64,000 nucleotides of DNA from Betaproteobacteria bacterium (GTDB lineage Bacteria > Pseudomonadota > Gammaproteobacteria > Burkholderiales > SG8-41): contig VGID01000008.1 of assembly GCA_016868035.1 (NCBI GenBank), positions 1 to 64,000 on the forward strand, written 5' to 3'. Both the position numbers and the translations under genes were made by a program. Numbering within the stretch: position 1 is the stretch's first letter; each line of letters opens with the position of its first letter. Below the pieces are notes generated by a model that did not search any database, was not told where the DNA came from, and was given only the letters and a program-made list of their open reading frames with translations. Shown piece after piece: positions 1-64,000 of the stretch.

Positions 1-111
1 GCGCCGCAGCACCCGGCCCCCGCGCTCGGCGCGGACACCGACGCGATCCTGCGCGGGCTCGGCTACGACGAGGCGCGCATCGCGGGTCTGCGCGCGGTCG
101 GCGCCATCTAG
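1..111 (+). CDS. CaiB/BaiF-type CoA-transferase, C-terminal end only
   Basis: Only the last 36 codons are present; the gene enters from the left edge and ends with TAG at 109-111. The tail contains GADTDAILRGLGYDEARIAG, the pattern that closes class III (CaiB/BaiF) acyl-CoA transferases, where the new-enzyme C-terminus reads G-x-D-T-x-x-I-L-x-x-L-G-Y. Such enzymes move CoA between carboxylic acids. It converges on the enoyl-CoA hydratase gene that follows, which fits acyl-CoA metabolism. The identification rests on a short stretch, so the family is likely but the substrate is unknown. Confidence 0.6.
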   Translation, partial: APQHPAPALGADTDAILRGLGYDEARIAGLRAVGAI

Positions 112-131
112 TTTCCTTCGGCGTGAGGGGT

Positions 132-177
132 AATTGACGAACCAGGCTGCTCAATCCTCAGTCCTCAATCCTCGATC
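132..177. repeat. Left arm of a 46-bp inverted repeat with CTCAATC heptads
   Basis: Bases 132-177 match the reverse complement of 1081-1126 at 44 of 46 positions. The inner part is four 7-bp units of the form CTCANTC (150-177) that run up to the stop codon of the enoyl-CoA hydratase at 179. The outer part, AATTGACGAACCAG, is non-repetitive and shared by both arms. The two arms bracket a single gene. Confidence 0.85.
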
Positions 178-178
178 C

Positions 179-955
179 TCACTTGCCTTTCCACCGCGGC
201 TCGCGCTTGGCCAGGAAGGATTCGACCCCGGTGCGGAAATCCTCACTGCCGTAGCCCTGGCGGATCAGGTCGTCGCCTTCGGGCAATCCCGCGTGGAGCA
301 CGCGGCGGATCGCCTCCTTGGTGACGCGCATCGTGATCGGCGCGTTGCCCGCGAGCCGCTCGGCGAGCTCTCCGACGCGCGCGTCGAGCCGCTCGGCGGG
401 AACGATCTCGGTGAGGAAGCCGGCCGCCAGCGCTTCCTCGGCGGAAAGGTTCTCGGCGAGCATCAGCATCTTCTTCGCGCGCGAGGCGCCGAACGCCGCC
501 ACGATCATCGCGTAGTTCGCCACCGACAGGCAGTTGCCGAGCGTGCGCGCGATCGGCACGCCGAAGCGCGAGCCCGGCGTGGCTACTCGCAAGTCGCATA
601 CGGTCGCGATCGCGAGCCCTCCCCCGATCGCCCAGCCCTCGACCACGGCGAGCGTAGGCACCGGCAGCTCCTCCACACGCGAGAGATAGGCCTCGATCCG
701 GCGCTCGTAGGCGATGCCGTCTTCCCCCGACTTGAAATCCCTGAACTGGCCGATGTCGGTCCCGGCCACGAACGCCTTGCCGCCGGCGCCGCGAAAGACC
801 GCGACGCGCACTTCCCGGTCGGCCGCGATCCGCTCGCACGCTTCGGAGAGCTGATCGTACATCTCCCAGGTCATGGCGTTGCGCGCTGCGGGCCGGTCGA
901 ACGTGACCCGCGCAACGACTCCCTGGCGTTCGTAGCGTGTTGCGCCTTGGTCCAT
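179..955 (-). CDS. Enoyl-CoA hydratase/isomerase family protein (crotonase fold)
   Basis: Crotonase-superfamily enzyme of 258 residues, probably hydrating or otherwise processing an acyl-CoA in the cytoplasm. The oxyanion-hole segments are visible as GGKAFVAGTD (about residues 58-67) and EGWAIGGGLA (about 106-115). The glutamate that follows the second loop in classical hydratases is not evident: the segment reads FGVPIARTLG (about 131-140), so the exact reaction is uncertain. The ATG at 955 is preferred because a GGAAG-like ribosome site lies just upstream; an in-frame ATG at 994 would add 13 basic residues with no family counterpart. The gene is enclosed by a 46-bp inverted repeat and converges on a CoA-transferase gene. 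Confidence 0.85.
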   Translation of the reverse strand: MDQGATRYERQGVVARVTFDRPAARNAMTWEMYDQLSEACERIAADREVRVAVFRGAGGKAFVAGTDIGQFRDFKSGEDGIAYERRIEAYLSRVEELPVPTLAVVEGWAIGGGLAIATVCDLRVATPGSRFGVPIARTLGNCLSVANYAMIVAAFGASRAKKMLMLAENLSAEEALAAGFLTEIVPAERLDARVGELAERLAGNAPITMRVTKEAIRRVLHAGLPEGDDLIRQGYGSEDFRTGVESFLAKREPRWKGK

Positions 956-1049
956 GCCGCTTCCCGATCCTTTCGCCTTGCGCGCCCGGGCCAAACGATG
1001 CGCGCGAAATGCGAAGCTTACCCGCCTCGGCGCCCCGACGCCAACGATC

Positions 1050-1126
1050 GAGGATTGAGGACCGGGGACCGAGGATTGAGGATTGAGGATTGAGGACTGA
1101 GGATTGAGCAGTCTGGTTCGTCAATT
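1050..1126. repeat. GAGGATT heptad array and right arm of the inverted repeat
   Basis: Eight consecutive 7-bp units with consensus GAGGATT occupy 1050-1105, followed by the non-repetitive GCAGTCTGGTTCGTCAATT segment. Bases 1081-1126 mirror 132-177. Short GTCAGTC-like heptads of a different family follow at about 1132-1160. No gene is apparent between 956 and 1270 other than these repeats. Confidence 0.85.
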
Positions 1127-1270
1127 GTCCGTCATCAGCTGTCAGTCGTCAGTCGTCACGCATTCCCCGTCACGGGAGTTGTACTTTCAGCACGGGAAAG
1201 CGATAATAAGCCGATGGAGGCGCACCCCTGGCAATGATTGCGACACGTTCCGTGCGGCGCGCGGCGGAAG

Positions 1271-1906
1271 ATGCGCGGCGCTGAGTTTCCTTTTCCCTCG
1301 CGTTTCGTCCGCCGATCTTCGCGATTTCTTCCTGCCGCACCCACGATCCTCGTCCTGCTATGCGCCGCCGCGTTCGTTCTTGCGGCGCCGGCCCGCGCGG
1401 CCGAGCTGCGCGGCAGGGTCGTCGGCGTTTCCGACGGCGACACGATCACGGTGCTGGATGCGGCACGCACCACGCACAAGGTACGGCTCGCCGGCATCGA
1501 CGCGCCGGAGTCGGGCCAGGCCTACGGCGCGCGCTCGAAGCAGCAGCTCTCCGCGCTCGTCTACGGCAAGCCGGTCATCGTGATCTGGCACAGGCGCGAC
1601 CGCTACAAGCGGATCATCGGGCAGGTGCTGCGGCCCGCGCCCGGCGAGTGCGCCCCGGCCGGCGTGGAATGCGTCAAGGACGTAGGGCTCGCGCAGATCG
1701 AGTCGGGGCTCGCGTGGCACTACAAGCGCTTTCAGAACGAGCAGACGGCGAGCGACCGGGAGCGCTACGCGAGGGCGGAGCAGACTGCGCGCGCCCGGCG
1801 CGAGGGCTTGTGGAAGGAATTGAGCCCCGTGCCACCGTGGGAATACCGCGCCAGGCCCAGCGCACAGGGCCCAATTGAGCGCAGGGTCGCGGCGAGCGAG
1901 CGGTGA
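1271..1906 (+). CDS. Secreted staphylococcal-nuclease-like (thermonuclease) protein
   Basis: Predicted exported nuclease of the SNase/Tudor-SN fold. The ATG at 1271 gives a basic N-region, a hydrophobic core (about residues 24-39) and an ARA-A cleavage site near residue 43. The mature part carries the family signatures VSDGDTITVLD (about 53-63, with the calcium-binding Asp), VRLAGIDAPE (71-80, with catalytic-type Arg and Glu) and RDRYKRIIGQV (about 109-119, with the second Arg). The domain is complete. A TTG start at 1238 would add an unconvincing 11-residue extension. It probably cleaves extracellular or periplasmic DNA or RNA. It stands alone between two repeat-filled gaps. Confidence 0.85.
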   Translation: MRGAEFPFPSRFVRRSSRFLPAAPTILVLLCAAAFVLAAPARAAELRGRVVGVSDGDTITVLDAARTTHKVRLAGIDAPESGQAYGARSKQQLSALVYGKPVIVIWHRRDRYKRIIGQVLRPAPGECAPAGVECVKDVGLAQIESGLAWHYKRFQNEQTASDRERYARAEQTARARREGLWKELSPVPPWEYRARPSAQGPIERRVAASER

Positions 1907-1920
1907 CGGGGCCTCCGGCC

Positions 1921-2051
1921 CGTGGCTCGCGACTGGTGACTCGTGAATCGTGATTCGTGGCTCGGTAGGGGCTTTGCCGCGTTCTGAGTTCAGCGTTCGA
2001 TGTTCGACCATTGAACCTTGAACTTTGAACCCGGAACTCCGAACCCTGAAC
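1921..2051. repeat. Two heptad arrays: CGTGANT type, then GTTCNNN/NNNGAAC palindromic type
   Basis: Bases 1921-1962 are six 7-bp units of the form CGTGRNT. Bases 1981-2008 are four units of the form GTTCNNN; after one base, 2010-2051 are six units of the form NNNGAAC. The second array is therefore two facing arms with an invariant GTTC/GAAC at exact 7-nt spacing and variable bases between. The array ends just before the stop codon of the amine oxidase at 2062. Confidence 0.8.
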
Positions 2052-2061
2052 GGGCACCTCG

Positions 2062-3375
2062 TCAGTCGTCCTCGATGACCTGCCGCGCTGCCCGCTTTCC
2101 GCTGCGCAGCGCGCCCGCCACGGTGCCGTGCTCGCCCTCGAAGTCGGCCGCCTCGCCCGCAAAGTACAGCGTCCCGCGTAGCGATGCGGCGAGCGCTTCG
2201 CGCGCGCCTTCGCCGCCGACCGCGACATAGCTGTAGGCCCCGCGCGCGTACGGGTCCCGCTGCCAATCGTGAACCCGGAACGCGTCGAGCCGGCGCGCGA
2301 CCTGCGCGCGCGCGCCGAAAACGGACTGTAGGCTCGCCACGGCCTCGCACCGCATTTCCGGGTCCGATGCGCGCGCGAGGCGCCTCGCCTTGGGTCCGCC
2401 CGCCCACGCGATCATCAGCGGCGTGCGCTCGGGGAGCGCGGTCCAGAACGTCGGAAACGCGGCCTGCGGATCGTGGAAGAACGACGCGTCGCGATAGCGC
2501 CCGCCGTCCAGGTCCTCCCAGAACGCTGCGCGCAGCCGCAGCGCGGCCTTGACCACCGCGCCGCAACGCAGCCCCTCCAGGGCCTGCCTCTTCTCCCGCA
2601 GGGCGGGCGTAAAGCGCACCGCGCCGGGCGCGCCGGCCGGAGCCTGCAGCACGCCGAGCGGCAGCGTGATGATTGCGCGCGGCGCGCGCGCCTGAAACCG
2701 CGCGCGGCGGGATGATCCCGCGACCTCGACCGAGCCGCGCTTCCACCGCACCGCGCGCACGACGGATCCGAGCCTGAGCTCGACTCCGGTGCCCTCGCAT
2801 TCGCCAAGCAGCCAGCGCATCATCGCGCCGTATCCGCCGGCAGGACGGAAGTGCCCGTCGGCCCCCGCGCTCCAGTCCTCGGCGATCGCCCGCGCGCTCG
2901 CGCGTGCCGGGTCGGCAGCCTCGTAACCCTCGACCATCCGGCGCGCGAACATCGCCGTCTCCTCCGGCAGTCCCTGCCGGCGCAGGCGCTCGAGCAGCGC
3001 AAGCACCGAGATGTCGCGGCTGCGAAGCGCGCCCAGCTCGCGTTTCAGGGCACGGCGGATTTCCGTGTACGGCCCGTCGCTTCGCGGTTCGAGTCTTCCG
3101 TCGCGGGCGACGAAGCGCACGCGAGGCGAGTCGACCGCCGCGAGCCCTGCCTTCTTCAGCAGCGAGAACGTCGGTGCGGGGCGCCCGTGAATGAATTCGG
3201 CGCCGAGCTCGACGGCAACCGGCAATCCCGGCTCGTCGAGCGACCATATGCGGCCCCCGATCCGTGCGCGCGCTTCGAGCACGAGGACCGAGCGGCCCGC
3301 GCGCCCGAGCTCCGCGGCGGCGGCGAGCCCCGCGGCGCCGGCGCCGACGATCACGATGTCGAAAGAGGGTGACAC
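2062..3375 (-). CDS. FAD-dependent flavin monoamine oxidase family protein
   Basis: Flavoprotein of 437 residues resembling bacterial monoamine/polyamine oxidases. A Rossmann dinucleotide motif GAGAAGLAAA sits at residues 11-20, followed by the ARIGGRIWS segment that contacts FAD in this family. The C-terminal second FAD motif is visible as FAGEAADFEGEHGTVAGAL. No signal peptide is apparent, so it is likely cytoplasmic. It probably oxidises an amine, releasing an aldehyde, ammonia and hydrogen peroxide; the substrate cannot be read from the sequence. It is not closely linked to neighbours: a repeat array lies downstream and another repeat region upstream. Confidence 0.85.
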   Translation of the reverse strand: MSPSFDIVIVGAGAAGLAAAAELGRAGRSVLVLEARARIGGRIWSLDEPGLPVAVELGAEFIHGRPAPTFSLLKKAGLAAVDSPRVRFVARDGRLEPRSDGPYTEIRRALKRELGALRSRDISVLALLERLRRQGLPEETAMFARRMVEGYEAADPARASARAIAEDWSAGADGHFRPAGGYGAMMRWLLGECEGTGVELRLGSVVRAVRWKRGSVEVAGSSRRARFQARAPRAIITLPLGVLQAPAGAPGAVRFTPALREKRQALEGLRCGAVVKAALRLRAAFWEDLDGGRYRDASFFHDPQAAFPTFWTALPERTPLMIAWAGGPKARRLARASDPEMRCEAVASLQSVFGARAQVARRLDAFRVHDWQRDPYARGAYSYVAVGGEGAREALAASLRGTLYFAGEAADFEGEHGTVAGALRSGKRAARQVIEDD

Positions 3376-3616
3376 GAACCCGCCTCAAGAATCGTCGAAA
3401 ACCAATGAAGCCGCCGATGAACGCAGATGGACGCCGATCACAAAAAACCCAAAACTATAATCGAACCGCAGAGACGCCGAGGGAAGCGAAGTGTACTTTC
3501 GACTGATGATTTGGGACTCCTGCTCCGCGAGTTCTATCCGTGTGTATCTGCGTTTAGCTGCGGTTACTTGTTCTGTCATAGTCCATCACGTCACGTCTTC
3601 AGCAAAAGCGGCAGGC
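3376..3616. repeat. Intergenic region with 12-bp-type CCGATGAACGC repeats in facing arms
   Basis: No gene is visible in this 241-bp gap. The left part (about 3411-3450) carries CCGATGAACGCAGATGGACG-type units and the right part (about 3536-3567) carries the reverse-complement type (GTGTATCTGCG, AGCTGCGGTT), so the gap can form a long imperfect hairpin. Related units occur near 19860, 20010, 31600, 50870 and 51010. Confidence 0.6.
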
Positions 3617-5083
3617 TCACGAGGCAGCGGACCCTGCCGTCGTGACGTCGGCCGCGCGCCGGGGAAGGCTCAACGTCGCCTCCAGGCCGCCGGCGGGCAA
3701 ATTGCGCAGCACGATTTCGCCGCCGTGCGCGCGCGCGATGTTGCGCGCGATCGAGAGCCCGAGCCCGGTGCCCCCGGTGTCGCGGCTGCGCGAGCCTTCG
3801 AGGCGGTGGAACGGCTCGAACACGCGCTCCAGGTCCGCCTCGGGTATGCCCGGCCCCTGGTCGCGAACGAGAATCCGGAGCTGCGCGCCCGTGTCCTCCA
3901 CGCTCACCGTCGCCGCCTTTCCGTACTTGACGGCGTTGTGGATGAGGTTGCCGAGACAGCGCTTGAGCGCCTGCGCGTGGCCGTGGAAGGGAGCGTGCGC
4001 GCCGCCCTCGATGCGCACCTTGCCCCCCACTTCGCGCGCGTCCTCTTGCAGGCTCTCGAGCAGCGCCATGATATCGAGCGGCTGGGCCGCCTCGCGATCG
4101 TCGAGGCCGCGCATGAAGTCGAGTGTCGCGCCGATCAGCGACTCCATCTCCTCCAGGTCCTTCACGAACTTCGCCCGCAGCTGCGGGTCCCCGAGCAGCT
4201 CGGCTCGCAATCGCATGCGCGTGATCGGAGTCTTCAGGTCATGCGACATCGCGGCGAAAATGCGCGTGCGGTCCCGGATGAACTTCGCGAGCCGTTCCTG
4301 CATGAGGTTGAACGCGCGCGCCGCGCTGCGGACCTCGTCCGGGCCGCGTTCGTCGAGCGGCGGGCGGTTGATGTCCTCGCCCAGCGTGTCCGCCGCCTGC
4401 GCGAGCGTCTTGAGCGGCCGGGTGACCCACCGTACCGCCACCAGCGCGACCACGATCACCGCGGCGAGCAGCACCGTCAGGCTGATGAGCAAACGGTACG
4501 GCCAGTCGGACGCTTCCGCCGGCTGACGCGAATCGAACGTGACCCGCGTCCCGTCCGCAAGGCGCGCCTGCACCACGAAGGACATTCCGTGCCGTCCGGG
4601 CGGCAACGTGCCGGGCCCGAGGGGCGGACCCTTTCCGCCCATCATCCCGGGTCCGCTCATCATTCCGGGTCCACCCATCATGCCGTGCGGGCCGGGCGCC
4701 CACGGCGGGGCGTCCGTTACCTGCACGACGAGGGGGTGGTCTTCCCGCAGAAAGCGCCGCAGCAGCGCCGTGAACCGGGCGGCATGCTCGGCCCTTTCGT
4801 CGGCGCCGCTCACGGGCGCGAGCGGCGGGGCGTCGAGCGAGATGCGCAGCGGCGGGGCGTCGAGCACCTTCACGATCCGCGCGCGCTCGGCCGGCGCGAT
4901 CGAGTCGAGCAGCTTCACGATGTCGGCGATGCGCTGCGCCGAGCGCATGCCGCTCGCGCGCAGCGCGAGCTCGCCGCGCTCGCGCCAGTAGATCATGAAG
5001 CTCAACAGCTGCGCGAGCAGCAGTCCGGCGAGCAGCACGAGCACCATGCGCGCGAACAGCGAGCGCGGCAGCCAGCGCGTCAC
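3617..5083 (-). CDS. Membrane sensor histidine kinase (EnvZ/CpxA type) with a Met-rich periplasmic loop
   Basis: Inner-membrane histidine kinase of 488 residues. TM1 spans about residues 10-32 and TM2 about 197-217, giving a periplasmic domain of roughly 165 residues that contains a Met/Gly/His/Pro-rich stretch at about 132-167 (repeats such as GPGMM and HGMM). A HAMP domain follows, then the phospho-acceptor segment MSHDLKTPIT (His281), an N-box NLIHNAVKYG and G-boxes DQGPGIPE and GTGLGLSI. The GTG start at 5083 overlaps the regulator stop codon by 4 bp (GTGA), showing translational coupling. The Met/His-rich loop is unusual for this family and echoes the divergent periplasmic protein at 6025, suggesting metal or protein-damage sensing. 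That link is inference. Confidence 0.88.
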   Translation of the reverse strand: MTRWLPRSLFARMVLVLLAGLLLAQLLSFMIYWRERGELALRASGMRSAQRIADIVKLLDSIAPAERARIVKVLDAPPLRISLDAPPLAPVSGADERAEHAARFTALLRRFLREDHPLVVQVTDAPPWAPGPHGMMGGPGMMSGPGMMGGKGPPLGPGTLPPGRHGMSFVVQARLADGTRVTFDSRQPAEASDWPYRLLISLTVLLAAVIVVALVAVRWVTRPLKTLAQAADTLGEDINRPPLDERGPDEVRSAARAFNLMQERLAKFIRDRTRIFAAMSHDLKTPITRMRLRAELLGDPQLRAKFVKDLEEMESLIGATLDFMRGLDDREAAQPLDIMALLESLQEDAREVGGKVRIEGGAHAPFHGHAQALKRCLGNLIHNAVKYGKAATVSVEDTGAQLRILVRDQGPGIPEADLERVFEPFHRLEGSRSRDTGGTGLGLSIARNIARAHGGEIVLRNLPAGGLEATLSLPRRAADVTTAGSAAS

Positions 5084-5802
5084 GGCTGCACCTCGACCTC
5101 GACCGCGAGCACGTAGCCCTCGCCGCGCACGGTCTTGATGATCGCCGGCTCGCGCGCGTCCTCGCCGAGCCTCTGGCGCAGGCGGCTCACCTGCACGTCG
5201 ATGCTGCGGTCGAAGGGGGAGGCGTCGCGCGAGAGCATGAGGTCGATCAGCTGGTCGCGGTTGAGGACCCGGTTCGGGTGCGCGAGGAAGGCGCGCAGCA
5301 GCTTGTACTCCGTGCCGCTCAGCGCCACCACGACGCCCGCAGGCGAGCGCAGGTTGCGGGTCGCCACGTCGAGCGTCCAGCCGGAGAAGCGGATGGTGCG
5401 CGCGTCGTCGGGGTGCAGGTTCTCCGGCAGCGCGCGCGCGCGCCGCAGGACGCTCTTCACGCGCGCGAGCAGCTCGCGCGGGTTGAACGGCTTGGGTAGA
5501 TAGTCGTCCGCCCCCATCTCCAGGCCGACGATACGGTCGGTCTCCTCGCCGCGCGCGGTGAGCATGATGACCGGGATCGCGGAGCGCGCGCGCAGGTCGC
5601 GGCACAGCGTGAGCCCATCCTCGCTCGGCAGCATGAGATCGAGCACGATGATGTCCGGCTGCGCGCGGTCGAGGGCCGCGCGCATGCCGTTGCCGTCCGC
5701 GACCGCAGTGACCCGGTAGCCGTTCTTCTGGAGGTACTCGCGCAGCAGGTCGCGGATCTCTGCGTCGTCGTCCACGACGAGGACGTGATCGGGGTTCGTC
5801 AT
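5080..5802 (-). CDS. OmpR-family response regulator
   Basis: Response regulator of 240 residues with a receiver domain (acidic DDD at 11-13, phospho-acceptor Asp55 in VLDLMLP, Lys104 in YLPKPF) and an OmpR/PhoB winged-helix DNA-binding domain ending in IKTVRGEGYVL. It partners the histidine kinase whose start overlaps its stop codon. The ATG at 5802 begins MTNPDHVLVVDDD and matches the family; an upstream in-frame start at 5910 would add 36 residues of non-domain sequence. It is transcribed divergently from the Spy-like gene at 6025, so it probably controls that promoter as well as its own. Confidence 0.9.
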   Translation of the reverse strand: MTNPDHVLVVDDDAEIRDLLREYLQKNGYRVTAVADGNGMRAALDRAQPDIIVLDLMLPSEDGLTLCRDLRARSAIPVIMLTARGEETDRIVGLEMGADDYLPKPFNPRELLARVKSVLRRARALPENLHPDDARTIRFSGWTLDVATRNLRSPAGVVVALSGTEYKLLRAFLAHPNRVLNRDQLIDLMLSRDASPFDRSIDVQVSRLRQRLGEDAREPAIIKTVRGEGYVLAVEVEVQP

Positions 5803-5844
5803 GGGTTCTCTATAGCGCAGCGCGGGGCGCGCGTGCCCGGAAAA

Positions 5845-5891
5845 TTGTATCGCACTGTAACAAGCCGCGCCCTTGACGGGCTGCGATACAA
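5845..5891. promoter_or_regulatory. Inverted repeat TTGTATCGCA-N27-TGCGATACAA in the divergent promoter
   Basis: Two perfect 10-bp arms (5845-5854 and 5882-5891) lie between the divergent regulator and Spy-like genes. Nearby are two TGTAAC half-sites in opposite orientation (5856-5861 and reverse at 5918-5923) and a TTGACA hexamer at 5904-5909. One or more of these may bind the response regulator. This is a sequence observation only. Confidence 0.45.
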
Positions 5892-6024
5892 AACGGGCGG
5901 CCGTTGACATCCTGCAGTTACATCCCGGTGGTTAAATGGAAGTGCCAATGGAGCTTTCGACGCCGCTTCACGCGATCGACGGCTCCGCGGAGGCGACATT
6001 CCTTCAACCAACTGGAGATCAATC

Positions 6025-6627
6025 ATGAAGAACACACGCAAACTTCTCGTCGGCGTGCTCGCCGCGGCGGGTATCGCCGGGGCGGCAGCCGTAACCTACG
6101 CAGATCCTCCCGGCGGATACGGGCCGGGCGCAATGGGCTACGGTCCGTGGGGCGGTGGCCACGCGGGACCGGACATGATGGGCGGCGGCCACATGGGACC
6201 GGGCATGATGGGCGGCGGCCACATGGGACCGGGCATGATGGGCGGATGGGGCCCGCGCGGCGGATTCGGTCCGGGAGCGGGCATGATGGGCGGCCCGGTC
6301 TCGCACCAGGAAGCGCGCCTCGCGTTCCTGAAGAGCGAGCTCAGGATCACGCCGGAGCAGGAAACGGCGTGGAGCGCCTACGCCACGCAAGCCAAGGCGC
6401 AGGCGGCAGCCATGGAGGCGTTTCACGCCCAGCGTCCGGGCGCCGCGCAGTCGGCACCCGAGCGCCTCGATCAGCGCGCGGAGTTCGCGAAACAGCGCGC
6501 CGAGCAGGTGAAGGCGATGAGCACCGCGGTGAAAGACCTCTACGCCGTGCTGACGCCGGAACAGAAGAGCACCGCCGACCGGTACTTCGGCGGGATGCAC
6601 TTGAGCCAACGCGGACCCGGGCGCTGA
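6025..6627 (+). CDS. Periplasmic Spy/CpxP-like protein with Met-His-Gly repeats
   Basis: Exported protein of 200 residues: a Sec signal peptide (residues 1-26, ending TYA) precedes a Gly/Met/His-rich region (about 27-90) in which GGGHMGPGMM is repeated; the DNA under it includes two adjacent copies of a 30-bp unit near 6179-6240. The C-terminal half is helical and contains two LTXXQ-type segments (RITPEQETAWSAY and LTPEQKSTADRYF), the signature of Spy/CpxP periplasmic chaperones. The ribosome site GGAG precedes the ATG by 11 bases. The divergent kinase has a related Met/His-rich loop, so the likely job is envelope stress or metal response. Metal binding is suggested by composition, not proven. 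Confidence 0.75.
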   Translation: MKNTRKLLVGVLAAAGIAGAAAVTYADPPGGYGPGAMGYGPWGGGHAGPDMMGGGHMGPGMMGGGHMGPGMMGGWGPRGGFGPGAGMMGGPVSHQEARLAFLKSELRITPEQETAWSAYATQAKAQAAAMEAFHAQRPGAAQSAPERLDQRAEFAKQRAEQVKAMSTAVKDLYAVLTPEQKSTADRYFGGMHLSQRGPGR

Positions 6628-6663
6628 GCGCGTCCGGAATTCGCCGGCGGTGACGCCCAGTTC

Positions 6664-6709
6664 GCGGTCGCCGGGCCTGGCAGCAGGCTCGGCGACCGCT
6701 TACGTTTGT
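6664..6709. terminator. Hairpin between convergent genes
   Basis: Arms 6664-6678 and 6685-6699 pair at 14 of 15 positions around a 6-nt loop (GGCAGC), followed by TTACGTTTGT. It lies between the convergent Spy-like and SrkA-like genes and is a plausible terminator, although the T-tract is weak. Confidence 0.55.
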
Positions 6710-6749
6710 ACGCCCGCCGCGCTCGGCGCGCCTTCGGGCTCGCGCGTGC

Positions 6750-7730
6750 TCACGGAACGGTGAGCGTCGGCTCGTCCATTGCCGCAATCTGCTCGCGCAG
6801 CTCGAGGATGCGGTCCTGCCAGTAGCGCTGCGTGCCGAACCACGGAAATGCGGCCGGGAACGCCGGATCGTTCCAGCGCCGCGCGATCCACGCCGAATAG
6901 TGGATGAGCCGCAGCGTGCGCAGCGCCTCGACGAGGTGCAGCTCGCGCGGATCGAATTCCCGGAAGTCGTCGTATCCCGCAAGCACGTGGGCGAGCTGCC
7001 GCGTCATGGAATCCCGGTCGCCCGAGAGCATCATCCACAGGTCCTGCACCGCGGGCCCCATGCGCGCATCGTCGAGGTCCACGAAATGAGGCCCCTCCTG
7101 CGTCCACAGCACGTTGCCGCTGTGGCAGTCGCCGTGGAGCCGGATCGCCGGCACCTCCCCCGCGCGCTCGAACGAGCGGCGCACTCCCTCCAGCGCGAGC
7201 GCGGTCGCGCGCTCCCACGCTTCCAGGAGGTCGGCGGGAACCAAGCCGTTCGCAAGCAGCCACTCGCGCGGCTCGACGCCGTGGCTCCCGATGTCGAGCG
7301 CCGGACGCGCGTGGAAAGGCTTCGCGGATCCCAGCGCATGGAGGCGCGCTATGAAGCGCCCGATCCACGTGAGCGTATCGGGATCCTCGAGCTCCGGCGG
7401 CCGCCCGCCGCGGCGCGGGTACACCGCGAAACGGAAGCCGCCGTGCGCGTGCAGCGTGCCGTTCCCGAGCGCGAGCGGAGCGACCACGGGTATCTCGGCT
7501 TCGGCGAGCTCGCACGCGAACGCGTGCTCCTCGAGGATCTGCGCGTCGCTCCAGCGCGCGGGGCGGTAGAACTTCACGACGAGCGGCGGCCCTTCCTCCA
7601 TCCACGCCTGGTAGACGCGGTTCTCGTAGCTATTCAGCGAGAGCAGCCGCCCGTCGGGGCAAAGTCCGACGGATGCGAGCGCGTCGAGCGCGACGTCGGG
7701 CGTGAGCGCGGAGTACGGAGGGGATGGCAC
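6750..7730 (-). CDS. srkA: SrkA/YihE-type serine/threonine protein kinase
   Basis: Stress-response kinase of the aminoglycoside-phosphotransferase fold, 326 residues from the GTG at 7730, which matches the usual length of about 328. Visible signatures are VVKFYRP (Lys53 region), HGDCHSGNVL (about residue 200, catalytic Asp) and FVDLDDARMGPAVQDLWM (metal-binding Asp). In enterobacteria SrkA counters programmed death under stress; its target here is unknown. The longer open frame upstream of 7730 reads as shadow sequence of the divergent Bug gene and is not included. The start codon is not certain, because only a weak ribosome site precedes it. Confidence 0.85.
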   Translation of the reverse strand: MPSPPYSALTPDVALDALASVGLCPDGRLLSLNSYENRVYQAWMEEGPPLVVKFYRPARWSDAQILEEHAFACELAEAEIPVVAPLALGNGTLHAHGGFRFAVYPRRGGRPPELEDPDTLTWIGRFIARLHALGSAKPFHARPALDIGSHGVEPREWLLANGLVPADLLEAWERATALALEGVRRSFERAGEVPAIRLHGDCHSGNVLWTQEGPHFVDLDDARMGPAVQDLWMMLSGDRDSMTRQLAHVLAGYDDFREFDPRELHLVEALRTLRLIHYSAWIARRWNDPAFPAAFPWFGTQRYWQDRILELREQIAAMDEPTLTVP

Positions 7731-7955
7731 CTTCGCATTGTAAATGCCGTGGGAGGAATCGTTGCCGGACAGGATGAAGGCAGGTATCCCGATCTGCGCG
7801 TGCTCCGCGCCGCTCGCGCCCGAGGGCATGGTGTCGTACCACAGCGTGAAGCCCGGAATTATAAGACGGGTTGCCGCCGGTCTCCGGGCTTGCCGCCCGC
7901 GCGCGGCTGGGCAATACTCGCTTCGCACCGGCCCGGCCACTGGAGGAGATCCGTC

Positions 7956-8954
7956 ATGGCGATGCGCTTTGCGATCCGCACGTTTTCCTGCGCCGCAGCT
8001 TGCTTCGTCCTCGCCAGCCCCGCGGCCCTGTCTGCCCAGCGAGCCGACCCCGCCGCGGGCTTCCCCAGCCGTCCGATCCGCGTCGTAGTGCCGTTCACGC
8101 CCGGAGGACAGCCCGACATCGTCGCGCGCCTGATCGCGCCGAAGCTCTCCGAATCGTTCAACCAGATGGTCATCGTCGACAACCGCCCCGGCGCCGGGGG
8201 CATGATCGGCGCGCGGATCGTGGCGGGCGCCACGCCCGACGGCCATACGATGATGCTGATCTCCGCCGCCCACGCGGTAACGCCGGCCGTGCGTGCCAAT
8301 CTCGGGTACGACCCGGTGAAGGACTTCGCCGGCATCACGATGGCCTACAACGCGACCTACCTGCTGGTGGTTCCCCTGAGCCTGGAAGCGCGAAACGTGA
8401 AGGACCTGATCGCGCTTGCGAAAGCCAGGCCCGGCCAGCTCAATTTTTCATCCGCCGGAGTCGGCAGCGGCACGCACTTCGCGGCCGAGATGTTCAAGCA
8501 GAGCGCCGGCATCGACGTCGTGCACACGCCCCACCGCGGCATCCCGGAGGCGCTCACCGACACCATGACGGGCCGCGTGCAGTTCTTTATGGCGCCGATG
8601 GCGAGCGCGAGCACGCTCGTGAAGGAGGGGAAGCTGCGAGGGCTCGGCGTCTCTTCCCCGGAGCGCAGCCGGGTTCTCCCGGATATTCCGACCATTGCCG
8701 AGTCCGCGATCCCGGGATTCCGCTTCGATTCCTGGGGCGCGATGTTCGCGCCGGGCAGGACCCCGCGCGCGACCGTAAACAAGCTCAACCGGGAGATCAC
8801 GCGCATCCTCAAGCTGCCCGATGTCGAGCAGCGCCTGCTCTCGCTCGGAGCCGAGCCGGCGCCCACCACGCCAGGGCACGTCGACAAGTTCATCGCCGAA
8901 CAGATCGCCGCGTCCCTGGAGCTCGCGCGCAAGGCAGGGATCAAGCCCGAGTGA
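7956..8954 (+). CDS. Bug (TctC-family) tripartite tricarboxylate-type periplasmic receptor
   Basis: Periplasmic solute receptor of 332 residues. A GGAGGAG ribosome site precedes the ATG. The signal peptide ends near residue 26 (LSAQ), then the mature start carries FPSRPIRVVVPFTPGG, the hallmark of Bug receptors, with VDNRPGAGGMIG and TPDGHTMML further on. Family members bind carboxylates such as citrate, glutamate or aromatic acids and deliver them to TctA/TctB permeases. No TctA or TctB gene is in the window, so this is an orphan receptor. Its ligand is unknown. Confidence 0.9.
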   Translation: MAMRFAIRTFSCAAACFVLASPAALSAQRADPAAGFPSRPIRVVVPFTPGGQPDIVARLIAPKLSESFNQMVIVDNRPGAGGMIGARIVAGATPDGHTMMLISAAHAVTPAVRANLGYDPVKDFAGITMAYNATYLLVVPLSLEARNVKDLIALAKARPGQLNFSSAGVGSGTHFAAEMFKQSAGIDVVHTPHRGIPEALTDTMTGRVQFFMAPMASASTLVKEGKLRGLGVSSPERSRVLPDIPTIAESAIPGFRFDSWGAMFAPGRTPRATVNKLNREITRILKLPDVEQRLLSLGAEPAPTTPGHVDKFIAEQIAASLELARKAGIKPE

Positions 8955-9057
8955 ACGACCGGGCAGGCGGCAAAAGCCCGAAGGAAGAAGGAGGAAGGAG
9001 GATCGGTTAGGCAGCGCCCTTCCCCGTCTCTCGTCTTGAGCGCCGGGGAAAACCCGG

Positions 9058-9564
9058 TCATGGATTTCCGATGTAGTCGCGCTTGCCGACCTCCACGCCG
9101 TTGTGGCGCAGGATGTTGTAGGCGGTGGTCACGTGGAAATAGAAGTTCGGCTGCGCGAACCCGAGCAGGTACTGCATCCCCTTGAACTTCATTTCGCGGC
9201 CTCCCAGCTTGAGCACGATCTCCTTTTCTTCGGTGCCGTCGATCTGCCCGGGCTTGATCGTGCCGATGAACTCCACGGTCTTCGCGATGCGCGCCTTCAG
9301 CTCCGCGAGCGTCTGCTCGGTGTCCTCGTGCTTCGGGACCTCGACACCGGCGAGCCGTGCGACCGCGCCCTTCGCGGTGTCGCACGCGATCTGCACCTGG
9401 CGCGCGAGCGCGAACATGTCCGGGTAGAGCCGACTCGCGGTAAGCACGGTGGGCTCGACCTTTTTCGCATCGGCGTACGCCTGCGCCTTGTCGAGGATGC
9501 CGGAAAGATTGGCGAGGATATTGACGAAGCGGGGGGCGCTCGCCTGGTACATGGAGATGGTCAT
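9058..9564 (-). CDS. DUF1993 domain-containing protein
   Basis: Cytoplasmic protein of 168 residues starting MTISMYQASAPRFVNILANL, typical of DUF1993, a family predicted to adopt a four-helix DinB-like fold. It also shows the conserved segment FYFHVTTAYNILRHNGVEVG near the C-terminus. Family members are of unknown function. The gene is monocistronic, convergent with the Bug gene on its left and divergent from the molybdenum hydroxylase on its right. Confidence 0.8.
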   Translation of the reverse strand: MTISMYQASAPRFVNILANLSGILDKAQAYADAKKVEPTVLTASRLYPDMFALARQVQIACDTAKGAVARLAGVEVPKHEDTEQTLAELKARIAKTVEFIGTIKPGQIDGTEEKEIVLKLGGREMKFKGMQYLLGFAQPNFYFHVTTAYNILRHNGVEVGKRDYIGNP

Positions 9565-9705
9565 CGGGAACTCCAGGTGGAGGAACAGACAGGAAGCGCA
9601 TTATAGACCCGCATCATCGCCCGAGCGATGCGACGGCCGGGCGACCGTAGCACGCGGCTGCGCGGGCCCCGCCTCCGTCTATGCGAAAATGGGCCATACA
9701 CCCGC

Positions 9706-11997
9706 ATGGAACAGCGTATGTCCCGCCGCGAAGATTTTCGCCTCATCGTCGGAGAAGGCCGCTACACCTCCGACTGGAACCTGCCGGGCCAGCGGCACGC
9801 GGTCTTCCTGCGCTCGGACCGGGCGCACGCCGAAATCGCGCGGCTCGATACGGCGTGCGCGCTGGCTCATCGCGGCGTGAGAGCGGTGCTCACCGGGGAC
9901 GACGCGCGCGAGGCGGGGTACAAGTCGCTGCCCAACATCGTCAGCTACGCGGGGAAGGACGGCCAGCCGCTGCGCAAGCCGCATCACCCGGTGCTCGCGG
10001 CGGGGCGCGTGCGCTACGTCGGCGAGCCCATCGCGATGATCGTCGCGGATTCCGCGGCCCTCGCCGAGGACGCGCGCGAGCTGATCGAGATCGAGTATCG
10101 CGATCTGCCCGCCGTCGCGAGTTTCGAGGCCGCGGTCGCGGAAGGCGCGCCGCAGTTGCACGAGGACGTTCCGGGAAACCTCGCGTTCGAATACGAGTCG
10201 GGCGACGCGCAGGCGGTCTCCGCCGCGTTTGCGCGGGCGAAGCACACGAGCAGGCTCACGATGGACAGCCAGCGGCTGGTCGGCAATGCGCTCGAGCCCC
10301 GCGCCTGCCTCGCGGCGTTCGATCCGGCAAGCGGGCGCTACACGGTGCATCTGCCGCTGCAGGGCGCGAACACCATGCGCGGACAGTTCGAGCACGTGAC
10401 CGGCCTCGACAAGGACAGGATCATGCTGGTCGCGCAGGACGTCGGCGGCAGCTTCGGCGTGCGCGGTGCCGCCTATCCGGAATACTTCGCGGCGATGATC
10501 GCAGCACGCAAGCTCGGCCGCCCGGTGAAATGGGTCGCAACGCGCGGCGAGACCTTCCTGAGCGACTTCCACGGGCGCGCGCTCTCGCTGACCGGCGAAC
10601 TCGCGCTCGATGCGGACGGGGAGTTCCTCGCCATACGGTTCGATGACCGCGCGGACCTGGGCGCGTACGGCGGCACCTTCGGTTCCTTCATCGCGACCCG
10701 CAACCTCACCGTCACGATCGGGGGCGTCTACCGCATTCCCGCCGTCTACGGCCGCACGCGGCTTGCGTACACCAATACCGTTCCGGTGTCCGCGTACCGC
10801 GGCGCCGGGCGCCCCGACATCGCCTACGCGATCGAGCGGCTGGTGGACTACGCGGCCCACGAGCACGGGTTCGACCCGATCAAGCTGCGCAGAAAGAACC
10901 TGATCCCGCGCGAAGCGATGCCGTACAAGACGCCGAACGCGGGGACGTATGACTCCGGGGACTTCGAGGCGGTGATGGACGATGCGCTCGCGCGCGCCGG
11001 CTGGCGCGGGTTCCCCGCGCGCCGCGCTGCCGCGCAGCGCGCCGGGCGGCTACGGGGCATCGGGATCGCGACCTATCTCGAAGCGGGCGGCGGCGGCGCG
11101 GCGCCGAAGGACCAGGTCGCAGTGCGGTTCGATTCGAACGGCGCCATGACGCTCTACGCCGTCACGCAGTCGTCGGGCCAGGGGCATGAAACGGTCTTTC
11201 CGCAGATCGTGGCCGGCGCGCTCGGCATCGACACGAAGCACGTGCGCTTTCATCCCAGCCCGCCGGAGACCGACCTCATCGGCAATGGCACCGGCGGATC
11301 CCGCGGCGTGCTCGGCACGGGCAGCGCATTTCGCCTGCTCGGAGACAAGCTGATCGAGCTCGCGCGCCCGCATGCGGCCGCGGCGCTGGGCGTGCCGGAG
11401 AGCGCGCTGCGCTACGAGCAGGGAATGTTTCGCGCCGCACGACGCTCGATCGGATTCATCGAGCTCGCGCGCAAGCTTGCCGGACCGAAGCCGCATCCGC
11501 TCGACACCATGGCCGAGGGGACGTTCGGCACCACCTATCCGAACGGCTGCCATATCGCCGAGGTCGAAATCGATCCCGAGACCGGGGTCTCCGCGATCGC
11601 GCGCTACACCGCGGTGGACGATCTCGGCCGCGTCATCAATCCGGTGCTGGTCGCGGGCCAGGTACACGGCGGCGTCTTGCAGGGAGCCGGGCAGGTCTTC
11701 GGCGAGCACGCGATCTACGATTCCGCCACGGCGCAGCTGCTCACCGGCAGCTTCATGGACTACGTCATGCCGCGCGCAGGCTGGCTGCGCGAGATCGGGG
11801 TCCACGACCATCCGGTGCCGACGCCGACCAATGCGCTTGGAGCAAAAGGCGTGGGCGAAGCCGGCTGCAGCGGCTCGCTGCCGGCGCTCGTCAACGCGAC
11901 CATCGACGCGCTGCGCCCGCTCGGGATCCGGCACCTCGACATGCCGTTCACGCCGGCGCGGCTGTGGGAAGCGATACGAGGGAGCGGTAAGCGGTAA
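9706..11997 (+). CDS. Xanthine dehydrogenase-family molybdopterin-binding subunit, CoxL form II-like
   Basis: Large molybdenum-cofactor subunit of about 763 residues. Domain signatures include the N-terminal REDFRLIVGEGRYTSD, QDVGGSFGVRG (about 244-254) and, at residues 363-369, AYRGAGR. The last is the signature loop of form II CoxL-type proteins, not the AYXCSFR loop of true form I CO dehydrogenase, so CO oxidation should not be assumed. A GVGEAG segment near the C-terminus supplies the catalytic-type Glu. The matching 2Fe-2S and FAD subunits are not adjacent. The start could be ATG 9706 or 9718. The final residues GSGKR and the stop codon are written by a GCGGTAA repeat array. Confidence 0.85.
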   Translation: MEQRMSRREDFRLIVGEGRYTSDWNLPGQRHAVFLRSDRAHAEIARLDTACALAHRGVRAVLTGDDAREAGYKSLPNIVSYAGKDGQPLRKPHHPVLAAGRVRYVGEPIAMIVADSAALAEDARELIEIEYRDLPAVASFEAAVAEGAPQLHEDVPGNLAFEYESGDAQAVSAAFARAKHTSRLTMDSQRLVGNALEPRACLAAFDPASGRYTVHLPLQGANTMRGQFEHVTGLDKDRIMLVAQDVGGSFGVRGAAYPEYFAAMIAARKLGRPVKWVATRGETFLSDFHGRALSLTGELALDADGEFLAIRFDDRADLGAYGGTFGSFIATRNLTVTIGGVYRIPAVYGRTRLAYTNTVPVSAYRGAGRPDIAYAIERLVDYAAHEHGFDPIKLRRKNLIPREAMPYKTPNAGTYDSGDFEAVMDDALARAGWRGFPARRAAAQRAGRLRGIGIATYLEAGGGGAAPKDQVAVRFDSNGAMTLYAVTQSSGQGHETVFPQIVAGALGIDTKHVRFHPSPPETDLIGNGTGGSRGVLGTGSAFRLLGDKLIELARPHAAAALGVPESALRYEQGMFRAARRSIGFIELARKLAGPKPHPLDTMAEGTFGTTYPNGCHIAEVEIDPETGVSAIARYTAVDDLGRVINPVLVAGQVHGGVLQGAGQVFGEHAIYDSATAQLLTGSFMDYVMPRAGWLREIGVHDHPVPTPTNALGAKGVGEAGCSGSLPALVNATIDALRPLGIRHLDMPFTPARLWEAIRGSGKR

Positions 11998-12225
11998 GCG
12001 GTAAGCGGTAAGCGGTAAGCGGTAAGCGGTAAGCGGTAAGCGGTAAGCGGTAAGCGGTAAGCGGTAAGATTGGAATTGGTTTTTTCCCGAAGTTCCCGCT
12101 CGCTGCTCACGGCTCACGCCTCACGGCTCACGGCTCTTCTTGAAATTCCCGCTCACTGCTTACCGCTCACTGCTTACGGATTTTCTCCTCGCTGCTTACC
12201 GCTCACGACTCACCCGCTACTCTAC
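11984..12225. repeat. (GCGGTAA)12 array with a facing GCTCACG/CTTACCG arm
   Basis: Exactly twelve perfect GCGGTAA units cover 11984-12067. After a spacer containing TTTTTTCCCGAAGTTCCCGC, bases about 12100-12225 carry facing heptads of the forms GCTCACG and TTACCGC. The array supplies the C-terminal codons and stop of the upstream gene. The spacer resembles those at 19930-19965 and 38957-38992. Confidence 0.9.
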
Positions 12226-12846
12226 TCAACGCGCGGGGACGGTCCAGAGGTAAATGGGCCGGTCCCGCCCGCCGCTCCCCGCGTATGCGGTGTGCTCGGG
12301 CTTCCAGTCGTCCATGTCGTGCCAGTGCGAAACGATGCGGGTACCGGGCCTGAGTTCGCGCAGGAGCCTCGGCCGCAGCTTGAGATTGAGGGAGGGCGAG
12401 AGGAACAGCATGACCACGGTGGCCTCGCGGATGTCGGTCGAGAATAGATCTTCGTTCACAAAACGGACGCGATCGGCGACGCCGGCCTTGCGCGCGTTTA
12501 GGCGGCTCTCGGCGATGCGCTGCGGATCGATGTCCACGCACACCCCGCGCGCGCCGAACCGCCGCGCCGCGGTAACGACGATGCGCCCGTCGCCGCATCC
12601 CAGGTCGTAGACCACGTCCGCGGAACCCACGTCGGCGAGCCACAGCATCTGCTGCACCACCCTCATCGGCGTGGGCTCGAAGTGCACGTCGGGGGCGCGC
12701 GGCTCGGGCTGCCGGAGCGGGTCGGCGCCGATAGCGCAGCCCATCGCGAAGACGGCGCAGAGGATGGCCAGACGGCACCCCCCCGCAGCGCGCATGGCCG
12801 CGCCGCCGGTGACGCCCGCCAACCACTGGTGCAAGCGGTAGCGCAT
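12226..12846 (-). CDS. Class I SAM-dependent methyltransferase-like protein with signal-type N-terminus
   Basis: Protein of 206 residues (or 189 if it starts at the ATG at 12795). The core reads YDLGCGDGRIVVTAARRFG, motif I of class I methyltransferases, followed by GVCVDIDP (motif II with acidic ribose contact) and FVNEDLFS. The N-terminus is unusual: a hydrophobic segment ending AVFAMGC resembles a signal peptide, possibly of a lipoprotein, although the lipobox is weak. Export would remove the enzyme from cytoplasmic SAM, so either the N-terminus is a membrane anchor, the start is wrong, or the protein has another role. It ends against the heptad array on its right-hand neighbour's side. 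Confidence 0.7.
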   Translation of the reverse strand: MRYRLHQWLAGVTGGAAMRAAGGCRLAILCAVFAMGCAIGADPLRQPEPRAPDVHFEPTPMRVVQQMLWLADVGSADVVYDLGCGDGRIVVTAARRFGARGVCVDIDPQRIAESRLNARKAGVADRVRFVNEDLFSTDIREATVVMLFLSPSLNLKLRPRLLRELRPGTRIVSHWHDMDDWKPEHTAYAGSGGRDRPIYLWTVPAR

Positions 12847-12887
12847 GGGAATCGGCCCCTATTCTACGTTCTTCTTCCCGCCCTGGC

Positions 12888-13637
12888 TCACCGGGGAATG
12901 ATCAGGACCTGTTGTGGATAGATCAGATCGGGGCTGCTGATCAGGAACGAATTTGCCTCGAAGATGTCCGGCCAGCGGTGCGCCTTGTGGTAGAAGAATG
13001 CGGCGATCTTCGAGAGGTGATCGCCCGTCTGCACGGTATAGATACCCCGGGCGCCCGTCAGGCGCGCGACCTCTTCCTGCGCGGCCTCGAGCGCTTTTTT
13101 CGTGCGCTCGAGCTCTGCGTCCCGTGCCGCGTCGCTCGCGGCGCGCTTCTTCTGCTCCTTCAGCAGCGCTTCGTACGAACTATTCAGCTGCGCGGCGCGG
13201 GACCTGGCTTCCTCCAGTCCTTTTCCGGTCACCGCGAGCTTGCGCGCCAGTTGCTCGCGCTCGGCGGCCGATGCCGCCACCTTCGCGCCGCTGCCAGCGA
13301 GTTTCTTCGCGAGGGACTCGTTTTCGATGACGAGCGCCCGGTTGCGCTGCTGCAGTTCCTCGTACGCACGGTCTTTCTCGGTGAGCGACGCGCGCACCCG
13401 GTCCGCGTCCGCGGCGAGCCCGGCGTTCTGCTTCTGCAGAGAGCGCTGCTCGCCCTCGAGCGTGCCCAACCGCGCCATGAGCGTGCTTGCCTCCGTCTTG
13501 AGCGCATCGCGCTCCGCGCCGAGCCTCGAGAGTTCTTCCCGGCTCGGCGTGATCGCGAACACGAGCGCTCCCGCGACGAGCGCCGAAAACACCGCTACCG
13601 CTGCGTACCGTATGACTGCGCGCTTGCCCGCTTCCAT
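12888..13637 (-). CDS. Membrane-anchored coiled-coil protein with C-terminal LysM domain
   Basis: Protein of 249 residues. One membrane segment (about residues 10-29, VAVFSALVAGALVFAIT) is followed by a long coiled coil rich in Glu, Arg, Leu and Ala (about 33-190). The C-terminus is a LysM peptidoglycan-binding domain starting YTVQTGDHLSKIAAFFY and ending QQVLIIPR. The likely arrangement is anchored in the inner membrane with the coiled coil and LysM in the periplasm, reaching the cell wall. Its exact role is unknown. It lies 41 bp upstream of the methyltransferase-like gene on the same strand and could share a transcript. Confidence 0.85.
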   Translation of the reverse strand: MEAGKRAVIRYAAVAVFSALVAGALVFAITPSREELSRLGAERDALKTEASTLMARLGTLEGEQRSLQKQNAGLAADADRVRASLTEKDRAYEELQQRNRALVIENESLAKKLAGSGAKVAASAAEREQLARKLAVTGKGLEEARSRAAQLNSSYEALLKEQKKRAASDAARDAELERTKKALEAAQEEVARLTGARGIYTVQTGDHLSKIAAFFYHKAHRWPDIFEANSFLISSPDLIYPQQVLIIPR

Positions 13638-13733
13638 ATAATCAGTTGGACCAGGGCCGACCTTGCGCGTTCCGGACGCGCCGGTGCGCTATATTCACGC
13701 CTGGACACGTATTTGCGGAGACAGGAGACAAAA

Positions 13734-14654
13734 ATGGCGGTCACGCTGATCGAGAACTTCCGCGCAGTGTTCTACGCGCCGTTCCACGCGGCGAGCGCGC
13801 TCAACGCGTACCAGGCGGAGGGGTTGCAGGTGGAGACGAAGAAGTCTCCGGCAGCGGAGCGCACGCTGACGTCGCTCGGCGAGGGGGCCGGGCAGGTGTC
13901 ATGGGGCGGGCCGTTACGGATCATGGCCGCCCTCGAAAAGGCGCCGAAGGACCGCTACGTCGCGTTCTGCGAAGTGGTGGGGAAAGATCCGTTTTTTCTC
14001 GTCGGGCGCGCCCCGAACCCCGGGTTCCGGATCGAGGGGCTCGCGGGCATGACGCTCGCGACCGTGACCGAGGTGCCGACGCCCTGGATCTGCCTCCGGC
14101 ACGATCTGCGCCGCGCCGGCATCGATCCCGCGACGGTCCGGCAGGCGCCCGCGCGCACGATGGCGGAGAACGCGGCGGCGCTGCGCGCGGGCGAGGTGGA
14201 TCTCATCCAGGTATTCGAGCCCTACGCAAGGAGCCTGATCCTGGAAGGCGCAGGGCACGTCTGGTACGCGGCGGCGAACCGGGGAGTGACATCGTACACC
14301 ACGCTCAACACGACGCGCGCCTTCATCGAACGCAATCCGGATACGGTGCTGCGCATGACGCGGGCAATGTACCGCACGCTGAAGTGGATCGCGGCACACG
14401 ACGGCCGCGACCTGGCGGAAGCGATCAGCGCCTGTCTTCCCGAGATCCCCGTGCCCGTGCTCGCGGCTTGCTGCAACGAATACAAGTCGCTCGGGCTGTG
14501 GAACCGCACGCCGGTCATGAGCCGCGAGGGCCTCGAATGGCTGCGCGATGCGATGCTCGGCGCGGGGGCGATCCGCACCCGGTTCGCGTACGAGGACTGC
14601 GTGGACATGCGCTTCGCCGAGCAGGCCGTGCGCGAAGATCCGCCGTCGCTTTGA
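13734..14654 (+). CDS. NMT1/THI5-like ABC-transporter substrate-binding-type protein lacking a signal peptide
   Basis: Protein of 306 residues with the two-lobed NMT1/SsuA-like fold: it begins MAVTLIENFRAVFYAPFHAA and has the ligand-region segments EGLQVETKKS, GRAPNPGFRIEGLAGM and GEVDLIQVFEPYA. An AGGAG ribosome site lies 7 bases before the ATG at 13734. Periplasmic binding proteins of this family normally carry a signal peptide; none is present here. It may be a cytoplasmic enzyme or sensor of the same fold, as THI5/NMT1 itself is. No ABC transporter partners are adjacent. Confidence 0.75.
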   Translation: MAVTLIENFRAVFYAPFHAASALNAYQAEGLQVETKKSPAAERTLTSLGEGAGQVSWGGPLRIMAALEKAPKDRYVAFCEVVGKDPFFLVGRAPNPGFRIEGLAGMTLATVTEVPTPWICLRHDLRRAGIDPATVRQAPARTMAENAAALRAGEVDLIQVFEPYARSLILEGAGHVWYAAANRGVTSYTTLNTTRAFIERNPDTVLRMTRAMYRTLKWIAAHDGRDLAEAISACLPEIPVPVLAACCNEYKSLGLWNRTPVMSREGLEWLRDAMLGAGAIRTRFAYEDCVDMRFAEQAVREDPPSL

Positions 14655-14721
14655 GGTCCGCAAGGCCGCGGCGGCGGCGCGGAGTGAACGCTCGGTCGGC
14701 GATTTTCCCCGCCTGGCAGCC

Positions 14722-14742
14722 TGTCGGAACGCAAGTCCGACA
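14722..14742. terminator. TGTCGGA-N7-TCCGACA hairpin between convergent genes
   Basis: Perfect 7-bp arms (14722-14728 and 14736-14742) lie between the stop codons of the convergent NMT1-like and alcohol dehydrogenase genes. There is no clear T-run, so termination is plausible but unproven; it may instead be a dispersed palindromic element. Confidence 0.4.
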
Positions 14743-14747
14743 AACTC

Positions 14748-15788
14748 CTAGTGTTTGACGAGCAGCGCGGCCCGCCCCGTGACCTGCCCGCGTTCCACCC
14801 GCTCGTGCAGTGCTTCCGCTTCCTCGAGCGGGCGGAGGTCGCTGACCAGCGGCCAGACATCGCCGCGGACGACGAGGTCGAGGGTTTCCAGGATCTCGGA
14901 TCGGGTGACGTAGCGGCTGCCCAGCAGGTCCTGCTCTTTCACCAGCATGTCGAGCGCAGAGGCCCTGAAGGTCTGCCCCGCGCCGCCGAGCGTAACCAGA
15001 CGCCCGCGGCGCCCGAGCGCCTTCGCACCCGCCTCCAGCGTTGAAGTGCTGGAAACGTAGTCGACCGCAACGTCGACGCCTTCTCCGTTCGTGAGATCGA
15101 GCAGGGCTTCCGCGACGTTGCCGGCGGAGGCATCCACCACTTCGTCCGCGCCGGCCTTGCGGCAGGCGTCGAACTTGCCGGAGACCACATCCACCGCGAT
15201 CACTCTCGCCCTTGCCCACTTCGCCAGCATCACCTGGTGAATGCCGACCCCGCCCCCGGCTCCGAACACGGCGACGGTTTCGCCCGCCTCGATGCGGGCC
15301 CGGCGCAGCACCTTGTACGGCGTGGCGAGCGCATCCGTGACGACGCCGATCTCGGCCGGGTGCGCCTTGTAGTCGAGGCCCTCCGGCAGCTTGATGAAGA
15401 CGTGCGCGGGAAGCTTGATGTACTGGGCATAGCCGCCGTCGCAATTGCGCCCGACATTGCCGCCGCTGTTCGCGCACAGCGGCTCGAGGCTGGCGAGGCA
15501 CCAGCGGCAGTGGCCGCAGTTGAGATAATAGTACGCGGTGACGCCGTCGCCCGTGCGCAGGCCCCGCACGCCGGCGCCGATCGAGACGATCTCGCCCGTG
15601 ATCTCGTGGCCGATGATGCGGGGAAACTCCGCGGCGATCCGCCCCGCCTTGATGTGCTGGATGGTAAGCCCCGAGCCGCAGGCGAGCACGCGCGCCACGG
15701 CTTCTCCCGGACCGGCGACGGGATCGGGAACCTCGGTCAGCTCGAACGCGGTGTTGGGCCCTTTCAGCACCATCGCTTTCATCGACAA
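14748..15788 (-). CDS. Zinc-binding medium-chain alcohol dehydrogenase
   Basis: MDR-superfamily dehydrogenase of 346 residues, last gene of the selenoprotein operon. Catalytic zinc ligands are suggested by ACGSG (about Cys37) and GHEITGE; the structural zinc site CGHCRWCLASLEPLC is intact (four Cys). A Rossmann segment VFGAGGGVGIHQ precedes an acidic residue after the second strand (VIAVDVVSGKF), favouring NAD over NADP. It starts 21 bp after the acyl-CoA dehydrogenase gene. It probably oxidises or reduces an alcohol or hydroxyacyl intermediate of the pathway. Confidence 0.88.
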   Translation of the reverse strand: MSMKAMVLKGPNTAFELTEVPDPVAGPGEAVARVLACGSGLTIQHIKAGRIAAEFPRIIGHEITGEIVSIGAGVRGLRTGDGVTAYYYLNCGHCRWCLASLEPLCANSGGNVGRNCDGGYAQYIKLPAHVFIKLPEGLDYKAHPAEIGVVTDALATPYKVLRRARIEAGETVAVFGAGGGVGIHQVMLAKWARARVIAVDVVSGKFDACRKAGADEVVDASAGNVAEALLDLTNGEGVDVAVDYVSSTSTLEAGAKALGRRGRLVTLGGAGQTFRASALDMLVKEQDLLGSRYVTRSEILETLDLVVRGDVWPLVSDLRPLEEAEALHERVERGQVTGRAALLVKH

Positions 15789-15809
15789 GCTCCTTGCCGC
15801 AAAGCCGCG

Positions 15810-16994
15810 TCAGTCCCGGAACATGAAGTTGGCCGCCTTCAGGAACAGCGTGCGGTTGACGCCGTCCGAATGAAGGAACCCCGCCGCGTCGCGCACCAGC
15901 TTCTCGACGCCCGCCTCCTTCATGTAGCCGTGGCCGCCGTGAATCTCGAGGCACCAGGTCGCGATTTTCCACGCCGCCTGCGAGGCCATCGCCTTGGGCA
16001 GCACGCCCAGAGTCCGGTCCCAGCCATGCTCCTGGTGGTCCGCAAGCCAGCACGCGCGGTGGATGTAGGAGCGCGAGGCATCGATCAGCATGCGCATCTC
16101 GGCAAGCTGGGCGCGGATGCCGTCGTGCTCGATCAAGGGCTTCCCGCCCTGGACCCGCAGCCTGGCCCAGTCCATGGCCTTCTTGTGCAGCGCGCCGGCG
16201 ACGCCGAGAACGGAGGCGCCGGCATACGCGTTCGACTGCGGGAAGAATTCGGCGAGCACGCCGAAGCCGCGGCCGATCCCGCCCACCACGTTCTCGTCCG
16301 GGATGAAGCAATCCCGAAAGACGAGCTCCGCGTTGTTGGCGAGGCGCTCGCCCATCTTGTCGTGCACGCGGCCGATGGTGAACCCGGGCCGGCCCCGCTC
16401 CACGAGAAAGCAGGTGGAGCCTTCAGCCATCGGCTTGCCCGGCTCGGTCTGCACGAACAACAGATAGTGGCTCGCGCGATTGCCGTTCGAGATGAAATGC
16501 TTCATGCCGTTCACTACCCAGCCGCCCGCGGTCCTGCGGGCGCCCGTGCGGAACGGCGTCGGATAGGGCAGGAAATAATTGGAGGCGTTGTCAGGCTCGG
16601 TGATGCCGATGGCCAGCAGGCCGCGCGGATCGCCGGCGAAGCCCGGCAGCACGCGGGCCTGCTGCTCCTCGTTCAGTGCCTTTTGCATGATCTGGGCGAT
16701 CTTGAGCGTCTGCGCCATGACGACCGACACGCCGAGATCGCCCTTGGCCAGCTCCTCGATCACCATCGCGGTGGTCAGGGAATCCGCGCCGAGTCCATCC
16801 CATTTCTCGGAGAGGGTCATGGTGCGGATGCCGGCCGCGTGCGCCTTCTCGACGATCTCCCACGAGAAGCTCTGCTCGGGGTCGGGGTCCGCGTCGAGCT
16901 GCGCCGCCCTCGGGACGACCTCCTTTTCGACAAAACGCGCAACCGTCTCGAGGATCGCGCGCTGCTCCTGGTTCAGGATGAAGATGTCTTCCAT
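15810..16994 (-). CDS. Acyl-CoA dehydrogenase family protein
   Basis: Flavoprotein of 394 residues. It has the N-terminal helical domain, the middle beta-domain segment GITEPDNASN followed by GWVVNGMKHFISNG (substrate/FAD-binding region), and the C-terminal CLEIHGGHGYMKEAGVEKLVRDA segment characteristic of acyl-CoA dehydrogenases. It catalyses alpha,beta-dehydrogenation of a CoA thioester with electron transfer flavoprotein as acceptor. It lies 30 bp downstream of the cyclase gene and 21 bp upstream of the ADH gene, so the three are almost certainly co-transcribed. Confidence 0.9.
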   Translation of the reverse strand: MEDIFILNQEQRAILETVARFVEKEVVPRAAQLDADPDPEQSFSWEIVEKAHAAGIRTMTLSEKWDGLGADSLTTAMVIEELAKGDLGVSVVMAQTLKIAQIMQKALNEEQQARVLPGFAGDPRGLLAIGITEPDNASNYFLPYPTPFRTGARRTAGGWVVNGMKHFISNGNRASHYLLFVQTEPGKPMAEGSTCFLVERGRPGFTIGRVHDKMGERLANNAELVFRDCFIPDENVVGGIGRGFGVLAEFFPQSNAYAGASVLGVAGALHKKAMDWARLRVQGGKPLIEHDGIRAQLAEMRMLIDASRSYIHRACWLADHQEHGWDRTLGVLPKAMASQAAWKIATWCLEIHGGHGYMKEAGVEKLVRDAAGFLHSDGVNRTLFLKAANFMFRD

Positions 16995-17024
16995 TGCGCC
17001 ACTCTTTTTGTGACCGGGCGCCGG

Positions 17025-18029
17025 TCACTTGATGGCCATGGGATTGATCGGGGAGCCTACGGCCCCGGTGATGGGCAGCGGCGGGCCGCAGAACAGGAAC
17101 TCGTAGACCTTGTCGGCCGCGCAATCATCGGCGAGGTCCTTCAGGTAGAAGATCTCGCCCATCGTGATCCCGACCATCGGGATGATGATCCAGTGCCACG
17201 GCTGGAACGCCTCGGTGCTCTCGTTCGGGCGCACCTCGCAACCCCAGGTGTCGAAGCAGATTGCGGCGATTTCCTTCTTGTGGATCCATTCGCAGGTCTC
17301 GAAGCGCAGGCCCGGCGCGTCGCCCGCCGCGTAGGTGCCCCAGTCTTCCTGCGCGAGGCAATGCTCCATCTGGCCGGTGCGCACGATGACGAAGTCCCCG
17401 CGCCGGATCTCCACGTTCTGGGCGGCTGCGCAGGCGTCGAGCTCGGCGTTGCCGACGCCGAAACCGTCCTCGAGGTAGTCGCCGCCGAGGTAGCGCGGGA
17501 TGTCGAGCAGCACGCCGCGGCCAATCATGCGGTCCCGCGTCTTGTGGATGCCGTTCTTCTTCGCGCCGGTGGAATCCACCAGCCGCGCGTCGTAGCCGTT
17601 CCACATCCTGTCGCCGTAGAAGATGTGGCCGAGCGCGTCCCACTGCGTGCCGCACTGCAGCGGCATGGAAACCATGTCGTCCGCGTAGCGGATCTTGCCG
17701 GCGTCCTGGGTTCCGGCCACCGCATCGGTGCCGGTCGCCAGCATGGTGTGGATCGGGTTGAAGCGCCCGCCCCACCCTGTCCGTTGCGGGCCGTTCGAGT
17801 TGAAGTCGAGGCCGAGCGCGAACGCCTTGCCGCGCTTCACCAGAGCCGCCGCTTTCCTGATGTCTTCCGGCGTCACGAAATTCAACGTGCCCAGCTGGTC
17901 GTCGGGCCCCCATCTTCCCCAGTTCTTGACGCGCGCCGCCATGGCTTCGAGCGTCTTCAGCGTGACGTCCTGCTTGAGGGGCCTTTTCGGAACCATCTTC
18001 ATCTTGGTTGCGGGCTTGTTCCCTGGCAT
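17025..18029 (-). CDS. Cyclase-family (kynurenine formamidase-like) metal-dependent hydrolase
   Basis: Protein of 334 residues. The family motif HxGTHxDxxxH appears in variant form QCGTQWDALGH (residues 125-135), with both His replaced by Gln in the first half, as in a subgroup found near aromatic or amide catabolic genes. A GGGAGGAG ribosome site fixes the ATG at 18029. The protein could hydrolyse an amide or open or close a lactone or cyclic intermediate. It starts 62 bp after the selenoprotein gene and precedes the acyl-CoA dehydrogenase, placing it second in a four-gene operon. Confidence 0.85.
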   Translation of the reverse strand: MPGNKPATKMKMVPKRPLKQDVTLKTLEAMAARVKNWGRWGPDDQLGTLNFVTPEDIRKAAALVKRGKAFALGLDFNSNGPQRTGWGGRFNPIHTMLATGTDAVAGTQDAGKIRYADDMVSMPLQCGTQWDALGHIFYGDRMWNGYDARLVDSTGAKKNGIHKTRDRMIGRGVLLDIPRYLGGDYLEDGFGVGNAELDACAAAQNVEIRRGDFVIVRTGQMEHCLAQEDWGTYAAGDAPGLRFETCEWIHKKEIAAICFDTWGCEVRPNESTEAFQPWHWIIIPMVGITMGEIFYLKDLADDCAADKVYEFLFCGPPLPITGAVGSPINPMAIK

Positions 18030-18091
18030 GGCTACTCCTCCCTCGCTTCGGGCATCATGATTCGCGGGCAATCACTGGCGCGTCACTTCGA

Positions 18092-19819
18092 TCAAACCCT
18101 GCAAACGTCCTCGCCGCACCCCAGATCCCGGTCCGCATCGGCGAGCAGCCGCTCGAACGTCTCCGGCACGCGGATCACGCGTCCTTGCACGCTCGGGGAG
18201 TGGGCCTGCAACCAGTAACTGTGAGTCGGGTGCCCGCCGCCGGCGACGACGAGCACGATGTTGTCGGGTTTGAGGCAGATCGGCCACGGGTCGAGCTTGA
18301 TGCTGTCGCGCGTCACCGGGTTGGCGTCGATCTCGATCCACGCCGGTGCGCCGGCGCGGCGCATCTGCTCCATCGGGATCTTCGAGTTCTCCCACAGGAA
18401 TTCGCGGATCGACTTCTGGGTCCAGCCCAGCTCCGCCATCCGGCGCGCCACGATCGGCGCCAGCATCATCATGCCGGGGGTGCCCTTCTCCCAGCCCGCG
18501 AGCGCCGCGAGGTTGGGCGCGCGCATGAAGTCGGCCATGCGCCACATGCCGTTCAGCGCGTCCTCCTCCGGCGACTCCTTCTTCGCGCCGCGGCGCCGCA
18601 CGTTGGTGACTCCGCTCGCGAAGACCACGGACACTGAATTCGTGCCCGGAGCGTATCCATGGCGCTGGGTCGCATGCGGCTGCCATCCGGGCGGGAGCCC
18701 CTCTTCGTCCTCGGCAAATACCGCGTTGGTGTAGCGCATGGCGCCGAAGATCGCCATCGTGCCGACGCCGGGCAGCGCGCCCCCAACGTTCTGCTGCAGA
18801 AGGCGCAGCGCGCGCCCGATGCTCGCGCCGGCCGGCCGCTGCGGGTCCGGCCCGAGCAGTCCGAAGCCGGAGTTGAGCCGGATCTGCTTTCCGATCGGCC
18901 CGTTGACGATGACGGCCGGGAACGGCGCGCCCGACGTCGCCTGCAGCTGGTCGAAGCCGTTTGCCGTGTCGAAGCACGCCTCCACGGCGGCGACGAGGAC
19001 CGGCAGGTATTCCGGGCGCCCGCCCGCCATGGCAAGCGCGATCGCGCAGGTCTCGATGGTCGTGATGCCGCCGCGCGGCGGGAACTTGCCGAGCACGTGC
19101 TCGCGCGGGAGCGCCGAGCCCCGGAGTATCCAGTCCACGCGGCTCTTCGTCGCCGGCCACAGCGGGAGCCCGTCGCCCCACAGATTGGTGAGCAGCAGGT
19201 TGTTGGCCTTGACAAGCGCCTCTTCGTAGCTCTCGCCTTCGACGGCGAGCATCGGGCTTGCATTCACCGCCGGCACGAGGCTCGAACGCCAGCTCGTTAG
19301 GCCGTCGTAGAACTCGCGCTTGCGCTCCGCAAGGGCGGTGAGATCGCTCCCCGGCAGGAACATGCGGATCGGAAACGTGACCATCGCCGCGTCCGGCGCG
19401 AGCCCGATCCCGGACACGGCGTTCTTCATCACCCCGACGAAATCCGTCCGCGTCAGCGTGACGGTCGGGATACCCAGCGCTTCGATCCTAGCGGCTGCAC
19501 GGCCGCATGCTGTGGCGCAGGCCCCTCAAGCCGCGTTCCCGACGATGACCGCATCGACCCCGCTCTTCTTCACCAGCCCGGCGGTCTCCTCGGTGCCGAT
19601 CAGGGCGTTGCCCTGGGGGTAGGCGTCGATCGGCAGCACGGTGATGCCCGGAAAATCCTGCTCGAGCATCTCCTTCAGCAGCGGCAGCATGCGGTAGGCC
19701 TGCCATTGCTCGTTGCTGATGAAGCCGATGCGCTTGCCCTCGAGCGAGGCGAGCCGCGGCGCGTGCGGATGAGTCACCTCGAGCGCACCGGAGGGATCGT
19801 GGAATTCGAGCTTTACCAT
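18092..19819 (-). CDS. UGSC-motif selenoprotein, in-frame UGA read as selenocysteine
   Basis: A 575-residue protein emerges if the UGA at 19528-19526 is read as Sec98. The upstream part (residues 1-97, ending DAVIVGNAA) and the part after the UGA (GACATACGRAAARIEALGIP onward, then KNAVSGIGLAPDAAMVTFPI) are in one frame without another stop until 18092. The redox motif is Sec98-Gly-Ala-Cys101, a variant of the UGSC/CGSC motif of a selenoprotein family predicted from genome and metagenome surveys. AAGGAG precedes the ATG at 19819 by seven bases; no ribosome site precedes the inner GTG 19432. The C-terminal 400 residues are an uncharacterised conserved-looking domain. It leads the operon with cyclase, acyl-CoA dehydrogenase and ADH. 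A Sec-decoding apparatus must exist elsewhere in the genome; none is in the window. Confidence 0.82.
19501..19523 (-). promoter_or_regulatory. Candidate bacterial SECIS hairpin directly after the UGA
   Basis: On the minus strand, two bases after the UGA, GGCC (19523-19520) pairs with GGCC (19504-19501). A bulged U (19519) follows, then GCG pairs with UGC, and an 8-nt loop CCACAGCA closes it. A hairpin with a bulged U just downstream of UGA resembles bacterial SelB-binding SECIS elements. Folding was done by eye. Confidence 0.4.
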
Positions 19820-20137
19820 AAATGCTCCTTAGAGCCAGTAACAGGATCAAGAAATACTAGCCGCAGATAAACGCCGATCAAAATCGAGTAAGGCGTGAGC
19901 GGTGATCAGTGAGCAGAAAGTCCGTAAGCAGTGAGCGGGGAACTCCCCGGAAAAACCGGGTCCAATTCTACCGCTTACTGCTTACCGCTTACCGCTTACC
20001 ATCTTCACGTTCATCGGCGGTTTCATGCTCTTTGGATCTTTTTGATACGGGCTCTCAGCGACCCGCGTCATATTGAAGCAGTGACGAATACGAGTGACGA
20101 TTGCGGGTGACGCGCTTCGGTGAAGGTTGACTGACTC
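19820..20137. repeat. Gene-free gap with 12-bp-type repeats and TTACCGC heptads
   Basis: This 318-bp stretch upstream of the selenoprotein operon holds no evident gene. It contains GCAGATAAACGCCGATC (about 19862-19878), then a GTAAGCAGTGAGCGGGGAAC segment, a CCGGAAAAACCGGGTCCAATT spacer, TTACCGC-type heptads (about 19971-20000) and GTTCATCGGCGGTTTCATG (about 20009-20028). It is a reversed copy of the element found at 11984 and 38866. The selenoprotein promoter should lie in its left part. Confidence 0.7.
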
Positions 20138-21091
20138 TTACTGCTTCACCAGCTTCTGGACGCGCCAGTTCAGGGTGTCGGCGACGTAGATCTCGCGGTC
20201 ACGCCGCGCGAGCGCGAGGAAGTGCGCCTCTCCGTACTGGCCGAGCGCCTTGCCCTGTCCTCCCGTCGCGCCGCGCACCCTGCCGTCGAGATCGAGCCTC
20301 ATGATCTTCCCGGCGTGCCCGTGCGCGAGGAAGACGTGGCCCCGGTCCTCGCTCATGCATAACCCGCACGGCGTGCCGGGGTGCTTGGACTCGCGGACGT
20401 AGTTGCCGTCCGCGTCGAAAACCTGGATCCGCTGATTCGAGCGGTCTGCGACGTGGAGATACCCGTTCGCGTCGGCAACGATCGAGTGGGGAACGTTGAA
20501 CTGCCCGGGCCCGCTTCCCTCCCCGCCCCAGGTCTTGATGAATTTGCCCTCGGCGTCGAACTTCAGCACGCGCGACTCGCCCTTGCCGTGGCCCTGGGTG
20601 ACGTAGATCTCCCCCGCGCGGCCGAACGCGAGATCATTGGGCTCGTCGAAGCAGCGCAAGTGGCCAGCCGGGTGCCATTCGCGCGCCGAGCCTTTCACGC
20701 CCAACACCATGAGGATGCGCCCCTGCCGATTCATCTTCACCACGATGTGCAGCACGCCGTCGGTTGCCCAGATATTGTCCTCCGCGTCCACGCGCAAGCC
20801 GTGGGGGTGGGAGAAGACTCCTTCTGCGAGCGAGCGCAGATACTTGCCCTTGCCGCTGAATTCCATCAACGCGTGAGCGCTGCGGTTGAAGACCAGCAGA
20901 TTTCCCTTCGAGTTGACCGCGACGCTCGAGCACGGTCCGAAGTTGATGCCCTGCGGCAGCCTGAAGATATCCGGTACCGGCTGATAGCCCAGATCGGGCA
21001 CACTGCCTGCAACTGCGTGACCGGTGACGGGTGAATCGTGACTGGTAGCTCGCCCCGCCTTCATTTCCCGTCCCTTCCCGTCACTCATCAC
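20138..21091 (-). CDS. NHL-repeat six-bladed beta-propeller protein
   Basis: Protein of up to 317 residues made of NHL-type blades, seen as GPGQFNVPHSIVADANGYLH, VADRSNQRIQVFDADGNYV and VADTLNWRVQKL. It resembles peptidyl-alpha-hydroxyglycine alpha-amidating lyase-like propellers, which often serve as binding scaffolds or lyases. The N-terminal 30 residues are partly written by GTGAC-type heptads (21015-21049), so the true start may be the GTG at 21001 (VPDLGYQPV) or the ATG at 21064. No convincing signal peptide is seen. It lies 10 bp after a Bug gene, so it belongs to the same transcript. Confidence 0.8.
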   Translation of the reverse strand: MMSDGKGREMKAGRATSHDSPVTGHAVAGSVPDLGYQPVPDIFRLPQGINFGPCSSVAVNSKGNLLVFNRSAHALMEFSGKGKYLRSLAEGVFSHPHGLRVDAEDNIWATDGVLHIVVKMNRQGRILMVLGVKGSAREWHPAGHLRCFDEPNDLAFGRAGEIYVTQGHGKGESRVLKFDAEGKFIKTWGGEGSGPGQFNVPHSIVADANGYLHVADRSNQRIQVFDADGNYVRESKHPGTPCGLCMSEDRGHVFLAHGHAGKIMRLDLDGRVRGATGGQGKALGQYGEAHFLALARRDREIYVADTLNWRVQKLVKQ

Positions 21092-21101
21092 GCATCACTC
21101 G

Positions 21102-22094
21102 TCACCGTTCTTCGAGTCCCGTTTCCTTGACCACCCGCGTCCACTTCGCCGTCTCGGACCGTATGTGCGCGAGGAACTCCTCGGGCGTGGACGGCGTGAC
21201 TTCGATGCCCTGATCTTCCAGGCGCTTGCGCGCCGGACCCTGCAGGGCCTTGACGATGTCGGCGTTGAGCTTGGCGAGCACCGGCTTCGGCAGTCCCGCA
21301 GGCGCGCAGATGCCGTTCCAGGACGTGACTTCGTAGCCCGGAACGCCGGCCTCCGCGAAGGTGGGAACGTCCGGCGCCTGCGCGTTGCGTTTCGCCGACG
21401 TGACCCCGAGCGCCCGCACCCTTCCCGCCCGGATCGCCGCCAGCGGCGCCCCCCCGAGGTTGCCGACCGAGGATTCGATGTGCCCGCTGATCGCGTCGCC
21501 CAGCGCGTGCGCGGCGCCCTTGTACGGAACGTGCACGATGTTGATGCCCGCCATCAGCTTGAACAGCTCGACGGACATGTGCGGCGAGGCGCCGACGCCG
21601 GAGGACCCGAAGTTGATCTTGCCCGGGTTCGCCTTGGCGAGCGCGATGTAGTCGCGCAGCGTCTTCGTCGGCACCGAGGGGTGAACCATGAAGACGTTGG
21701 GCACCGAGCCGATCATCGAGGGAAAAGAGAAATCGTTGATGTGGTCGTAGGTCGGCTTCCTCGAGCGCGCGGGCGTGATCGCGTGCGAGGCGATGTGGCA
21801 GAGAAGCAGCGTGTAGCCGTCGGGCGCGGCCTTCGCCGCGTACTCCGTGCCGACGCTGCCGGCCGCGCCCGGCCGGTTCTCGACCACCGCGCTGATGCCC
21901 CATTGCTCGCCCAGCGCCGCCGCCATGATCCGGGCGACGGTGTCGATTGTTCCGCCCGGCGCGAAGCCGACGACGATGCGCACCGGCTTGACCGGATACG
22001 CCTGCGCGGCGGCCGCGGCGCTCGCGAGCGACAGCACCGCCGCAACCGTAATGCGAAAGGCGGAAGGCGAAAGGCGGAAAGATTTCCGGTGCAT
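21102..22094 (-). CDS. Bug (TctC-family) periplasmic receptor
   Basis: Receptor of 330 residues. GAGGAGA precedes the ATG at 22094. After the signal peptide (AAAAAQA) comes YPVKPVRIVVGFAPGGTIDT, the Bug signature, then ENRPGAAGSVG and APDGYTLLL. The DNA under residues 6-14 of the signal peptide (22053-22080) is four GCGAAAG/GCGGAAG heptads, so a repeat array has supplied part of the export signal. It forms a run with a second Bug gene upstream and the NHL protein downstream; ligand unknown, no permease genes nearby. Confidence 0.88.
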   Translation of the reverse strand: MHRKSFRLSPSAFRITVAAVLSLASAAAAAQAYPVKPVRIVVGFAPGGTIDTVARIMAAALGEQWGISAVVENRPGAAGSVGTEYAAKAAPDGYTLLLCHIASHAITPARSRKPTYDHINDFSFPSMIGSVPNVFMVHPSVPTKTLRDYIALAKANPGKINFGSSGVGASPHMSVELFKLMAGINIVHVPYKGAAHALGDAISGHIESSVGNLGGAPLAAIRAGRVRALGVTSAKRNAQAPDVPTFAEAGVPGYEVTSWNGICAPAGLPKPVLAKLNADIVKALQGPARKRLEDQGIEVTPSTPEEFLAHIRSETAKWTRVVKETGLEER

Positions 22095-22155
22095 GATGGT
22101 CTCCTCGGTCTCGCGTGCCTGCTTGTCAGTCGTCACTCGTCACTCGTCATGGGTT

Positions 22156-23124
22156 TCAATCGGCTCGTATCCCGACCTGCTTGATCACCCCGCCCCATTT
22201 CTCGATCTCGGATTTGAGATGGGCGCGGAAGGCTTCCGGCGTGCTGCTCAGAGGCAGCATGCCCTGCGCGAAGTACGCGTCCCTCACCTCGGGCATGCCA
22301 AGGATCTTCACCAGCTCCCGATTGAGTTGCGCAATGATCGGCTTGGGCGTCTTTGCCGGAGCGAGGATCCCGTACCAGTTGGTCGCTTCGTAGCCCGGGA
22401 GCCCGCCTTCGGCGATCGTCGGGAGCTCCGGGATCATCGGAGCGCGCTGGGCGCGCGTCACTGCGATGCCGCGGATCCGCCCGCTGCGGATATGGGGCAG
22501 CGCGGTGACGAGGGTCGCGTAGATCGCCTGGATCTGGCCGCCAACGAGGTCGAGCATGGCCGGCCCGCCGCCCTTGTACGGGATGTGCACGATCTTGACG
22601 CCCGCCATCAGGTTCAACAGCTCGCCGGCGAGGTGTCCCGCGCCGCCGTTGCCCGAGGAGCCGTAGTTGAGCTTCCCCGGCTCGGCCCTGGCGAGCGCGA
22701 TGAATTCCTGCACGGTCCTCGCCGGGACGCCCGGATGCACCACCAGCGCGTTGATCGAATCGGCCGAAATTGTGATCGGATCGAAGTCGCGCAGCGGCTG
22801 GTACGGGAGCTTGCTGAAGAGGCTCACGTTGACCGCGATCGGTCCGATCGAGGTCCACATCAGCGTGTAGCCGTCGGGCGTGGATTTGGCCCCGAGGTCA
22901 TGACCCAGGTTGCCGCTGGCCCCCGGCCGGTTGTCCACCACCACCTGCTGGCCGAGCGCGCTGCTCAGTCGCAGCGCGAGGATGCGCGCCGCGGTGTCCG
23001 AGCCCCCGCCCGGAGAGAACGCGACGATCATGCGGATCGGCTTCGTTGGATAGGTCTGGGCGTGCGCCGCCCCGGCCGTGGCCAGCGCGAGCACGAAAGC
23101 AAGAGTGTGGTGTGCGGTTTTCAC
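22156..23124 (-). CDS. Bug (TctC-family) periplasmic receptor
   Basis: Receptor of 322 residues with a GTG start at 23124 preceded by AAGGAGGG. The signal peptide ends AGAAHAQ, followed by TYPTKPIRMIVAFSPGGGSD and the VDNRPGASGNLG segment of the family. It is 61 bp upstream of the next Bug gene and 138 bp downstream of an enolase-superfamily gene, forming an apparent four-gene group with the NHL protein. Two different receptors side by side suggest that uptake of related substrates is linked to the enolase-family enzyme. Confidence 0.88.
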   Translation of the reverse strand: MKTAHHTLAFVLALATAGAAHAQTYPTKPIRMIVAFSPGGGSDTAARILALRLSSALGQQVVVDNRPGASGNLGHDLGAKSTPDGYTLMWTSIGPIAVNVSLFSKLPYQPLRDFDPITISADSINALVVHPGVPARTVQEFIALARAEPGKLNYGSSGNGGAGHLAGELLNLMAGVKIVHIPYKGGGPAMLDLVGGQIQAIYATLVTALPHIRSGRIRGIAVTRAQRAPMIPELPTIAEGGLPGYEATNWYGILAPAKTPKPIIAQLNRELVKILGMPEVRDAYFAQGMLPLSSTPEAFRAHLKSEIEKWGGVIKQVGIRAD

Positions 23125-23197
23125 GGGATCCCTCCTTCAGCGGGCAGACCTCGCCTCGTGTTGTATATCCCGGGTCCGGGCCCGGTTGGGTGGAACA

Positions 23198-23232
23198 GCT
23201 TACCCTTCACCGGCCGGTTGGAGAAGCGGAAC
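23198..23232 (-). promoter_or_regulatory. Upstream motif shared with 24391-24425
   Basis: On the minus strand this 35-bp segment reads TCCGCTTCTCCAACC followed by GGGTAAGCT, and lies 74-108 bp before the Bug start at 23124. A similar arrangement, CCAACC then GGGTAAGCT, lies 37-71 bp before the enolase-superfamily start at 24354. A TACAACA block follows in both. This is a candidate shared operator or promoter. Confidence 0.35.
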
Positions 23233-23262
23233 CGGCGGCGGGCTTGTGGCCCGATTGGGCGG

Positions 23263-24354
23263 TTACGCGGCGAAGCGCTTGATTGCGCCCCGATCGAACA
23301 CGAGCCCCAGCCCCGGCCGGTCCGGAACGGTGAGCATGCCTTCCACCGGGCGCGGCACCTCCTCGAAGAGCTGTGCCGACCACGGCATGTATTCGACCGT
23401 GAGGCCGTTCGGCACTGCGGCGACGACATGCACCGAAATTTCCGGGTACAGGTGGCTCACCACCGGCAGATTGAAGGCCTGCGCCATGCCCGCGATCTTG
23501 AGCCACGGCGTGATGCCGCCCGCGCGCAGCACGTCCACCATGACGACGTCCACCGAGCGCGCTTCCAGCATGTGGCGGAAAGGCACGATGCCGTAGACGT
23601 ACTCGCCGGCGGCAATCGGCGTCGCGAGCGCCGCGGCCACGGCGGCCAGCCCCGGATAGTCGTCGTGCGCGACGACGTCCTCCAGCCAGTACAGATGGTA
23701 TTCCTCGACGCGGCTACCGATGGCGATCGCCTGGCGCACGTCCCAGCGCTGGTTGATATCGCACATGAGGTCTATGCCGGGGCCGATCGCGTTGCGGATG
23801 ACGCGGATGCGCTCGACCTCGCGCTCGGGGCTCGCCTCGCCGGGAAGCGCGAGCTGCGTCTTCATCTGCTTGAAGCCCTTTTTCACCAGCGTGACCGCAG
23901 CCTTCTCCACGTGCTCGAGCGGGAAGGTCCGCATCAGCGCGCCGCTTGCGTAGGTGGGCACGCGGTCGCGAAACCCCCCGATCATCCGCGCGACCGGCAC
24001 GTTGAAGCATTTGCCGCGGATGTCCCACAGCGCGATGTCGATCGCGGCGAGCGCGAGCGTGTAGATGCCGCCCGGACCGGATCCGCCCGCGGCGTCGTTG
24101 AGCTTCGCCACGATCGCCTCGATCCGCAGCGGGTCCTCGCCCACCGCGAGCGCGCCGAGCGCATCCACCGCAGATTTGAGCACACCGGTGAGAGCGCCGC
24201 CGAAGAAGGTGATGCCGATGCCCTCCACGCCTTCGTCGGTACCGAGGGTGAGGATGACGAAATCGCGCGTCGCCCCCGAAACCGCCGGCCCGCCGGCGAG
24301 CGGCTCTTCGTGCGGGACGCGGACGATCCGGGTCTGGACGTGCGTGATCTTCAT
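23263..24354 (-). CDS. Mandelate racemase/muconate lactonizing enzyme (enolase superfamily)
   Basis: Enolase-superfamily enzyme of 363 residues. A capping domain is followed by the TIM-barrel with the expected residues: KQMKTQLAL (catalytic-type Lys, about residue 165), MCDINQRW (metal-binding Asp), YWLEDV (metal-binding Glu), IAAGEYVYG (third metal ligand) and SHLYPEISVH (His). The His and Lys arrangement suits mandelate-racemase-type dehydratases or racemases acting on sugar acids or hydroxy acids; the substrate is not readable. It is first in a minus-strand run with two Bug receptors and the NHL protein. Confidence 0.88.
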   Translation of the reverse strand: MKITHVQTRIVRVPHEEPLAGGPAVSGATRDFVILTLGTDEGVEGIGITFFGGALTGVLKSAVDALGALAVGEDPLRIEAIVAKLNDAAGGSGPGGIYTLALAAIDIALWDIRGKCFNVPVARMIGGFRDRVPTYASGALMRTFPLEHVEKAAVTLVKKGFKQMKTQLALPGEASPEREVERIRVIRNAIGPGIDLMCDINQRWDVRQAIAIGSRVEEYHLYWLEDVVAHDDYPGLAAVAAALATPIAAGEYVYGIVPFRHMLEARSVDVVMVDVLRAGGITPWLKIAGMAQAFNLPVVSHLYPEISVHVVAAVPNGLTVEYMPWSAQLFEEVPRPVEGMLTVPDRPGLGLVFDRGAIKRFAA

Positions 24355-24515
24355 GGGGGATCAGCGCGGCTCTCTTCGTTCTTGTTGTAGAGAGCTTACC
24401 CACGCCGCGCGGGTTGGAAAAGCGCAGGGCAGTCCGGCCCGCAAGCACGGGTAGCGCCGCCGCGGCCGCTGACGAACTTTGCCCATTCGCCGCGACTGAC
24501 GCTTTGCGCACGTCC

Positions 24516-24598
24516 TGTCGTACCCGCGCGACAGGAAATTACACGCGAAATCATACGGTTAACCAGCTCCCGCTGCGGACTGTCGTGTCAGAACGACA
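24516..24598. promoter_or_regulatory. Paired TGTCG-N8-CGACA palindromes
   Basis: Two copies of TGTCG-N8-CGACA, at 24516-24533 and 24581-24598, start 65 bp apart (about six helical turns) in the 373-bp gap upstream of the exported repeat protein at 24728 and of the divergent enolase gene. The first has 7-bp arms (CCTGTCG/CGACAGG). They look like a pair of operator sites for a dimeric regulator. Confidence 0.5.
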
Positions 24599-24727
24599 AA
24601 CCCGGCCCAGGGCTGGAACATAACTATCTGTTTTACCGCATCTTTCAGAGATGGCACGGAAGACGCTTTGTTCCAGGCGAGGCATTCCTCAACGAACAAC
24701 CTTGATCCACTTACCTGGAGAACATCG

Positions 24728-25252
24728 ATGACCAAACGTCCCATTGCTGTTGCAATCGTAGCGATCTTTTTCGGCGCGCAGCTCGCGGTGGCCGCGCTCG
24801 ACGAGAACGCGTCCGCCGAAGGCGAAGGGGATATCGCGAGCCTGCTGGCGCTCGAGACCCCGTCGCAACCCGCGCCCGAGCAGACGGCCAACACCGAGCA
24901 GGCCGCCGCACCCGAGCAGGACGCGGCCAAGGAGCAGGTTGCCGCGGTGGAGCCGGCTGCACCCGTCGAGCCGGCGGCAGCCGCCGAGCAACCGCTGCCC
25001 GCCAGGCCGGTGATCGCGCGCAGCAACGCGTTCCCGCGCTCGGCTGACGAGCAGTACATGCTGCCAACCCTGGCAGCGTACCTCGAGCAACGCGAGGCCC
25101 GGCTTGCTGCGAGCGGCCAGTTGATTGCGCGGGGCGACGTATTCCCGCGCTCGGCTGACGACCAGTACATGCTGCCCACCCTGGTCGAATACCTGGCCAA
25201 GAGGGAGCAACGCCGCGCAAGCATCCAGCTGGCGCAGTCGGAAGTGAAGTAA
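24728..25252 (+). CDS. Exported Ala/Glu-rich protein with two FPRSAD-QYMLPTL repeats
   Basis: Unrecognised exported protein of 174 residues. The ATG at 24728 has GGAG 10 bases before it and begins a clear signal peptide (MTKRPIAVAIVAIFFGAQLAVA). A low-complexity Ala/Glu/Pro/Gln region follows (about 45-90), then two copies of a 35-40-residue module sharing FPRSADxQYMLPTLxxYLxxRE. The modules are nearly identical to each other and unlike the linker, suggesting recent internal duplication. A strong terminator follows. It is single, with paired palindromes upstream, so it may be individually regulated. Function unknown. Confidence 0.7.
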   Translation: MTKRPIAVAIVAIFFGAQLAVAALDENASAEGEGDIASLLALETPSQPAPEQTANTEQAAAPEQDAAKEQVAAVEPAAPVEPAAAAEQPLPARPVIARSNAFPRSADEQYMLPTLAAYLEQREARLAASGQLIARGDVFPRSADDQYMLPTLVEYLAKREQRRASIQLAQSEVK

Positions 25253-25260
25253 CGTCGTTC

Positions 25261-25322
25261 ACGCCCGGCGCTCGCCGGGCGTCCAGGGCAAGGGGCGGCT
25301 TCGGCCGCCCTTTGTTTTTTTC
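25261..25322 (+). terminator. Double hairpin with T-run, rho-independent terminator
   Basis: A 22-bp palindrome (25261-25282, ACGCCCGGCG and its mirror) is followed by GGGCGGC-TTCG-GCCGCCC (25293-25310) and then TTTGTTTTTTT. The second hairpin with its UUCG tetraloop and T-tract is a textbook intrinsic terminator for the exported repeat protein gene. Confidence 0.92.
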
Positions 25323-25387
25323 CGGCTTGCCATTCGCCTTCCCGTTTGCGTTTACCATACCGGGTTCTTCGGGAGGAGGAAGGCGGC

Positions 25388-26140
25388 ATGTCGGACACAA
25401 CCGAGCTCGCAGGCAAGGTCGCGCTGGTCACCGGCGCATCACGCAATATCGGGCGCGCCATCGCGCTCGCTCTTGCCGGCGCGGGGGCCGCAGTCGCCGT
25501 CAACGCCCGCACGTCGAAGGAGGACGCCGAAAAGGTCGCGCAGGAAGTCCGGGCAGCCGGCGGCAAGGCGGAAGTCTATATGGCCGACATCGCGGACGCT
25601 GGCGCGGTGAAGACGATGGTCGACGCAATCCTCAAGCGCTTCGGCCGCATCGATATCCTGGTGCTCAACGCCTCGGTGCGCAGCGAGAAGCCCTTCACCG
25701 AGATGAATTTCGAGGAATGGCGCGTTCCGCTCTCGATCACGCTCGACGGCGCGTTCCACTGCGTGAAGGCGTGCCTGCCGGCGATGATCCAGGCGGGCGG
25801 CGGCGCGATCGTGACGCTCGGCGGACAGATGGCGCTCTCGGGCGCGAAGAACCGGGTGCACGGGTCGGTTGCCAAGCACGGCCTGGTCGGCATGACCCGC
25901 GCGCTTGCCCGCGAGTTCGGGGACCGCGGCATCCGCGTGAATTGCGTCGCCCCGGGCACGATGAATACGACGCGCGCCGCGGGACGCGCGCCCCGTCCCG
26001 ATGCGGCAAGCGCGGTGCCCTTGGGGCGCCCGGGTGAGCCAGACGAAATCGCGACGACCGTGCTTTTCCTCTGCGGCCAGGGGGCGAGTTTCATCAACGG
26101 CCAGACGATCCACGTGAACGGCGGGCAGATGATGTTCTAA
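25388..26140 (+). CDS. SDR-family protein lacking the usual catalytic Ser and Tyr
   Basis: Short-chain dehydrogenase/reductase fold of 250 residues. GGGAGGAGGAAGG precedes the ATG at 25388. The cofactor motif TGASRNIGRAI and the LVLNAS segment are intact, as is the C-terminal INGQTIHVNGG. The active-site region reads TLGGQMALSG and HGSVAKHGLVG: the Lys is present but the Tyr four residues before it is Gly, and the usual Ser is absent. It may be a redox-inactive or differently acting SDR. It is 78 bp upstream of an alpha/beta hydrolase gene on the same strand. Confidence 0.85.
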   Translation: MSDTTELAGKVALVTGASRNIGRAIALALAGAGAAVAVNARTSKEDAEKVAQEVRAAGGKAEVYMADIADAGAVKTMVDAILKRFGRIDILVLNASVRSEKPFTEMNFEEWRVPLSITLDGAFHCVKACLPAMIQAGGGAIVTLGGQMALSGAKNRVHGSVAKHGLVGMTRALAREFGDRGIRVNCVAPGTMNTTRAAGRAPRPDAASAVPLGRPGEPDEIATTVLFLCGQGASFINGQTIHVNGGQMMF

Positions 26141-26218
26141 GCTCGACGTTCCCGTGTGACCCGGCGACGAAGCGATGCGGCCGCAGGGGCAGAAGATCGG
26201 AATGACCAGGAGGGTGCA

Positions 26219-27427
26219 ATGACGGTAACGAGCAAAGCCGAGAAAGCCGCAATTCTCGCCGCACTGCCGGTGCGCGCGGACGAGGATCCCTACATTGTCG
26301 CGGTGGGCGGTTTCTACCGGCGCTGGTTCAACCTGATCGACGACCTGCAGCTCCTGACTGAAACGGTCGCGAAGCTCAAGGGAACCGAGGACGAGGACTG
26401 GGTCCCCGTGTGGAGCGCCGTCGCCGAACGCCATGAAAAGGAGGCCGACGCCGCGCTGAAGCGCGGCGACCGCGCCCGGGCGCGCCTTGATTTCCTGCAG
26501 GCGAAGAGCTACTACAGCATCGCGCGCTTTCCCTGCCCGTACCGTTCCGGCTCGCCGATCTGCCCCGCCGAGATGGGTCCGCTCAAGGCACAGGCCTACG
26601 AGCGCTACCTGGAGTGCTTCCGACGCGCCGCCGAGCTGCTCGACGACGGTATCGAGACCGTGCGCGTCGCGCGCGGCGGCAAGGAGGCGGTCGGCCACCT
26701 GCGGCTGCCGAAAGGCGCTTCGGCGGCCAAGCGCGCTCCCGCGGTGCTCGTGATGTGCGGCGCCGACATGTACAAGGAAGACCGCGAGAAATACGCCGAG
26801 AGCGCGCTCGCCGAAGGCATGGCGGCGCTGGTGGTGGACGCGCCGGGCACCGGTCAGACCACGTTCCCGCACGCGCCCGAATCCGTCACGGCGTGGCAGG
26901 CGGCGCTCGACGCGCTCGGCGCGCGGCCGGAAATAGACGGGGAGCGGATGGGCGCATTCGGGGTGAGCCGCGGAGGGCTTTGGGTGATGCGGCTCGCCGC
27001 GCACGATGCGCGCGTGAAGGCGCTGATCTCGGTGGCGCCCGCCGGCGTGGGCTACTGGGGCACGCCGGAGGAGCGGGCCGAATGGCGCAGGGCCGCGGAC
27101 GAGCGCGCGAAGAAGAACTGGTTCGGACCGCGCGGCACGCGCCCGGCGCTGCGGCCCATGACCGAGGAGCAGCAGCGCGAGGAATTCCTGCGCTGGTCGC
27201 TCAAGGACAACGGGTTGCTCGAGAAGCTCACCATGCCGATGTTCCTTGTGAACGGGAAGATGGACCACCTCTCGCCGATCGGCAATCTCTACCTCGCGCT
27301 GGAGAGCGGCCCGCCGACCGGGCGTGCCGCGCGCGTCTACCCGGACGACGGTCACATCGCCGCGAAGAACGAGCGCGAATGGGGGCCTGCGGGCTGGCGC
27401 TGGCTGCGCGAGCAACTCACCCGGTGA
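26219..27427 (+). CDS. Alpha/beta hydrolase, esterase/acyl-hydrolase type
   Basis: Serine hydrolase of 402 residues. AGGAGGG precedes the ATG at 26219 by a few bases. An N-terminal helical region (about 1-150) precedes the hydrolase core with the nucleophile elbow GVSRGGLW (Ser about 249), the acid in NGKMDHLSP and the His in YPDDGHIA. This layout resembles FrsA-like or DUF1100-type hydrolases and 2,6-dihydroxypseudooxynicotine hydrolase-like enzymes that cleave C-C bonds. The exact substrate is unknown. It follows the SDR gene and may be co-transcribed with it. Confidence 0.82.
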   Translation: MTVTSKAEKAAILAALPVRADEDPYIVAVGGFYRRWFNLIDDLQLLTETVAKLKGTEDEDWVPVWSAVAERHEKEADAALKRGDRARARLDFLQAKSYYSIARFPCPYRSGSPICPAEMGPLKAQAYERYLECFRRAAELLDDGIETVRVARGGKEAVGHLRLPKGASAAKRAPAVLVMCGADMYKEDREKYAESALAEGMAALVVDAPGTGQTTFPHAPESVTAWQAALDALGARPEIDGERMGAFGVSRGGLWVMRLAAHDARVKALISVAPAGVGYWGTPEERAEWRRAADERAKKNWFGPRGTRPALRPMTEEQQREEFLRWSLKDNGLLEKLTMPMFLVNGKMDHLSPIGNLYLALESGPPTGRAARVYPDDGHIAAKNEREWGPAGWRWLREQLTR

Positions 27428-27551
27428 GCGGGAATCAACGAGCGGGAGGTGACGGAAATCCCGCTAACCCGTCACCGCACCGATGCGTGACCTCCTGCCG
27501 CGACTACGTGCCGCCACTTCAACGCGCCTTACGGCCGCCGGCGCTGCGCGG

Positions 27552-27992
27552 CTAATCCTTCAGCACGCGCGGCCAGTTGGCATCGGCTTTCTTGATGTAG
27601 CCCGGAATGTCCTTGTTCCAGCGCGCCTGAATGTCGCGGTTCAGATTGAGGTAGAGCTTGCCGTCCACGACGGACCAAGCGTTGGGATCGATCTCCGGCG
27701 TGTAGCCCTGCGCGACTCCGTAGGCGCAATAGCCGCCGTACTGCGGCGCGTATTTCTGCGGAGCACCGGCGAACTTGTCGCGGTTCTCGGCGTTCGCGAA
27801 ATGCCAGGTTGCCCCGTTCCACTGATGGGTGAACTGTTTCGAGCCCCTGACCGGTCCCTTGCGATCGAAATAGGCGACCGGGTCGTAGCCGCGTATCGCG
27901 CCGTTGCGATCCGAGTACACCGGCGGCTTGTCCGCAAGCGCGGCCTGCGCGAAGAAAGCCGTAGCAATCAGGACGATCAGTCGTTTGAGCAT
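27552..27992 (-). CDS. Exported YHS-domain protein
   Basis: Protein of 146 residues with a Sec signal peptide (MLKRLIVLIATAFFAQAALA) and a YHS-type domain: GYDPVAYFDRKGPVRGSKQF, WHFANAENRDKFAGAP, YAPQYGGYCAYGVAQG. YHS domains are small, often metal-binding modules; exported versions are common in proteobacteria with poorly known roles. The convergent hydrolase gene ends 124 bp away. The gene appears monocistronic. Confidence 0.85.
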   Translation of the reverse strand: MLKRLIVLIATAFFAQAALADKPPVYSDRNGAIRGYDPVAYFDRKGPVRGSKQFTHQWNGATWHFANAENRDKFAGAPQKYAPQYGGYCAYGVAQGYTPEIDPNAWSVVDGKLYLNLNRDIQARWNKDIPGYIKKADANWPRVLKD

Positions 27993-28021
27993 GGCACACC
28001 CTCCTTGTTGATTGGATCGAA

Positions 28022-28132
28022 CTATGCGGTAGTCGTTCCCGCGCCCATTTTCTTACGCACGCGCTCCGCCGCCTGCCGCAGCCATCGGAAACAGAGATGA
28101 GAAACGGTTACGGAACAACGCGTTATGGGCAT
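28022..28132 (-). CDS. Possible small ORF coupled to the sirtuin gene by TAATG
   Basis: A 36-residue ORF starts with an ATG that overlaps the sirtuin stop codon (TAATG), the geometry of translational coupling, and contains a basic stretch RWLRQAAERVRKKMG. There is no homology I recognise and the length is marginal, so it may be chance. Confidence 0.25.
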   Translation of the reverse strand: MPITRCSVTVSHLCFRWLRQAAERVRKKMGAGTTTA

Positions 28133-28917
28133 TACCCGGCGCTTCCCATCACGCCGCCATCGTCGCCACAAATCCGCGGCAGGATCTCGCTGATCGGCGC
28201 GGGCAGAACCGCGTCGGCGATGGAATCGAACTGCGTCGCCTGCGCGTTGATGATCACGAACTTCGCGCCGGCCGCTTTGGCCAGCGGCGCTGCACCGGCC
28301 ACGGGGTAGACCTGCAGGCTCGTGCCTACCGCGAGTAGAAGATCCGTCTCGCGCGCCGAGCGCATCGCCCGCTCGATCACCTCGGGCACGAGCGCCTGCC
28401 CGAAGGAGATCGTGTCGCTCTTCAGTAATCCGCCGCACTCGCCGCAGGGCGGGTCCGCTTCGCCCGCGCGCACCCGGGCAAGCACGTCCTGCATCGGGCC
28501 CTTCCACCCGCAGGTGAGACAGATCGCCTGGTGCAGGTTGCCGTGCACCTCGATCACGAGCTGCGGCGAGTTGCCCGCGCGCAGGTGCAGCCCGTCGATG
28601 TTCTGCGTGATGAGCGCGTGGAGCTTGCCGCGCTGCTCGAGCGCAACGATCGCCATGTGGCCGGGGTTGGGCCGTGCCGTCCACACCGGATGGTCGAGCC
28701 GGCTCTGCCAGGAAGCCTTGCGCACTTCGGGGTCCGCGACGTAATGGCGGATGTCGGACAGGCGCTCGGCCTTGGGATCACGCGTCCACACGCCCTGCGG
28801 ACCGCGGAAGTCAGGGATGCCGGAGTCCGTCGAGATTCCCGCGCCGGTGAGCACGACCACGCGCCGGGCAGCGTCCACCCAGCCCCGGACCCGATCAGCG
28901 ATTGGGGTCGATCTCAC
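28132..28917 (-). CDS. Sirtuin-type NAD-dependent protein deacylase
   Basis: Sir2-family enzyme of 261 residues. It shows GAGIS (25-29) and SGIPDFRGP for NAD binding, TQNIDGLH (104-111), the catalytic His125 in EVHGN, and a Zn ribbon of Cys133, Cys136, Cys158 and Cys161 (two CxxC). The GTSLQVYPVAG segment completes the Rossmann part. It removes acyl groups from lysines and makes nicotinamide and O-acyl-ADP-ribose. The start is a GTG at 28917. A heptad repeat array lies just upstream, so its promoter is inside or beyond that array. Confidence 0.92.
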   Translation of the reverse strand: MRSTPIADRVRGWVDAARRVVVLTGAGISTDSGIPDFRGPQGVWTRDPKAERLSDIRHYVADPEVRKASWQSRLDHPVWTARPNPGHMAIVALEQRGKLHALITQNIDGLHLRAGNSPQLVIEVHGNLHQAICLTCGWKGPMQDVLARVRAGEADPPCGECGGLLKSDTISFGQALVPEVIERAMRSARETDLLLAVGTSLQVYPVAGAAPLAKAAGAKFVIINAQATQFDSIADAVLPAPISEILPRICGDDGGVMGSAG

Positions 28918-28939
28918 GGAGCCTCAACAAGGGTCACGG

Positions 28940-29040
28940 GTTCCAAGTTCAAGGTTCCGGGTTCCAGGTTCAAGGTTCCGGGTCTTTGAACGTTGAACCT
29001 TGAACGTTGAACGTTGAACGTTGAACCTTGAACGTTGAAC
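28940..29040. repeat. Facing GTTCNNN and NTTGAAC heptad arms
   Basis: Six GTTCNNN units (28940-28981) face eight NTTGAAC units (28985-29040) across a few bases, so the array can fold into a long hairpin. Same family as 1981-2051, 30051-30186 and 63594-63635. It fills the gap between the divergently placed sirtuin start and the quinone oxidoreductase stop. Confidence 0.9.
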
Positions 29041-29063
29041 TGTACGGCCGCAGATGCGGCCGA

Positions 29064-30038
29064 CTAGCCCATGCGCACGACGACCTTGCCGAGCTGCGCA
29101 TTCGACTCGACGTAAGCCTTCGCCGCCGGCAGCTCGTCGAACGGAAACACCTTGTCCACCAGGGGCGTGATGCGCCCGTCCGCGAACGCGGGCATCACTT
29201 CGCGTGCGAAACCGTGAGTCGCTTCGGCGCGCTCGGCGGGCGTGAGGTACGCGTTCGACAGGCCGAAAATCTCGAGGCGCTTGCCGTGCACCGGCTCGAG
29301 GTCCAGCTCGCACTTCATCGCCCCGTCCACGTAGCCCACGATCGCGAGCCGGCCCTGGTTGGCGAGCGAGCGCAGGCATCCCGGGAACGCGGTGCCGCCG
29401 ACGAGATTTACCGCGACGTTCACGCCTTTGCCGCCCGTCGCCTCCAGTACTTCGTCGGCAAAATCGCTGCCGCGCGCCCGAATGCCCACGTCGAGCCCGA
29501 TCGCCTTGAGCTTCGCGAGCTTGTCCGCGGCTCCGGAGGTGCCGGCCACTTTCGCCCCGGCGGCTTTCGCGATCTGCACGCACGCGACACCCACGCCCGA
29601 TGACACACCGGCGACCAGCAGCCATTCGCCCCGCTGCAGCCGCCCGTAGGGGTAGAGCGCTTCGTACGCGGTGATGTATGCGGTGGGGATCGAGGCGGCC
29701 TGCTCCCACGACAAGCGCTCGGGCATCTGAATTGCCTGCTCCTTCGCGACCGCGGCGTATTCGGAAAACGTGCCGCGCCCGCGCAGCAGGATGCGGTCGC
29801 CGGGCTTGAACCCGGTCACGCCCTCGCCCACCGCGTGTACTTCCCCCGCCCCGTCGCCCCCGGCGGGACGCGGGGTATCGACGCTGTGCAAACCGATGCT
29901 TGCCAGCAGCTCACCACGATTGAGCGAGGCCGCGCGCATGCGAACCACGAGCTCGCCCGCCCTGGGCTGCGGCACGGGCGCGTCGCGCAATTCCAGCGCG
30001 GTCTTGCCATGCTCGGACTTGATGTAAAAGGATTTCAT
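29064..30038 (-). CDS. Zinc-independent MDR quinone oxidoreductase-like protein
   Basis: NADPH:quinone oxidoreductase-type MDR protein of 324 residues. MKSFYIKSEHGKTALELRD starts at 30038, and the Rossmann segment LLVAGVSSGVGVACVQIAKA is clear. Structural-zinc cysteines of alcohol dehydrogenases are absent. It probably reduces quinones or alpha,beta-unsaturated carbonyls with NADPH. An in-frame ATG at 30077 would add 13 residues that are encoded by the start of a GTTCAAG repeat array; the shorter start is preferred. Confidence 0.88.
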   Translation of the reverse strand: MKSFYIKSEHGKTALELRDAPVPQPRAGELVVRMRAASLNRGELLASIGLHSVDTPRPAGGDGAGEVHAVGEGVTGFKPGDRILLRGRGTFSEYAAVAKEQAIQMPERLSWEQAASIPTAYITAYEALYPYGRLQRGEWLLVAGVSSGVGVACVQIAKAAGAKVAGTSGAADKLAKLKAIGLDVGIRARGSDFADEVLEATGGKGVNVAVNLVGGTAFPGCLRSLANQGRLAIVGYVDGAMKCELDLEPVHGKRLEIFGLSNAYLTPAERAEATHGFAREVMPAFADGRITPLVDKVFPFDELPAAKAYVESNAQLGKVVVRMG

Positions 30039-30050
30039 CGCGCTCTCGCT

Positions 30051-30186
30051 GTTCAAGGTTCCAGGTTCAAGGTTCAAGGTTCAAGGTTCAAGGTTCAAGG
30101 TTCAAGGTTCAAGGTTCAAGGTTCAAGGTTGGAGCCCTTCGTGGTCCCGCAGTTCGCACTTTGAACTTTGAACCTTGAACTTTGAA
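30051..30186. repeat. (GTTCAAG)11 array with facing CTTTGAA arm
   Basis: Eleven GTTCAAG units (one variant) cover 30051-30127; after a 31-bp spacer, four facing NTTTGAA/CCTTGAA units cover 30159-30186. The right arm lies inside the 3' end of the amidohydrolase gene, encoding its last residues. Confidence 0.9.
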
Positions 30187-30938
30187 CTCGATCTTGGCCG
30201 GTAGAAGCGCACCGCGTTCTCGTAGAACACCTTGCGCGCGAGCCCCTCGTCGAGGCTGTCGCGCATGAGATCGATGTCCGAAGGCAGGAACGGGCGCCGT
30301 GCCCGTTGCGACGGAAGATCGCTGCCGAACATCAGGCACTCCGGGTTTGCGCTCGCGAGATCGCGCAGCGCCGTCGGCACGTCGAGGTCGATCCTGCCGA
30401 AGCCCGTCGCCTTCACCTTCATGCCCTTCTCGGCAAGCACGAGCAGGGTCGGCAGGCCCGCCCGCGACAGCCCCAGGTGCGCAATGCTGACCAGCGGCAG
30501 CGCCGCGAGGGACGCGCGGATGGGCGCGAGGTCGCGGGCATCAGCGTAGAGCTCGACGTGCCAGCCGGCGAGCTCGTACACGCGACGCGCGACGCGGTCG
30601 AGATCCGCGATGTCTGCCGAGCCGCCGCGCACCAGGTTGAACCTCACGCCGCGCACGCCCGCCGCGTCGAGGCGCACGATCTCCTCGTCGGGCGTATCCA
30701 CCGGGATCTGGATCACGCCGACGAAAGTCGGGCCAAGCTTCGTGAGCGCGTCGTGCATGAACGTGGTATCGAAGCCTTGGAACGAGCCCGACACGACGGC
30801 GCCCCCGGCGATGCCGAGGCCGCGCGTGCGCTCCAGGTAATCCGCGGCGGGGAACGCGGGCGGAAAGAAGCCCTGGTTCTCCTGCACCGGGAAACGCAGG
30901 TCGATGATGTGGAAATGGCTGTCGAACAGTGAAAACAT
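30123..30938 (-). CDS. Amidohydrolase family (amidohydrolase_2, PDC-lactonase-like)
   Basis: TIM-barrel metal-dependent hydrolase of 271 residues starting MFSLFDSHFHIIDLRFPV; DSHFHI is the beta-1 metal-binding motif. Further on are SIAHLGLS and LMFGSDLPSQ, where the last Asp is the conserved catalytic residue of amidohydrolase_2 proteins such as 2-pyrone-4,6-dicarboxylate lactonase. The core ends about RFYRPR; the last 18 residues (KFKVQSSKCELRDHEGLQ) are written by the CTTTGAA arm of a heptad array, so the original stop codon was probably lost. The start at 30938 fits the family; the ORF can be read further upstream only through repeats. Confidence 0.85.
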   Translation of the reverse strand: MFSLFDSHFHIIDLRFPVQENQGFFPPAFPAADYLERTRGLGIAGGAVVSGSFQGFDTTFMHDALTKLGPTFVGVIQIPVDTPDEEIVRLDAAGVRGVRFNLVRGGSADIADLDRVARRVYELAGWHVELYADARDLAPIRASLAALPLVSIAHLGLSRAGLPTLLVLAEKGMKVKATGFGRIDLDVPTALRDLASANPECLMFGSDLPSQRARRPFLPSDIDLMRDSLDEGLARKVFYENAVRFYRPRSSSKFKVQSSKCELRDHEGLQP

Positions 30939-31005
30939 GACGCGGCGGGCCGAACTCCTAGCATAGCAAAGTTGGCATATAATCAGCCGCACCTCTCGCG
31001 GCCGC

Positions 31006-31095
31006 GGAAGATCGGAAATAGGGAATGGGAAATCGGAAATAGCAAGCGGTCGTCCGCGAAGCGCTGCCTTTACCATTCCCCATTACCCATTTCCC
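31006..31095. repeat. Facing NGGAAAT and ATTNCCC heptad arms
   Basis: Five heptads of the form NGGAAAT (31006-31040) face three ATTNCCC heptads (31075-31095). The right arm ends 10 bases before the start codon of the 2Fe-2S gene, so it occupies that gene's leader and leaves no recognisable ribosome site. Confidence 0.8.
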
Positions 31096-31104
31096 ACCCT
31101 CGTC

Positions 31105-31584
31105 ATGCGGGTCAAATTCAAGCTCAACGGTGATCCGGTCGAGGTAAACCTCCGCAGCGGCGACCGCCTGCTCGTGGACGTGCTGCGCGAGGATCTCGAG
31201 CTCACCGGCACCAAGCACGGCTGCGGCATCGGCGCCTGCGGCACCTGCACCGTGATCATGGACGGCTATCCGATCGCTTCGTGCATGCAGCTCGCCGCGT
31301 TGTGCGAAGGCGCGGAAATCCGCACCGTCGAAGGTCTCGCGGGCGCCGCCTCGCTCCATCCGGTGCAACAGGCCTTTGTCGACAAGTCCGCGCTCCAGTG
31401 CGGCATCTGCATACCGGGGCACGTCATGGCGGCATGCGCGCTGATCGAGCGCAGCCCGGACCCGAGCGACGAGGAGATCCGCGCGAGCCTGGACAGCGTC
31501 TACTGCCGCTGCACCGGCTACGCCCGCATCGAGCAGGCGTATCGCGAGGCAATCGCCGCGGTCCGCAAGGCTAGAAACTCGTGA
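31105..31584 (+). CDS. 2Fe-2S subunit of a molybdenum hydroxylase
   Basis: Small iron-sulfur subunit of 159 residues of the xanthine dehydrogenase/CoxS type. Its plant-ferredoxin-like cluster ligands are GCGIGACGTCTV and a following Cys (MDGYPIASC); the second, family-specific cluster uses CGICIPGHVMAAC and CRCTGYARI. It relays electrons from the Mo site to FAD. The next gene, 165 bp downstream, fuses the molybdopterin and FAD subunits, so together they form a complete hydroxylase. Confidence 0.93.
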   Translation: MRVKFKLNGDPVEVNLRSGDRLLVDVLREDLELTGTKHGCGIGACGTCTVIMDGYPIASCMQLAALCEGAEIRTVEGLAGAASLHPVQQAFVDKSALQCGICIPGHVMAACALIERSPDPSDEEIRASLDSVYCRCTGYARIEQAYREAIAAVRKARNS

Positions 31585-31589
31585 CGAAA

Positions 31590-31745
31590 GCAAGAAAAGA
31601 TCGGCCGCCGATGAACGCCGATTCGCGCCGATGAAAATCAACAACGCGCCTCAGGCGGTACCGAATTCACAGAAAGAATCGAACCGCTGTTTGGTGTGGG
31701 GTTTGCGTTCTCCGTGTTCTCTGTGCTCTCTGTGGCAGATACCGA
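31590..31745. repeat. Repeat-filled gap: GCCGATGAACG units and CTCTGTGNT 9-mers
   Basis: GCCGATGAACGCCGATTCG (31607-31625) is followed by repeats such as CTCCGTGTT, CTCTGTGCT and CTCTGTGGC (31711-31737). This 166-bp interval between the 2Fe-2S and fused Mo/FAD genes contains no gene and no clear ribosome site before the ATG at 31750. Confidence 0.55.
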
Positions 31746-31749
31746 CCCG

Positions 31750-34700
31750 ATGAACCCGCGCGATCCGAAGCTCTCGGCGGCCGGCCTGCTCGTCGTCGGC
31801 AAGGACGTTCCGCGCACCGACGCGATTCCCAAGGTGACCGGCGCGGCGCAGTACGTGGCCGACCTGCGCCTGCCGCGGATGCTCCATGCGGCAGTGCTGC
31901 GCAGCCCCCACCCTCATGCGCGCATCGTCTCGATCGACACCCGCGCCGCGGAAGCGATGCCGGGCGTGAAGGCCGTCGTGACCGGCGCCGACACCGCGCG
32001 GCGCAAGTGGGGCGCCTTCCGGCCCGACCTCTATCCGCTCGCGATCGAGAAGGTGCGTTACGTGGGCGACGAGGTCGCAGCGGTTGCAGCCGTGGACCCG
32101 GAAACCGCGCGAGCGGCCGTGGACAAGATCGTTGTCGAGTACCAGGTGCTGCCGGCGGCGCTCTCGCTTGATCAGGCCCTCGCGCCCGGCGCACCGCTGG
32201 TGCATGAGGATGCGCCGGGCAATGTCGCGCATCACTTCAACTTCGAGCGCGGCGACGTGGATGCCGGCTTCAAGGCAAGCGACGTGGTCGTCGAGGGGAC
32301 GTGGGAGAGCGCGCGCCAGTGGCACACGGCGCTCGAAACCATCGGCTGCGTCGCGCAATGGACGAACGGGCGCGTCACCATGTGGTGCAACACCCAGACG
32401 GCCTATCTCGCGCGCGGCCGCTACGCGACCGCGCTCGGGCTGCCCGAGAGCCGGGTGCGCGTGATCCAGACCGAGGTCGGCGGCGGTTTCGGCGGCAAAT
32501 CCGGCGACGACAACGCCTCGGTCATCTGCGCGATCCTCGCGCGGAAGAGCGGGCGCCCGGTCAGGCTCATCCACACGCGCGAGGAGGAATTCATCGCGAG
32601 CCATCCGCGCATGCCGATGCGCTACTGGGTGCGCCTCGGATTCTCGCGCGAAGGGCTGGTGCGGGCGAAAGAGATCAAGATGTGGGCCGACAACGGCGCC
32701 TACACCGGCAAGTCGCAGGCGATCCTCGGCGCCGCAACCGTGCGCCACGACGCGCTCTACAAGTACCCGGTGGTGCGCGCGGACTCGACGCTCGTCTACA
32801 CCAATCTGGTTCCGACCGGCGCATTTCGCGGCTTCGGCAACCCGTCTGCGGACTGGGCGGTGGAGCAGGCGTGGGACCTCGCCGCCGAGAAGCTCGGCAT
32901 CGACGTGCTCGATCTGCTGCGCATGAACGCGGTCGAGCCGGGCGGCGTCTCCCCGCACAATCACAAGATCACGAGCTGCGAGTTGAAGCAGTGCATCGAC
33001 AAGGCAGCCGGCCTGATCCGCTGGCGCGAGAAGCGCCGGGAGAGAAAGCCCGGTCGCGGACTCGGCATGGGCTGCAGCATCCACGTCAACGGCCGGCGCA
33101 GCTTCGGCGACTGGGACGGAAGCTCGGCGATCGTGCGCGTGAACGAGGACGGGCGCGCTACGATCATCACCGGGGAAGGCGAGATCGGCCAGGGCAACCT
33201 CACGGTGCTGCGCCAGATCGCAGCCGAGGAGCTGGGGTTTCCGTACGAGGACGTGGACATCACGCGACCCGACACCGACGTGCAGCCCCACGCGCTCGGC
33301 GCGCTCGCGAGCCGGCTTACCTACATCGCGGGCAACGCGGTAAAGCGCGCCGCAGCGGCGGCTGCGACTCAGCTGCTGGAGGCGGCGGCAAGGCAGTTCG
33401 GGCGTCCGGCGTCGGAGCTGGCGATCATCCACGGCCAGATCGGCCCGCGCCGCGGCTCGGAAACCGAGTTCAAGCCGGTCGCGCAGGTGGTGCGCGCCGA
33501 CATCTATCAGCGTGACGGCCAGCCGATCGTCGGCGTGGGAGCCTTTGACAATCCCTCGGATTTTCCCGACCACAGCCGCTACGGCAACGAGTCGGGCGCG
33601 TACAACTTCGTGGCGCAGGCGGCCGAGGTGGACGTGGACCGTTCGACCGGCCAGGTCTCGCTGCTCGAGATCGCCTCGGTGGTGGACTGCGGTACGGTGA
33701 TCCACCCCGCGGCCGCCGAAGGTCAGGTGCAGGGCGCGGTGACCCAGGGCATCGGGCTCGCCATGTACGAGTACTTCGACTGGTACAACGGCGTGCCGAC
33801 GGATCCGCAGCTCAAGGACTACCCGATTCCGGGGGCGGCGATGATGCCCAAGCTTCATGTCGCGTTTGCCGACTCCTACGAGCCGAGCGGCCCGTACGGC
33901 GCGAAGGGGCTGGGCGAGATCGGGCTCGACGCAGTGCCGGCGGCGATCGCCAACGCGATCGCGGATGCGGTCGGCGTGCGCATCCACGAGCTGCCGATCA
34001 CCGCGGAAAAGATCCATCGCGCATTGCATCCCGGGCTCTACGCGGCCGAGAAGCCGGTGCCGCCGGCAGCGCCCAAGGGTGGTTTCTGGAGCCGGTTCAG
34101 CACCGGGAGGCCTTCGGGTGCGCGGCCTGCCCCTGCCGAACTGGTGTTCGCGACAAGCGTCGAGGAAGCAGTGAGCCTGCTCGCGGCCGGCGACACCGCG
34201 CTCGTCGCAGGCGGCATGTCGCATGCGCTGCGGCGCGAGCGCACCGGCTACGCACAGGCGAAGCGCCTGGTCTCGATCCAGCGCATTCCCGAGCTCAACG
34301 AGTTCACCATGGACGCCCGCGGAACCCTGCGCGCGGGCGCGGCGGTGCGCCAGCAGGCGTTCTACGAGAACGAGCGCGTGAAAAAGAGCTGGCGGGCGAT
34401 CGACGACGCGATGGAGGCGGTGGGACACACGCGGATCCGCCGCATGCTCACCGTCGGCGGCAGCGTGGGGCCGTTGATCGGCGGCTTCGACTTGCCGCTC
34501 GCCGCCCTCGCCCTCAACGCGCGCGTGACGGTCGCCGGGCCGAAGGGGCGGCGGACCACGACGCTCGAGCAGCTGTTCCAGGCGCGGCTCTCGAAGGACG
34601 AGATGGTCGTCGCCATCGAGGTCGACCCCTTGCCGCCACGCAGCGGATCGAGCTTCTACAAGTACATGCCGCGCGGCCTGGAGATCCCGGTGGTGAACAC

Positions 34701-34983
34701 CGCGGCGCGGGTGACACTGAACGCCGACGGCACCTGCGCGGCCGCGCGCGTCGCGGTAGGCGCGGTAAGCTGGAAGCCCATCCTCCTCGATCTGCGGGAG
34801 CTCGGCGGCAAGCGGCTGGGCGAGGACATGCTGCGCGCAACGGTGCAGAATGTACGCACGCTCGCCGAGCCCATGGCCGATGTGCGAGGATCCGTGGCGT
34901 ACAAGCGCGAGATGGCGGTCGAGTTCGCGTACCGCGCGCTCGATACGGCTTGGCGGCGCGCTGCCAGGCCGGGAAATGCGTGA
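31750..34983 (+). CDS. Fused molybdopterin-binding and FAD-binding subunits of a molybdenum hydroxylase
   Basis: Protein of 1077 residues. Residues 1-~765 are the Mo-cofactor subunit (TEVGGGFGGKSGD about 241-253; AFRGFG at 358-363, the xanthine dehydrogenase/hydroxybenzoyl-CoA reductase-type loop; GAKGLGEIGLD with the catalytic-type Glu). A Pro/Ala linker (~766-795) leads to a CoxM-type FAD subunit (~796-1077) with ALVAGGMSHAL and TVGGSVGPLIGG. The usual arrangement has separate genes; here Mo and FAD domains are joined with FAD at the C-terminus. It pairs with the 2Fe-2S gene upstream. Bug receptors and a ThDP enzyme follow, suggesting oxidation of a heteroaromatic or aldehyde substrate. The stop codon lies inside a GCGTGAC heptad. 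Confidence 0.92.
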   Translation: MNPRDPKLSAAGLLVVGKDVPRTDAIPKVTGAAQYVADLRLPRMLHAAVLRSPHPHARIVSIDTRAAEAMPGVKAVVTGADTARRKWGAFRPDLYPLAIEKVRYVGDEVAAVAAVDPETARAAVDKIVVEYQVLPAALSLDQALAPGAPLVHEDAPGNVAHHFNFERGDVDAGFKASDVVVEGTWESARQWHTALETIGCVAQWTNGRVTMWCNTQTAYLARGRYATALGLPESRVRVIQTEVGGGFGGKSGDDNASVICAILARKSGRPVRLIHTREEEFIASHPRMPMRYWVRLGFSREGLVRAKEIKMWADNGAYTGKSQAILGAATVRHDALYKYPVVRADSTLVYTNLVPTGAFRGFGNPSADWAVEQAWDLAAEKLGIDVLDLLRMNAVEPGGVSPHNHKITSCELKQCIDKAAGLIRWREKRRERKPGRGLGMGCSIHVNGRRSFGDWDGSSAIVRVNEDGRATIITGEGEIGQGNLTVLRQIAAEELGFPYEDVDITRPDTDVQPHALGALASRLTYIAGNAVKRAAAAAATQLLEAAARQFGRPASELAIIHGQIGPRRGSETEFKPVAQVVRADIYQRDGQPIVGVGAFDNPSDFPDHSRYGNESGAYNFVAQAAEVDVDRSTGQVSLLEIASVVDCGTVIHPAAAEGQVQGAVTQGIGLAMYEYFDWYNGVPTDPQLKDYPIPGAAMMPKLHVAFADSYEPSGPYGAKGLGEIGLDAVPAAIANAIADAVGVRIHELPITAEKIHRALHPGLYAAEKPVPPAAPKGGFWSRFSTGRPSGARPAPAELVFATSVEEAVSLLAAGDTALVAGGMSHALRRERTGYAQAKRLVSIQRIPELNEFTMDARGTLRAGAAVRQQAFYENERVKKSWRAIDDAMEAVGHTRIRRMLTVGGSVGPLIGGFDLPLAALALNARVTVAGPKGRRTTTLEQLFQARLSKDEMVVAIEVDPLPPRSGSSFYKYMPRGLEIPVVNTAARVTLNADGTCAAARVAVGAVSWKPILLDLRELGGKRLGEDMLRATVQNVRTLAEPMADVRGSVAYKREMAVEFAYRALDTAWRRAARPGNA

Positions 34984-35012
34984 CTGGCGAAGCGTGACTG
35001 ACGGCGCGTGAC
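34978..35012. repeat. GCGTGAC heptad array
   Basis: Five 7-bp units, three of them GCGTGAC, start on the last codons of the Mo/FAD gene and end before the next Bug gene. A related triple (GACTGAC, GGCTGAC, GAGTGAC) precedes the ThDP gene at 36048-36068. Confidence 0.7.
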
Positions 35013-35057
35013 GGGTCCTTCGATGCGCCCCTTTAACCAGAAAGCGAGGAGAGAAGC

Positions 35058-36038
35058 GTGAAACCGATCCGTTGTTTTCTGAAGCATGCATGTGGCAGCG
35101 TCGCGTTGCTCGCGGTGGCGGGCGGCTACGCGGCTGCGCAAGGCTACCCCACCGGCCCGGTCCGCATCGTCGTGCCCTTTCCTGCGGGCGGCGGAGTGGA
35201 CGCGATGGGCCGCATTCTCGGCCACAAGCTCACCGAAACCCTCGGCAAGCAGGTGATTGTCGACAACCGGGCCGGCGCGAACGGCATGATCGGGAGCGAG
35301 GCCGTCGCCAAGTCGCCCAAGGACGGCTACACGTTGCTTGTGAACGGCGCGAATTTCGTCACCACCCCGAGCCTCTACAGCAAGGTCACTTACGACCCGA
35401 TCAGGGACTTCGATCCGGTGAGCCTCGCCGCGCTTGCGCCCAACGTGCTGGTCGTCCACTCCTCGCTGCCCGCGAAGACCGTGCCGCAGCTGATCGCGCT
35501 GGCGAAGGCGCACCCGGGTGAAGTGCATTACGCCTCTTCCGCGAGCGGCAGCACGCCGCACCTCGCCGCAGAGCTGTTCAAGACCATGACCAGAACCAAC
35601 CTGCTGCACGTTCCATACCGCGGCACGGGCCCCGCCATCGCCGCGCTGCTCTCCGGCGAGGTCAGCGTGATGTTCATGGCAGCGCTGCCCGCCGTGCCGC
35701 ATATCAAGTCCGGACGACTCCGGGCGCTTGCGGTGACCAGCGCGCAACGCCTCCCCGCCCTGCCGGAGCTGCCGACGGTCGCGGAATCGGGGCTCAAGGG
35801 CTACGAATCGAGCCAGTGGTACGGGGTGCTTTCCCCCGCCGGAACGCCGGAAAATATTCTGGCTCTTCTCAATTCGCACGTGGCAAAGATCATGCAAAGC
35901 GCCGAAATGAAGCAGCGCATGACCGATAACGGCAGCGTCTCCGTGGGCAGTACGCGCGAGGCGTTCGCCGCGCATCTCACTACGGAATTCTCCAAGTGGG
36001 CCAAGGTCATCAAGGACTCCGGTGCCAAGGTCGATTAG
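35058..36038 (+). CDS. Bug (TctC-family) periplasmic receptor
   Basis: Receptor of 326 residues with a GTG start at 35058 after GAGGAGAGAAGC. Its signal peptide ends GGYAAAQ, followed by GYPTGPVRIVVPFPAGGGVD and VDNRAGANGMIG. It lies 74 bp after the fused hydroxylase gene, so it may import the substrate or product of that enzyme. Ligand unknown. Confidence 0.9.
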   Translation: MKPIRCFLKHACGSVALLAVAGGYAAAQGYPTGPVRIVVPFPAGGGVDAMGRILGHKLTETLGKQVIVDNRAGANGMIGSEAVAKSPKDGYTLLVNGANFVTTPSLYSKVTYDPIRDFDPVSLAALAPNVLVVHSSLPAKTVPQLIALAKAHPGEVHYASSASGSTPHLAAELFKTMTRTNLLHVPYRGTGPAIAALLSGEVSVMFMAALPAVPHIKSGRLRALAVTSAQRLPALPELPTVAESGLKGYESSQWYGVLSPAGTPENILALLNSHVAKIMQSAEMKQRMTDNGSVSVGSTREAFAAHLTTEFSKWAKVIKDSGAKVD

Positions 36039-36080
36039 GATCGGCGACGACTGACGGCTGACGAGTGACGAGGAAGAACA

Positions 36081-37838
36081 ATGAACGACAAGCAGCATCC
36101 CGCCCGTCCGATCGTCCACGACGCCCCGGTTCCCGCCCGCGAGAGCGAGGAGCACTGGGGCAGCGATGCGGTCGCCGCGGTGCTGCGCAGCCTCGACATC
36201 CCCTACATCGCCCTCAATCCGGGAGCGAGCTACCGGGGACTCCACGACAGCATCGTGAACTTCCTCGGCAACCGCGCGCCGCAGATGCTGCTCTCGCTGC
36301 ACGACGAGAACGCGGTGGCGATCGCGCACGGGTACTGGAAAGCATCCGGCCGCATGATGGCGGCGGCGCTGCATTCCAATGTCGGCCTGATGCACGCCAC
36401 GATGCAGATCTTCAACGCGTGGTGCGACCGCGCCCCGGTGCTGGTCATGGGGGCGACCGGCCCGTGGGATGCGACGCAACGCCGCCCCTGGATCGACTGG
36501 ATCCACACCTGCTCGGACCAGGGCGGGCTCGTGCGCAATTACACCAAGTGGGACAATCAGCCCGGATCGGTCGCGGCGGCCGTCGAGGCGGTGCTGCGCG
36601 CGGCGCAGATCGCGCAAACGGCGCCGCGCGGGCCGGTGTACGTGAACCTCGACGCCTCGCTTCAGGAAGAGAAGATCGGGCCACTGCCGCCGCTGCCGGA
36701 GGTCGCGCGCTATGCGCCGCCGGATCCGGTGCGCCCGGGGCCGGAAAACGTCGCGGAGGCGGCACGCCTGCTCTCCCGCGCGCGCAATCCCGTGATCCTC
36801 GCCGGGCGCTGCTCGCGCAGCCTGGAGCACTGGAAGGCGCGCGTGGCCCTCGCAGAGAAGCTCAACGCGCGGGTGTTCACGCACATGAAGCTCGGCGCCG
36901 CGTTCCCGACCGACCACCGCCTGCATGCGGCTCCGCCGGCGACGCGCCTGACGCCCGCAGGCCGGAAGATCATCGCCGAAGCCGACGTCATCCTCTCGCT
37001 CGACTGGCTCGATCTCGCGGGCACGCTCAAGCAGGTCTTCGGTGCGAGCCCCATCACAGCCAAAGTGATCCAGGTCTCCTGCGACGCGCACAGCCACCGC
37101 GGCTGGAGCATGGATTACCAGGGACTTCCGCCGGTGGATGTTTATCTCATGTGCGAGCCGGACGCCGCGACGCCGCTGCTGCTGGAAGCCGCCAAGGCCC
37201 GCCCCGCCGACGTTCCGCTTGCGCAGGCCGTGAAAAAGCCGGAGGCCACCGGCGACGCACCGACTCTGGCAAGCCTCGCCGATGCGCTCAATGCCGCAAT
37301 CCGCGGGAGCGAGGTCTGCTTCACGCGCTTCCCGCTCGGCTGGAACGGGGCGTACGCGCACTTCCGGCATCCGCTCGACTACATCGGTAACGACGGCGGC
37401 GCCGGGCTCGGCTCGGGGATGGGCATGACCGTGGGCGCCGCGCTCGCGCTCAAGGACAGCGGGCGCATCCCGATCGCGCTGCTCGGCGACGGCGACTTCC
37501 TGCAGGGCAACACGGTGACGTGGACAGCGGCCCACTACCGTATCCCGTGCCTCGTGATCGTGTGCAACAATCGCTCGTTCTTCAACGACGAGATGCACCA
37601 GGGGCGCGTCGCGGCCACGCGCGGGCGCCCCGAGGAAAACCGCTGGATCGGCCAGCGCGTCGCCGAGCCCGACATCGACATCGCGGCCATGGCACGCTCG
37701 CAGGGCGCCGCCGGGATCGGGCCGGTCACGCGCGCGGCGGATGTCCAGTCCGCGATCGAGCAGGGCATCGCCACCGTGCGCGCGGGCGGCCCGTGCGTGA
37801 TCGACGTGCGCGTGGCACCGGGTTACGACGCCGAGTGA
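36081..37838 (+). CDS. Thiamine-diphosphate-dependent enzyme (acetolactate synthase-like)
   Basis: ThDP enzyme of 585 residues. The N-terminal Pyr domain carries SLHDENAVAIAHG with the catalytic Glu near residue 76, and the C-terminal PP domain has the cofactor motif GDGDFLQGNTVTWTAAHYRIP ending in NN (about 467-495). A central domain may bind a nucleotide or be vestigial. The family includes acetolactate synthases, benzoylformate decarboxylases and similar lyases; this protein is placed between two Bug receptors, so a catabolic decarboxylase or lyase role is more likely than amino acid synthesis. The substrate is unknown. Confidence 0.88.
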   Translation: MNDKQHPARPIVHDAPVPARESEEHWGSDAVAAVLRSLDIPYIALNPGASYRGLHDSIVNFLGNRAPQMLLSLHDENAVAIAHGYWKASGRMMAAALHSNVGLMHATMQIFNAWCDRAPVLVMGATGPWDATQRRPWIDWIHTCSDQGGLVRNYTKWDNQPGSVAAAVEAVLRAAQIAQTAPRGPVYVNLDASLQEEKIGPLPPLPEVARYAPPDPVRPGPENVAEAARLLSRARNPVILAGRCSRSLEHWKARVALAEKLNARVFTHMKLGAAFPTDHRLHAAPPATRLTPAGRKIIAEADVILSLDWLDLAGTLKQVFGASPITAKVIQVSCDAHSHRGWSMDYQGLPPVDVYLMCEPDAATPLLLEAAKARPADVPLAQAVKKPEATGDAPTLASLADALNAAIRGSEVCFTRFPLGWNGAYAHFRHPLDYIGNDGGAGLGSGMGMTVGAALALKDSGRIPIALLGDGDFLQGNTVTWTAAHYRIPCLVIVCNNRSFFNDEMHQGRVAATRGRPEENRWIGQRVAEPDIDIAAMARSQGAAGIGPVTRAADVQSAIEQGIATVRAGGPCVIDVRVAPGYDAE

Positions 37839-37886
37839 GGCGAGCCCCGGGACGGGCCAGGCAGTGAAAAATCGAGGAGGATTGCC

Positions 37887-38864
37887 ATGAGCTACGCCGG
37901 ACGGCAGATCATTGCCGCTGCGCTGATGGCCGCGCTGCTGCCGCCGGCCGGCGCCGCGGACGCGCAGAGCTTTCCGAGCAGGCCGATCCGGGTGATCGTG
38001 CCGCAGAGCGCCGGCGGCTCGACCGATTTCGTGGCGCGCGCCGTCGCGCAGCGGCTCGACGACGCGCTCAAGCAGCCGGTCGTCGTGGACAACCGCCCGG
38101 GCGCGGGCAGCCTGAACGGTACCGAGATCGTGGCGAAGGCAACACCAGATGGACACTCGCTGCTGGTCGTCGCGGCTTCCTTCACCATCAATCCGAGCAT
38201 ACGGAAGAACCTGCCCTTCGACCCGGTGCGCGACTTTTCCCCGGTATCGCAGCTCGTGACTCTGCCCCACATCCTGGTGGTGCATCCCTCGGTTCCGGTC
38301 AAGTCGGTGCAGGAATTGATCGCGCTCGCGAAGGCGAAGCCGGGGAGTCTCAACTACGGCACGAGCGGCGTGGCCACCAGCACGCACATGGCCGCGGAGC
38401 TGTTCTTACACCTGACCGGAACCCAGATGGTGAACATTCCGTACAAGGGAGGGGCGCCCGGCGTGGCGGCCTTGCTCGGGGGACAGGTGCAGCTCTACTT
38501 CGCGACCATTTCGACCGCGATGCCGCACATCAAGTCCGGAAAGCTCCGCGCGCTGGCGGTAACGGGCTCCGCGCGAACGGCGGCGGCGCCGGAGTATCCG
38601 ACGATCGCGGAAGCCGGCGTGCCCGGCTACGCGCACACCTCGTGGGTTGGAATGCTCGCGCCGGCGAAGACGCCGAAGCCTGTCATCGCCAAGCTCAATG
38701 CGGAGGTCTTCAAGATCGTTAACTTGCCGGAGGTGAAGGCGCTGATGCTGCGCGACGGGCTCGAATCGGTCGGCGACAAGCCCGAGGAATTTGCCGCGCT
38801 GATCAGGTCCGACATCGCCAAGTGGGCGAAGGTGGTGAAGGTCGCGGGGATCGAGCCGCAGTAA
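37887..38864 (+). CDS. Bug (TctC-family) periplasmic receptor
   Basis: Receptor of 325 residues, 48 bp after the ThDP gene and preceded by GAGGAGG. The signal peptide ends GAADAQ, followed by SFPSRPIRVIVPQSAGGSTD and VDNRPGAGSLNG. Its stop codon lies just before a run of thirteen GCGGTAA units. It likely belongs to the transcript beginning at the 2Fe-2S or Mo/FAD gene. Confidence 0.9.
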   Translation: MSYAGRQIIAAALMAALLPPAGAADAQSFPSRPIRVIVPQSAGGSTDFVARAVAQRLDDALKQPVVVDNRPGAGSLNGTEIVAKATPDGHSLLVVAASFTINPSIRKNLPFDPVRDFSPVSQLVTLPHILVVHPSVPVKSVQELIALAKAKPGSLNYGTSGVATSTHMAAELFLHLTGTQMVNIPYKGGAPGVAALLGGQVQLYFATISTAMPHIKSGKLRALAVTGSARTAAAPEYPTIAEAGVPGYAHTSWVGMLAPAKTPKPVIAKLNAEVFKIVNLPEVKALMLRDGLESVGDKPEEFAALIRSDIAKWAKVVKVAGIEPQ

Positions 38865-38865
38865 C

Positions 38866-38998
38866 GCGGTAAGCGGTAAGCGGTAAGCGGTAAGCGGTAA
38901 GCGGTAAGCGGTAAGCGGTAAGCGGTAAGCGGTAAGCGGTAAGCGGTAAGCGGTAAGCTTGGACGTGCTTTTTACCGGAAGTTCCCGCTCACTGCTTA
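38866..38998. repeat. (GCGGTAA)13 array with the AAGTTCCCGCTCACTGCTTA arm
   Basis: Thirteen perfect GCGGTAA units fill 38866-38956. They are followed by CTTGGACGTGCTTTTTACCG, then GAAGTTCCCGCTCACTGCTTA, the same layout as at 11984-12120. The last bases overlap the stop codon of the convergent ubiD-family gene. Confidence 0.9.
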
Positions 38999-40654
38999 TG
39001 CTTCCTTGTCCGGGCGAAAACGGGTCTCGGGCTTGAGACCTTTCCGCCGGAGTTTCTCGCTCGCACGGCCGTTTTCGAGGTAGCGGCCCTCGACCGCGCG
39101 CCTCGCCGCCTCGTCCCAGTACGGCAGCCAGTCGCCGCCCGCGGGCGAGCCGAACCACGGCGACTGCGGGCGCAGTTTCGGCAGCCCCAGCTCCTCCCAG
39201 ATTGTTCTGGCGCGTTCCATGTATTCGCGCTTCGGCAGCGCGAGCGGCGGCAGGTCCTCCTTGGCGGTCGCGTCGATGAGGAGCGTCGAGTCTTCCTCCT
39301 GTTCGTAGACGTCCTCCTGCTCGCGCTCCGGCCCGTGGCCGAGGCTGCGGTACGGCAACACCTGCAGGTCCTTTGCCGGGTTCGTGCGGAACGCGAGCGC
39401 CCAGAAGATTGCGTCGGAATTGTCGGGGTCGATGTCCTCGCTCACCGCGATGCAGATCTTGCCGCAGTCGGCCTTGAACGAGGTCGCGCCGTAGAGCGCG
39501 CGCCAGATCTCGGTGCGCGGCGCGCCCTTCTCGACCGTCACGATCGCGACGCGCCGCAGCGCGGTCATGCGCTCGTGCAGCGTGACGCGCTTCACCTCCC
39601 GGATCCCGAGCGTGTTCCTCAGGTGTGAGAGAAACATCGGCTCGTAGGAGACGCGCTTGATCGCGCTCGACTCGCTCGGCGTGACCTGGCTCAAGTAGGA
39701 GGCGACGATCGCGTTTGCGCGGTGCGTGATCGCGGTGACCCGCATCGGCATGTTGAATTCCTCGAGCGCGACGTGACCGTGCGATTCTCCGAACGGGCCC
39801 TCGGGTTCGAGATGCTCGGTGTCGATCAGCCCCTCGATCACGATCTCGGCCTCGGCCGGGACCAGCAGGTCCACGCTGCGCGCGCGCACGACGTTGATCG
39901 GCTCGCCGGCGACCGCGCCCGCGACGCCAACCTCATCCACGTCGAGAGGCAGCTTCATCGGCGCGACGAACGCGACGCACGGAGGGCAGCCGAGCACGAT
40001 CGCGCACGGCATCGCTTTCTCCCCGCGCTTCTGGTATTTGAGGTAGTGCCGGTATCCTCCGGCGCCGCCGACGCGGGTCGCCATGCGCACCACGCAACGG
40101 TCCGGGGCTTTCAGCCCTGCGCGGTAAGTACCGTGGTTCTGGATGCCGGTTTCGGGGTCCTTCGTGATGACGTTGGTCGCGGTAAGCGTGGGCGCGCTGT
40201 CGAAACCGGGTGTGGAGATGGGTATCGGCAGCATGTCGAGGCCGTTGCCCTCGCCCTTGAGGGCATCACCCTCGATCACGACTTCCTGGCAGGGCGCCTC
40301 TTTGACGATACGCGGCGCGATCGGGTTGGCGATCGCATGGTCCCACTTCGGCTGGACCTGCTCGGCGCGCGCGCGCATGCCGATGCAGTAGATGACGCGG
40401 TTGCCCGCGAAGGCGCCGACCACCACCGGGAACCGGTACTTGCGCCCGCGCCCGTCCACGACGTTGGTGAAGAGGAACGCCTTCCTCTCGTGCTCCTCGA
40501 CGCCGCCGACGTACTGCCAGCGCACCAGAGGATGGAGCTCGGCGTCCTTGTCGATCGGCCGGTCCACCACGAGCAGCAGCCCCTCCTTCCTGAGCGCCTC
40601 GAGGTGCTCGTGGAGGTCGGCGTAGCCGCGCTTGGGTGTCCCGGTATCGTTCAT
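38996..40654 (-). CDS. UbiD-family (prenylated-FMN-dependent) decarboxylase
   Basis: Decarboxylase of 552 residues. Family segments are IQNHGTYRAGLK (about 170-181, with the Arg of the E-R-E triad), HLEPEGPFGESHGH (two catalytic-type Glu, about residues 284-290) and FDSAPTLTATNVITKD. UbiD enzymes reversibly decarboxylate alpha,beta-unsaturated or aromatic acids using prFMN supplied by a UbiX-type prenyltransferase, absent from the window. It is divergent from a carboxymuconolactone decarboxylase-like gene and could act on an imported aromatic acid. Confidence 0.9.
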   Translation of the reverse strand: MNDTGTPKRGYADLHEHLEALRKEGLLLVVDRPIDKDAELHPLVRWQYVGGVEEHERKAFLFTNVVDGRGRKYRFPVVVGAFAGNRVIYCIGMRARAEQVQPKWDHAIANPIAPRIVKEAPCQEVVIEGDALKGEGNGLDMLPIPISTPGFDSAPTLTATNVITKDPETGIQNHGTYRAGLKAPDRCVVRMATRVGGAGGYRHYLKYQKRGEKAMPCAIVLGCPPCVAFVAPMKLPLDVDEVGVAGAVAGEPINVVRARSVDLLVPAEAEIVIEGLIDTEHLEPEGPFGESHGHVALEEFNMPMRVTAITHRANAIVASYLSQVTPSESSAIKRVSYEPMFLSHLRNTLGIREVKRVTLHERMTALRRVAIVTVEKGAPRTEIWRALYGATSFKADCGKICIAVSEDIDPDNSDAIFWALAFRTNPAKDLQVLPYRSLGHGPEREQEDVYEQEEDSTLLIDATAKEDLPPLALPKREYMERARTIWEELGLPKLRPQSPWFGSPAGGDWLPYWDEAARRAVEGRYLENGRASEKLRRKGLKPETRFRPDKEA

Positions 40655-40781
40655 CCCGCGTCATTCGGAGCGCGTGCATATGGTAGCAAATCGGGAGCGG
40701 CCACCCCGGCGGAGGACGTAAAGGGACCTGCGGGGCGGCTACAATCTCCGCTCGCTCCCCATTCACGACAGGAGAAACACG

Positions 40782-41159
40782 ATGGACATACAGGAACTGC
40801 ACGAGCACGGGCTGAAGCTGCGCAAGGAAATCTTCGGCAACGCAGTAGTCGAACAGAGGGAACGCGCGCTCGGAGAATTCGGCGCGCCGCTCCAGCACCT
40901 CATCAACGCATGGGCCTACGGCGAAGTCTGGAGCCGCCCCGGGCTCTCGCGCAGGGCGCGTAGCCTCGCGGTCATCGGAATCAACGCCGCGATCAACCGG
41001 CCGCAGGAGCTCAAGGTCCACGTGAAGGGCGCGCTCGCCAACGGCTGCTCGCGGGAGGAGATCCGGGAGGTGCTGCTGCTGGTCGCGGTGTACTGCGGCA
41101 TCCCCGCTGCAAACGAGGCGCACCGTGTCGCGCTCGAAGCGCTTGACGATGTAAAATAA
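40782..41159 (+). CDS. Carboxymuconolactone decarboxylase-like (AhpD-fold) protein
   Basis: Protein of 125 residues with the CMD/AhpD fold: AWAYGEVWSRPGLSRRARSL, ELKVHVKGALANGCSREEI and LLLVAVYCGIPAANEA are its consensus segments. An AGGAG site precedes the ATG. It is likely a gamma-carboxymuconolactone decarboxylase-like enzyme in aromatic ring cleavage, or a redox protein. Only single cysteines are present, so it lacks the AhpD CxxC peroxidase pair. It is followed within 38 bp by a class II aldolase gene. Confidence 0.85.
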   Translation: MDIQELHEHGLKLRKEIFGNAVVEQRERALGEFGAPLQHLINAWAYGEVWSRPGLSRRARSLAVIGINAAINRPQELKVHVKGALANGCSREEIREVLLLVAVYCGIPAANEAHRVALEALDDVK

Positions 41160-41197
41160 GCGCTCCGATCGAGCGTGCTTCCCGCAAGGAGACCGAA

Positions 41198-41938
41198 ATG
41201 AACCAGCTCGCCGCGCCGCACATCGCGTACGAAACCCAGGTACTGGCGCTCAAGAAGCGCCTTGCCAAGGTTCATCGAATCATCACCGCGGGCGGACTCT
41301 GGCCGATCACCAAGGGGCACGTCAGCTGCCGTGTGCCCGGAACGAATCACATGCTGATCCTGGGCCACATCCATTCCGAGGGGCGCAGCCTCGCCGACAC
41401 GGACGTCGACGACATCGTAACGACCGATATCGAGGGCAATTTCATCGAGGGGCGCATCGAGGCGGTCGACGAGCGTTACGCGCACACCGAGGTGTACCGG
41501 GTGCGGCCGGATGTGCAGGCGGTGGTTCATGCCCACCCGACCATGGCAACGGCATTCGGCATCGCCGGCGTCAACATTTTGCCCGTAGGCAACCGCGGCG
41601 CCATCTTCGCGCCCCGGGTGCCAATCCTCGAGTTCGACAAGCAGATCGACACGCCGGAACGCGGAAAAATGGTCGCGCAGACGATCGGCCAGGGGTGCGC
41701 GGTCATCCTGAAAAACCACGGCGTGGTGGTGACGTCGGACACCATCGAGAACGTGTGCATTTCCCTGTTCGCGCTCGAGGAAACGGCGCAGCTCCACTGG
41801 TACGCGGCACAGCTCGGAAAGGTCGAGCCGATCTCGAACGCCGAGGTGCGCAGCGTGATGACCGGCACGCGTTACGACGAGTTTTTCGGCCACGTGTGGG
41901 GCCACTACGAGGCGCTCGATCCCCGCGGTCGCGGTTGA
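41198..41938 (+). CDS. Class II aldolase/adducin-family protein
   Basis: Protein of 246 residues. Metal-binding signatures are VVHAHPTMATAFG (His pair near residue 110) and a later LKNHGVV, with an acidic catalytic-type residue in DERYAHTEVY. It is similar to L-fuculose-phosphate aldolase-type enzymes and to decarboxylases of the same fold. Co-oriented 38 bp downstream of the CMD-like gene and GGAGAC precedes the ATG, so the pair is probably one transcript. The substrate is unknown. Confidence 0.85.
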   Translation: MNQLAAPHIAYETQVLALKKRLAKVHRIITAGGLWPITKGHVSCRVPGTNHMLILGHIHSEGRSLADTDVDDIVTTDIEGNFIEGRIEAVDERYAHTEVYRVRPDVQAVVHAHPTMATAFGIAGVNILPVGNRGAIFAPRVPILEFDKQIDTPERGKMVAQTIGQGCAVILKNHGVVVTSDTIENVCISLFALEETAQLHWYAAQLGKVEPISNAEVRSVMTGTRYDEFFGHVWGHYEALDPRGRG

Positions 41939-42006
41939 CGCGGAGCGCCGGTCGGAGTGCGCGCGTTCGGTACGGGCTCCCAAAAAAAGAGGTGGCCAGC
42001 GACCGC

Positions 42007-42705
42007 CTATTTTCGCCCCTTGCGCCGCTCCTTCGCCGCGCAAACCAGCCCCGCGCACTGGCCCTCGCCGCGGGACGCCGAATTGCACGGGCCGTTCTGC
42101 TCGGGCGCGGGCTCATTCGCGAGACAGGTGAGCGCGCCCTTGATCCGGTTCCCCGCCATGCTGATCCGCATCCGGTTTCCGACGGCGATCACGCCTCCGT
42201 CCACGATGTTCGGGAAGTCGCCGACCTGGCACAGCCTCCTGTCGCCGATCGCGAACATGGCCTTCTCGTTCTCGGCTCCGGAGCCGATCACGGCGATCAC
42301 TCCGCGAACATAGCTCGCGTCGCAGACGCCGCTTGCTTTCGCGAAGCGGGCGTTCCACACGATGAGGTTGCCGTCGATGTGGACCCGATGCTGGTAGCCG
42401 CCACCGGTTCCGGACGGGATGTTCACCCGTAATCCCGCGGGTTCGCTTGCGATGAGGTCGCCGCGGATCTGGGCGGCCGCGACGTTGAGCACCGCGCCCT
42501 TTTCCATGTGCACCGAGCCGAGGACCTCGGCATTGATCAGGCACACCCGCTCGCCTGGACCGACCGTCACGTTGCCCTCGATCCGTCCCTCGATCACTTT
42601 GGGGTATTTCCGGCACTCGAGGAGCTCGCCGCCCGCTCGCGCGTCGGAGACCACCAGCCACGCGAGGGCAAACAGGAGCAAGCCCGACCAACGACCATTT
42701 CCCAT
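42007..42705 (-). CDS. Exported protein of unknown function
   Basis: Protein of 232 residues. GAGGAGGGATC precedes the ATG at 42705, and the N-terminus (WSGLLLFALAWLVVSDARA) is a signal peptide. The mature part contains repeated short beta-rich segments (NVTVGPGERVCLINAEVLG, VLNVAAAQIRGDLIA, GVIAVGNRMRISMAGNRI) suggestive of a right-handed beta-helix, and six or so cysteines near its ends. I do not recognise the family. It is convergent with the aldolase gene and divergent from a long untranscribed-looking region. Confidence 0.65.
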   Translation of the reverse strand: MGNGRWSGLLLFALAWLVVSDARAGGELLECRKYPKVIEGRIEGNVTVGPGERVCLINAEVLGSVHMEKGAVLNVAAAQIRGDLIASEPAGLRVNIPSGTGGGYQHRVHIDGNLIVWNARFAKASGVCDASYVRGVIAVIGSGAENEKAMFAIGDRRLCQVGDFPNIVDGGVIAVGNRMRISMAGNRIKGALTCLANEPAPEQNGPCNSASRGEGQCAGLVCAAKERRKGRK

Positions 42706-43335
42706 GATCCCTCCTCGCGCAAATCGGAGAGCCGTGCCCCGTGCGGCCCGGTTCCGGTCCATAGTGTAGTCCCGGCACTGGCGCTCTTACAGTGCGCGTT
42801 ACATTCCGCTCCGCCACGGCTTCGCCCCCCAGTCAGCGAGCGGCGCCGTGCCCTCCCCCGCTTCGCCACGGAGCAGGCCCCAGTGAGCGCCTGACTCCAC
42901 CCGCGCTTTTCCGAAGCGGAATTCGCCCGCAGGCATGCCGCGGCGCGCGCGCTGCGAGATTACGTCGCCGGTTCAGTGCATGTGGTGTCGCGCGCGTCGG
43001 CGCTCTCCGTGCCTGTCGTCTGTCCGCTTTTCTCGTGAGGGCCGGCCGTGCGGCGCCGGACGGCGGCTTTGGCGCGCGTGCAACGCCATATGCAGACGGC
43101 ATTGCGCGCACCGGCGCGACCAGACGCTTCATCGCGATACGACGCGTCTTCCGCGCAGCACCGGTCATCCGGTTTCGCACCTGGCGCGTTTATCGCTATA
43201 ATGTGTCGATGCGTGCTGCTGCCGTTCAGGCACGGCCCCACACCGGATTGTGAAAAATCCGGCAGGTCTTCCTTCCCATGTGTCCGGATATCCAGCGCGC
43301 GCTGCTGAGTTGGATATTTTTTTCGGAACGATAAA
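42706..43335. other. Long gene-free region upstream of glycogen phosphorylase
   Basis: This 630-bp interval has no credible gene; open frames here look like high-GC shadows. Near its right end, TTCGCA (43174-43179) and TATAAT (43197-43202) are spaced by 17 bp, the best sigma-70-like promoter in the gap. A T-run (TATTTTTTTC) at about 43315-43324 lies just before the phosphorylase start. I see no RNA gene. Confidence 0.5.
43174..43202 (+). promoter_or_regulatory. Putative sigma-70-like promoter for the phosphorylase gene
   Basis: TTCGCA-17-TATAAT is a perfect -10 and a 4/6 -35 match, about 134 bp upstream of the glgP start codon. Prediction is from hexamer matching alone. Confidence 0.4.
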
Positions 43336-45024
43336 TTGATCACCCCCTTCGTCACCCGGCCGCGCATCGCCTATTTTTCGATGGAGATCGCGCTCGAGGC
43401 CGAGGTGCCCACGTACAGCGGCGGCCTCGGGGTGCTGGCCGGCGACACGCTGCGCTCGGCGGCGGACTTGAACCTGCCGCTCGTCGGAATCACGCTCGCG
43501 CACCGCAACGGTTACTTCCGGCAGGAGATCGATCCCGCCGGACGGCAGATCGAGCACGGCGACGCCTGGGATCCGCGCGACCATACGGGGCCGCTCGAGG
43601 CCAAGGTCGCGGTCAGCATCGCCGACCGCAGGGTGTGGGTCGGCGGCTGGCTCTACCCCGTGAAAGGCGAGTCGGGCGCCGTGGTGCCGGTGATCCTGCT
43701 CGACACCGATCTGCCGGAGAACGACCCGGAGGACCGCGCGATCACCAACGACCTCTACGGCGGAGACCGGGCCTACCGCCTCAGGCAGGAGATCGTGCTC
43801 GGCGTGGGCGGCGTGCGCATGCTGCTCGCACTGGGCTTCGAGTTGCGCCAGTACCACATGAACGAGGGGCACTCCGCGCTGCTCGCGCTGGAGCTGATGC
43901 GGCGCTTTCGCTTCGCCGGGCGCAGGCACCAGGACCAGGGCGCGTACAACCTCCCGCGGGTGCGCTCGCTGTGCAGCTTCACCACGCACACGCCGGTGGA
44001 TGCGGGGCACGACCAGTTCGAGTGGCCGCTCGTGGACGAGCTGCTCACCGATTACGTCGAGCGCGAGGAGCTCATGAAGCTCGCGGGCACCGAGCGGCTC
44101 AACATGACGCGGCTCGCGCTGAATCTCAGCGGATACGTGAACGGCGTGGCGCGCAAGCACGCGGAAGTGTCGGAGCGGATGTTCCCCGGCTACGAGGTGC
44201 GCGCGGTGACCAACGGCGTGCATCCGCGCACGTGGACCGCGCCGAGCCTCGCCCAGCTCTACGACTACCACATACCGGGCTGGCATAACGAACCGGTGCT
44301 GCTGATGCGCGCGGACCATATCCCGGATGCGGACATCTGGCAGGCGCACGTCGCGGCGAAGGCGCAGCTCGTCGAGCGCGTGCACGCACGCTGCGGCGTG
44401 TGGCTCGACCGGGATCTGCCCGTCATCGGATTCGCGCGCCGCATGACCGCATACAAGCGGCCTGAGCTGCTCTTCTCCAACATCGAGCGCCTGCGTGCGA
44501 TCGCGCGGCGCTATCCTTTCCAGCTCGTGCTCGCGGGCAAAGCGCACCGGCACGACCACGCCGGCAGAAAACTCATCGAGGAGCTGCACGGCTACATGCG
44601 TTCCCTCGACGGCGCGATGCGCGCCGTTTTCGTGCCGGACTACGACATGGCGGTCGCGCTCGATCTCGTCGCGGGCTCGGACATCTGGCTCAATACCCCG
44701 CAGCGTCCGCTGGAGGCTTCGGGCACGAGCGGCATGAAAGCCGCGTTCAACGGCGTGCCGCAGCTCTCGGTGCTGGACGGCTGGTGGATCGAGGGCTGCA
44801 TCGAAGGCGTCACGGGCTGGGCGATCGGCGGGGACACCGTGGCCGAGAACGGCGGCGACGCCGATCATCTCTACGGCAAGCTCGAGGAAGTGGTGCTGCC
44901 GCTGTGGCACGGCGAGCGCGCGAAATGGGTCTCGGTGATGAAGGGCGCCATCGCCAAGAACGGCTCCTACTTCAACAGCCACCGCATGCTGCGCGCCTAC
45001 GCGATCGAGGCCTATCTGCACTGA
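43336..45024 (+). CDS. glgP: Alpha-glucan (glycogen) phosphorylase, short GT35 type
   Basis: Phosphorylase of 562 residues. It starts at a TTG (43336) and begins RIAYFSMEIALEAEVPTYSG. PLP-phosphate-type segments are YHMNEGHSALL, TNGVHPRTW, FARRMTAYKRP and, around residue 467, ASGTSGMKAAFNGVPQLS with the PLP lysine. The length fits the short bacterial GT35 group without the DUF3417 extension. It releases glucose-1-phosphate from alpha-glucans. It converges on a cluster with transaldolase and phosphoketolase, which fits central carbohydrate flux. Confidence 0.93.
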   Translation: MITPFVTRPRIAYFSMEIALEAEVPTYSGGLGVLAGDTLRSAADLNLPLVGITLAHRNGYFRQEIDPAGRQIEHGDAWDPRDHTGPLEAKVAVSIADRRVWVGGWLYPVKGESGAVVPVILLDTDLPENDPEDRAITNDLYGGDRAYRLRQEIVLGVGGVRMLLALGFELRQYHMNEGHSALLALELMRRFRFAGRRHQDQGAYNLPRVRSLCSFTTHTPVDAGHDQFEWPLVDELLTDYVEREELMKLAGTERLNMTRLALNLSGYVNGVARKHAEVSERMFPGYEVRAVTNGVHPRTWTAPSLAQLYDYHIPGWHNEPVLLMRADHIPDADIWQAHVAAKAQLVERVHARCGVWLDRDLPVIGFARRMTAYKRPELLFSNIERLRAIARRYPFQLVLAGKAHRHDHAGRKLIEELHGYMRSLDGAMRAVFVPDYDMAVALDLVAGSDIWLNTPQRPLEASGTSGMKAAFNGVPQLSVLDGWWIEGCIEGVTGWAIGGDTVAENGGDADHLYGKLEEVVLPLWHGERAKWVSVMKGAIAKNGSYFNSHRMLRAYAIEAYLH

Positions 45025-45039
45025 GCACGGCCGCGCGGT

Positions 45040-45498
45040 TCATCGCGGCTCGAGCGTGTGGTACAGCCGCTCGGGCAGACGGCCGCGGATCTCCGCCGGC
45101 GTCAGCTTGGCAAGGTTCAAGTCAAGCTCGGCGGTGACGATGCGGCGCACCTCGGCGCCGAGCGCATCGCGCAGCAGCCCGAGGAACGCCGGCGGAGCAA
45201 CGAGCACGATCCGCTCGATCTCGCCGCGGGCGGCCGCGCCCTGCAGCCGCTGCGCGACGCGCCGCGCGAAAGTGATTGCCTCCTGCTGGCGAGGGCCGAC
45301 CTCGCGCTCCATCGCGTGGCGCCCGCGCCCCGAGCTGTCGAACGCGCGCCCCGGGAGGTCGGTCGTGAGCTCCTGCGCGCGCATCCGCCCCTCGGGATGG
45401 TCGAGCATTTCCACTTCCACGAGCGGCCCGGTCGGCGTGCTCGCCTCGAGCAGCCTCGCGCACGAGCTGTCTACAACGACTACCCAGGTTTTCGCCAC
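45040..45498 (-). CDS. Host attachment family protein
   Basis: Protein of 152 residues with the WVVVVDSSCARLLEA start and QELTTDLPGRAFDSSGRGRHAMEREV core characteristic of the bacterial host attachment protein family (Pfam name). The C-terminal part has ERIVLVAPPAFLGLLRDAL and LPERL. The family name reflects a plant-symbiont member; a role in attachment is not evident here. It follows the DUF1622 gene and phosphoketolase on the minus strand. Confidence 0.82.
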   Translation of the reverse strand: MAKTWVVVVDSSCARLLEASTPTGPLVEVEMLDHPEGRMRAQELTTDLPGRAFDSSGRGRHAMEREVGPRQQEAITFARRVAQRLQGAAARGEIERIVLVAPPAFLGLLRDALGAEVRRIVTAELDLNLAKLTPAEIRGRLPERLYHTLEPR

Positions 45499-45570
45499 GA
45501 CGTCCTCCTCGTTCTCGTCACATGAAATCGATTCGCCGCGGCGGCCGGGCGCCGCGAGACAGCGCGCTGT

Positions 45571-45930
45571 TCACGATCCCTCGTCGGCGCGCCGGGCTGC
45601 GCGCCGCCACGGCCAGCGACCCTCGATGTCGTAGCCCAATGTTACGCTGAGCAGCGCCCGGATCAGCACGATGACCGCGAGCACCGCCACGCTCTCGAGC
45701 GTGTGCGACACGGCAACAGTGCGGATGATGTCGCCCGCGATCAGGAATTCGAGCCCGAGCAGGATCGTCTTGCCGATCGCGCGCCGGTAGTCGTCGTAGA
45801 GGGCGCCCGGGGCCCACAGCCGCGGGATGAATCGCAGCGTCATCACGGCGCAGCCGATGAAGATGATCGCCACCCCGACCGCTTCCATCAGCCCGGCGGC
45901 GAGCCCGAAAAGATCCTTCATGCCGGTCAT
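45571..45930 (-). CDS. DUF1622 integral membrane protein
   Basis: Small protein of 119 residues with three to four hydrophobic segments (AVGVAIIFIGCAVMTL, TILLGLEFLIAGDIIRTVAV, VAVLAVIVLIRALLSVTLGY), matching DUF1622. Function unknown. It lies 30 bp after the phosphoketolase stop on the same strand. Confidence 0.85.
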   Translation of the reverse strand: MTGMKDLFGLAAGLMEAVGVAIIFIGCAVMTLRFIPRLWAPGALYDDYRRAIGKTILLGLEFLIAGDIIRTVAVSHTLESVAVLAVIVLIRALLSVTLGYDIEGRWPWRRAARRADEGS

Positions 45931-45960
45931 TTGTTTCCCTCCCCTTCGCTTCTGAACGAA

Positions 45961-48350
45961 TCAGTACGGCCACTTCCAGTCGCGGATCTCCGGCATGTCC
46001 TCGCCGTGCGTCTCGATGTACTGGCGGTGATCGGTCAGGCGGTCGCGCAGCTTCTGCACGACGTGGGCCGCGCGCTCGGCGAGCCCCGGCACGCGCCGGA
46101 TCACGTCCTGCGCGAGATGGAAGCGATCGAGATCGTTCAACACCGTCATGTCGAAAGGCGTGGTGGTGGTGCCCTCCTCCTTGTAGCCGCGCACGTGCAG
46201 GTTCCGGTGGTTGGTGCGGCGGTAGGTGAGCCGGTGGATGAGCCAGGGGTAGCCGTGATACGCGAAGATGATCGGCTTGTCCGTGGTGAAGAGCGCATCG
46301 AAATCGGGGTCGGGGAGCCCGTGCGGGTGCTCCTCGGCGGGCTGCAGCGTCATGAGGTCCACCACGTTCACCACGCGGATGCGCAGTTGCGGCAGGGTCT
46401 GGCGCAGCAGATCCACCGCCGCGAGCGTCTCGAGCGTGGGAACGTCTCCCGCGCACGCCATGACGACGTCGGGCTCGCGTCCCTCGTCGGTGCTCGCCCA
46501 GTCCCAGATGCCGATGCCGCCGGCGACGTGCCGCACCGCGCCCCGCATGTCGAGATACTGCAGCGCCGGCTGCTTGCCGGCGACGATGACGTTGACGAAG
46601 TTGCGGCTGCGCAGGCAGCGCTCCGTGACGGCCAGCAGCGTGTTCGCATCCGGCGGCAGGTAGACACGGATGATGTCGGCCTTCTTGTTCACCACGTGGT
46701 CGATGAAGCCCGGGTCCTGGTGCGAGAAACCGTTGTGGTCCTGGCGCCACACGTGCGAGGTGAGCAGGTAGTTGAGGGAGGCGATCGGGCGGCGCCACGG
46801 AATCTCCTTCGACGTGACCTTCAGCCACTTCGCGTGCTGGTTGAACATGGAATCGACGATGTGGTGAAGGCCTCGTAGCACGAGAACAGCCCGTGCCGGC
46901 CCGTGAGCAGGTAGCCTTCGAGCCAGCCCTGGCAGGTGTGCTCGGAGAGGATCTCCATCACGCGCCCGTCGGGCGCGAGGTGCTCGTCGTAGGGGAGCAA
47001 GCTGCCCATCCAGGTGCGGGCAGTCACATCGAAGAACGCGCCCAGCCGGTTCGAGGCCGTCTCGTCCGGCCCGAACGCGCGGAAATTGCGGTGCGCGGCA
47101 TTGAGCTTCATCACGTCGCGCAGGTACTCGCCCATGACGCGCGTGGACTCCGCGACCGTCACCCCCGGCTTCGGCGCGGCCACTGCGTACTCGCGGTAGT
47201 CGGGCAGCCGCAGATCCCGCAGCAGCAGCCCTCCGTTGGCGTGCGGGTTCGCGCTCATGCGGCGGTTGCCGCTCGGAGCAAGCATCGCGAGCGCGGGCTT
47301 GAGCGCGCCCCCGGGCTCGAACAGCTCCTCGGGGCGGTAGCTCTTCAGCCACTGCTCGAGCTGCTTCACGTGCGCGGGCTTGGCCGCGAGCTCGGCGAGC
47401 GGCACCTGGTGCGAGCGCCAGAAATCCTCGGTTTTCTTTCCGTCCACCTCCTTCGGCCCGGTCCAGCCCTTTGGCGTCGCAAGCACGATCATGGGCCAGC
47501 GCGGGCGCTCGGGCGCGCGCGACATACGGGCCTTCTGCTGGAACGAGCGGATGCGCTCGATCACGCGGTCGAGCGTCGCCGCCATGAGCTGGTGCATCGC
47601 ATCGGGATCCGCGCCCTCGACAAAATGCGGCTCGTAGCCATAGCCCGCTATCAGGCTCTCGAGCTCCTCGCGCGGGATGCGCGCGAGCACGGCCGGGTTC
47701 GCGATCTTGTAGCCGTTGAGATGCAGGATCGGCAGCACCGCGCCGTCGGTGACGGGGTTCAGGAACTTGTTCGAGTGCCAGGCGGCCGCGAGCGGACCGG
47801 TCTCGGCCTCGCCGTCGCCCACCACGCAGGCGACGATGAGATCGGGGTTGTCGAACGCGGCGCCGAATGCGTGCGAGAGCGCATAACCCAGCTCCCCACC
47901 CTCGTGGATCGAGCCCGGCGTTTCGGGCGCAACGTGGCTTGGCACCCCGCCCGGGAACGAGAATTGCCGGAACAGCCGCTTCATGCCCTCTTCGTCCTGC
48001 GTCACGTTCGGGTAGAGCTCCGTGTAGGTGCCCTCGAGCCAGGCATTCGCCACCATCGCCGGCCCGCCGTGCCCGGGACCGCAGATGTAGATCATGTCCA
48101 GGTCCCGGTTGCGTATCACGCGGTTCAGGTGCGCGTAGATGAAATTGAGCCCCGGGGTGGTGCCCCAGTGCCCGAGCAGCCGGGGTTTCACGTGCCCGAG
48201 CGCGAGCGGCTGCCTGAGCAGCGGGTTGTCGTAGAGGTAGATCTGGCCCACCGAGAGGTAATTCGCCGCGCGCCAGTAGGCATCGATGCGCGCAAGCTCC
48301 CCAGCCTCGAGCGGCTGCTGGAAGGGTTGCGTGAGCGCAGCTTCGTCCAT
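45961..48350 (-). pseudogene. xfp: Phosphoketolase (Xfp), interrupted by one frameshift
   Basis: The two halves together make about 796 residues, the normal length. The N-terminal half starts [20 protein letters not shown] at 48350 and shows [17 protein letters not shown] and [15 protein letters not shown] (ThDP region). The C-terminal half reads [20 protein letters not shown] to [12 protein letters not shown]. At about 46863-46868 the expected CYEAF-I-HIVDSM reads CYEAFTTSS, consistent with loss of one T in the codon for Ile. Phosphoketolase cleaves xylulose-5-P or fructose-6-P to acetyl-P. The damage could be a sequencing or assembly error. Confidence 0.9.
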
Positions 48351-48409
48351 GCATTCTCTCGGAATCGAAAATGGTGCAGTGCGCGCCCGCGCCGCGGTAA
48401 ATCGACGCT

Positions 48410-49531
48410 CTATGCCGCGCGGCGCGCGCGCCGGATCGCGTCGAGCAGCCGGGTATAGGCCTCGTCGAACAGGCGCACGCCCTCGTCGAGCAACGATGCG
48501 GTGACTTCGCGCATGGCGATTCCCGCGCGCGCGAGCTCCTCCATCCTCGCGCGCGCGACCTCCACGTCGCGGGTCAGCGTCGCGTCGAGCCTGCCGCGCT
48601 CGCGGAAGGCCTCGAGGGTCGCGAGCGGCATGGTGTTGACCGTGTCCGGGCCGATCAGCTCGTCCACGTAGATCGTGTCGGGGTAGTCGGGATTCTTCGT
48701 GCTGGTGCTCGCCCACAGCAGCCGCTGCGGGCGCGCGCCCTTCGCTACGAGGGCGCCCCAGCGCGCCCCGTCGAAGAGCTCCCTGTAGCAAGTGTAAGCG
48801 AGCTTCGCGTTGGAGATCGCCGCGCAACCGCGGAGCTTCGCGAGCGCCGATTGTTGCGCCTGCGCAGCGGCGCCCATCTTGCGCGTCAGCATGTCATCGA
48901 TCCGGGTGTCGATCCGGCTCACGAAGAAGCTCGCTACGCTCGCAACCGCGGCGAGCGCCTGTCCCGCGCTGGCGCGGCGCTCGAGCCCGCGCTGGTAGGC
49001 GAGCGCGACCTCGCGGTACGTCTCCACCGCAAAGAGCAGCGTGACGTTGACGTTGATGCCGTCGGAGATGAGCGCCTCGACCGCCGGCAGCCCGGCGGGC
49101 GTCGCGGGCACCTTGATCATCACGTTGGGCCGCTCAGCCCGGCGCCACAGCCGGCGCGCTTCCGCGACCGTTGCCTGCGTATCGTGCGCGAGCCGCGGCG
49201 AGACTTCGAGGCTCACGTAGCCGTCGCGCCCGCCGCTCGCCTCGTGGACCGGCGCCATCAGGTCGGCCGCCATGCGGATGTCATCGAGGGCGAGACGCTC
49301 GTATATGCGCTCCGGGTCCTGCTCGCCCGCGCGCACTTCCGCCGAAAGTGCGGCCTGATACTCGACGCCCTCCGCGATCGCCTTTTCGAAGATGGCGGGA
49401 TTGGAAGTGAGCCCCTTCAGCCCGTCCTCCGCGATCATCTTCTTCAACCCGCCGCCGATGAGGAGATCGCGCCGGATGTAATCGAGCCATACCGACTGGC
49501 CCAATTGTTCGAGCTGCCTGAGCCGGTTCAT
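48410..49531 (-). CDS. tal: Transaldolase
   Basis: Transaldolase of 373 residues from the ATG at 49531, beginning [20 protein letters not shown] as in fused-family members. It carries [13 protein letters not shown], the Schiff-base segment [12 protein letters not shown] (catalytic Lys) and [18 protein letters not shown] start at 49564 would add 11 residues. It sits 59 bp upstream of the phosphoketolase gene on the same strand, so pentose-phosphate and phosphoketolase functions are linked. Confidence 0.9.
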
Positions 49532-49759
49532 GCCTGGAAAGTCCACGTCGAGAATCTCGCTCAATCAGAAGGTTAGCAAGGCGGCGGGGTGCCCCGCCTG
49601 TTACCTATCGGAGGGCCTCCGCGGCCAGAAGGTTCCCGCGCGCCGTGGCGTTGCCCCGTATCGCTTGCCTTGAAGATGCGCATCGTTCAGACTGCATTTC
49701 GATAAGAAAACCGTACGTCCGCACACGCGCCCGCTCTGACCACTCGGAGGATTACCACC

Positions 49760-50734
49760 ATGAAGATGTCATTGTCCCGCTGTACGCTCGTGCTCTGCTG
49801 CGCCGTGCTGCCGCTCACAGGCGCCCACGCCCAGGCCTACCCCACCAAGCCGATTCGCGTGTTGGTGCCGTTCTCGCCCGGCGGGACCTCCGACATCATC
49901 GGGCGCACGCTGGGGCAGAAACTCTCCGAGGCGTGGGGCCAGCCGGTGATCATGGACAACCGCGCGGGCGTCGCCGGCAGCCTCGGCGCGGGAATCGCGG
50001 CGAAATCGCCCGCCGATGGCTACACGCTGCTGGTGGGCAACGTCGGCCCGATCGCCGTCAACAACCAGATCTACAAGGCGGTCGAGTACGACTCGATCAG
50101 GGACTTCACGCCGATCACGCTGGCGGTGACGGCGCCGCAAATCGTGGTGGTGCATCCGTCCGTTCCGGCAAAAACGTTCAAGGAGCTCAACGCGCTGGTG
50201 AAGAAGCACTCGGGCAAGATCAACTACGGCTCCAGCGGGCCGGGAAGCATCTCGATGCTCTCGGCCGAGCTCTACAAGCGCATGACCAAGACGGACATGC
50301 TGCACGTGCCGTTCAAGGCCTCGGCGCTGATCACGATCGCGCTGATGGCGGGCGAGATCGACGTCGTGTTCTCCGACATGGCGGTGGTGCTGCCGCACGT
50401 CAAGGCCGGCAGGCTGCGGGCGCTCGCGGTCACCGGGCCCAAGCCGACCCCGCTGGTTCCCGACCTGCCCACCGTTTCCGAATCGGGGGTACCGGGCTTC
50501 GTGATGACCAGCTGGTGGGGCATATTCGGGCCCGCCGGCCTGCCCCAGCCGATCGTGACGAGGCTCAACACCGAGCTCGTACGCATCCTGAAGCTGCCTG
50601 AAATTCAGAAAACTTTCGCCACGCTCGGCGTGGACGCCGCGAACAGCACGCCCGAGGAGCTGGCGGCCCTTGTCAAGTCCGAAGTCCCCAGGTATGCCAA
50701 ACTGATCGCGGAGATCGGCATACCCAAGCAGTAG
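49760..50734 (+). CDS. Bug (TctC-family) periplasmic receptor
   Basis: Receptor of 324 residues. CGGAGGA precedes the ATG. The signal peptide ends TGAHAQA, followed by YPTKPIRVLVPFSPGGTSD and MDNRAGVAGSLG. Monocistronic, with a strong terminator shortly downstream. Ligand unknown. Confidence 0.92.
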   Translation: MKMSLSRCTLVLCCAVLPLTGAHAQAYPTKPIRVLVPFSPGGTSDIIGRTLGQKLSEAWGQPVIMDNRAGVAGSLGAGIAAKSPADGYTLLVGNVGPIAVNNQIYKAVEYDSIRDFTPITLAVTAPQIVVVHPSVPAKTFKELNALVKKHSGKINYGSSGPGSISMLSAELYKRMTKTDMLHVPFKASALITIALMAGEIDVVFSDMAVVLPHVKAGRLRALAVTGPKPTPLVPDLPTVSESGVPGFVMTSWWGIFGPAGLPQPIVTRLNTELVRILKLPEIQKTFATLGVDAANSTPEELAALVKSEVPRYAKLIAEIGIPKQ

Positions 50735-51055
50735 TGCGTGATGGGTGACGAGTGATGGGTAACGGGTGATGGTTCACCCGTAACCCGACCCGAAAAAAAA
50801 CGGCGCTGCGGATTCCGCAGCGCCGTTTTGTTTTTCGCGGCGGCTACGATCTCAAGAAACGCTAACCGCAGATACACGCCGATCGGTTTCGTGTAACGTG
50901 AATCGTGAAACGTAAATCGCAAACCGTCGGAGAATCAGCTCCGTCAAGGGTGTGCTTTCGGCTTTTCCATTCACCAATCACCATTCACGATTCATCGCTC
51001 TTTTCGGCGTTCATCCGCGTTCATCGGCGGTTTCATGCTTTTCGGATACGGGCTC
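50735..51055. repeat. Repeat-rich gap between two Bug genes
   Basis: Heptads of GGGTGAT/GAGTGAT type cover about 50738-50790; GTGAATC-type heptads (about 50895-50930) face ATTCACC-type heptads (about 50968-50997); 12-bp-type repeats GCAGATACACGCCGATCGG and TTCATCCGCGTTCATCGGCG flank them (50870-50888, 51010-51030). A terminator occupies 50797-50835. Confidence 0.7.
50797..50835. terminator. Bidirectional rho-independent terminator
   Basis: Perfect 15-bp arms AAAACGGCGCTGCGG (50797-50811) and its mirror (50815-50829) surround a 3-nt loop, followed by GTTTTT and preceded by an A-run. It can terminate the Bug gene on the left and the convergent Bug gene on the right. Confidence 0.93.
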
Positions 51056-52027
51056 TTACTGGAGCTCGAGCCCCGCCTCCTTGATGAGCTTCGCGAAGCG
51101 CGCATTCTCGGCTCTGAGCAGCTTCGTGAATGCCTCGGGCGATGAATTCGTGATCGGATCCGCGCCCTGGTTCTCGAAACGCTGACGGGTCTGCGGGTCG
51201 CGCACGATCGCGGTGATGTCCGCGGCGAGTTTCGCGACGAGGGGTTTCGGCATGCCCGCCGGCCCGAAGATGCCGAACCACGCCACGTGCTCGGCGGCCG
51301 GCAATCCCGCCTGCGCCACGGTCGGCACGTCGGGCAGCGCGGAGAGCCGGTTCGGGCTCGTCACCGCCAGCGCGCGCACGCGGTTGTCGCGTACCATCGG
51401 CATCGCGGCCGGCGCGGCGAACACGAAGAAGTGCACGCGCCCCGAGAAGAGGTCCGACCAGCCGTCGGCGATGATCTTGAAAGGCACGTGCACGGTCTTG
51501 AGGTTGGCCGCGCGCGCGACGATCTCCGCGCCGAAGTGGGCGATCGAGCCCACGCCCACCGAGGCATAGTTGAGCTCGCCGGGCCGTGCCCGCGCATAGG
51601 TAATGAATTCCTGGAGCGTCTTCACCGGCAGTTGCAGCGTCGCGCCCACGATGTTGGAAATGCCGGCGACCTGCACGATCGGCGCGCCGTCCTTGAACGG
51701 GTCGTAGGGCGGCTTCTTCTGCAGCATGGGAGAGGTAAGGTACGGATTGCCGAAGAGGCCGATCGTGTGCCCGTCGGGCGTCGCAGAGAGCACGAGCGGC
51801 GTGCCGACCAGCCCGCCGGCCCCGGGCCGGTTGTCCACGACGACCTGCACCTTGTACCGGTCGGTGAGCGCCGCGCCTATGGTGCGCCCGAGGAAATCGC
51901 TCGCGGTACCGGGCGGGAACGGCACAACGAGACGTATCGGGCGGTTCGGAAACGTCTGCGCCAGGGCGCTTGCCGCCCCGAGCAGCGCAACGAGGCAGGC
52001 CGCGACCAGCGTGCGCGTGAATTGCAT
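51056..52027 (-). CDS. Bug (TctC-family) periplasmic receptor
   Basis: Receptor of 323 residues starting MQFTRTLVAACLVALLGAAS at 52027 after GGAGAGAG. The mature part opens TFPNRPIRLVVPFPPGTASD, with VDNRPGAGGLVG and TPDGHTIGL. It is on the opposite strand to the preceding Bug gene and divergent from the cupin gene, so it may share a regulatory region with the cupin and monooxygenase. Confidence 0.9.
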   Translation of the reverse strand: MQFTRTLVAACLVALLGAASALAQTFPNRPIRLVVPFPPGTASDFLGRTIGAALTDRYKVQVVVDNRPGAGGLVGTPLVLSATPDGHTIGLFGNPYLTSPMLQKKPPYDPFKDGAPIVQVAGISNIVGATLQLPVKTLQEFITYARARPGELNYASVGVGSIAHFGAEIVARAANLKTVHVPFKIIADGWSDLFSGRVHFFVFAAPAAMPMVRDNRVRALAVTSPNRLSALPDVPTVAQAGLPAAEHVAWFGIFGPAGMPKPLVAKLAADITAIVRDPQTRQRFENQGADPITNSSPEAFTKLLRAENARFAKLIKEAGLELQ

Positions 52028-52253
52028 GGGCTCTCTCCTTGTCGTTCGTGCGGGCATTTTTTTGAGGAGCTCCGCCGGCCGGTTCGTCTCGTGGGCGGCC
52101 GCTGGTGCCACTCTCTCCCTTGACGTGCCGCGCGCGGCGGCCGCCTCCCATAGAGTAGTCCCCTCCCGCGGCGCGCGCAATCGTTTGCATTCCCGCAGAT
52201 GCCCCGCTACATTACCTTCGGGCTTCACGGCAGCACACTTCCGAGTACCGAAC

Positions 52254-53093
52254 ATGGCCCTCGTCCTGAATGAAAGCGCCGTCCCGGCCGAGCCGTACGG
52301 ACTCAACGCTCGCCGCCAGCGTCTGCTCACTCGGGCGCAGCTGCGCGACGCGTGCGTGCTGGTGGACCGGCTGATCCTCGCCCCCGGGGCCGCGATCGAG
52401 CTCGAAGTGCCGCCCGGTAACCTTGCCTGGTTCCAGATGCTGGAGGGAAAAGCTCTGCTCGCGCGCACGCAAGGCGGGGCGCAGCTCACCGCCGCGCACA
52501 TCGTGTGCCTGCCGCCGGGTTTCCGCGGCACGCTCGCGAGCAGCCCGGGCGCGGTGGCCCTCTACCTCGAGGTGCCCGATGCGGGGCGGCACGATCCCGG
52601 CTTCACCAGGCAGCCGCCGCAGCTGCGCGTAGTGGACTGGACGCGCGAGCCGGTCCTCGACTCCGAGCACGACGCGCGCAAGAGGATCTACATGGTGACG
52701 CCGAAACTCTTCGGCACCAAAGCGATCAAGGGCGAGATGATCATCTACCCGCCGGGGACCGAAGCCTCCAACCATCACCACGAGGGCGCCGAGCATTTTA
52801 TGTACGTGACCGGGGGCCGCGGGACGGCGTATGCGAACGAGCAACCTTTCCCTGTGCAAAAGGGCGATCTCATCTACTACGACGATCGCGAGCGGCATTA
52901 CCTGAGGAGCGAGGGCGACGAGGATATGGTGTTCGTGGAATTCTTCGTGCCCGGCGAGTACCGGACGGTGTGGGCGCCCGGGGCGGCGGTCTGCGCGTGG
53001 CTGCCGTCGGGGCGCGACATCCGCGGCGGCAGGCCCGTGCGCGAGATCAAGGCACACAGCTCGGCGCCGGAGGAGAGCCCGCAAGACGTCTGA
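52254..53093 (+). CDS. Bicupin protein
   Basis: Cupin-fold protein of 279 residues. The second half carries the metal-binding cupin motif SNHHHEGAEHFMYVTGG (about 168-184) and GDLIYYDDRERHYLRSEG; the first half has a degenerate cupin. It begins MALVLNESAVPAEPYGLNAR. Bicupins of this type include dioxygenases and isomerases. Its stop codon is 28 bp before the FAD monooxygenase start, so the two genes probably form an operon. Confidence 0.8.
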   Translation: MALVLNESAVPAEPYGLNARRQRLLTRAQLRDACVLVDRLILAPGAAIELEVPPGNLAWFQMLEGKALLARTQGGAQLTAAHIVCLPPGFRGTLASSPGAVALYLEVPDAGRHDPGFTRQPPQLRVVDWTREPVLDSEHDARKRIYMVTPKLFGTKAIKGEMIIYPPGTEASNHHHEGAEHFMYVTGGRGTAYANEQPFPVQKGDLIYYDDRERHYLRSEGDEDMVFVEFFVPGEYRTVWAPGAAVCAWLPSGRDIRGGRPVREIKAHSSAPEESPQDV

Positions 53094-53121
53094 ATCGGCC
53101 CGCGAGGCACGAACTTCCCGG

Positions 53122-54330
53122 ATGTCCGTGATGCCCCGGCGCGCGATCGTGATCGGCGGTTCGTTCGGGGGGCTGTTCACGGGCACCCTGCTCGCGCGCC
53201 AGGGATGGGACGTCGAAGTGTTCGAGCAGGCCACCGAGGGCCTCGTCGGGCGCGGCGCCGGCATCATCCCGCACCCGGAGCTCTTCGAATGCCTCGGGCG
53301 TATCGGCATTCCGGTGGACGAGTCGTTCGGGGTGGAAATTCCGCAGCGCGTGACCTTCGACCGCAGCGGAGCCGTCATCGCCACGCTGCCGCTGCCACAA
53401 TTTCTGACCACCTGGGGCCGCCTCTACCAGCTGCTCATGGCCACGTTTCCCGCGGGCCGCTATCACTTCGGCCACGCCTTCCGCAGCCTGGAGCAGGACG
53501 CGGCGGGAGTAACGGCCCGCTTCGCCAACGGCGCCGCCGCGCGCGGCGATCTCCTGATCGGCGCAGACGGCATCCGATCCGCCGTGCGCGCGCAACTCGC
53601 GCCCGAGGCCAGGCCGGTCTATGCCGGCTACGTCGGCTGGCGGGGGCTCGCCGAGGAGCGGCTGCTCTCGCCTGCGGTCCATCGCGATCTCTTCCCCCGG
53701 TTCGCGTTCTGCCTGCCCCCCCGCGAGCAGATGCTCGGCTACCCGGTGGCCGGCTTCACCAACTCGACGCGGCCGGGCGAGCGCTGCTTCAATTTCGTCT
53801 GGTACCGCCCGGTCGAGGAAGAAGAAGCGCTGCCGCGCCTGTGCACCGATGTCGCCGGCAAGCGTCACGACATGTCCATCCCGCCGCCGTTGATCCGCTC
53901 CGAGGTGCTGGCGGCGGTGCGGCGCGCGGCGGCGGAGCTGCTTTCACCCCAGTTCGTGGAAGTCGTGCGCCACTCGCGCCAGCCGTTCTTCCAGGCGATC
54001 TTCGATTTCATGTCGCGCGCGGTGGCGTTCGGGCGCGTCGCGCTGCTCGGGGATGCGGCGTTCGTCGCGCGGCCGCACGTGGGCATGGGCGTGACCAAGG
54101 CCGCCGGTGATGCGATGGCGCTCGCCGACGTCCTGCGCGAATCCGGCAACGATGTGCCGGACGCGCTCGCGCGCTATCAGGCGCGGCGGCTGCGCTTCGG
54201 TGCGGCGGTCGTCGACCGGGGCCGCGAGCTAGGCGCCTTTCTTCAGGGCAGCGATGCGGAGGAAGCCCGTCGCCATCACACGCCGGAGGCCGTGATGGCG
54301 GAGATCGCCGTCACCCGCGAGTTCATCTGA
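53122..54330 (+). CDS. FAD-dependent aromatic monooxygenase
   Basis: Flavoprotein of 402 residues with the FAD-binding motif VIGGSFGGLFTG (10-21), the segment IGADGIRSAVR and the second FAD motif ALLGDAAFVARPHVGMG near the C-terminus. It resembles 2,6-dihydroxypyridine 3-monooxygenase-like hydroxylases. The bicupin upstream could act on its product. No reductase gene accompanies it, as expected for a single-component hydroxylase. Confidence 0.87.
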   Translation: MSVMPRRAIVIGGSFGGLFTGTLLARQGWDVEVFEQATEGLVGRGAGIIPHPELFECLGRIGIPVDESFGVEIPQRVTFDRSGAVIATLPLPQFLTTWGRLYQLLMATFPAGRYHFGHAFRSLEQDAAGVTARFANGAAARGDLLIGADGIRSAVRAQLAPEARPVYAGYVGWRGLAEERLLSPAVHRDLFPRFAFCLPPREQMLGYPVAGFTNSTRPGERCFNFVWYRPVEEEEALPRLCTDVAGKRHDMSIPPPLIRSEVLAAVRRAAAELLSPQFVEVVRHSRQPFFQAIFDFMSRAVAFGRVALLGDAAFVARPHVGMGVTKAAGDAMALADVLRESGNDVPDALARYQARRLRFGAAVVDRGRELGAFLQGSDAEEARRHHTPEAVMAEIAVTREFI

Positions 54331-54400
54331 CAGCGCGAACGGCGCGGACGAAAGCAACTCCGTCGCGTAGTAGAGTTTGCGAAACAGCGAGGGATGAAGA

Positions 54401-55354
54401 ATGGGGAACACAAGAAGGCATCCGATCGCCCCGGCGCTGGCGCTGCTTGCGGTGTTTGCGCCGCCCGCCGCCGCCTACCAGCCGCTCATCACCGACGACA
54501 CCGGCACGCAGGGCAAGCGCGGCAACCAGATCGAAGCGAGCCACGTCCAGTCCGTCGAGAAAGGGGCCGGCGCGACCGCAACCACGCGCATGCTCCCACT
54601 CGTCTATACCCGCGGCCTAACCGACACGCTCGACGCCTACGTGGGCCCGAGCTATGTCCGGTTCAGCCCGCCGCCCGGTGAGCCGAAGGGCAGCGGCGCG
54701 GGTAATCCGGCGCTCGGGGTGAAATGGCGTTTCCACGAGAACGAGGCGCAGAAGCTGAGCTTCGCGTTCAAGCCGGAGCTCCGGCTCCCGGTCTCGGACG
54801 GCGCGGAGACGCGCGGGCTGGGAAGCGGGCGCTCGAACGCGGGCGCCATGCTCATCCTCACGCAGGAGACAGGCTTCGGCGCGATCCACGCCAATCTCGC
54901 CGTCAACACCAACCGCTTTGCGCTTCAGGATAACCGCGACCTTAACCGTTCGACGCTCTGGCGCCTGTCGGTCGCACCGGTATACGAGCCGGCACCGGAG
55001 TGGAAAATCGCACTCGACGCGGGCATCGTCACCAATGCGCACAAGGCGGAGAAGGCCGGAATGGGCTATGTCGAGCTCGGCGTCGTCTTCTCGCCCAATA
55101 AAGACCTCGATCTCGCGCTCGGAGTCATCCGCGACGTGCACCACCGCGGGCACCGCGTGACCACCGCAACGGCAGGCGTGACGTGGCGTTTCAGGCAGTC
55201 GTTCCCGGACCGCCGGGCGGATCCGGTTGTTCCGCGGAGGAAGGCGGAGCGCCGCCGTCCGCCTCGGACCTTTCGGCGAGCTTGCGCCGCCGTTTTTCCT
55301 CTTGCTTGCGTTTCTTCGCCAGATCTCTCTGGCGCTTCTCGAACTTGTAATTAG
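54401..55354 (+). CDS. Outer-membrane beta-barrel-like (phenol/meta-pathway-type) protein with extended tail
   Basis: Exported protein of up to 317 residues, with a signal peptide ending APPAAAYQ. Repeating amphipathic beta segments such as TDTLDAYVGPSYVRFSP, GVKWRFHENEAQKLSFAFKP and TAGVTWRF match the meta-pathway phenol-degradation-like porin family. The barrel should end in TWRF; the remaining 50-odd residues (from RQSFPDRR) have Arg/Pro-rich composition. They lie opposite the small gene at 55191-55361, so a lost stop codon is likely. Confidence 0.7.
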   Translation: MGNTRRHPIAPALALLAVFAPPAAAYQPLITDDTGTQGKRGNQIEASHVQSVEKGAGATATTRMLPLVYTRGLTDTLDAYVGPSYVRFSPPPGEPKGSGAGNPALGVKWRFHENEAQKLSFAFKPELRLPVSDGAETRGLGSGRSNAGAMLILTQETGFGAIHANLAVNTNRFALQDNRDLNRSTLWRLSVAPVYEPAPEWKIALDAGIVTNAHKAEKAGMGYVELGVVFSPNKDLDLALGVIRDVHHRGHRVTTATAGVTWRFRQSFPDRRADPVVPRRKAERRRPPRTFRRACAAVFPLACVSSPDLSGASRTCN

Positions 55355-55361
55355 TCTTCAC
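55191..55361 (-). CDS. Small basic protein, cold-shock-neighbourhood type
   Basis: A 56-residue ORF from a GTG at 55361 reads VKTNYKFEKRQRDLAKKRKQ, followed by EEKRRRKLAERSE. This highly charged N-terminus is characteristic of a small conserved proteobacterial protein (typically MKTNYKFEKRQR...) often found beside cold-shock genes. It overlaps the 3' end of the outer-membrane protein frame on the other strand by about 160 bp. The function is unknown. Confidence 0.75.
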   Translation of the reverse strand: MKTNYKFEKRQRDLAKKRKQEEKRRRKLAERSEADGGAPPSSAEQPDPPGGPGTTA

Positions 55362-55428
55362 CTAAGCGTGGCTCCTGGTCCCGGCGGACGCCGGTTGCGA
55401 GCGATTCATTCAATGGGCGCCCGGAAGC

Positions 55429-55448
55429 GCCGGGAGCGCGCTCCCGGC
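55429..55448. terminator. 20-bp GC palindrome downstream of the cold-shock gene
   Basis: GCCGGGAGCG and its exact mirror form a palindrome 28 bp after the cold-shock protein stop on the minus strand. It has no T-run and so may be only an RNA hairpin or weak terminator. Confidence 0.4.
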
Positions 55449-55475
55449 ACGCTGCATGCTGCCGGTAGGCCGTCG

Positions 55476-55682
55476 TCAGGCCGACTTCAGATTGTCGGCC
55501 GAGACCTTGCCGTCCTTGCCGCGGGCGAGGTCGTACTGGACCCGCTGCCCCTCCGCGAGCGTGCCGAGACCCGCGCGCTCTACGGCCGAGATGTGAACGA
55601 ACACGTCTTTCGAGCCGTCTTCCGGCTGGATGAAGCCGAAACCCTTTGCCGGGTTGAACCACTTCACTTTTCCAACTGCCAC
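55476..55682 (-). CDS. Cold-shock domain protein
   Basis: Protein of 68 residues from the GTG at 55682, preceded by AGGAGG 6 bases upstream. It shows [18 protein letters not shown] (RNP1) and [14 protein letters not shown] (RNP2), the standard RNA chaperone motifs. It binds single-stranded RNA. Divergently linked small RNA-binding and zinc-ribbon genes suggest a cold-shock or stress cluster. Confidence 0.95.
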
Positions 55683-55711
55683 GAATAGCCTCCTGTCTAA
55701 GAACGAACGAA

Positions 55712-55906
55712 TTATGAGCCGGCTTCCCGGTTTTCGCGGGACGCAGGCTCGACCTTGGTGACGCAATAATTCACGGCACCGGAGCCATGGTGCCCTACTT
55801 TGGTGAACTTGTGATAGCCGCGGCAATGCGAGCAGCGGTGCAGGAATTCCTCACCCTTCCCAAGCGTGCGCACGACGGTCAGCTTGCCACAATGCTGGCA
55901 TCTCAT
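55712..55906 (-). CDS. Small zinc-ribbon protein
   Basis: Protein of 64 residues. It begins [20 protein letters not shown] and carries a second pair in [12 protein letters not shown], so two CxxC/CxxC pairs can form a zinc ribbon. GAGGACCC precedes the ATG. It lies 29 bp upstream of the cold-shock gene on the same strand. Function unknown. Confidence 0.75.
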
Positions 55907-55966
55907 GGGCGGGTCCTCGGGCGGCGGCGTGCCCGCCCTTCGAGGAAAGTGGAGCGCGCAGGCATC

Positions 55967-56110
55967 CTAACGCCTGCGGCCGCGGCCGCGCTCCGGCCCG
56001 GGCCGCGCTTCGCTCAGCTCGAGCGGGTGCCCGCCGAACGCCTTGGCGCCAAGCGTCGTGACCGTCGCTTCGGCTGCGTCGGGACCGGGATTGCCGACGA
56101 AAATGCTCAT
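55967..56110 (-). pseudogene. Remnant of an RRM RNA-binding protein lacking its middle
   Basis: The 47-residue frame begins MSIFVGN, as RRM proteins do, then continues directly with a segment aligning to the RRM end (AEATVTTLGAKAFGGHPLEL, then SEARPGPERGRGRRR, the usual NEARPRxER tail). The RNP1 motif and about half of the RRM are missing, so an internal deletion of roughly 100-130 bp is inferred. No strong ribosome site is seen. It belongs to the cold-shock cluster neighbourhood. Confidence 0.6.
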
Positions 56111-56430
56111 TGCCGGATCGAGAGGGGTGGTTAAGGGGAGATTGCCGCAACGATTGCGGAAGGAGGCGGCGCGGAATAGGATTACACGATTTGTGCCGGA
56201 CATGATACACGAATCGGGGCTGAAAGTCCCGATTAATTTTTCGAGTTGGCGCGGTGGCGCCTCTGCGGGAAATCCCCGCCAGCGCCCGGGTCACAGATTG
56301 CGCGCGATTGCCGCTGACGAATGACGCGAGCGCCCGAAGCCACGCTCGAATCATCAGGACGGCCCGGAACGACGTCGAATTGACGCGGCGCATTCACGGG
56401 ACGAGAATTCGTGATCGAGAGAGGCGCGGG

Positions 56431-57426
56431 ATGGGGATTACTGACCGTCGCGAGACCGTGAAACCGGCGGGAAACGGGGCCGGGAGCGCAAACACGCTCG
56501 CAACGTTCCGGGTCGTGCCCACCGGGGCGGCGCTCGGCGCGGAAATACGCGGCGTGAATTTCTCCTTCCCCGTGCCCGAAGAAACGAAAGCCGCTCTGCG
56601 CAAAGCATGGGCCGATCACATGGTTCTGCTGTGGCGCGGCCAGCGTCTCGACGACGAGCAGTTGCTCGCGGCCTCCGCCATCTTCGGCGCGCCGCACGAT
56701 TCGGCGGCGCGCAAGTACCATCTTGCCGCCGGGCACGGCGTCGACGATTCCTACATGGTGTCGCGGCACCCCAGCATCACGATCATTTCCAACCTCGACG
56801 CGGGCGGCAAGCCGGTACTCGACAACGGCGGGCTCGGCAGCTACGAGGTCGTGTGGCACACGGACAACTCCTACGTCGAGGTTCCGCCCGCCGGGAGCAT
56901 GCTCTACGCCCTGGAGGCGCCGGTGGATGGCGGCGGCGACACCTCGTTCAACAACCAGTACCTCGCTTACGAGGAGCTGCCGGACGATCTCAAGCGCGCG
57001 GTCGAGGGCAGATACCAGGTGCACGACTCGAGCCGCAACAGCGCGGGGGTGCTGCGCCCCGGCGTCAAGCTCCCGACGAAACCGGAGGAAGTCGAAGGCC
57101 CCACGCACCCGCTCGTGCGCGTGCACCCCGAGACGGGAAGACGGGCTCTCTACCTGGGGCGCCGTCGCGTGTGGCCGTCGAATTACATCGTCGGCATCCC
57201 CAACGAAGAAAGCGAGCGCCTGCTCGACCGCCTGTGGGCGCACGCGACGCAGCCCAAGTACGCGTGGACGCACCGGTGGCGGGTCGGCGATATCGTGCTG
57301 TGGGACAACCGCTGCTGCATGCATTACCGCACCGAGGTTGACGTCACGCAGCGGCGCCTCATGCACCGGACCACGATCAGGGGCGAGCGGCCCGTTGCCC
57401 CGTGGGGCGACGACCCGACTGCGTGA
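56431..57426 (+). CDS. TauD/TfdA-family Fe(II)/2-oxoglutarate-dependent dioxygenase
   Basis: Dioxygenase of 331 residues from the ATG at 56431. The iron facial triad is WHTDNSY (about residues 140-146, His and Asp) and the distal His in RCCMHYRTEVD (about 297), with GALGAEIRGVNFS at the N-terminal and an Arg-containing tail for 2-oxoglutarate. It hydroxylates a sulfonate, aryloxy acid or similar. A longer frame to 56254 adds only arginine-rich shadow sequence. A CTTTCGC heptad array follows. Confidence 0.88.
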   Translation: MGITDRRETVKPAGNGAGSANTLATFRVVPTGAALGAEIRGVNFSFPVPEETKAALRKAWADHMVLLWRGQRLDDEQLLAASAIFGAPHDSAARKYHLAAGHGVDDSYMVSRHPSITIISNLDAGGKPVLDNGGLGSYEVVWHTDNSYVEVPPAGSMLYALEAPVDGGGDTSFNNQYLAYEELPDDLKRAVEGRYQVHDSSRNSAGVLRPGVKLPTKPEEVEGPTHPLVRVHPETGRRALYLGRRRVWPSNYIVGIPNEESERLLDRLWAHATQPKYAWTHRWRVGDIVLWDNRCCMHYRTEVDVTQRRLMHRTTIRGERPVAPWGDDPTA

Positions 57427-57441
57427 GCCGCGGGTCGGCTC

Positions 57442-57476
57442 CTTCCGCCTTTCGCCTTTCGCCTTTCGCCTTTCGA
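57442..57476. repeat. (CTTTCGC)5 heptad array
   Basis: Five 7-bp units, mostly CTTTCGC, lie between the dioxygenase stop and the AddA stop. The same family, in reverse orientation, encodes part of a signal peptide at 22053-22080. Confidence 0.85.
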
Positions 57477-57478
57477 CT

Positions 57479-60400
57479 TCATGGTGCCCATTCCCTCCAC
57501 CCCCCGAGGAGAGGGAAATACAACCCCAGCCGGATGGGGCGGTTATCCATCGCGCGCATGAGCGCCGCGTACTGCTCGAGCTGGGCGCGATAGCGCTCGC
57601 GCTCCCGGTCGAGGAATCCCTCGACGTCGCCACCTTCGTGCACGCCGGTCTTGTAGTCCACGATCCAGCGCGTGCCGCGCTCGTCCACGAAGGTACGGTC
57701 CATCGCCACGTTGACGACTTCGCCGCCCGCCACGCCGGTGAGCCGGAATTCGGACCGGGCCTGCGCGTGCGCGCCCAGCACCCAGCGCCCGCGCTCGTCG
57801 GTGAGGCTGCGATGGAGCGCCCGGACTACGCGTTCCACCGCGTTCCTGATTTCGGGCTCCGGCACGCCGAGACGCGCGAGGTCGCGCGCGAGCACCGCCC
57901 CGAGAGCGACGATGCGGGCCGCGTCCCATCGATCCAGCCCCTCGGCGGCGATCGCCTGCAGAAAGCGGTGCGCGACGGTCCCGACGTGCTTCGCCGTTTC
58001 CGAGGCCCACGAGAATTCGACCTCTTCATGCGGGCTCTTCGCTTCGTACACGATCTCCGCGCGCGGCCGCCACGCGAGCGCGGGCGGCGCAGCGGGAAGC
58101 TGCCAGCCCGCAGGAAAGCGACGGATCGTCGGCCCGTGCCTCGCGCCGGAGGCGGCGGCCGGCACCGGTTGGGCCTGAGCGTGCGCCGCAGCCGCAAATT
58201 CCTGCTCTACCGCCGGCCACAGGTGCCCGAGCAGCGAGCGAGGCCTGGGCCCGAGCGGCTTGCCCGGCGCCGGATTGACGTGGCCGATGAGATGCAGCTT
58301 CGATCGCGCGCGGGTGGCCGCCACATAGAGCAGCCGCGCCGCCTCGTGCTCCTCCTTTACCGCCTCGAGCGCCCTTAAGTAATCGTAGATCGCGTCCTGC
58401 TGCTGCGCCGCCTCCCGGATCGGAGCGAGCAGCAGATCGGGGCCGGCGCCCGCGCGCGGCCGCTCCATCCAGGCGAGCAGCTTCGGATCGTCATGCCGCG
58501 GCGCGTAACCGAGCCCCGGCACGATCACGGTGTCGAACTCGAGCCCCTTCGCCTTGTGGATCGTCATCAGCTGCAGCAGCGGCGCTTCGGCGCCGGCGTC
58601 CGCGCCCGCGTAGAGTTCTTGCGTGCGCGCGGCGAGCCGCTCGAGATCGGGCAGGTCGCCGCCTTCTTCGAGCTCCTCGAGAAGCCCGAGGAAGACCTGC
58701 GCGTCCTCGAGGTCCCTCGGCTGCTCCGCGCACGCCGGGCCGCCGAGCGCGAGCCACGCGCCCTCGATCCAGCGCCGCAGCGGCGCGCGCCGCCGCCGCG
58801 CGAGCGCGGCCTCGAGCACTTCCCGAGCCCGCGCGAGGCGCCGCCTGCCGTCCGCGCTGAGCCGCGCGAGGCCGGCAGCATCGTGCATGAGCGTCCACAC
58901 CGGCGCTGCGTGATCGTTGCCGGCCAGCGCATCGAGATCGGCCAGCGTCAGGCCGCACCATGGCGCGCGCAGCACCGAAAGCCACGCGACGCGATCGGCC
59001 GGATGGACGAGCGCACGGGTGAGCCCAAGCAGGTCCTGCACGACCGGCTGGTGCGCGAGGCTCTCGATCTCGATCGCCTGGAACCGGAGTCCGCCGCGAT
59101 TGAGCGCGGGGGCGATCGCGGAGAGATGCGTGCGTGCGCGCACCAGAATCGCGATGGTCTGCCCGGCGTTCTCGGAGCGGGCGCGGCGAACGAGATCCAC
59201 CACGAGCCGCGCCTCGGCCTCGCGGTCGGCCGTGAACAGTGCATGGAATTCAGGCGCGTCGCCCCGCGCCGCGGCTTCCGCGGCGACCGCGGGCGCAAAG
59301 GGCACCGCGCCGCTTGCGAGACCTTCCTCGTCGGGCAGCACCTGCTCGAACGCGCGATTGAACCATTCGACCAGCGCGCCGTTCGAGCGGAAGTTCACGC
59401 TCAGCCGCAGCGGCGCGAGCCTGACCGCCCCGATGCCCTCGTGCCACGACTGCATGTAGAGCGCGACCTCCGCTTTGCGGAAGCGGTAAATGGACTGCAC
59501 CGGGTCGCCGACGACAAACAGGGTCCGGCCCTCGCCCTCCTGCCACCCGCCGGTCAAGCGCCTGAGCAGGTCATGCTGACTCCACGACGTGTCCTGAAAC
59601 TCGTCCACCAGGAGGTGTCGGATGCGGTAATCGAGCGCGAGCGCGAGGTCGGTGGGCGCGTCGGGCTCGCCCAGCGCCCGGACCGCAGCCTGCGCGACCG
59701 CCGTGAAATCCACCTGCCCGCGCTCGCGGAACAGCACCTCGAGCTCGGCGACCGCAACCGGCAGCAGCCCGGCGAGCGCCTCGACCGCCTCCCACTGCGC
59801 GTCGCTGTAGGACACGGACGGAAGCATGCGCGCGAGGTGCAGCTGCTCGACGAACGTGCGATGCGGCTCGATCGCCGCGGCCAGCGCATCGAAGCGCCGC
59901 TTCATCGCAGCGGCAGCCTCCTTTTCGGATTTGCTCCTGCCCGGCGGAAAACCGGTTCGCACATCCACCTTCTGCCGCACCGCGCCGCTCTGGATGAGCA
60001 ACAGCTCGGCGATGCCCCGCCAGGCGGCGAGACCCGAGGGTGTCGCTTCCGGTAACGCCGTCAGGCCGCGGCACGCGACGAGCGGGCCGTCCTTCCCCAG
60101 CGCCTCGAGGCTCTGCGCGGCATGCGCGGCAAGGTGAACAACTTCGCCACGCGCCGCGTGCGGGACGAGCTCCACTAGCGCCGCGAGCGCGTCGCAGACC
60201 GCGTTCGCGAGCGCGGCCTCGAGCGCTTCGCGGCTGCTGCCGCGCGCATCCATCATCGAGCGTATCCACTGGTCGCGCACCGCGAGCATGTCCGCAATCA
60301 GCGCCTGCGCGCGCTCGAGGTGATTGTCGAGGTGCCTCAGCACGCGCGCGACGAGGCCGGACCACTCGTTCCCGCCGTCGAGTCCGGCCAACGTGCGGTG

Positions 60401-60895
60401 TGCCGCCTCGAGGTAGAGCTCGCGCGCGTCCTCCACCGTTTCGGGCTGCGCGCCGAACCCGGAGAGCAGCGGCAGCTGCAGGGTGAGCCAGTGGCACAAC
60501 GAGTCTATCGTCTGCACGCGCAGCCGGTTGGGGCTTTCCGCGAGATTCCAGCCGGCCGCCACGTCGCGCGCGCGCGCCTCGCGTGCGAGATCCCACGTGA
60601 CACGCCGGTGCGGCTCCGCGGGGGGATCCGCGGCTTCGCCGCCCGCCAGCGCCTCCAGCACCCGCGCGCGCATCTCGGCAGCCGCCTTGCGCGTGAACGT
60701 GATCGCAACGATCTCCTCGGGCGAGTCCACGTGAGCGAGCAGCGCGAGGTAGCGCTGTATGAGGAGCTCGGTCTTGCCCGAGCCGGCGGGCGCCTGCACG
60801 ATGAACGAGCGAGCAAGATCGAGCGATGCGCGGCGCGCGAGCGCGTCCTGCCCGCGCAGCGCCTCGACACCGGCCACTGCGGCGGCCTCATTCAT
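57479..60895 (-). CDS. addA: UvrD/RecB-like helicase-nuclease (AddA-type)
   Basis: Helicase-nuclease of 1138 residues. Walker A APAGSGKTELLIQRY is at about 35-49 and Walker B DEFQDTSW near 432; FTRKAAAEMRARV is motif Ia. The C-terminus has a RecB-family nuclease motif WIVDYKTGV (about 1080) and QLEQYAALM. It likely unwinds and trims double-strand breaks with the AddB-type partner. Its ATG overlaps the partner's stop codon by 8 bp, so the two are translationally coupled. The nuclease is present, unlike helicase-only paralogs. Confidence 0.9.
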   Translation of the reverse strand: MNEAAAVAGVEALRGQDALARRASLDLARSFIVQAPAGSGKTELLIQRYLALLAHVDSPEEIVAITFTRKAAAEMRARVLEALAGGEAADPPAEPHRRVTWDLAREARARDVAAGWNLAESPNRLRVQTIDSLCHWLTLQLPLLSGFGAQPETVEDARELYLEAAHRTLAGLDGGNEWSGLVARVLRHLDNHLERAQALIADMLAVRDQWIRSMMDARGSSREALEAALANAVCDALAALVELVPHAARGEVVHLAAHAAQSLEALGKDGPLVACRGLTALPEATPSGLAAWRGIAELLLIQSGAVRQKVDVRTGFPPGRSKSEKEAAAAMKRRFDALAAAIEPHRTFVEQLHLARMLPSVSYSDAQWEAVEALAGLLPVAVAELEVLFRERGQVDFTAVAQAAVRALGEPDAPTDLALALDYRIRHLLVDEFQDTSWSQHDLLRRLTGGWQEGEGRTLFVVGDPVQSIYRFRKAEVALYMQSWHEGIGAVRLAPLRLSVNFRSNGALVEWFNRAFEQVLPDEEGLASGAVPFAPAVAAEAAARGDAPEFHALFTADREAEARLVVDLVRRARSENAGQTIAILVRARTHLSAIAPALNRGGLRFQAIEIESLAHQPVVQDLLGLTRALVHPADRVAWLSVLRAPWCGLTLADLDALAGNDHAAPVWTLMHDAAGLARLSADGRRRLARAREVLEAALARRRRAPLRRWIEGAWLALGGPACAEQPRDLEDAQVFLGLLEELEEGGDLPDLERLAARTQELYAGADAGAEAPLLQLMTIHKAKGLEFDTVIVPGLGYAPRHDDPKLLAWMERPRAGAGPDLLLAPIREAAQQQDAIYDYLRALEAVKEEHEAARLLYVAATRARSKLHLIGHVNPAPGKPLGPRPRSLLGHLWPAVEQEFAAAAHAQAQPVPAAASGARHGPTIRRFPAGWQLPAAPPALAWRPRAEIVYEAKSPHEEVEFSWASETAKHVGTVAHRFLQAIAAEGLDRWDAARIVALGAVLARDLARLGVPEPEIRNAVERVVRALHRSLTDERGRWVLGAHAQARSEFRLTGVAGGEVVNVAMDRTFVDERGTRWIVDYKTGVHEGGDVEGFLDRERERYRAQLEQYAALMRAMDNRPIRLGLYFPLLGGWREWAP

Positions 60896-63575
60896 CGGCG
60901 TCCGCCTCGGCGCTCGCGTGCTCCATGATCTCGTTCACGCGACACAGCGTTCCGAGGTCGCAGCGCTCGCACGTCTGCGGGTATTTCTTCGGCGCGACAT
61001 CGGCCCTGCCAGCGAGATATTCGCCCGCCAGTGCCTCGAGCGTTGCGCGCCAGCTCTCGAGCATCGCGTCCCACCCGGGATAGTGTTTCGCGGCCTTGGA
61101 CTCGCCGAATGCCGGCACGCCGGGCAACACGTCCGCGTCGCGCGCCACGCCCTCAAAACGGACCTGCTGCGCGTGCAGCTGGACGAATGCGACGGCCGCC
61201 AGCGCCGCGCCGCTGCCTGCGGCATAGAGCGGGAGCTGCGGCTCGTCGGGACGCTCGCCGAACCAGCCCGCGACATCGACGGCGCGTGCAGTCTTGTAGT
61301 CGAGCACGGCCTGCCTGCCGCCGGCGAGACGATCCACGCGGTCGAGCCGCGTGGACAACTTCACCCCGCCAACGGTGACCAGGCGCGGGTCTTCGCGTGC
61401 AAGCACCTCGAACGGCGGGCGGCCCTTCTCGATCTCGGCCAGACGCAGCAGCAGTCGCGTCATCCGTTCGCGTTCGAGCGCGGCGAATCCCTCAGTGAGC
61501 ACATCCGGACGCCTGCGCCTTGCGCTTTCCACCGCCGCCGTGACCGCGCGCTCGACCGCGGACGCAAGCTCGCCGTGCGACATGGCGGCGAGGCGCGCGT
61601 GGCTTTTCAGCTCGCGCCACAGATGGAACACGGCGATATGCGCCAGCCCGCCGCGCTCCCGCGCATCCAGTCCCACGCGCGCCGCTTCCAGCCCCTGCGC
61701 GCCCAGACGATGCACGGCGCAGCCCCTGAACGGGCACGCCGCCTGGTTCTCGAAGAACCGTGCACCCCCGGGCACCTCGACACCGGCCGGCAGCCCCGGG
61801 GCGGAAAAATCGGCAACACGCTCGATCGCGCGCACCGCGTAGATCGCGTCGCGCAGCAGCGGCGCAGCGAAGCGCGCCGGCGGTGCCTCCGCGATCGCGG
61901 CCAGCATCGGGCTCGCGTTGAGCTCCCGCTCGCCCTCGCTCCGTGGCCAGGAGAGTCGGATCTCCGCGGCGGCCTCGAGCCAGCTTTTCATCGTGCGCCT
62001 CGCGTACTCGAGTTGCCACTCGCTGGAAGCGTGCGGCACTCTACGCGCGCGCTGCAGCGCGATCGGCAGAAACGGATTGGGCCGGGCTGGCGGCGGCCAC
62101 GCCTCATCCGTGAGGCCGGTCACGAACAGCCGGTCGAACTGCAGCGCGTTCGCCTCGAGCACTCCCAGCACCTGCACCGGCACTTCCGGAGATTCGGGCT
62201 GAAACAGCGTTTCGACCGCGAGGCGTTTCAAGCGCAAAAGCGCCTCCTCGTAGCCGATGCGTGGCGTGAGGACGTCGAACGCCGACAGCCCGGAAACGAG
62301 TTCGCGCCACTTCACGAAGCTCTGGTACTCCTCGGAATCGAGCGCGCGCTCCCCGGGCCAGCCCAGGCCCGAGAGCAGCCTCTGGAACGTGATGCTCCAT
62401 TGCGAGGGCGGCTGCTTCGCCCTGCGGGCGTCGGCTGCGAGCTTGACCCACGAGCCGAGCCGCGCGGCGAGCTGCGGCGATGCCGCGGGATCCCGGGCGT
62501 GGCGGCCGGGCGCCCGGCGCGCGAGCGCGCGCAACTCGACCACAGCGCAACCGTCGCTGCGCAGCTCGGCGTCGAGTACCGCGCGGCGTGCAAACTCCTG
62601 CTCCGCCGCCATGATGAACGGGCTGCGAAGCAGCGAGCCGACGTCATCGAGCGCGGCCTCCCCGCGCGCGGCGGACAGGGTCAGCAATGCCGTGTGCACG
62701 AGCGGGCAATCGGAGAGGGCGCGCCCGAGCGAGACATTGTAGGGCCGGGCGCGCTCGCGCGCGGCGGCGAGTATGCGCGGGGGCTCGAGCACGTCGTCGA
62801 AGATCCGCGCAACGTCCGCGCGGCGCACGGCGAGATCGGGGACGACCACCCCGATGAGGGCGCCGGGGTCGGCGGAGAGCACGGCGCGCACCTGCTCGGC
62901 AACGGCGGTCAGCTCAGCACCGGCATCTGGATAAACGCTGCGCGCTGCGCGCCCCGCGCGCGGGGCCGGAGCGAGTTCCGCGATCTTCCAACCACGCGCC
63001 GCGAGTACATGAAGCAACTCGCGCAACTGTGGTGCTGGCTCATCGAACCCGTAGAGCACGAGCGAGCGAGCGTCAACGGCGGTATCGGAATTGAGCGAGC
63101 GAGCGATCGCATCCGGGAGCCGTGCGCCGTCGAGGAAACCGCGCTCGCGCGTGAGCTTCTCCACCCGGGCGGCCCATCCGAAATACGCCTGGCCGTCGTC
63201 GTCGAGCGCAGCGCGGTTGCCCGCGAGATCGATGCGGTGCGCGTGCTGCAGCCCCCACGCCTCGCGTGCCGCGCGCGCCGCGGCAGGGAGATTGAGCAGC
63301 GCTTCGCCCTGCGGAGATCCGGCGACCACCTGCTCCCACAGCGCGATCTCCTGGTCGGCGGAGAGCAGCCTCTCGCCCGGCGCATAGCGCGCGAGCTCCG
63401 CGTAGGTGCGCTCGAGAAACGCGTTGAGCGGCAGGCAATCGGCGCTCGCCCACGCCGCCTTGCCGGAGGCGAGCTGGGCCGCGTCGTACCCGCGCTTCAG
63501 GTGGGCGGCGAGCCTGCGGTTGGGGGTGACGACCACGCACCCGGCTTCGATCCGCTGTGCGAGGTCCTGCCGCAT
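60888..63575 (-). CDS. addB: AddB-like PD-(D/E)XK nuclease with Fe-S cysteines
   Basis: Protein of 895 residues of the AddB/probable-DNA-repair family. Its RecB-type nuclease motif is LDYKTARAVD (about 760). An iron-sulfur cluster of AddB type is suggested by Cys near 613 (AACPFRGC) and by CERCDLGTLC (869, 872 and 878). The N-terminal half has a degenerate helicase fold. It precedes and overlaps the AddA-like gene. A GAGTTCC heptad array lies just upstream of the start. Confidence 0.88.
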   Translation of the reverse strand: MRQDLAQRIEAGCVVVTPNRRLAAHLKRGYDAAQLASGKAAWASADCLPLNAFLERTYAELARYAPGERLLSADQEIALWEQVVAGSPQGEALLNLPAAARAAREAWGLQHAHRIDLAGNRAALDDDGQAYFGWAARVEKLTRERGFLDGARLPDAIARSLNSDTAVDARSLVLYGFDEPAPQLRELLHVLAARGWKIAELAPAPRAGRAARSVYPDAGAELTAVAEQVRAVLSADPGALIGVVVPDLAVRRADVARIFDDVLEPPRILAAARERARPYNVSLGRALSDCPLVHTALLTLSAARGEAALDDVGSLLRSPFIMAAEQEFARRAVLDAELRSDGCAVVELRALARRAPGRHARDPAASPQLAARLGSWVKLAADARRAKQPPSQWSITFQRLLSGLGWPGERALDSEEYQSFVKWRELVSGLSAFDVLTPRIGYEEALLRLKRLAVETLFQPESPEVPVQVLGVLEANALQFDRLFVTGLTDEAWPPPARPNPFLPIALQRARRVPHASSEWQLEYARRTMKSWLEAAAEIRLSWPRSEGERELNASPMLAAIAEAPPARFAAPLLRDAIYAVRAIERVADFSAPGLPAGVEVPGGARFFENQAACPFRGCAVHRLGAQGLEAARVGLDARERGGLAHIAVFHLWRELKSHARLAAMSHGELASAVERAVTAAVESARRRRPDVLTEGFAALERERMTRLLLRLAEIEKGRPPFEVLAREDPRLVTVGGVKLSTRLDRVDRLAGGRQAVLDYKTARAVDVAGWFGERPDEPQLPLYAAGSGAALAAVAFVQLHAQQVRFEGVARDADVLPGVPAFGESKAAKHYPGWDAMLESWRATLEALAGEYLAGRADVAPKKYPQTCERCDLGTLCRVNEIMEHASAEADADE

Positions 63576-63593
63576 GGCTGCTACCTGTGTTTC

Positions 63594-63635
63594 GAGTTCC
63601 GGGTTCCGAGTTCGGGATTCTGAGTTCCGGGTTCA
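63594..63635. repeat. GAGTTCC/GTTCNNN heptad array
   Basis: Six 7-bp units of the form GNGTTCN fill 63594-63635, continuing the GTTCNNN family. They lie between the AddB-like start and a ferredoxin-tail remnant. Confidence 0.8.
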
Positions 63636-63646
63636 GAAAACCCGTG

Positions 63647-63700
63647 TCATTTCTTCAAGAGATGCTCTTTCTCTTTCACCTTCGCCAATTCGGAGGCGTG
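63647..63700 (-). pseudogene. Duplicated tail of the ferredoxin gene
   Basis: The minus strand reads ASELAKVKEKEHLLKK followed by a stop at 63647-63649. The ferredoxin gene 140 bp away ends DDWAKIKEKEHLLEK. About 11 of 14 residues match, so this is probably a duplicated or degraded 3' end of the ferredoxin gene. A GTG-initiated 37-residue ORF could be read through it, but no ribosome site is evident. Confidence 0.5.
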
Positions 63701-63788
63701 GACGTGCGGAGGGCGGAACAGGGGCCCCACGTTCTTGGTGGGGATGTGACCCTGGAGCACGTCCCGATGCGGACTGCTCCACCGCTAA

Positions 63789-64000
63789 TTATTTCTCAAG
63801 AAGATGCTCCTTTTCTTTGATCTTCGCCCAATCGTCCGCATCGGCCGGGGCGGCCTTCTTCTCGATGATGGGCTTCCACGCCTTCGCCAGCTCGGCGTTG
63901 ACCTTGGTCCAGTGCTTCTGGCTGTCGGGCACGTCGTCCTCGGCGAAGATCGCCTCGACCGGGCACTCCGCGACGCAAAGCGTGCAGTCGATGCACTCGT
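63789..64000 (-). CDS. fdxA: FdxA-type 7Fe/8Fe ferredoxin, 5' end outside the window
   Basis: The last 69 codons are present and the gene continues past the right edge. CIDCTLCVAECPVEAI supplies one 4Fe-4S cluster set and the tail FAEDDVPDSQKHWTKVNAEL matches proteobacterial FdxA. The extra C-terminal DDWAKIKEKEHLLEK is repeated in the adjacent remnant. It carries electrons in central metabolism. Confidence 0.93.
   Translation of the reverse strand, partial: ECIDCTLCVAECPVEAIFAEDDVPDSQKHWTKVNAELAKAWKPIIEKKAAPADADDWAKIKEKEHLLEK

Follow-up and report, generated by a model that had tools for sequence, protein, structure and literature searches.

A probable two-part selenoprotein of the UGSC family with an apparent relation to the GrdB and PrdB reductases

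On the minus strand of a 64,000-nt stretch of betaproteobacterial DNA (the window), the frame running from 19819 to 18092 is interrupted only once, by a TGA at positions 19528 to 19526. Does this triplet separate two genes, or is it read as selenocysteine (Sec) within a single one? A sequence-only reading had favoured the second answer, pointing to the common phase of the flanking frames (19819-19529 and 19525-18092) and to a strong ribosome-binding site ahead of the upstream part. Translation confirmed that the two frames make up one frame of 575 residues with nothing but the UGA between them, and an AAGGAG sequence does precede the ATG by 5 bases. Two separate genes, already thought unlikely in that reading, are further argued against by homologs that continue past the UGA and by the Pfam UGSC model, which spans the junction. 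The homologs that cover the junction comprise both Sec and Cys forms; it is not the case that all end at the UGA. Coordinates of the relevant features are collected in Table 1.

Table 1. Features of the selenoprotein gene in the window and location of the Sec machinery genes in the genome from which the window derives (G000).
Feature	Position	Strand	Basis or remark
Selenoprotein gene, ATG to TGA stop, 575 residues with predicted Sec98	18092..19819	(-)	translation and homologs
Ribosome-binding site AAGGAG, 5 bases before ATG	19825..19830	(-)	read from sequence
N-terminal UGSC domain, Pfam PF24696, residues 7-150; predicted Rossmann-like	19370..19801	(-)	Pfam match and model
UGA codon 98, predicted to be read as selenocysteine	19526..19528	(-)	conserved UGA; Cys in L089, L092
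Cys101 of UGxC motif	19517..19519	(-)	Cys in 76/80 aligned proteins
SECIS-type hairpin GCGGC-CGUGCA-GCCGC, loop 25-30 bases after UGA	19491..19506	(-)	codon conservation and pairing
C-terminal domain, also a stand-alone gene; confidently modelled, no clear solved relative	18179..19246	(-)	homolog hits and model
selA	C4:33967		genome G000
selB	C4:35207		genome G000
tRNA-Sec, anticodon TCA	C4:38521		genome G000, same contig as selA and selB
selD, in-frame UGA in HGGGUGC	C65:3698		genome G000

A match to the window protein was found in each of the 74 genomes of the same family that were searched. All 29 best-matching ortholog loci (L030-L058) carry a UGA at codon 98, and one of them (L034) has a second UGA near the end of the gene. 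Within the window genome, seven UGSC matches lie above the Pfam cut-off, with exactly one TGA in each; an eighth match is weak (13.9 bits) and has no TGA. A wider sample, formed by the window and loci L059-L158, yielded 137 UGSC-domain hits, 122 with a TGA, 6 with a Cys codon and 9 with neither; the loci behind these hits partly overlap, and the TGA sites include 119 distinct ones. All 122 TGA sites stand in a U-G-x-C context, the third residue being Ser at 82 sites, Ala at 18, Gly at 14, Asn at 4, Thr at 2, Leu at 1 and Arg at 1. The UGAC motif, which had been singled out as a variant, is indeed present in the window protein but is an ordinary one for the family, given the 18 sites with Ala. 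Of the Cys forms, the two nearest to the window protein are L089, at 62% identity, and the Variovorax locus L092, at 59%; both read CGAC. When 80 proteins were aligned, position 98 was found to be Cys or Sec in 75 and neither in 5, and Gly99 was present in all 80. Altogether, these comparisons indicate that the UGA at codon 98 is kept beyond chance.

UGA means stop by default and the window comes from a draft assembly. One could thus envisage a short peptide holding a UGSC fragment followed by an unrelated gene, a pseudogene, or a sequencing error. The UGA is kept, however, in the best 29 ortholog loci and in 122 of the 137 domain hits, relatives carry Cys in its place, the sel machinery is complete (see below) and the Pfam model crosses the junction, all of which makes an ordinary stop extremely improbable. 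On sequence grounds, the conserved UGA and the junction-spanning homologs rule out this explanation, a sequencing error included.

Two further observations concern the sample itself. L109, L125, L127 and L135 hold UGSC homologs that lack both Sec and Cys at position 98; several of these homologs stand in pairs or rows, and they are perhaps regulatory or degenerate copies. Records L084, L088, L097, L115, L131, L148, L150, as well as L130 and L158, are titled Bordetella parapertussis or Chitinophaga pinensis, titles that look like automatic mislabels.

The search for selA, selB, selC and selD that the sequence-only reading had called for returned all four in the window genome (3.9 Mb in 127 contigs, 98.3% complete). 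The components by which a bacterial selenoprotein is judged, SelA, SelB, SelD and tRNA-Sec, are all encoded there. Among 28 genomes of relatives, SelB scores over the cut-off in 18 of the 21 that have a UGA locus, in two of the three that have neither form and in one of the four that have a Cys locus, this last being the Variovorax genome.

Sequence comparison also supports the presence of a hairpin with a conserved loop directly 3' of the UGA. In the clade of the window, the stem is 5 bp long and pairs GCGGC with GYCGC around CGUGCA or CGUGCU; among 13 distinct sequences, a single one has CGGGCG instead. With a pairing register picked after the sequences were seen, all 65 cells for the five inner pairs of these 13 sequences are paired, and 17 of the 26 cells for the two outer pairs are broken. 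The codons of stem and loop are nearly invariant across 35 sequences, window included (TGC 35/35, GGC 35/35, CGT 34/35), with GCC used in all 28 sequences that retain Ala. Paralogous clades have another stem and another spacing, with compensatory changes. A second clade shows pairing in 240 of 312 cells, as compared to 18-41% in slid controls, and G-C pairs are swapped to C-G at third codon positions; in a third clade, 95 of 102 cells pair and one slid control reaches 70%. As read from the sequences, the Cys forms L089 and L092 keep at most three of the five pairs of the window-clade stem. A crude test of stem length found at least 8 pairs at 49 of the 119 distinct sites versus 10% of synonymous shuffles; by the longest-stem measure, the window hairpin itself does not exceed its synonymous shuffles (p 0.946). 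The excess of synonymous conservation peaks in windows that begin 4-5 codons ahead of the UGA, with one beginning at +3 in second place, and hence this measure alone does not single out the hairpin. No Rfam match was obtained in the 121 bases around it. Elsewhere between genes, arrays of the heptamer AGCGGTA (either strand) are found at 11983-12068 and 19969-20000 of the window, one of them just upstream of the selenoprotein gene.

The results described so far support the view that the frame encodes one selenoenzyme with Sec at codon 98; by all comparison, the product would be a real selenoprotein of a known family. The UGSC-type motif noticed at the join was borne out by the Pfam match, which covers residues 7-150, crosses the UGA and scores 72.5 bits against a cut-off of 25. 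With the NCBIfam model NF041046 the protein scores 44.3 bits, below the equivalog cut-off of 125, and it is thus a member of the wider Pfam family rather than of the narrower equivalog; with the same model, a short paralogue in the window genome scores 152 and another paralogue 113. The protein shares with the UGSC family the UGxC motif, a Pfam match over cut-off and the fusion to a larger domain, and differs in its equivalog score and in having Ala as the third residue of the motif. Predominance of the Sec form is also common to both, with 255 Sec to 21 Cys forms in the table of the 2008 survey (PMC2398784) and 122 to 6 here. That survey, by Zhang and Gladyshev, reports UGSC fused to a domain named "Unknown_1", and ranks UGSC with the most common selenoprotein families of ocean and freshwater (GOS) samples, with the highest frequency in non-marine ones (PMC2398784). 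Since the fusion has been in print since 2008, the selenoprotein is not new in kind. The novelty of the gene itself is modest; the interest lies in the link to GrdB/PrdB and in the scale of the expansion described below.

The 2008 survey called the UGSC fold likely thioredoxin-like (PMC2398784). An AlphaFold2 model made from 80 homologs (mean pLDDT 94.2, pTM 0.94) does not support such a fold. Structures matching residues 23-182 mostly have Rossmann-like, receiver or binding-protein folds, the best match (Z 9.9, rmsd 2.7, 123 aligned, over residues 29-180) having a moderate score for a common arrangement. Thioredoxin folds are absent among the matches listed, though such absence excludes no family. 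In the model, Sec98 lies between strand 90-96 and helix 99-114, with Cys101 one turn further on, and the domain looks Rossmann-like, not thioredoxin-like. This bears on an alternative in which the selenoprotein is a thiol/disulfide or peroxide oxidoreductase, Sec98 and Cys101 acting as a UxxC redox pair. UGxC is a motif of this type, Cys101 is found in 76 of the 80 proteins, and the proposal agrees with the fold suggested in the 2008 survey (PMC2398784). However, the confident model looks Rossmann-like, the homology is to GrdB/PrdB and a large conserved partner domain would better suit an enzyme acting on a substrate. We consider the oxidoreductase alternative to be rather unlikely, if still credible.

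Homology to GrdB and PrdB became apparent at several levels of comparison. At E ≤ 0.1, the NCBIfam model for PrdB was matched by 36 of the 80 members, that for GrdH by 20, GrdF by 19 and GrdB by 16, with a best E value of 2.1e-4 against PrdB; PF07355 was not among the families matched by the 80 members at this threshold. Profile-profile comparison with six GrdB proteins, five of them from one genome, gave a probability of 96.5 and a score of 69, single-pair values not calibrated against a database, with Sec aligned on Sec. Masking the motif left the probability at 93.5 and the score at 54, while control scores were 10-21 for 20 column-shuffled profiles and 13-18 for 6 unrelated families. A reverse scan was made with two GrdB proteins, one of which (L211) matches the UGSC model over its Sec domain (E 1.4e-4, 22.4 bits, cut-off 25). 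The window protein on its own scores 13 bits with the GrdF, GrdH and PrdB models, whose cut-offs are 300-800, and the window genome has no full-length GRDB match, only a 120-residue match lacking a UGA. Judged from these alignments, the Sec domain of UGSC is homologous to the Sec-bearing domain of component B of glycine, sarcosine and betaine reductase (GrdB, GrdF, GrdH) and of the D-proline reductase protein PrdB. The six GrdB-type proteins likewise carry a UGA, set in UGT[CSG]. The window protein differs in that it lacks the long N-terminal part of GrdB and has a partner domain that is not GrdE-like. Within a limited search of the literature, the homology between UGSC and GrdB was not found in print.

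GrdB genes with an in-frame UGA were seen at L206-L211 (genomes G237 and G239), most of them next to a gene of the Gly_reductase (GrdE) type; five GrdB genes are found in G237, an assembly from a deltaproteobacterium. Apart from the loci with full-length GRDB, L159-L205 hold mostly short frames of about 145-240 residues that match only the last part of the GRDB model and have no UGA. These short frames possibly represent a branch between GrdB and UGSC.

The large C-terminal domain that had been noticed in the window protein proved to be real. Its distribution was analyzed in 112 full hits (window and L079-L158): 87 are fused to a UGSC domain, while the other 25 share no open frame with one. 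In 17 of the 25 a UGSC domain lies within 600 bases on the same strand; in 4 of these 17 it lies downstream, a reversed order which argues that such pairs are not broken fusions. As to the others, a fused gene precedes the hit by 1.4-1.8 kb in 5 cases, a UGSC domain lies about 1 kb away in 2, and a contig end truncates the remaining one. Since the domain can also be encoded on its own, in most cases close to a UGSC gene, the window protein looks like a fused two-part enzyme. At L104, L111, L114, L123 and L136 there is, behind a fused UGSC gene, one more C-domain gene standing on its own, as though the domain could also function by itself. The C-domain model is confident (pLDDT 94.3). Structure searches with it returned no clear solved counterpart, the best values being a Foldseek E of 0.094 and a Z of 4.6, and when a profile of the fused proteins was run against PDB sequences, no hit had an E below 0.53. 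Among the conserved features are W214, D216, G217, P222, M264-A265-G266, G307-P308, G335-R336, E370, W379 and G527. We think that Unknown_1, as presented in the 2008 survey (PMC2398784), is this same domain. Profile-profile comparison of the C-domain with six confirmed Gly_reductase (PF09338) proteins gave a probability of 0.1. A GrdE-like C-domain thus finds no support, the one member in 80 that matches PF09338 (E 0.078) being taken as chance. With no detectable relation to GrdE, half of the reductase analogy is missing.

Attack by a selenolate with expulsion of a leaving group has been proposed for glycine and D-proline reductases. The explanation that we favour, if by a small measure, is that the UGSC protein is a Sec-inserting, two-part enzyme related to GrdB/PrdB that cleaves its substrate reductively; reductive cleavage of a small organic compound by a Sec nucleophile would be its most likely function. 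UGA codon 98 would be read as selenocysteine by SelA, SelB, SelC and SelD, aided by the downstream hairpin. The N-terminal domain, Rossmann-like in the model, would share its ancestry with the Sec-bearing domain of GrdB/PrdB. By analogy, the selenolate of Sec98 would attack a carbon of the substrate, expelling the leaving group, and Cys101, together with an outside dithiol, would free the product and reset the site. The role of a GrdE/PrdA-type subunit, to bind and position the substrate, would fall to the C-domain, for which no relation to GrdE was detected. Paralogues would differ in substrate, perhaps acting on small organic acids. It counts against this explanation that the known enzymes of the glycine/proline reductase type act on amino acids and are mostly found in anaerobes, and that no substrate is indicated here. 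Alternatively, the same Sec domain could cleave a bond other than C-N, such as C-S, C-O, C-halogen or carbon-metal. The relation to GrdB/PrdB indicates how Sec may attack, not which group leaves, and the 52 copies in one genome (see below) suggest many different substrates; nothing specific, however, points to any of these bonds, and we hold this alternative to be unlikely.

Genes near the selenoprotein gene in the window encode a cyclase, an acyl-CoA dehydrogenase, two TctC receptors, an enzyme of the mandelate racemase type and a short-chain dehydrogenase, which fits catabolism of small organic compounds. These neighbours recur in part at 20 ortholog loci (L079-L098): an NHL protein strongly at 2, the racemase-type enzyme strongly at 1 and the cyclase at none. 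A Bug/TctC receptor lies in the examined flanks of 14 of the 20. A link to these receptors was rejected, since the window genome has at least 150 Bug/TctC receptor genes in its 3.9 Mb, a count from scoring 150 of 240 candidates, and the distance between UGSC and receptor genes, tested on the five contigs of that genome with UGSC genes, was not significant (p 0.07 for the mean, 0.44 for the median).

UGSC matches number from 1 to at least 40 per genome across the 74 family genomes. In another genome of this family (G050; 5.7 Mb, 98% complete, 2% contamination), where all 124 candidates were scored, 57 UGSC matches were identified, of which 52 contain a single TGA as their sole stop, 2 contain a TGA along with other stops, and 3 have no TGA. 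The 52 are domain matches rather than verified whole genes, the TGA having been confirmed within the motif for two (L073). By comparison, 33 UGSC selenoproteins from 26 organisms are listed in a genome survey of 2016 (PMC5029168), and among the whole bacterial selenoproteomes that a 2026 review names, the largest count 57 and 63 genes, all families included (PMC13188914). The 52 UGA-bearing matches come close to these two totals, and such genomes thus appear to devote a large part of their selenium to a single unexplained chemistry. The literature search found no assigned function or biochemistry for the UGSC family; the homology to GrdB/PrdB, the two-part build and the genome with 52 matches go beyond what was found in print. 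The GrdB/PrdB link and a defined partner domain turn an "unknown" protein into a testable enzyme hypothesis. Tentatively, UGSC may constitute a third branch beside GrdB and PrdB, one that would perform Sec-dependent reductive cleavage with a partner domain of its own, of unsolved fold, and that would occur in several phyla and in dozens of copies per genome, acting on many small organic substrates.
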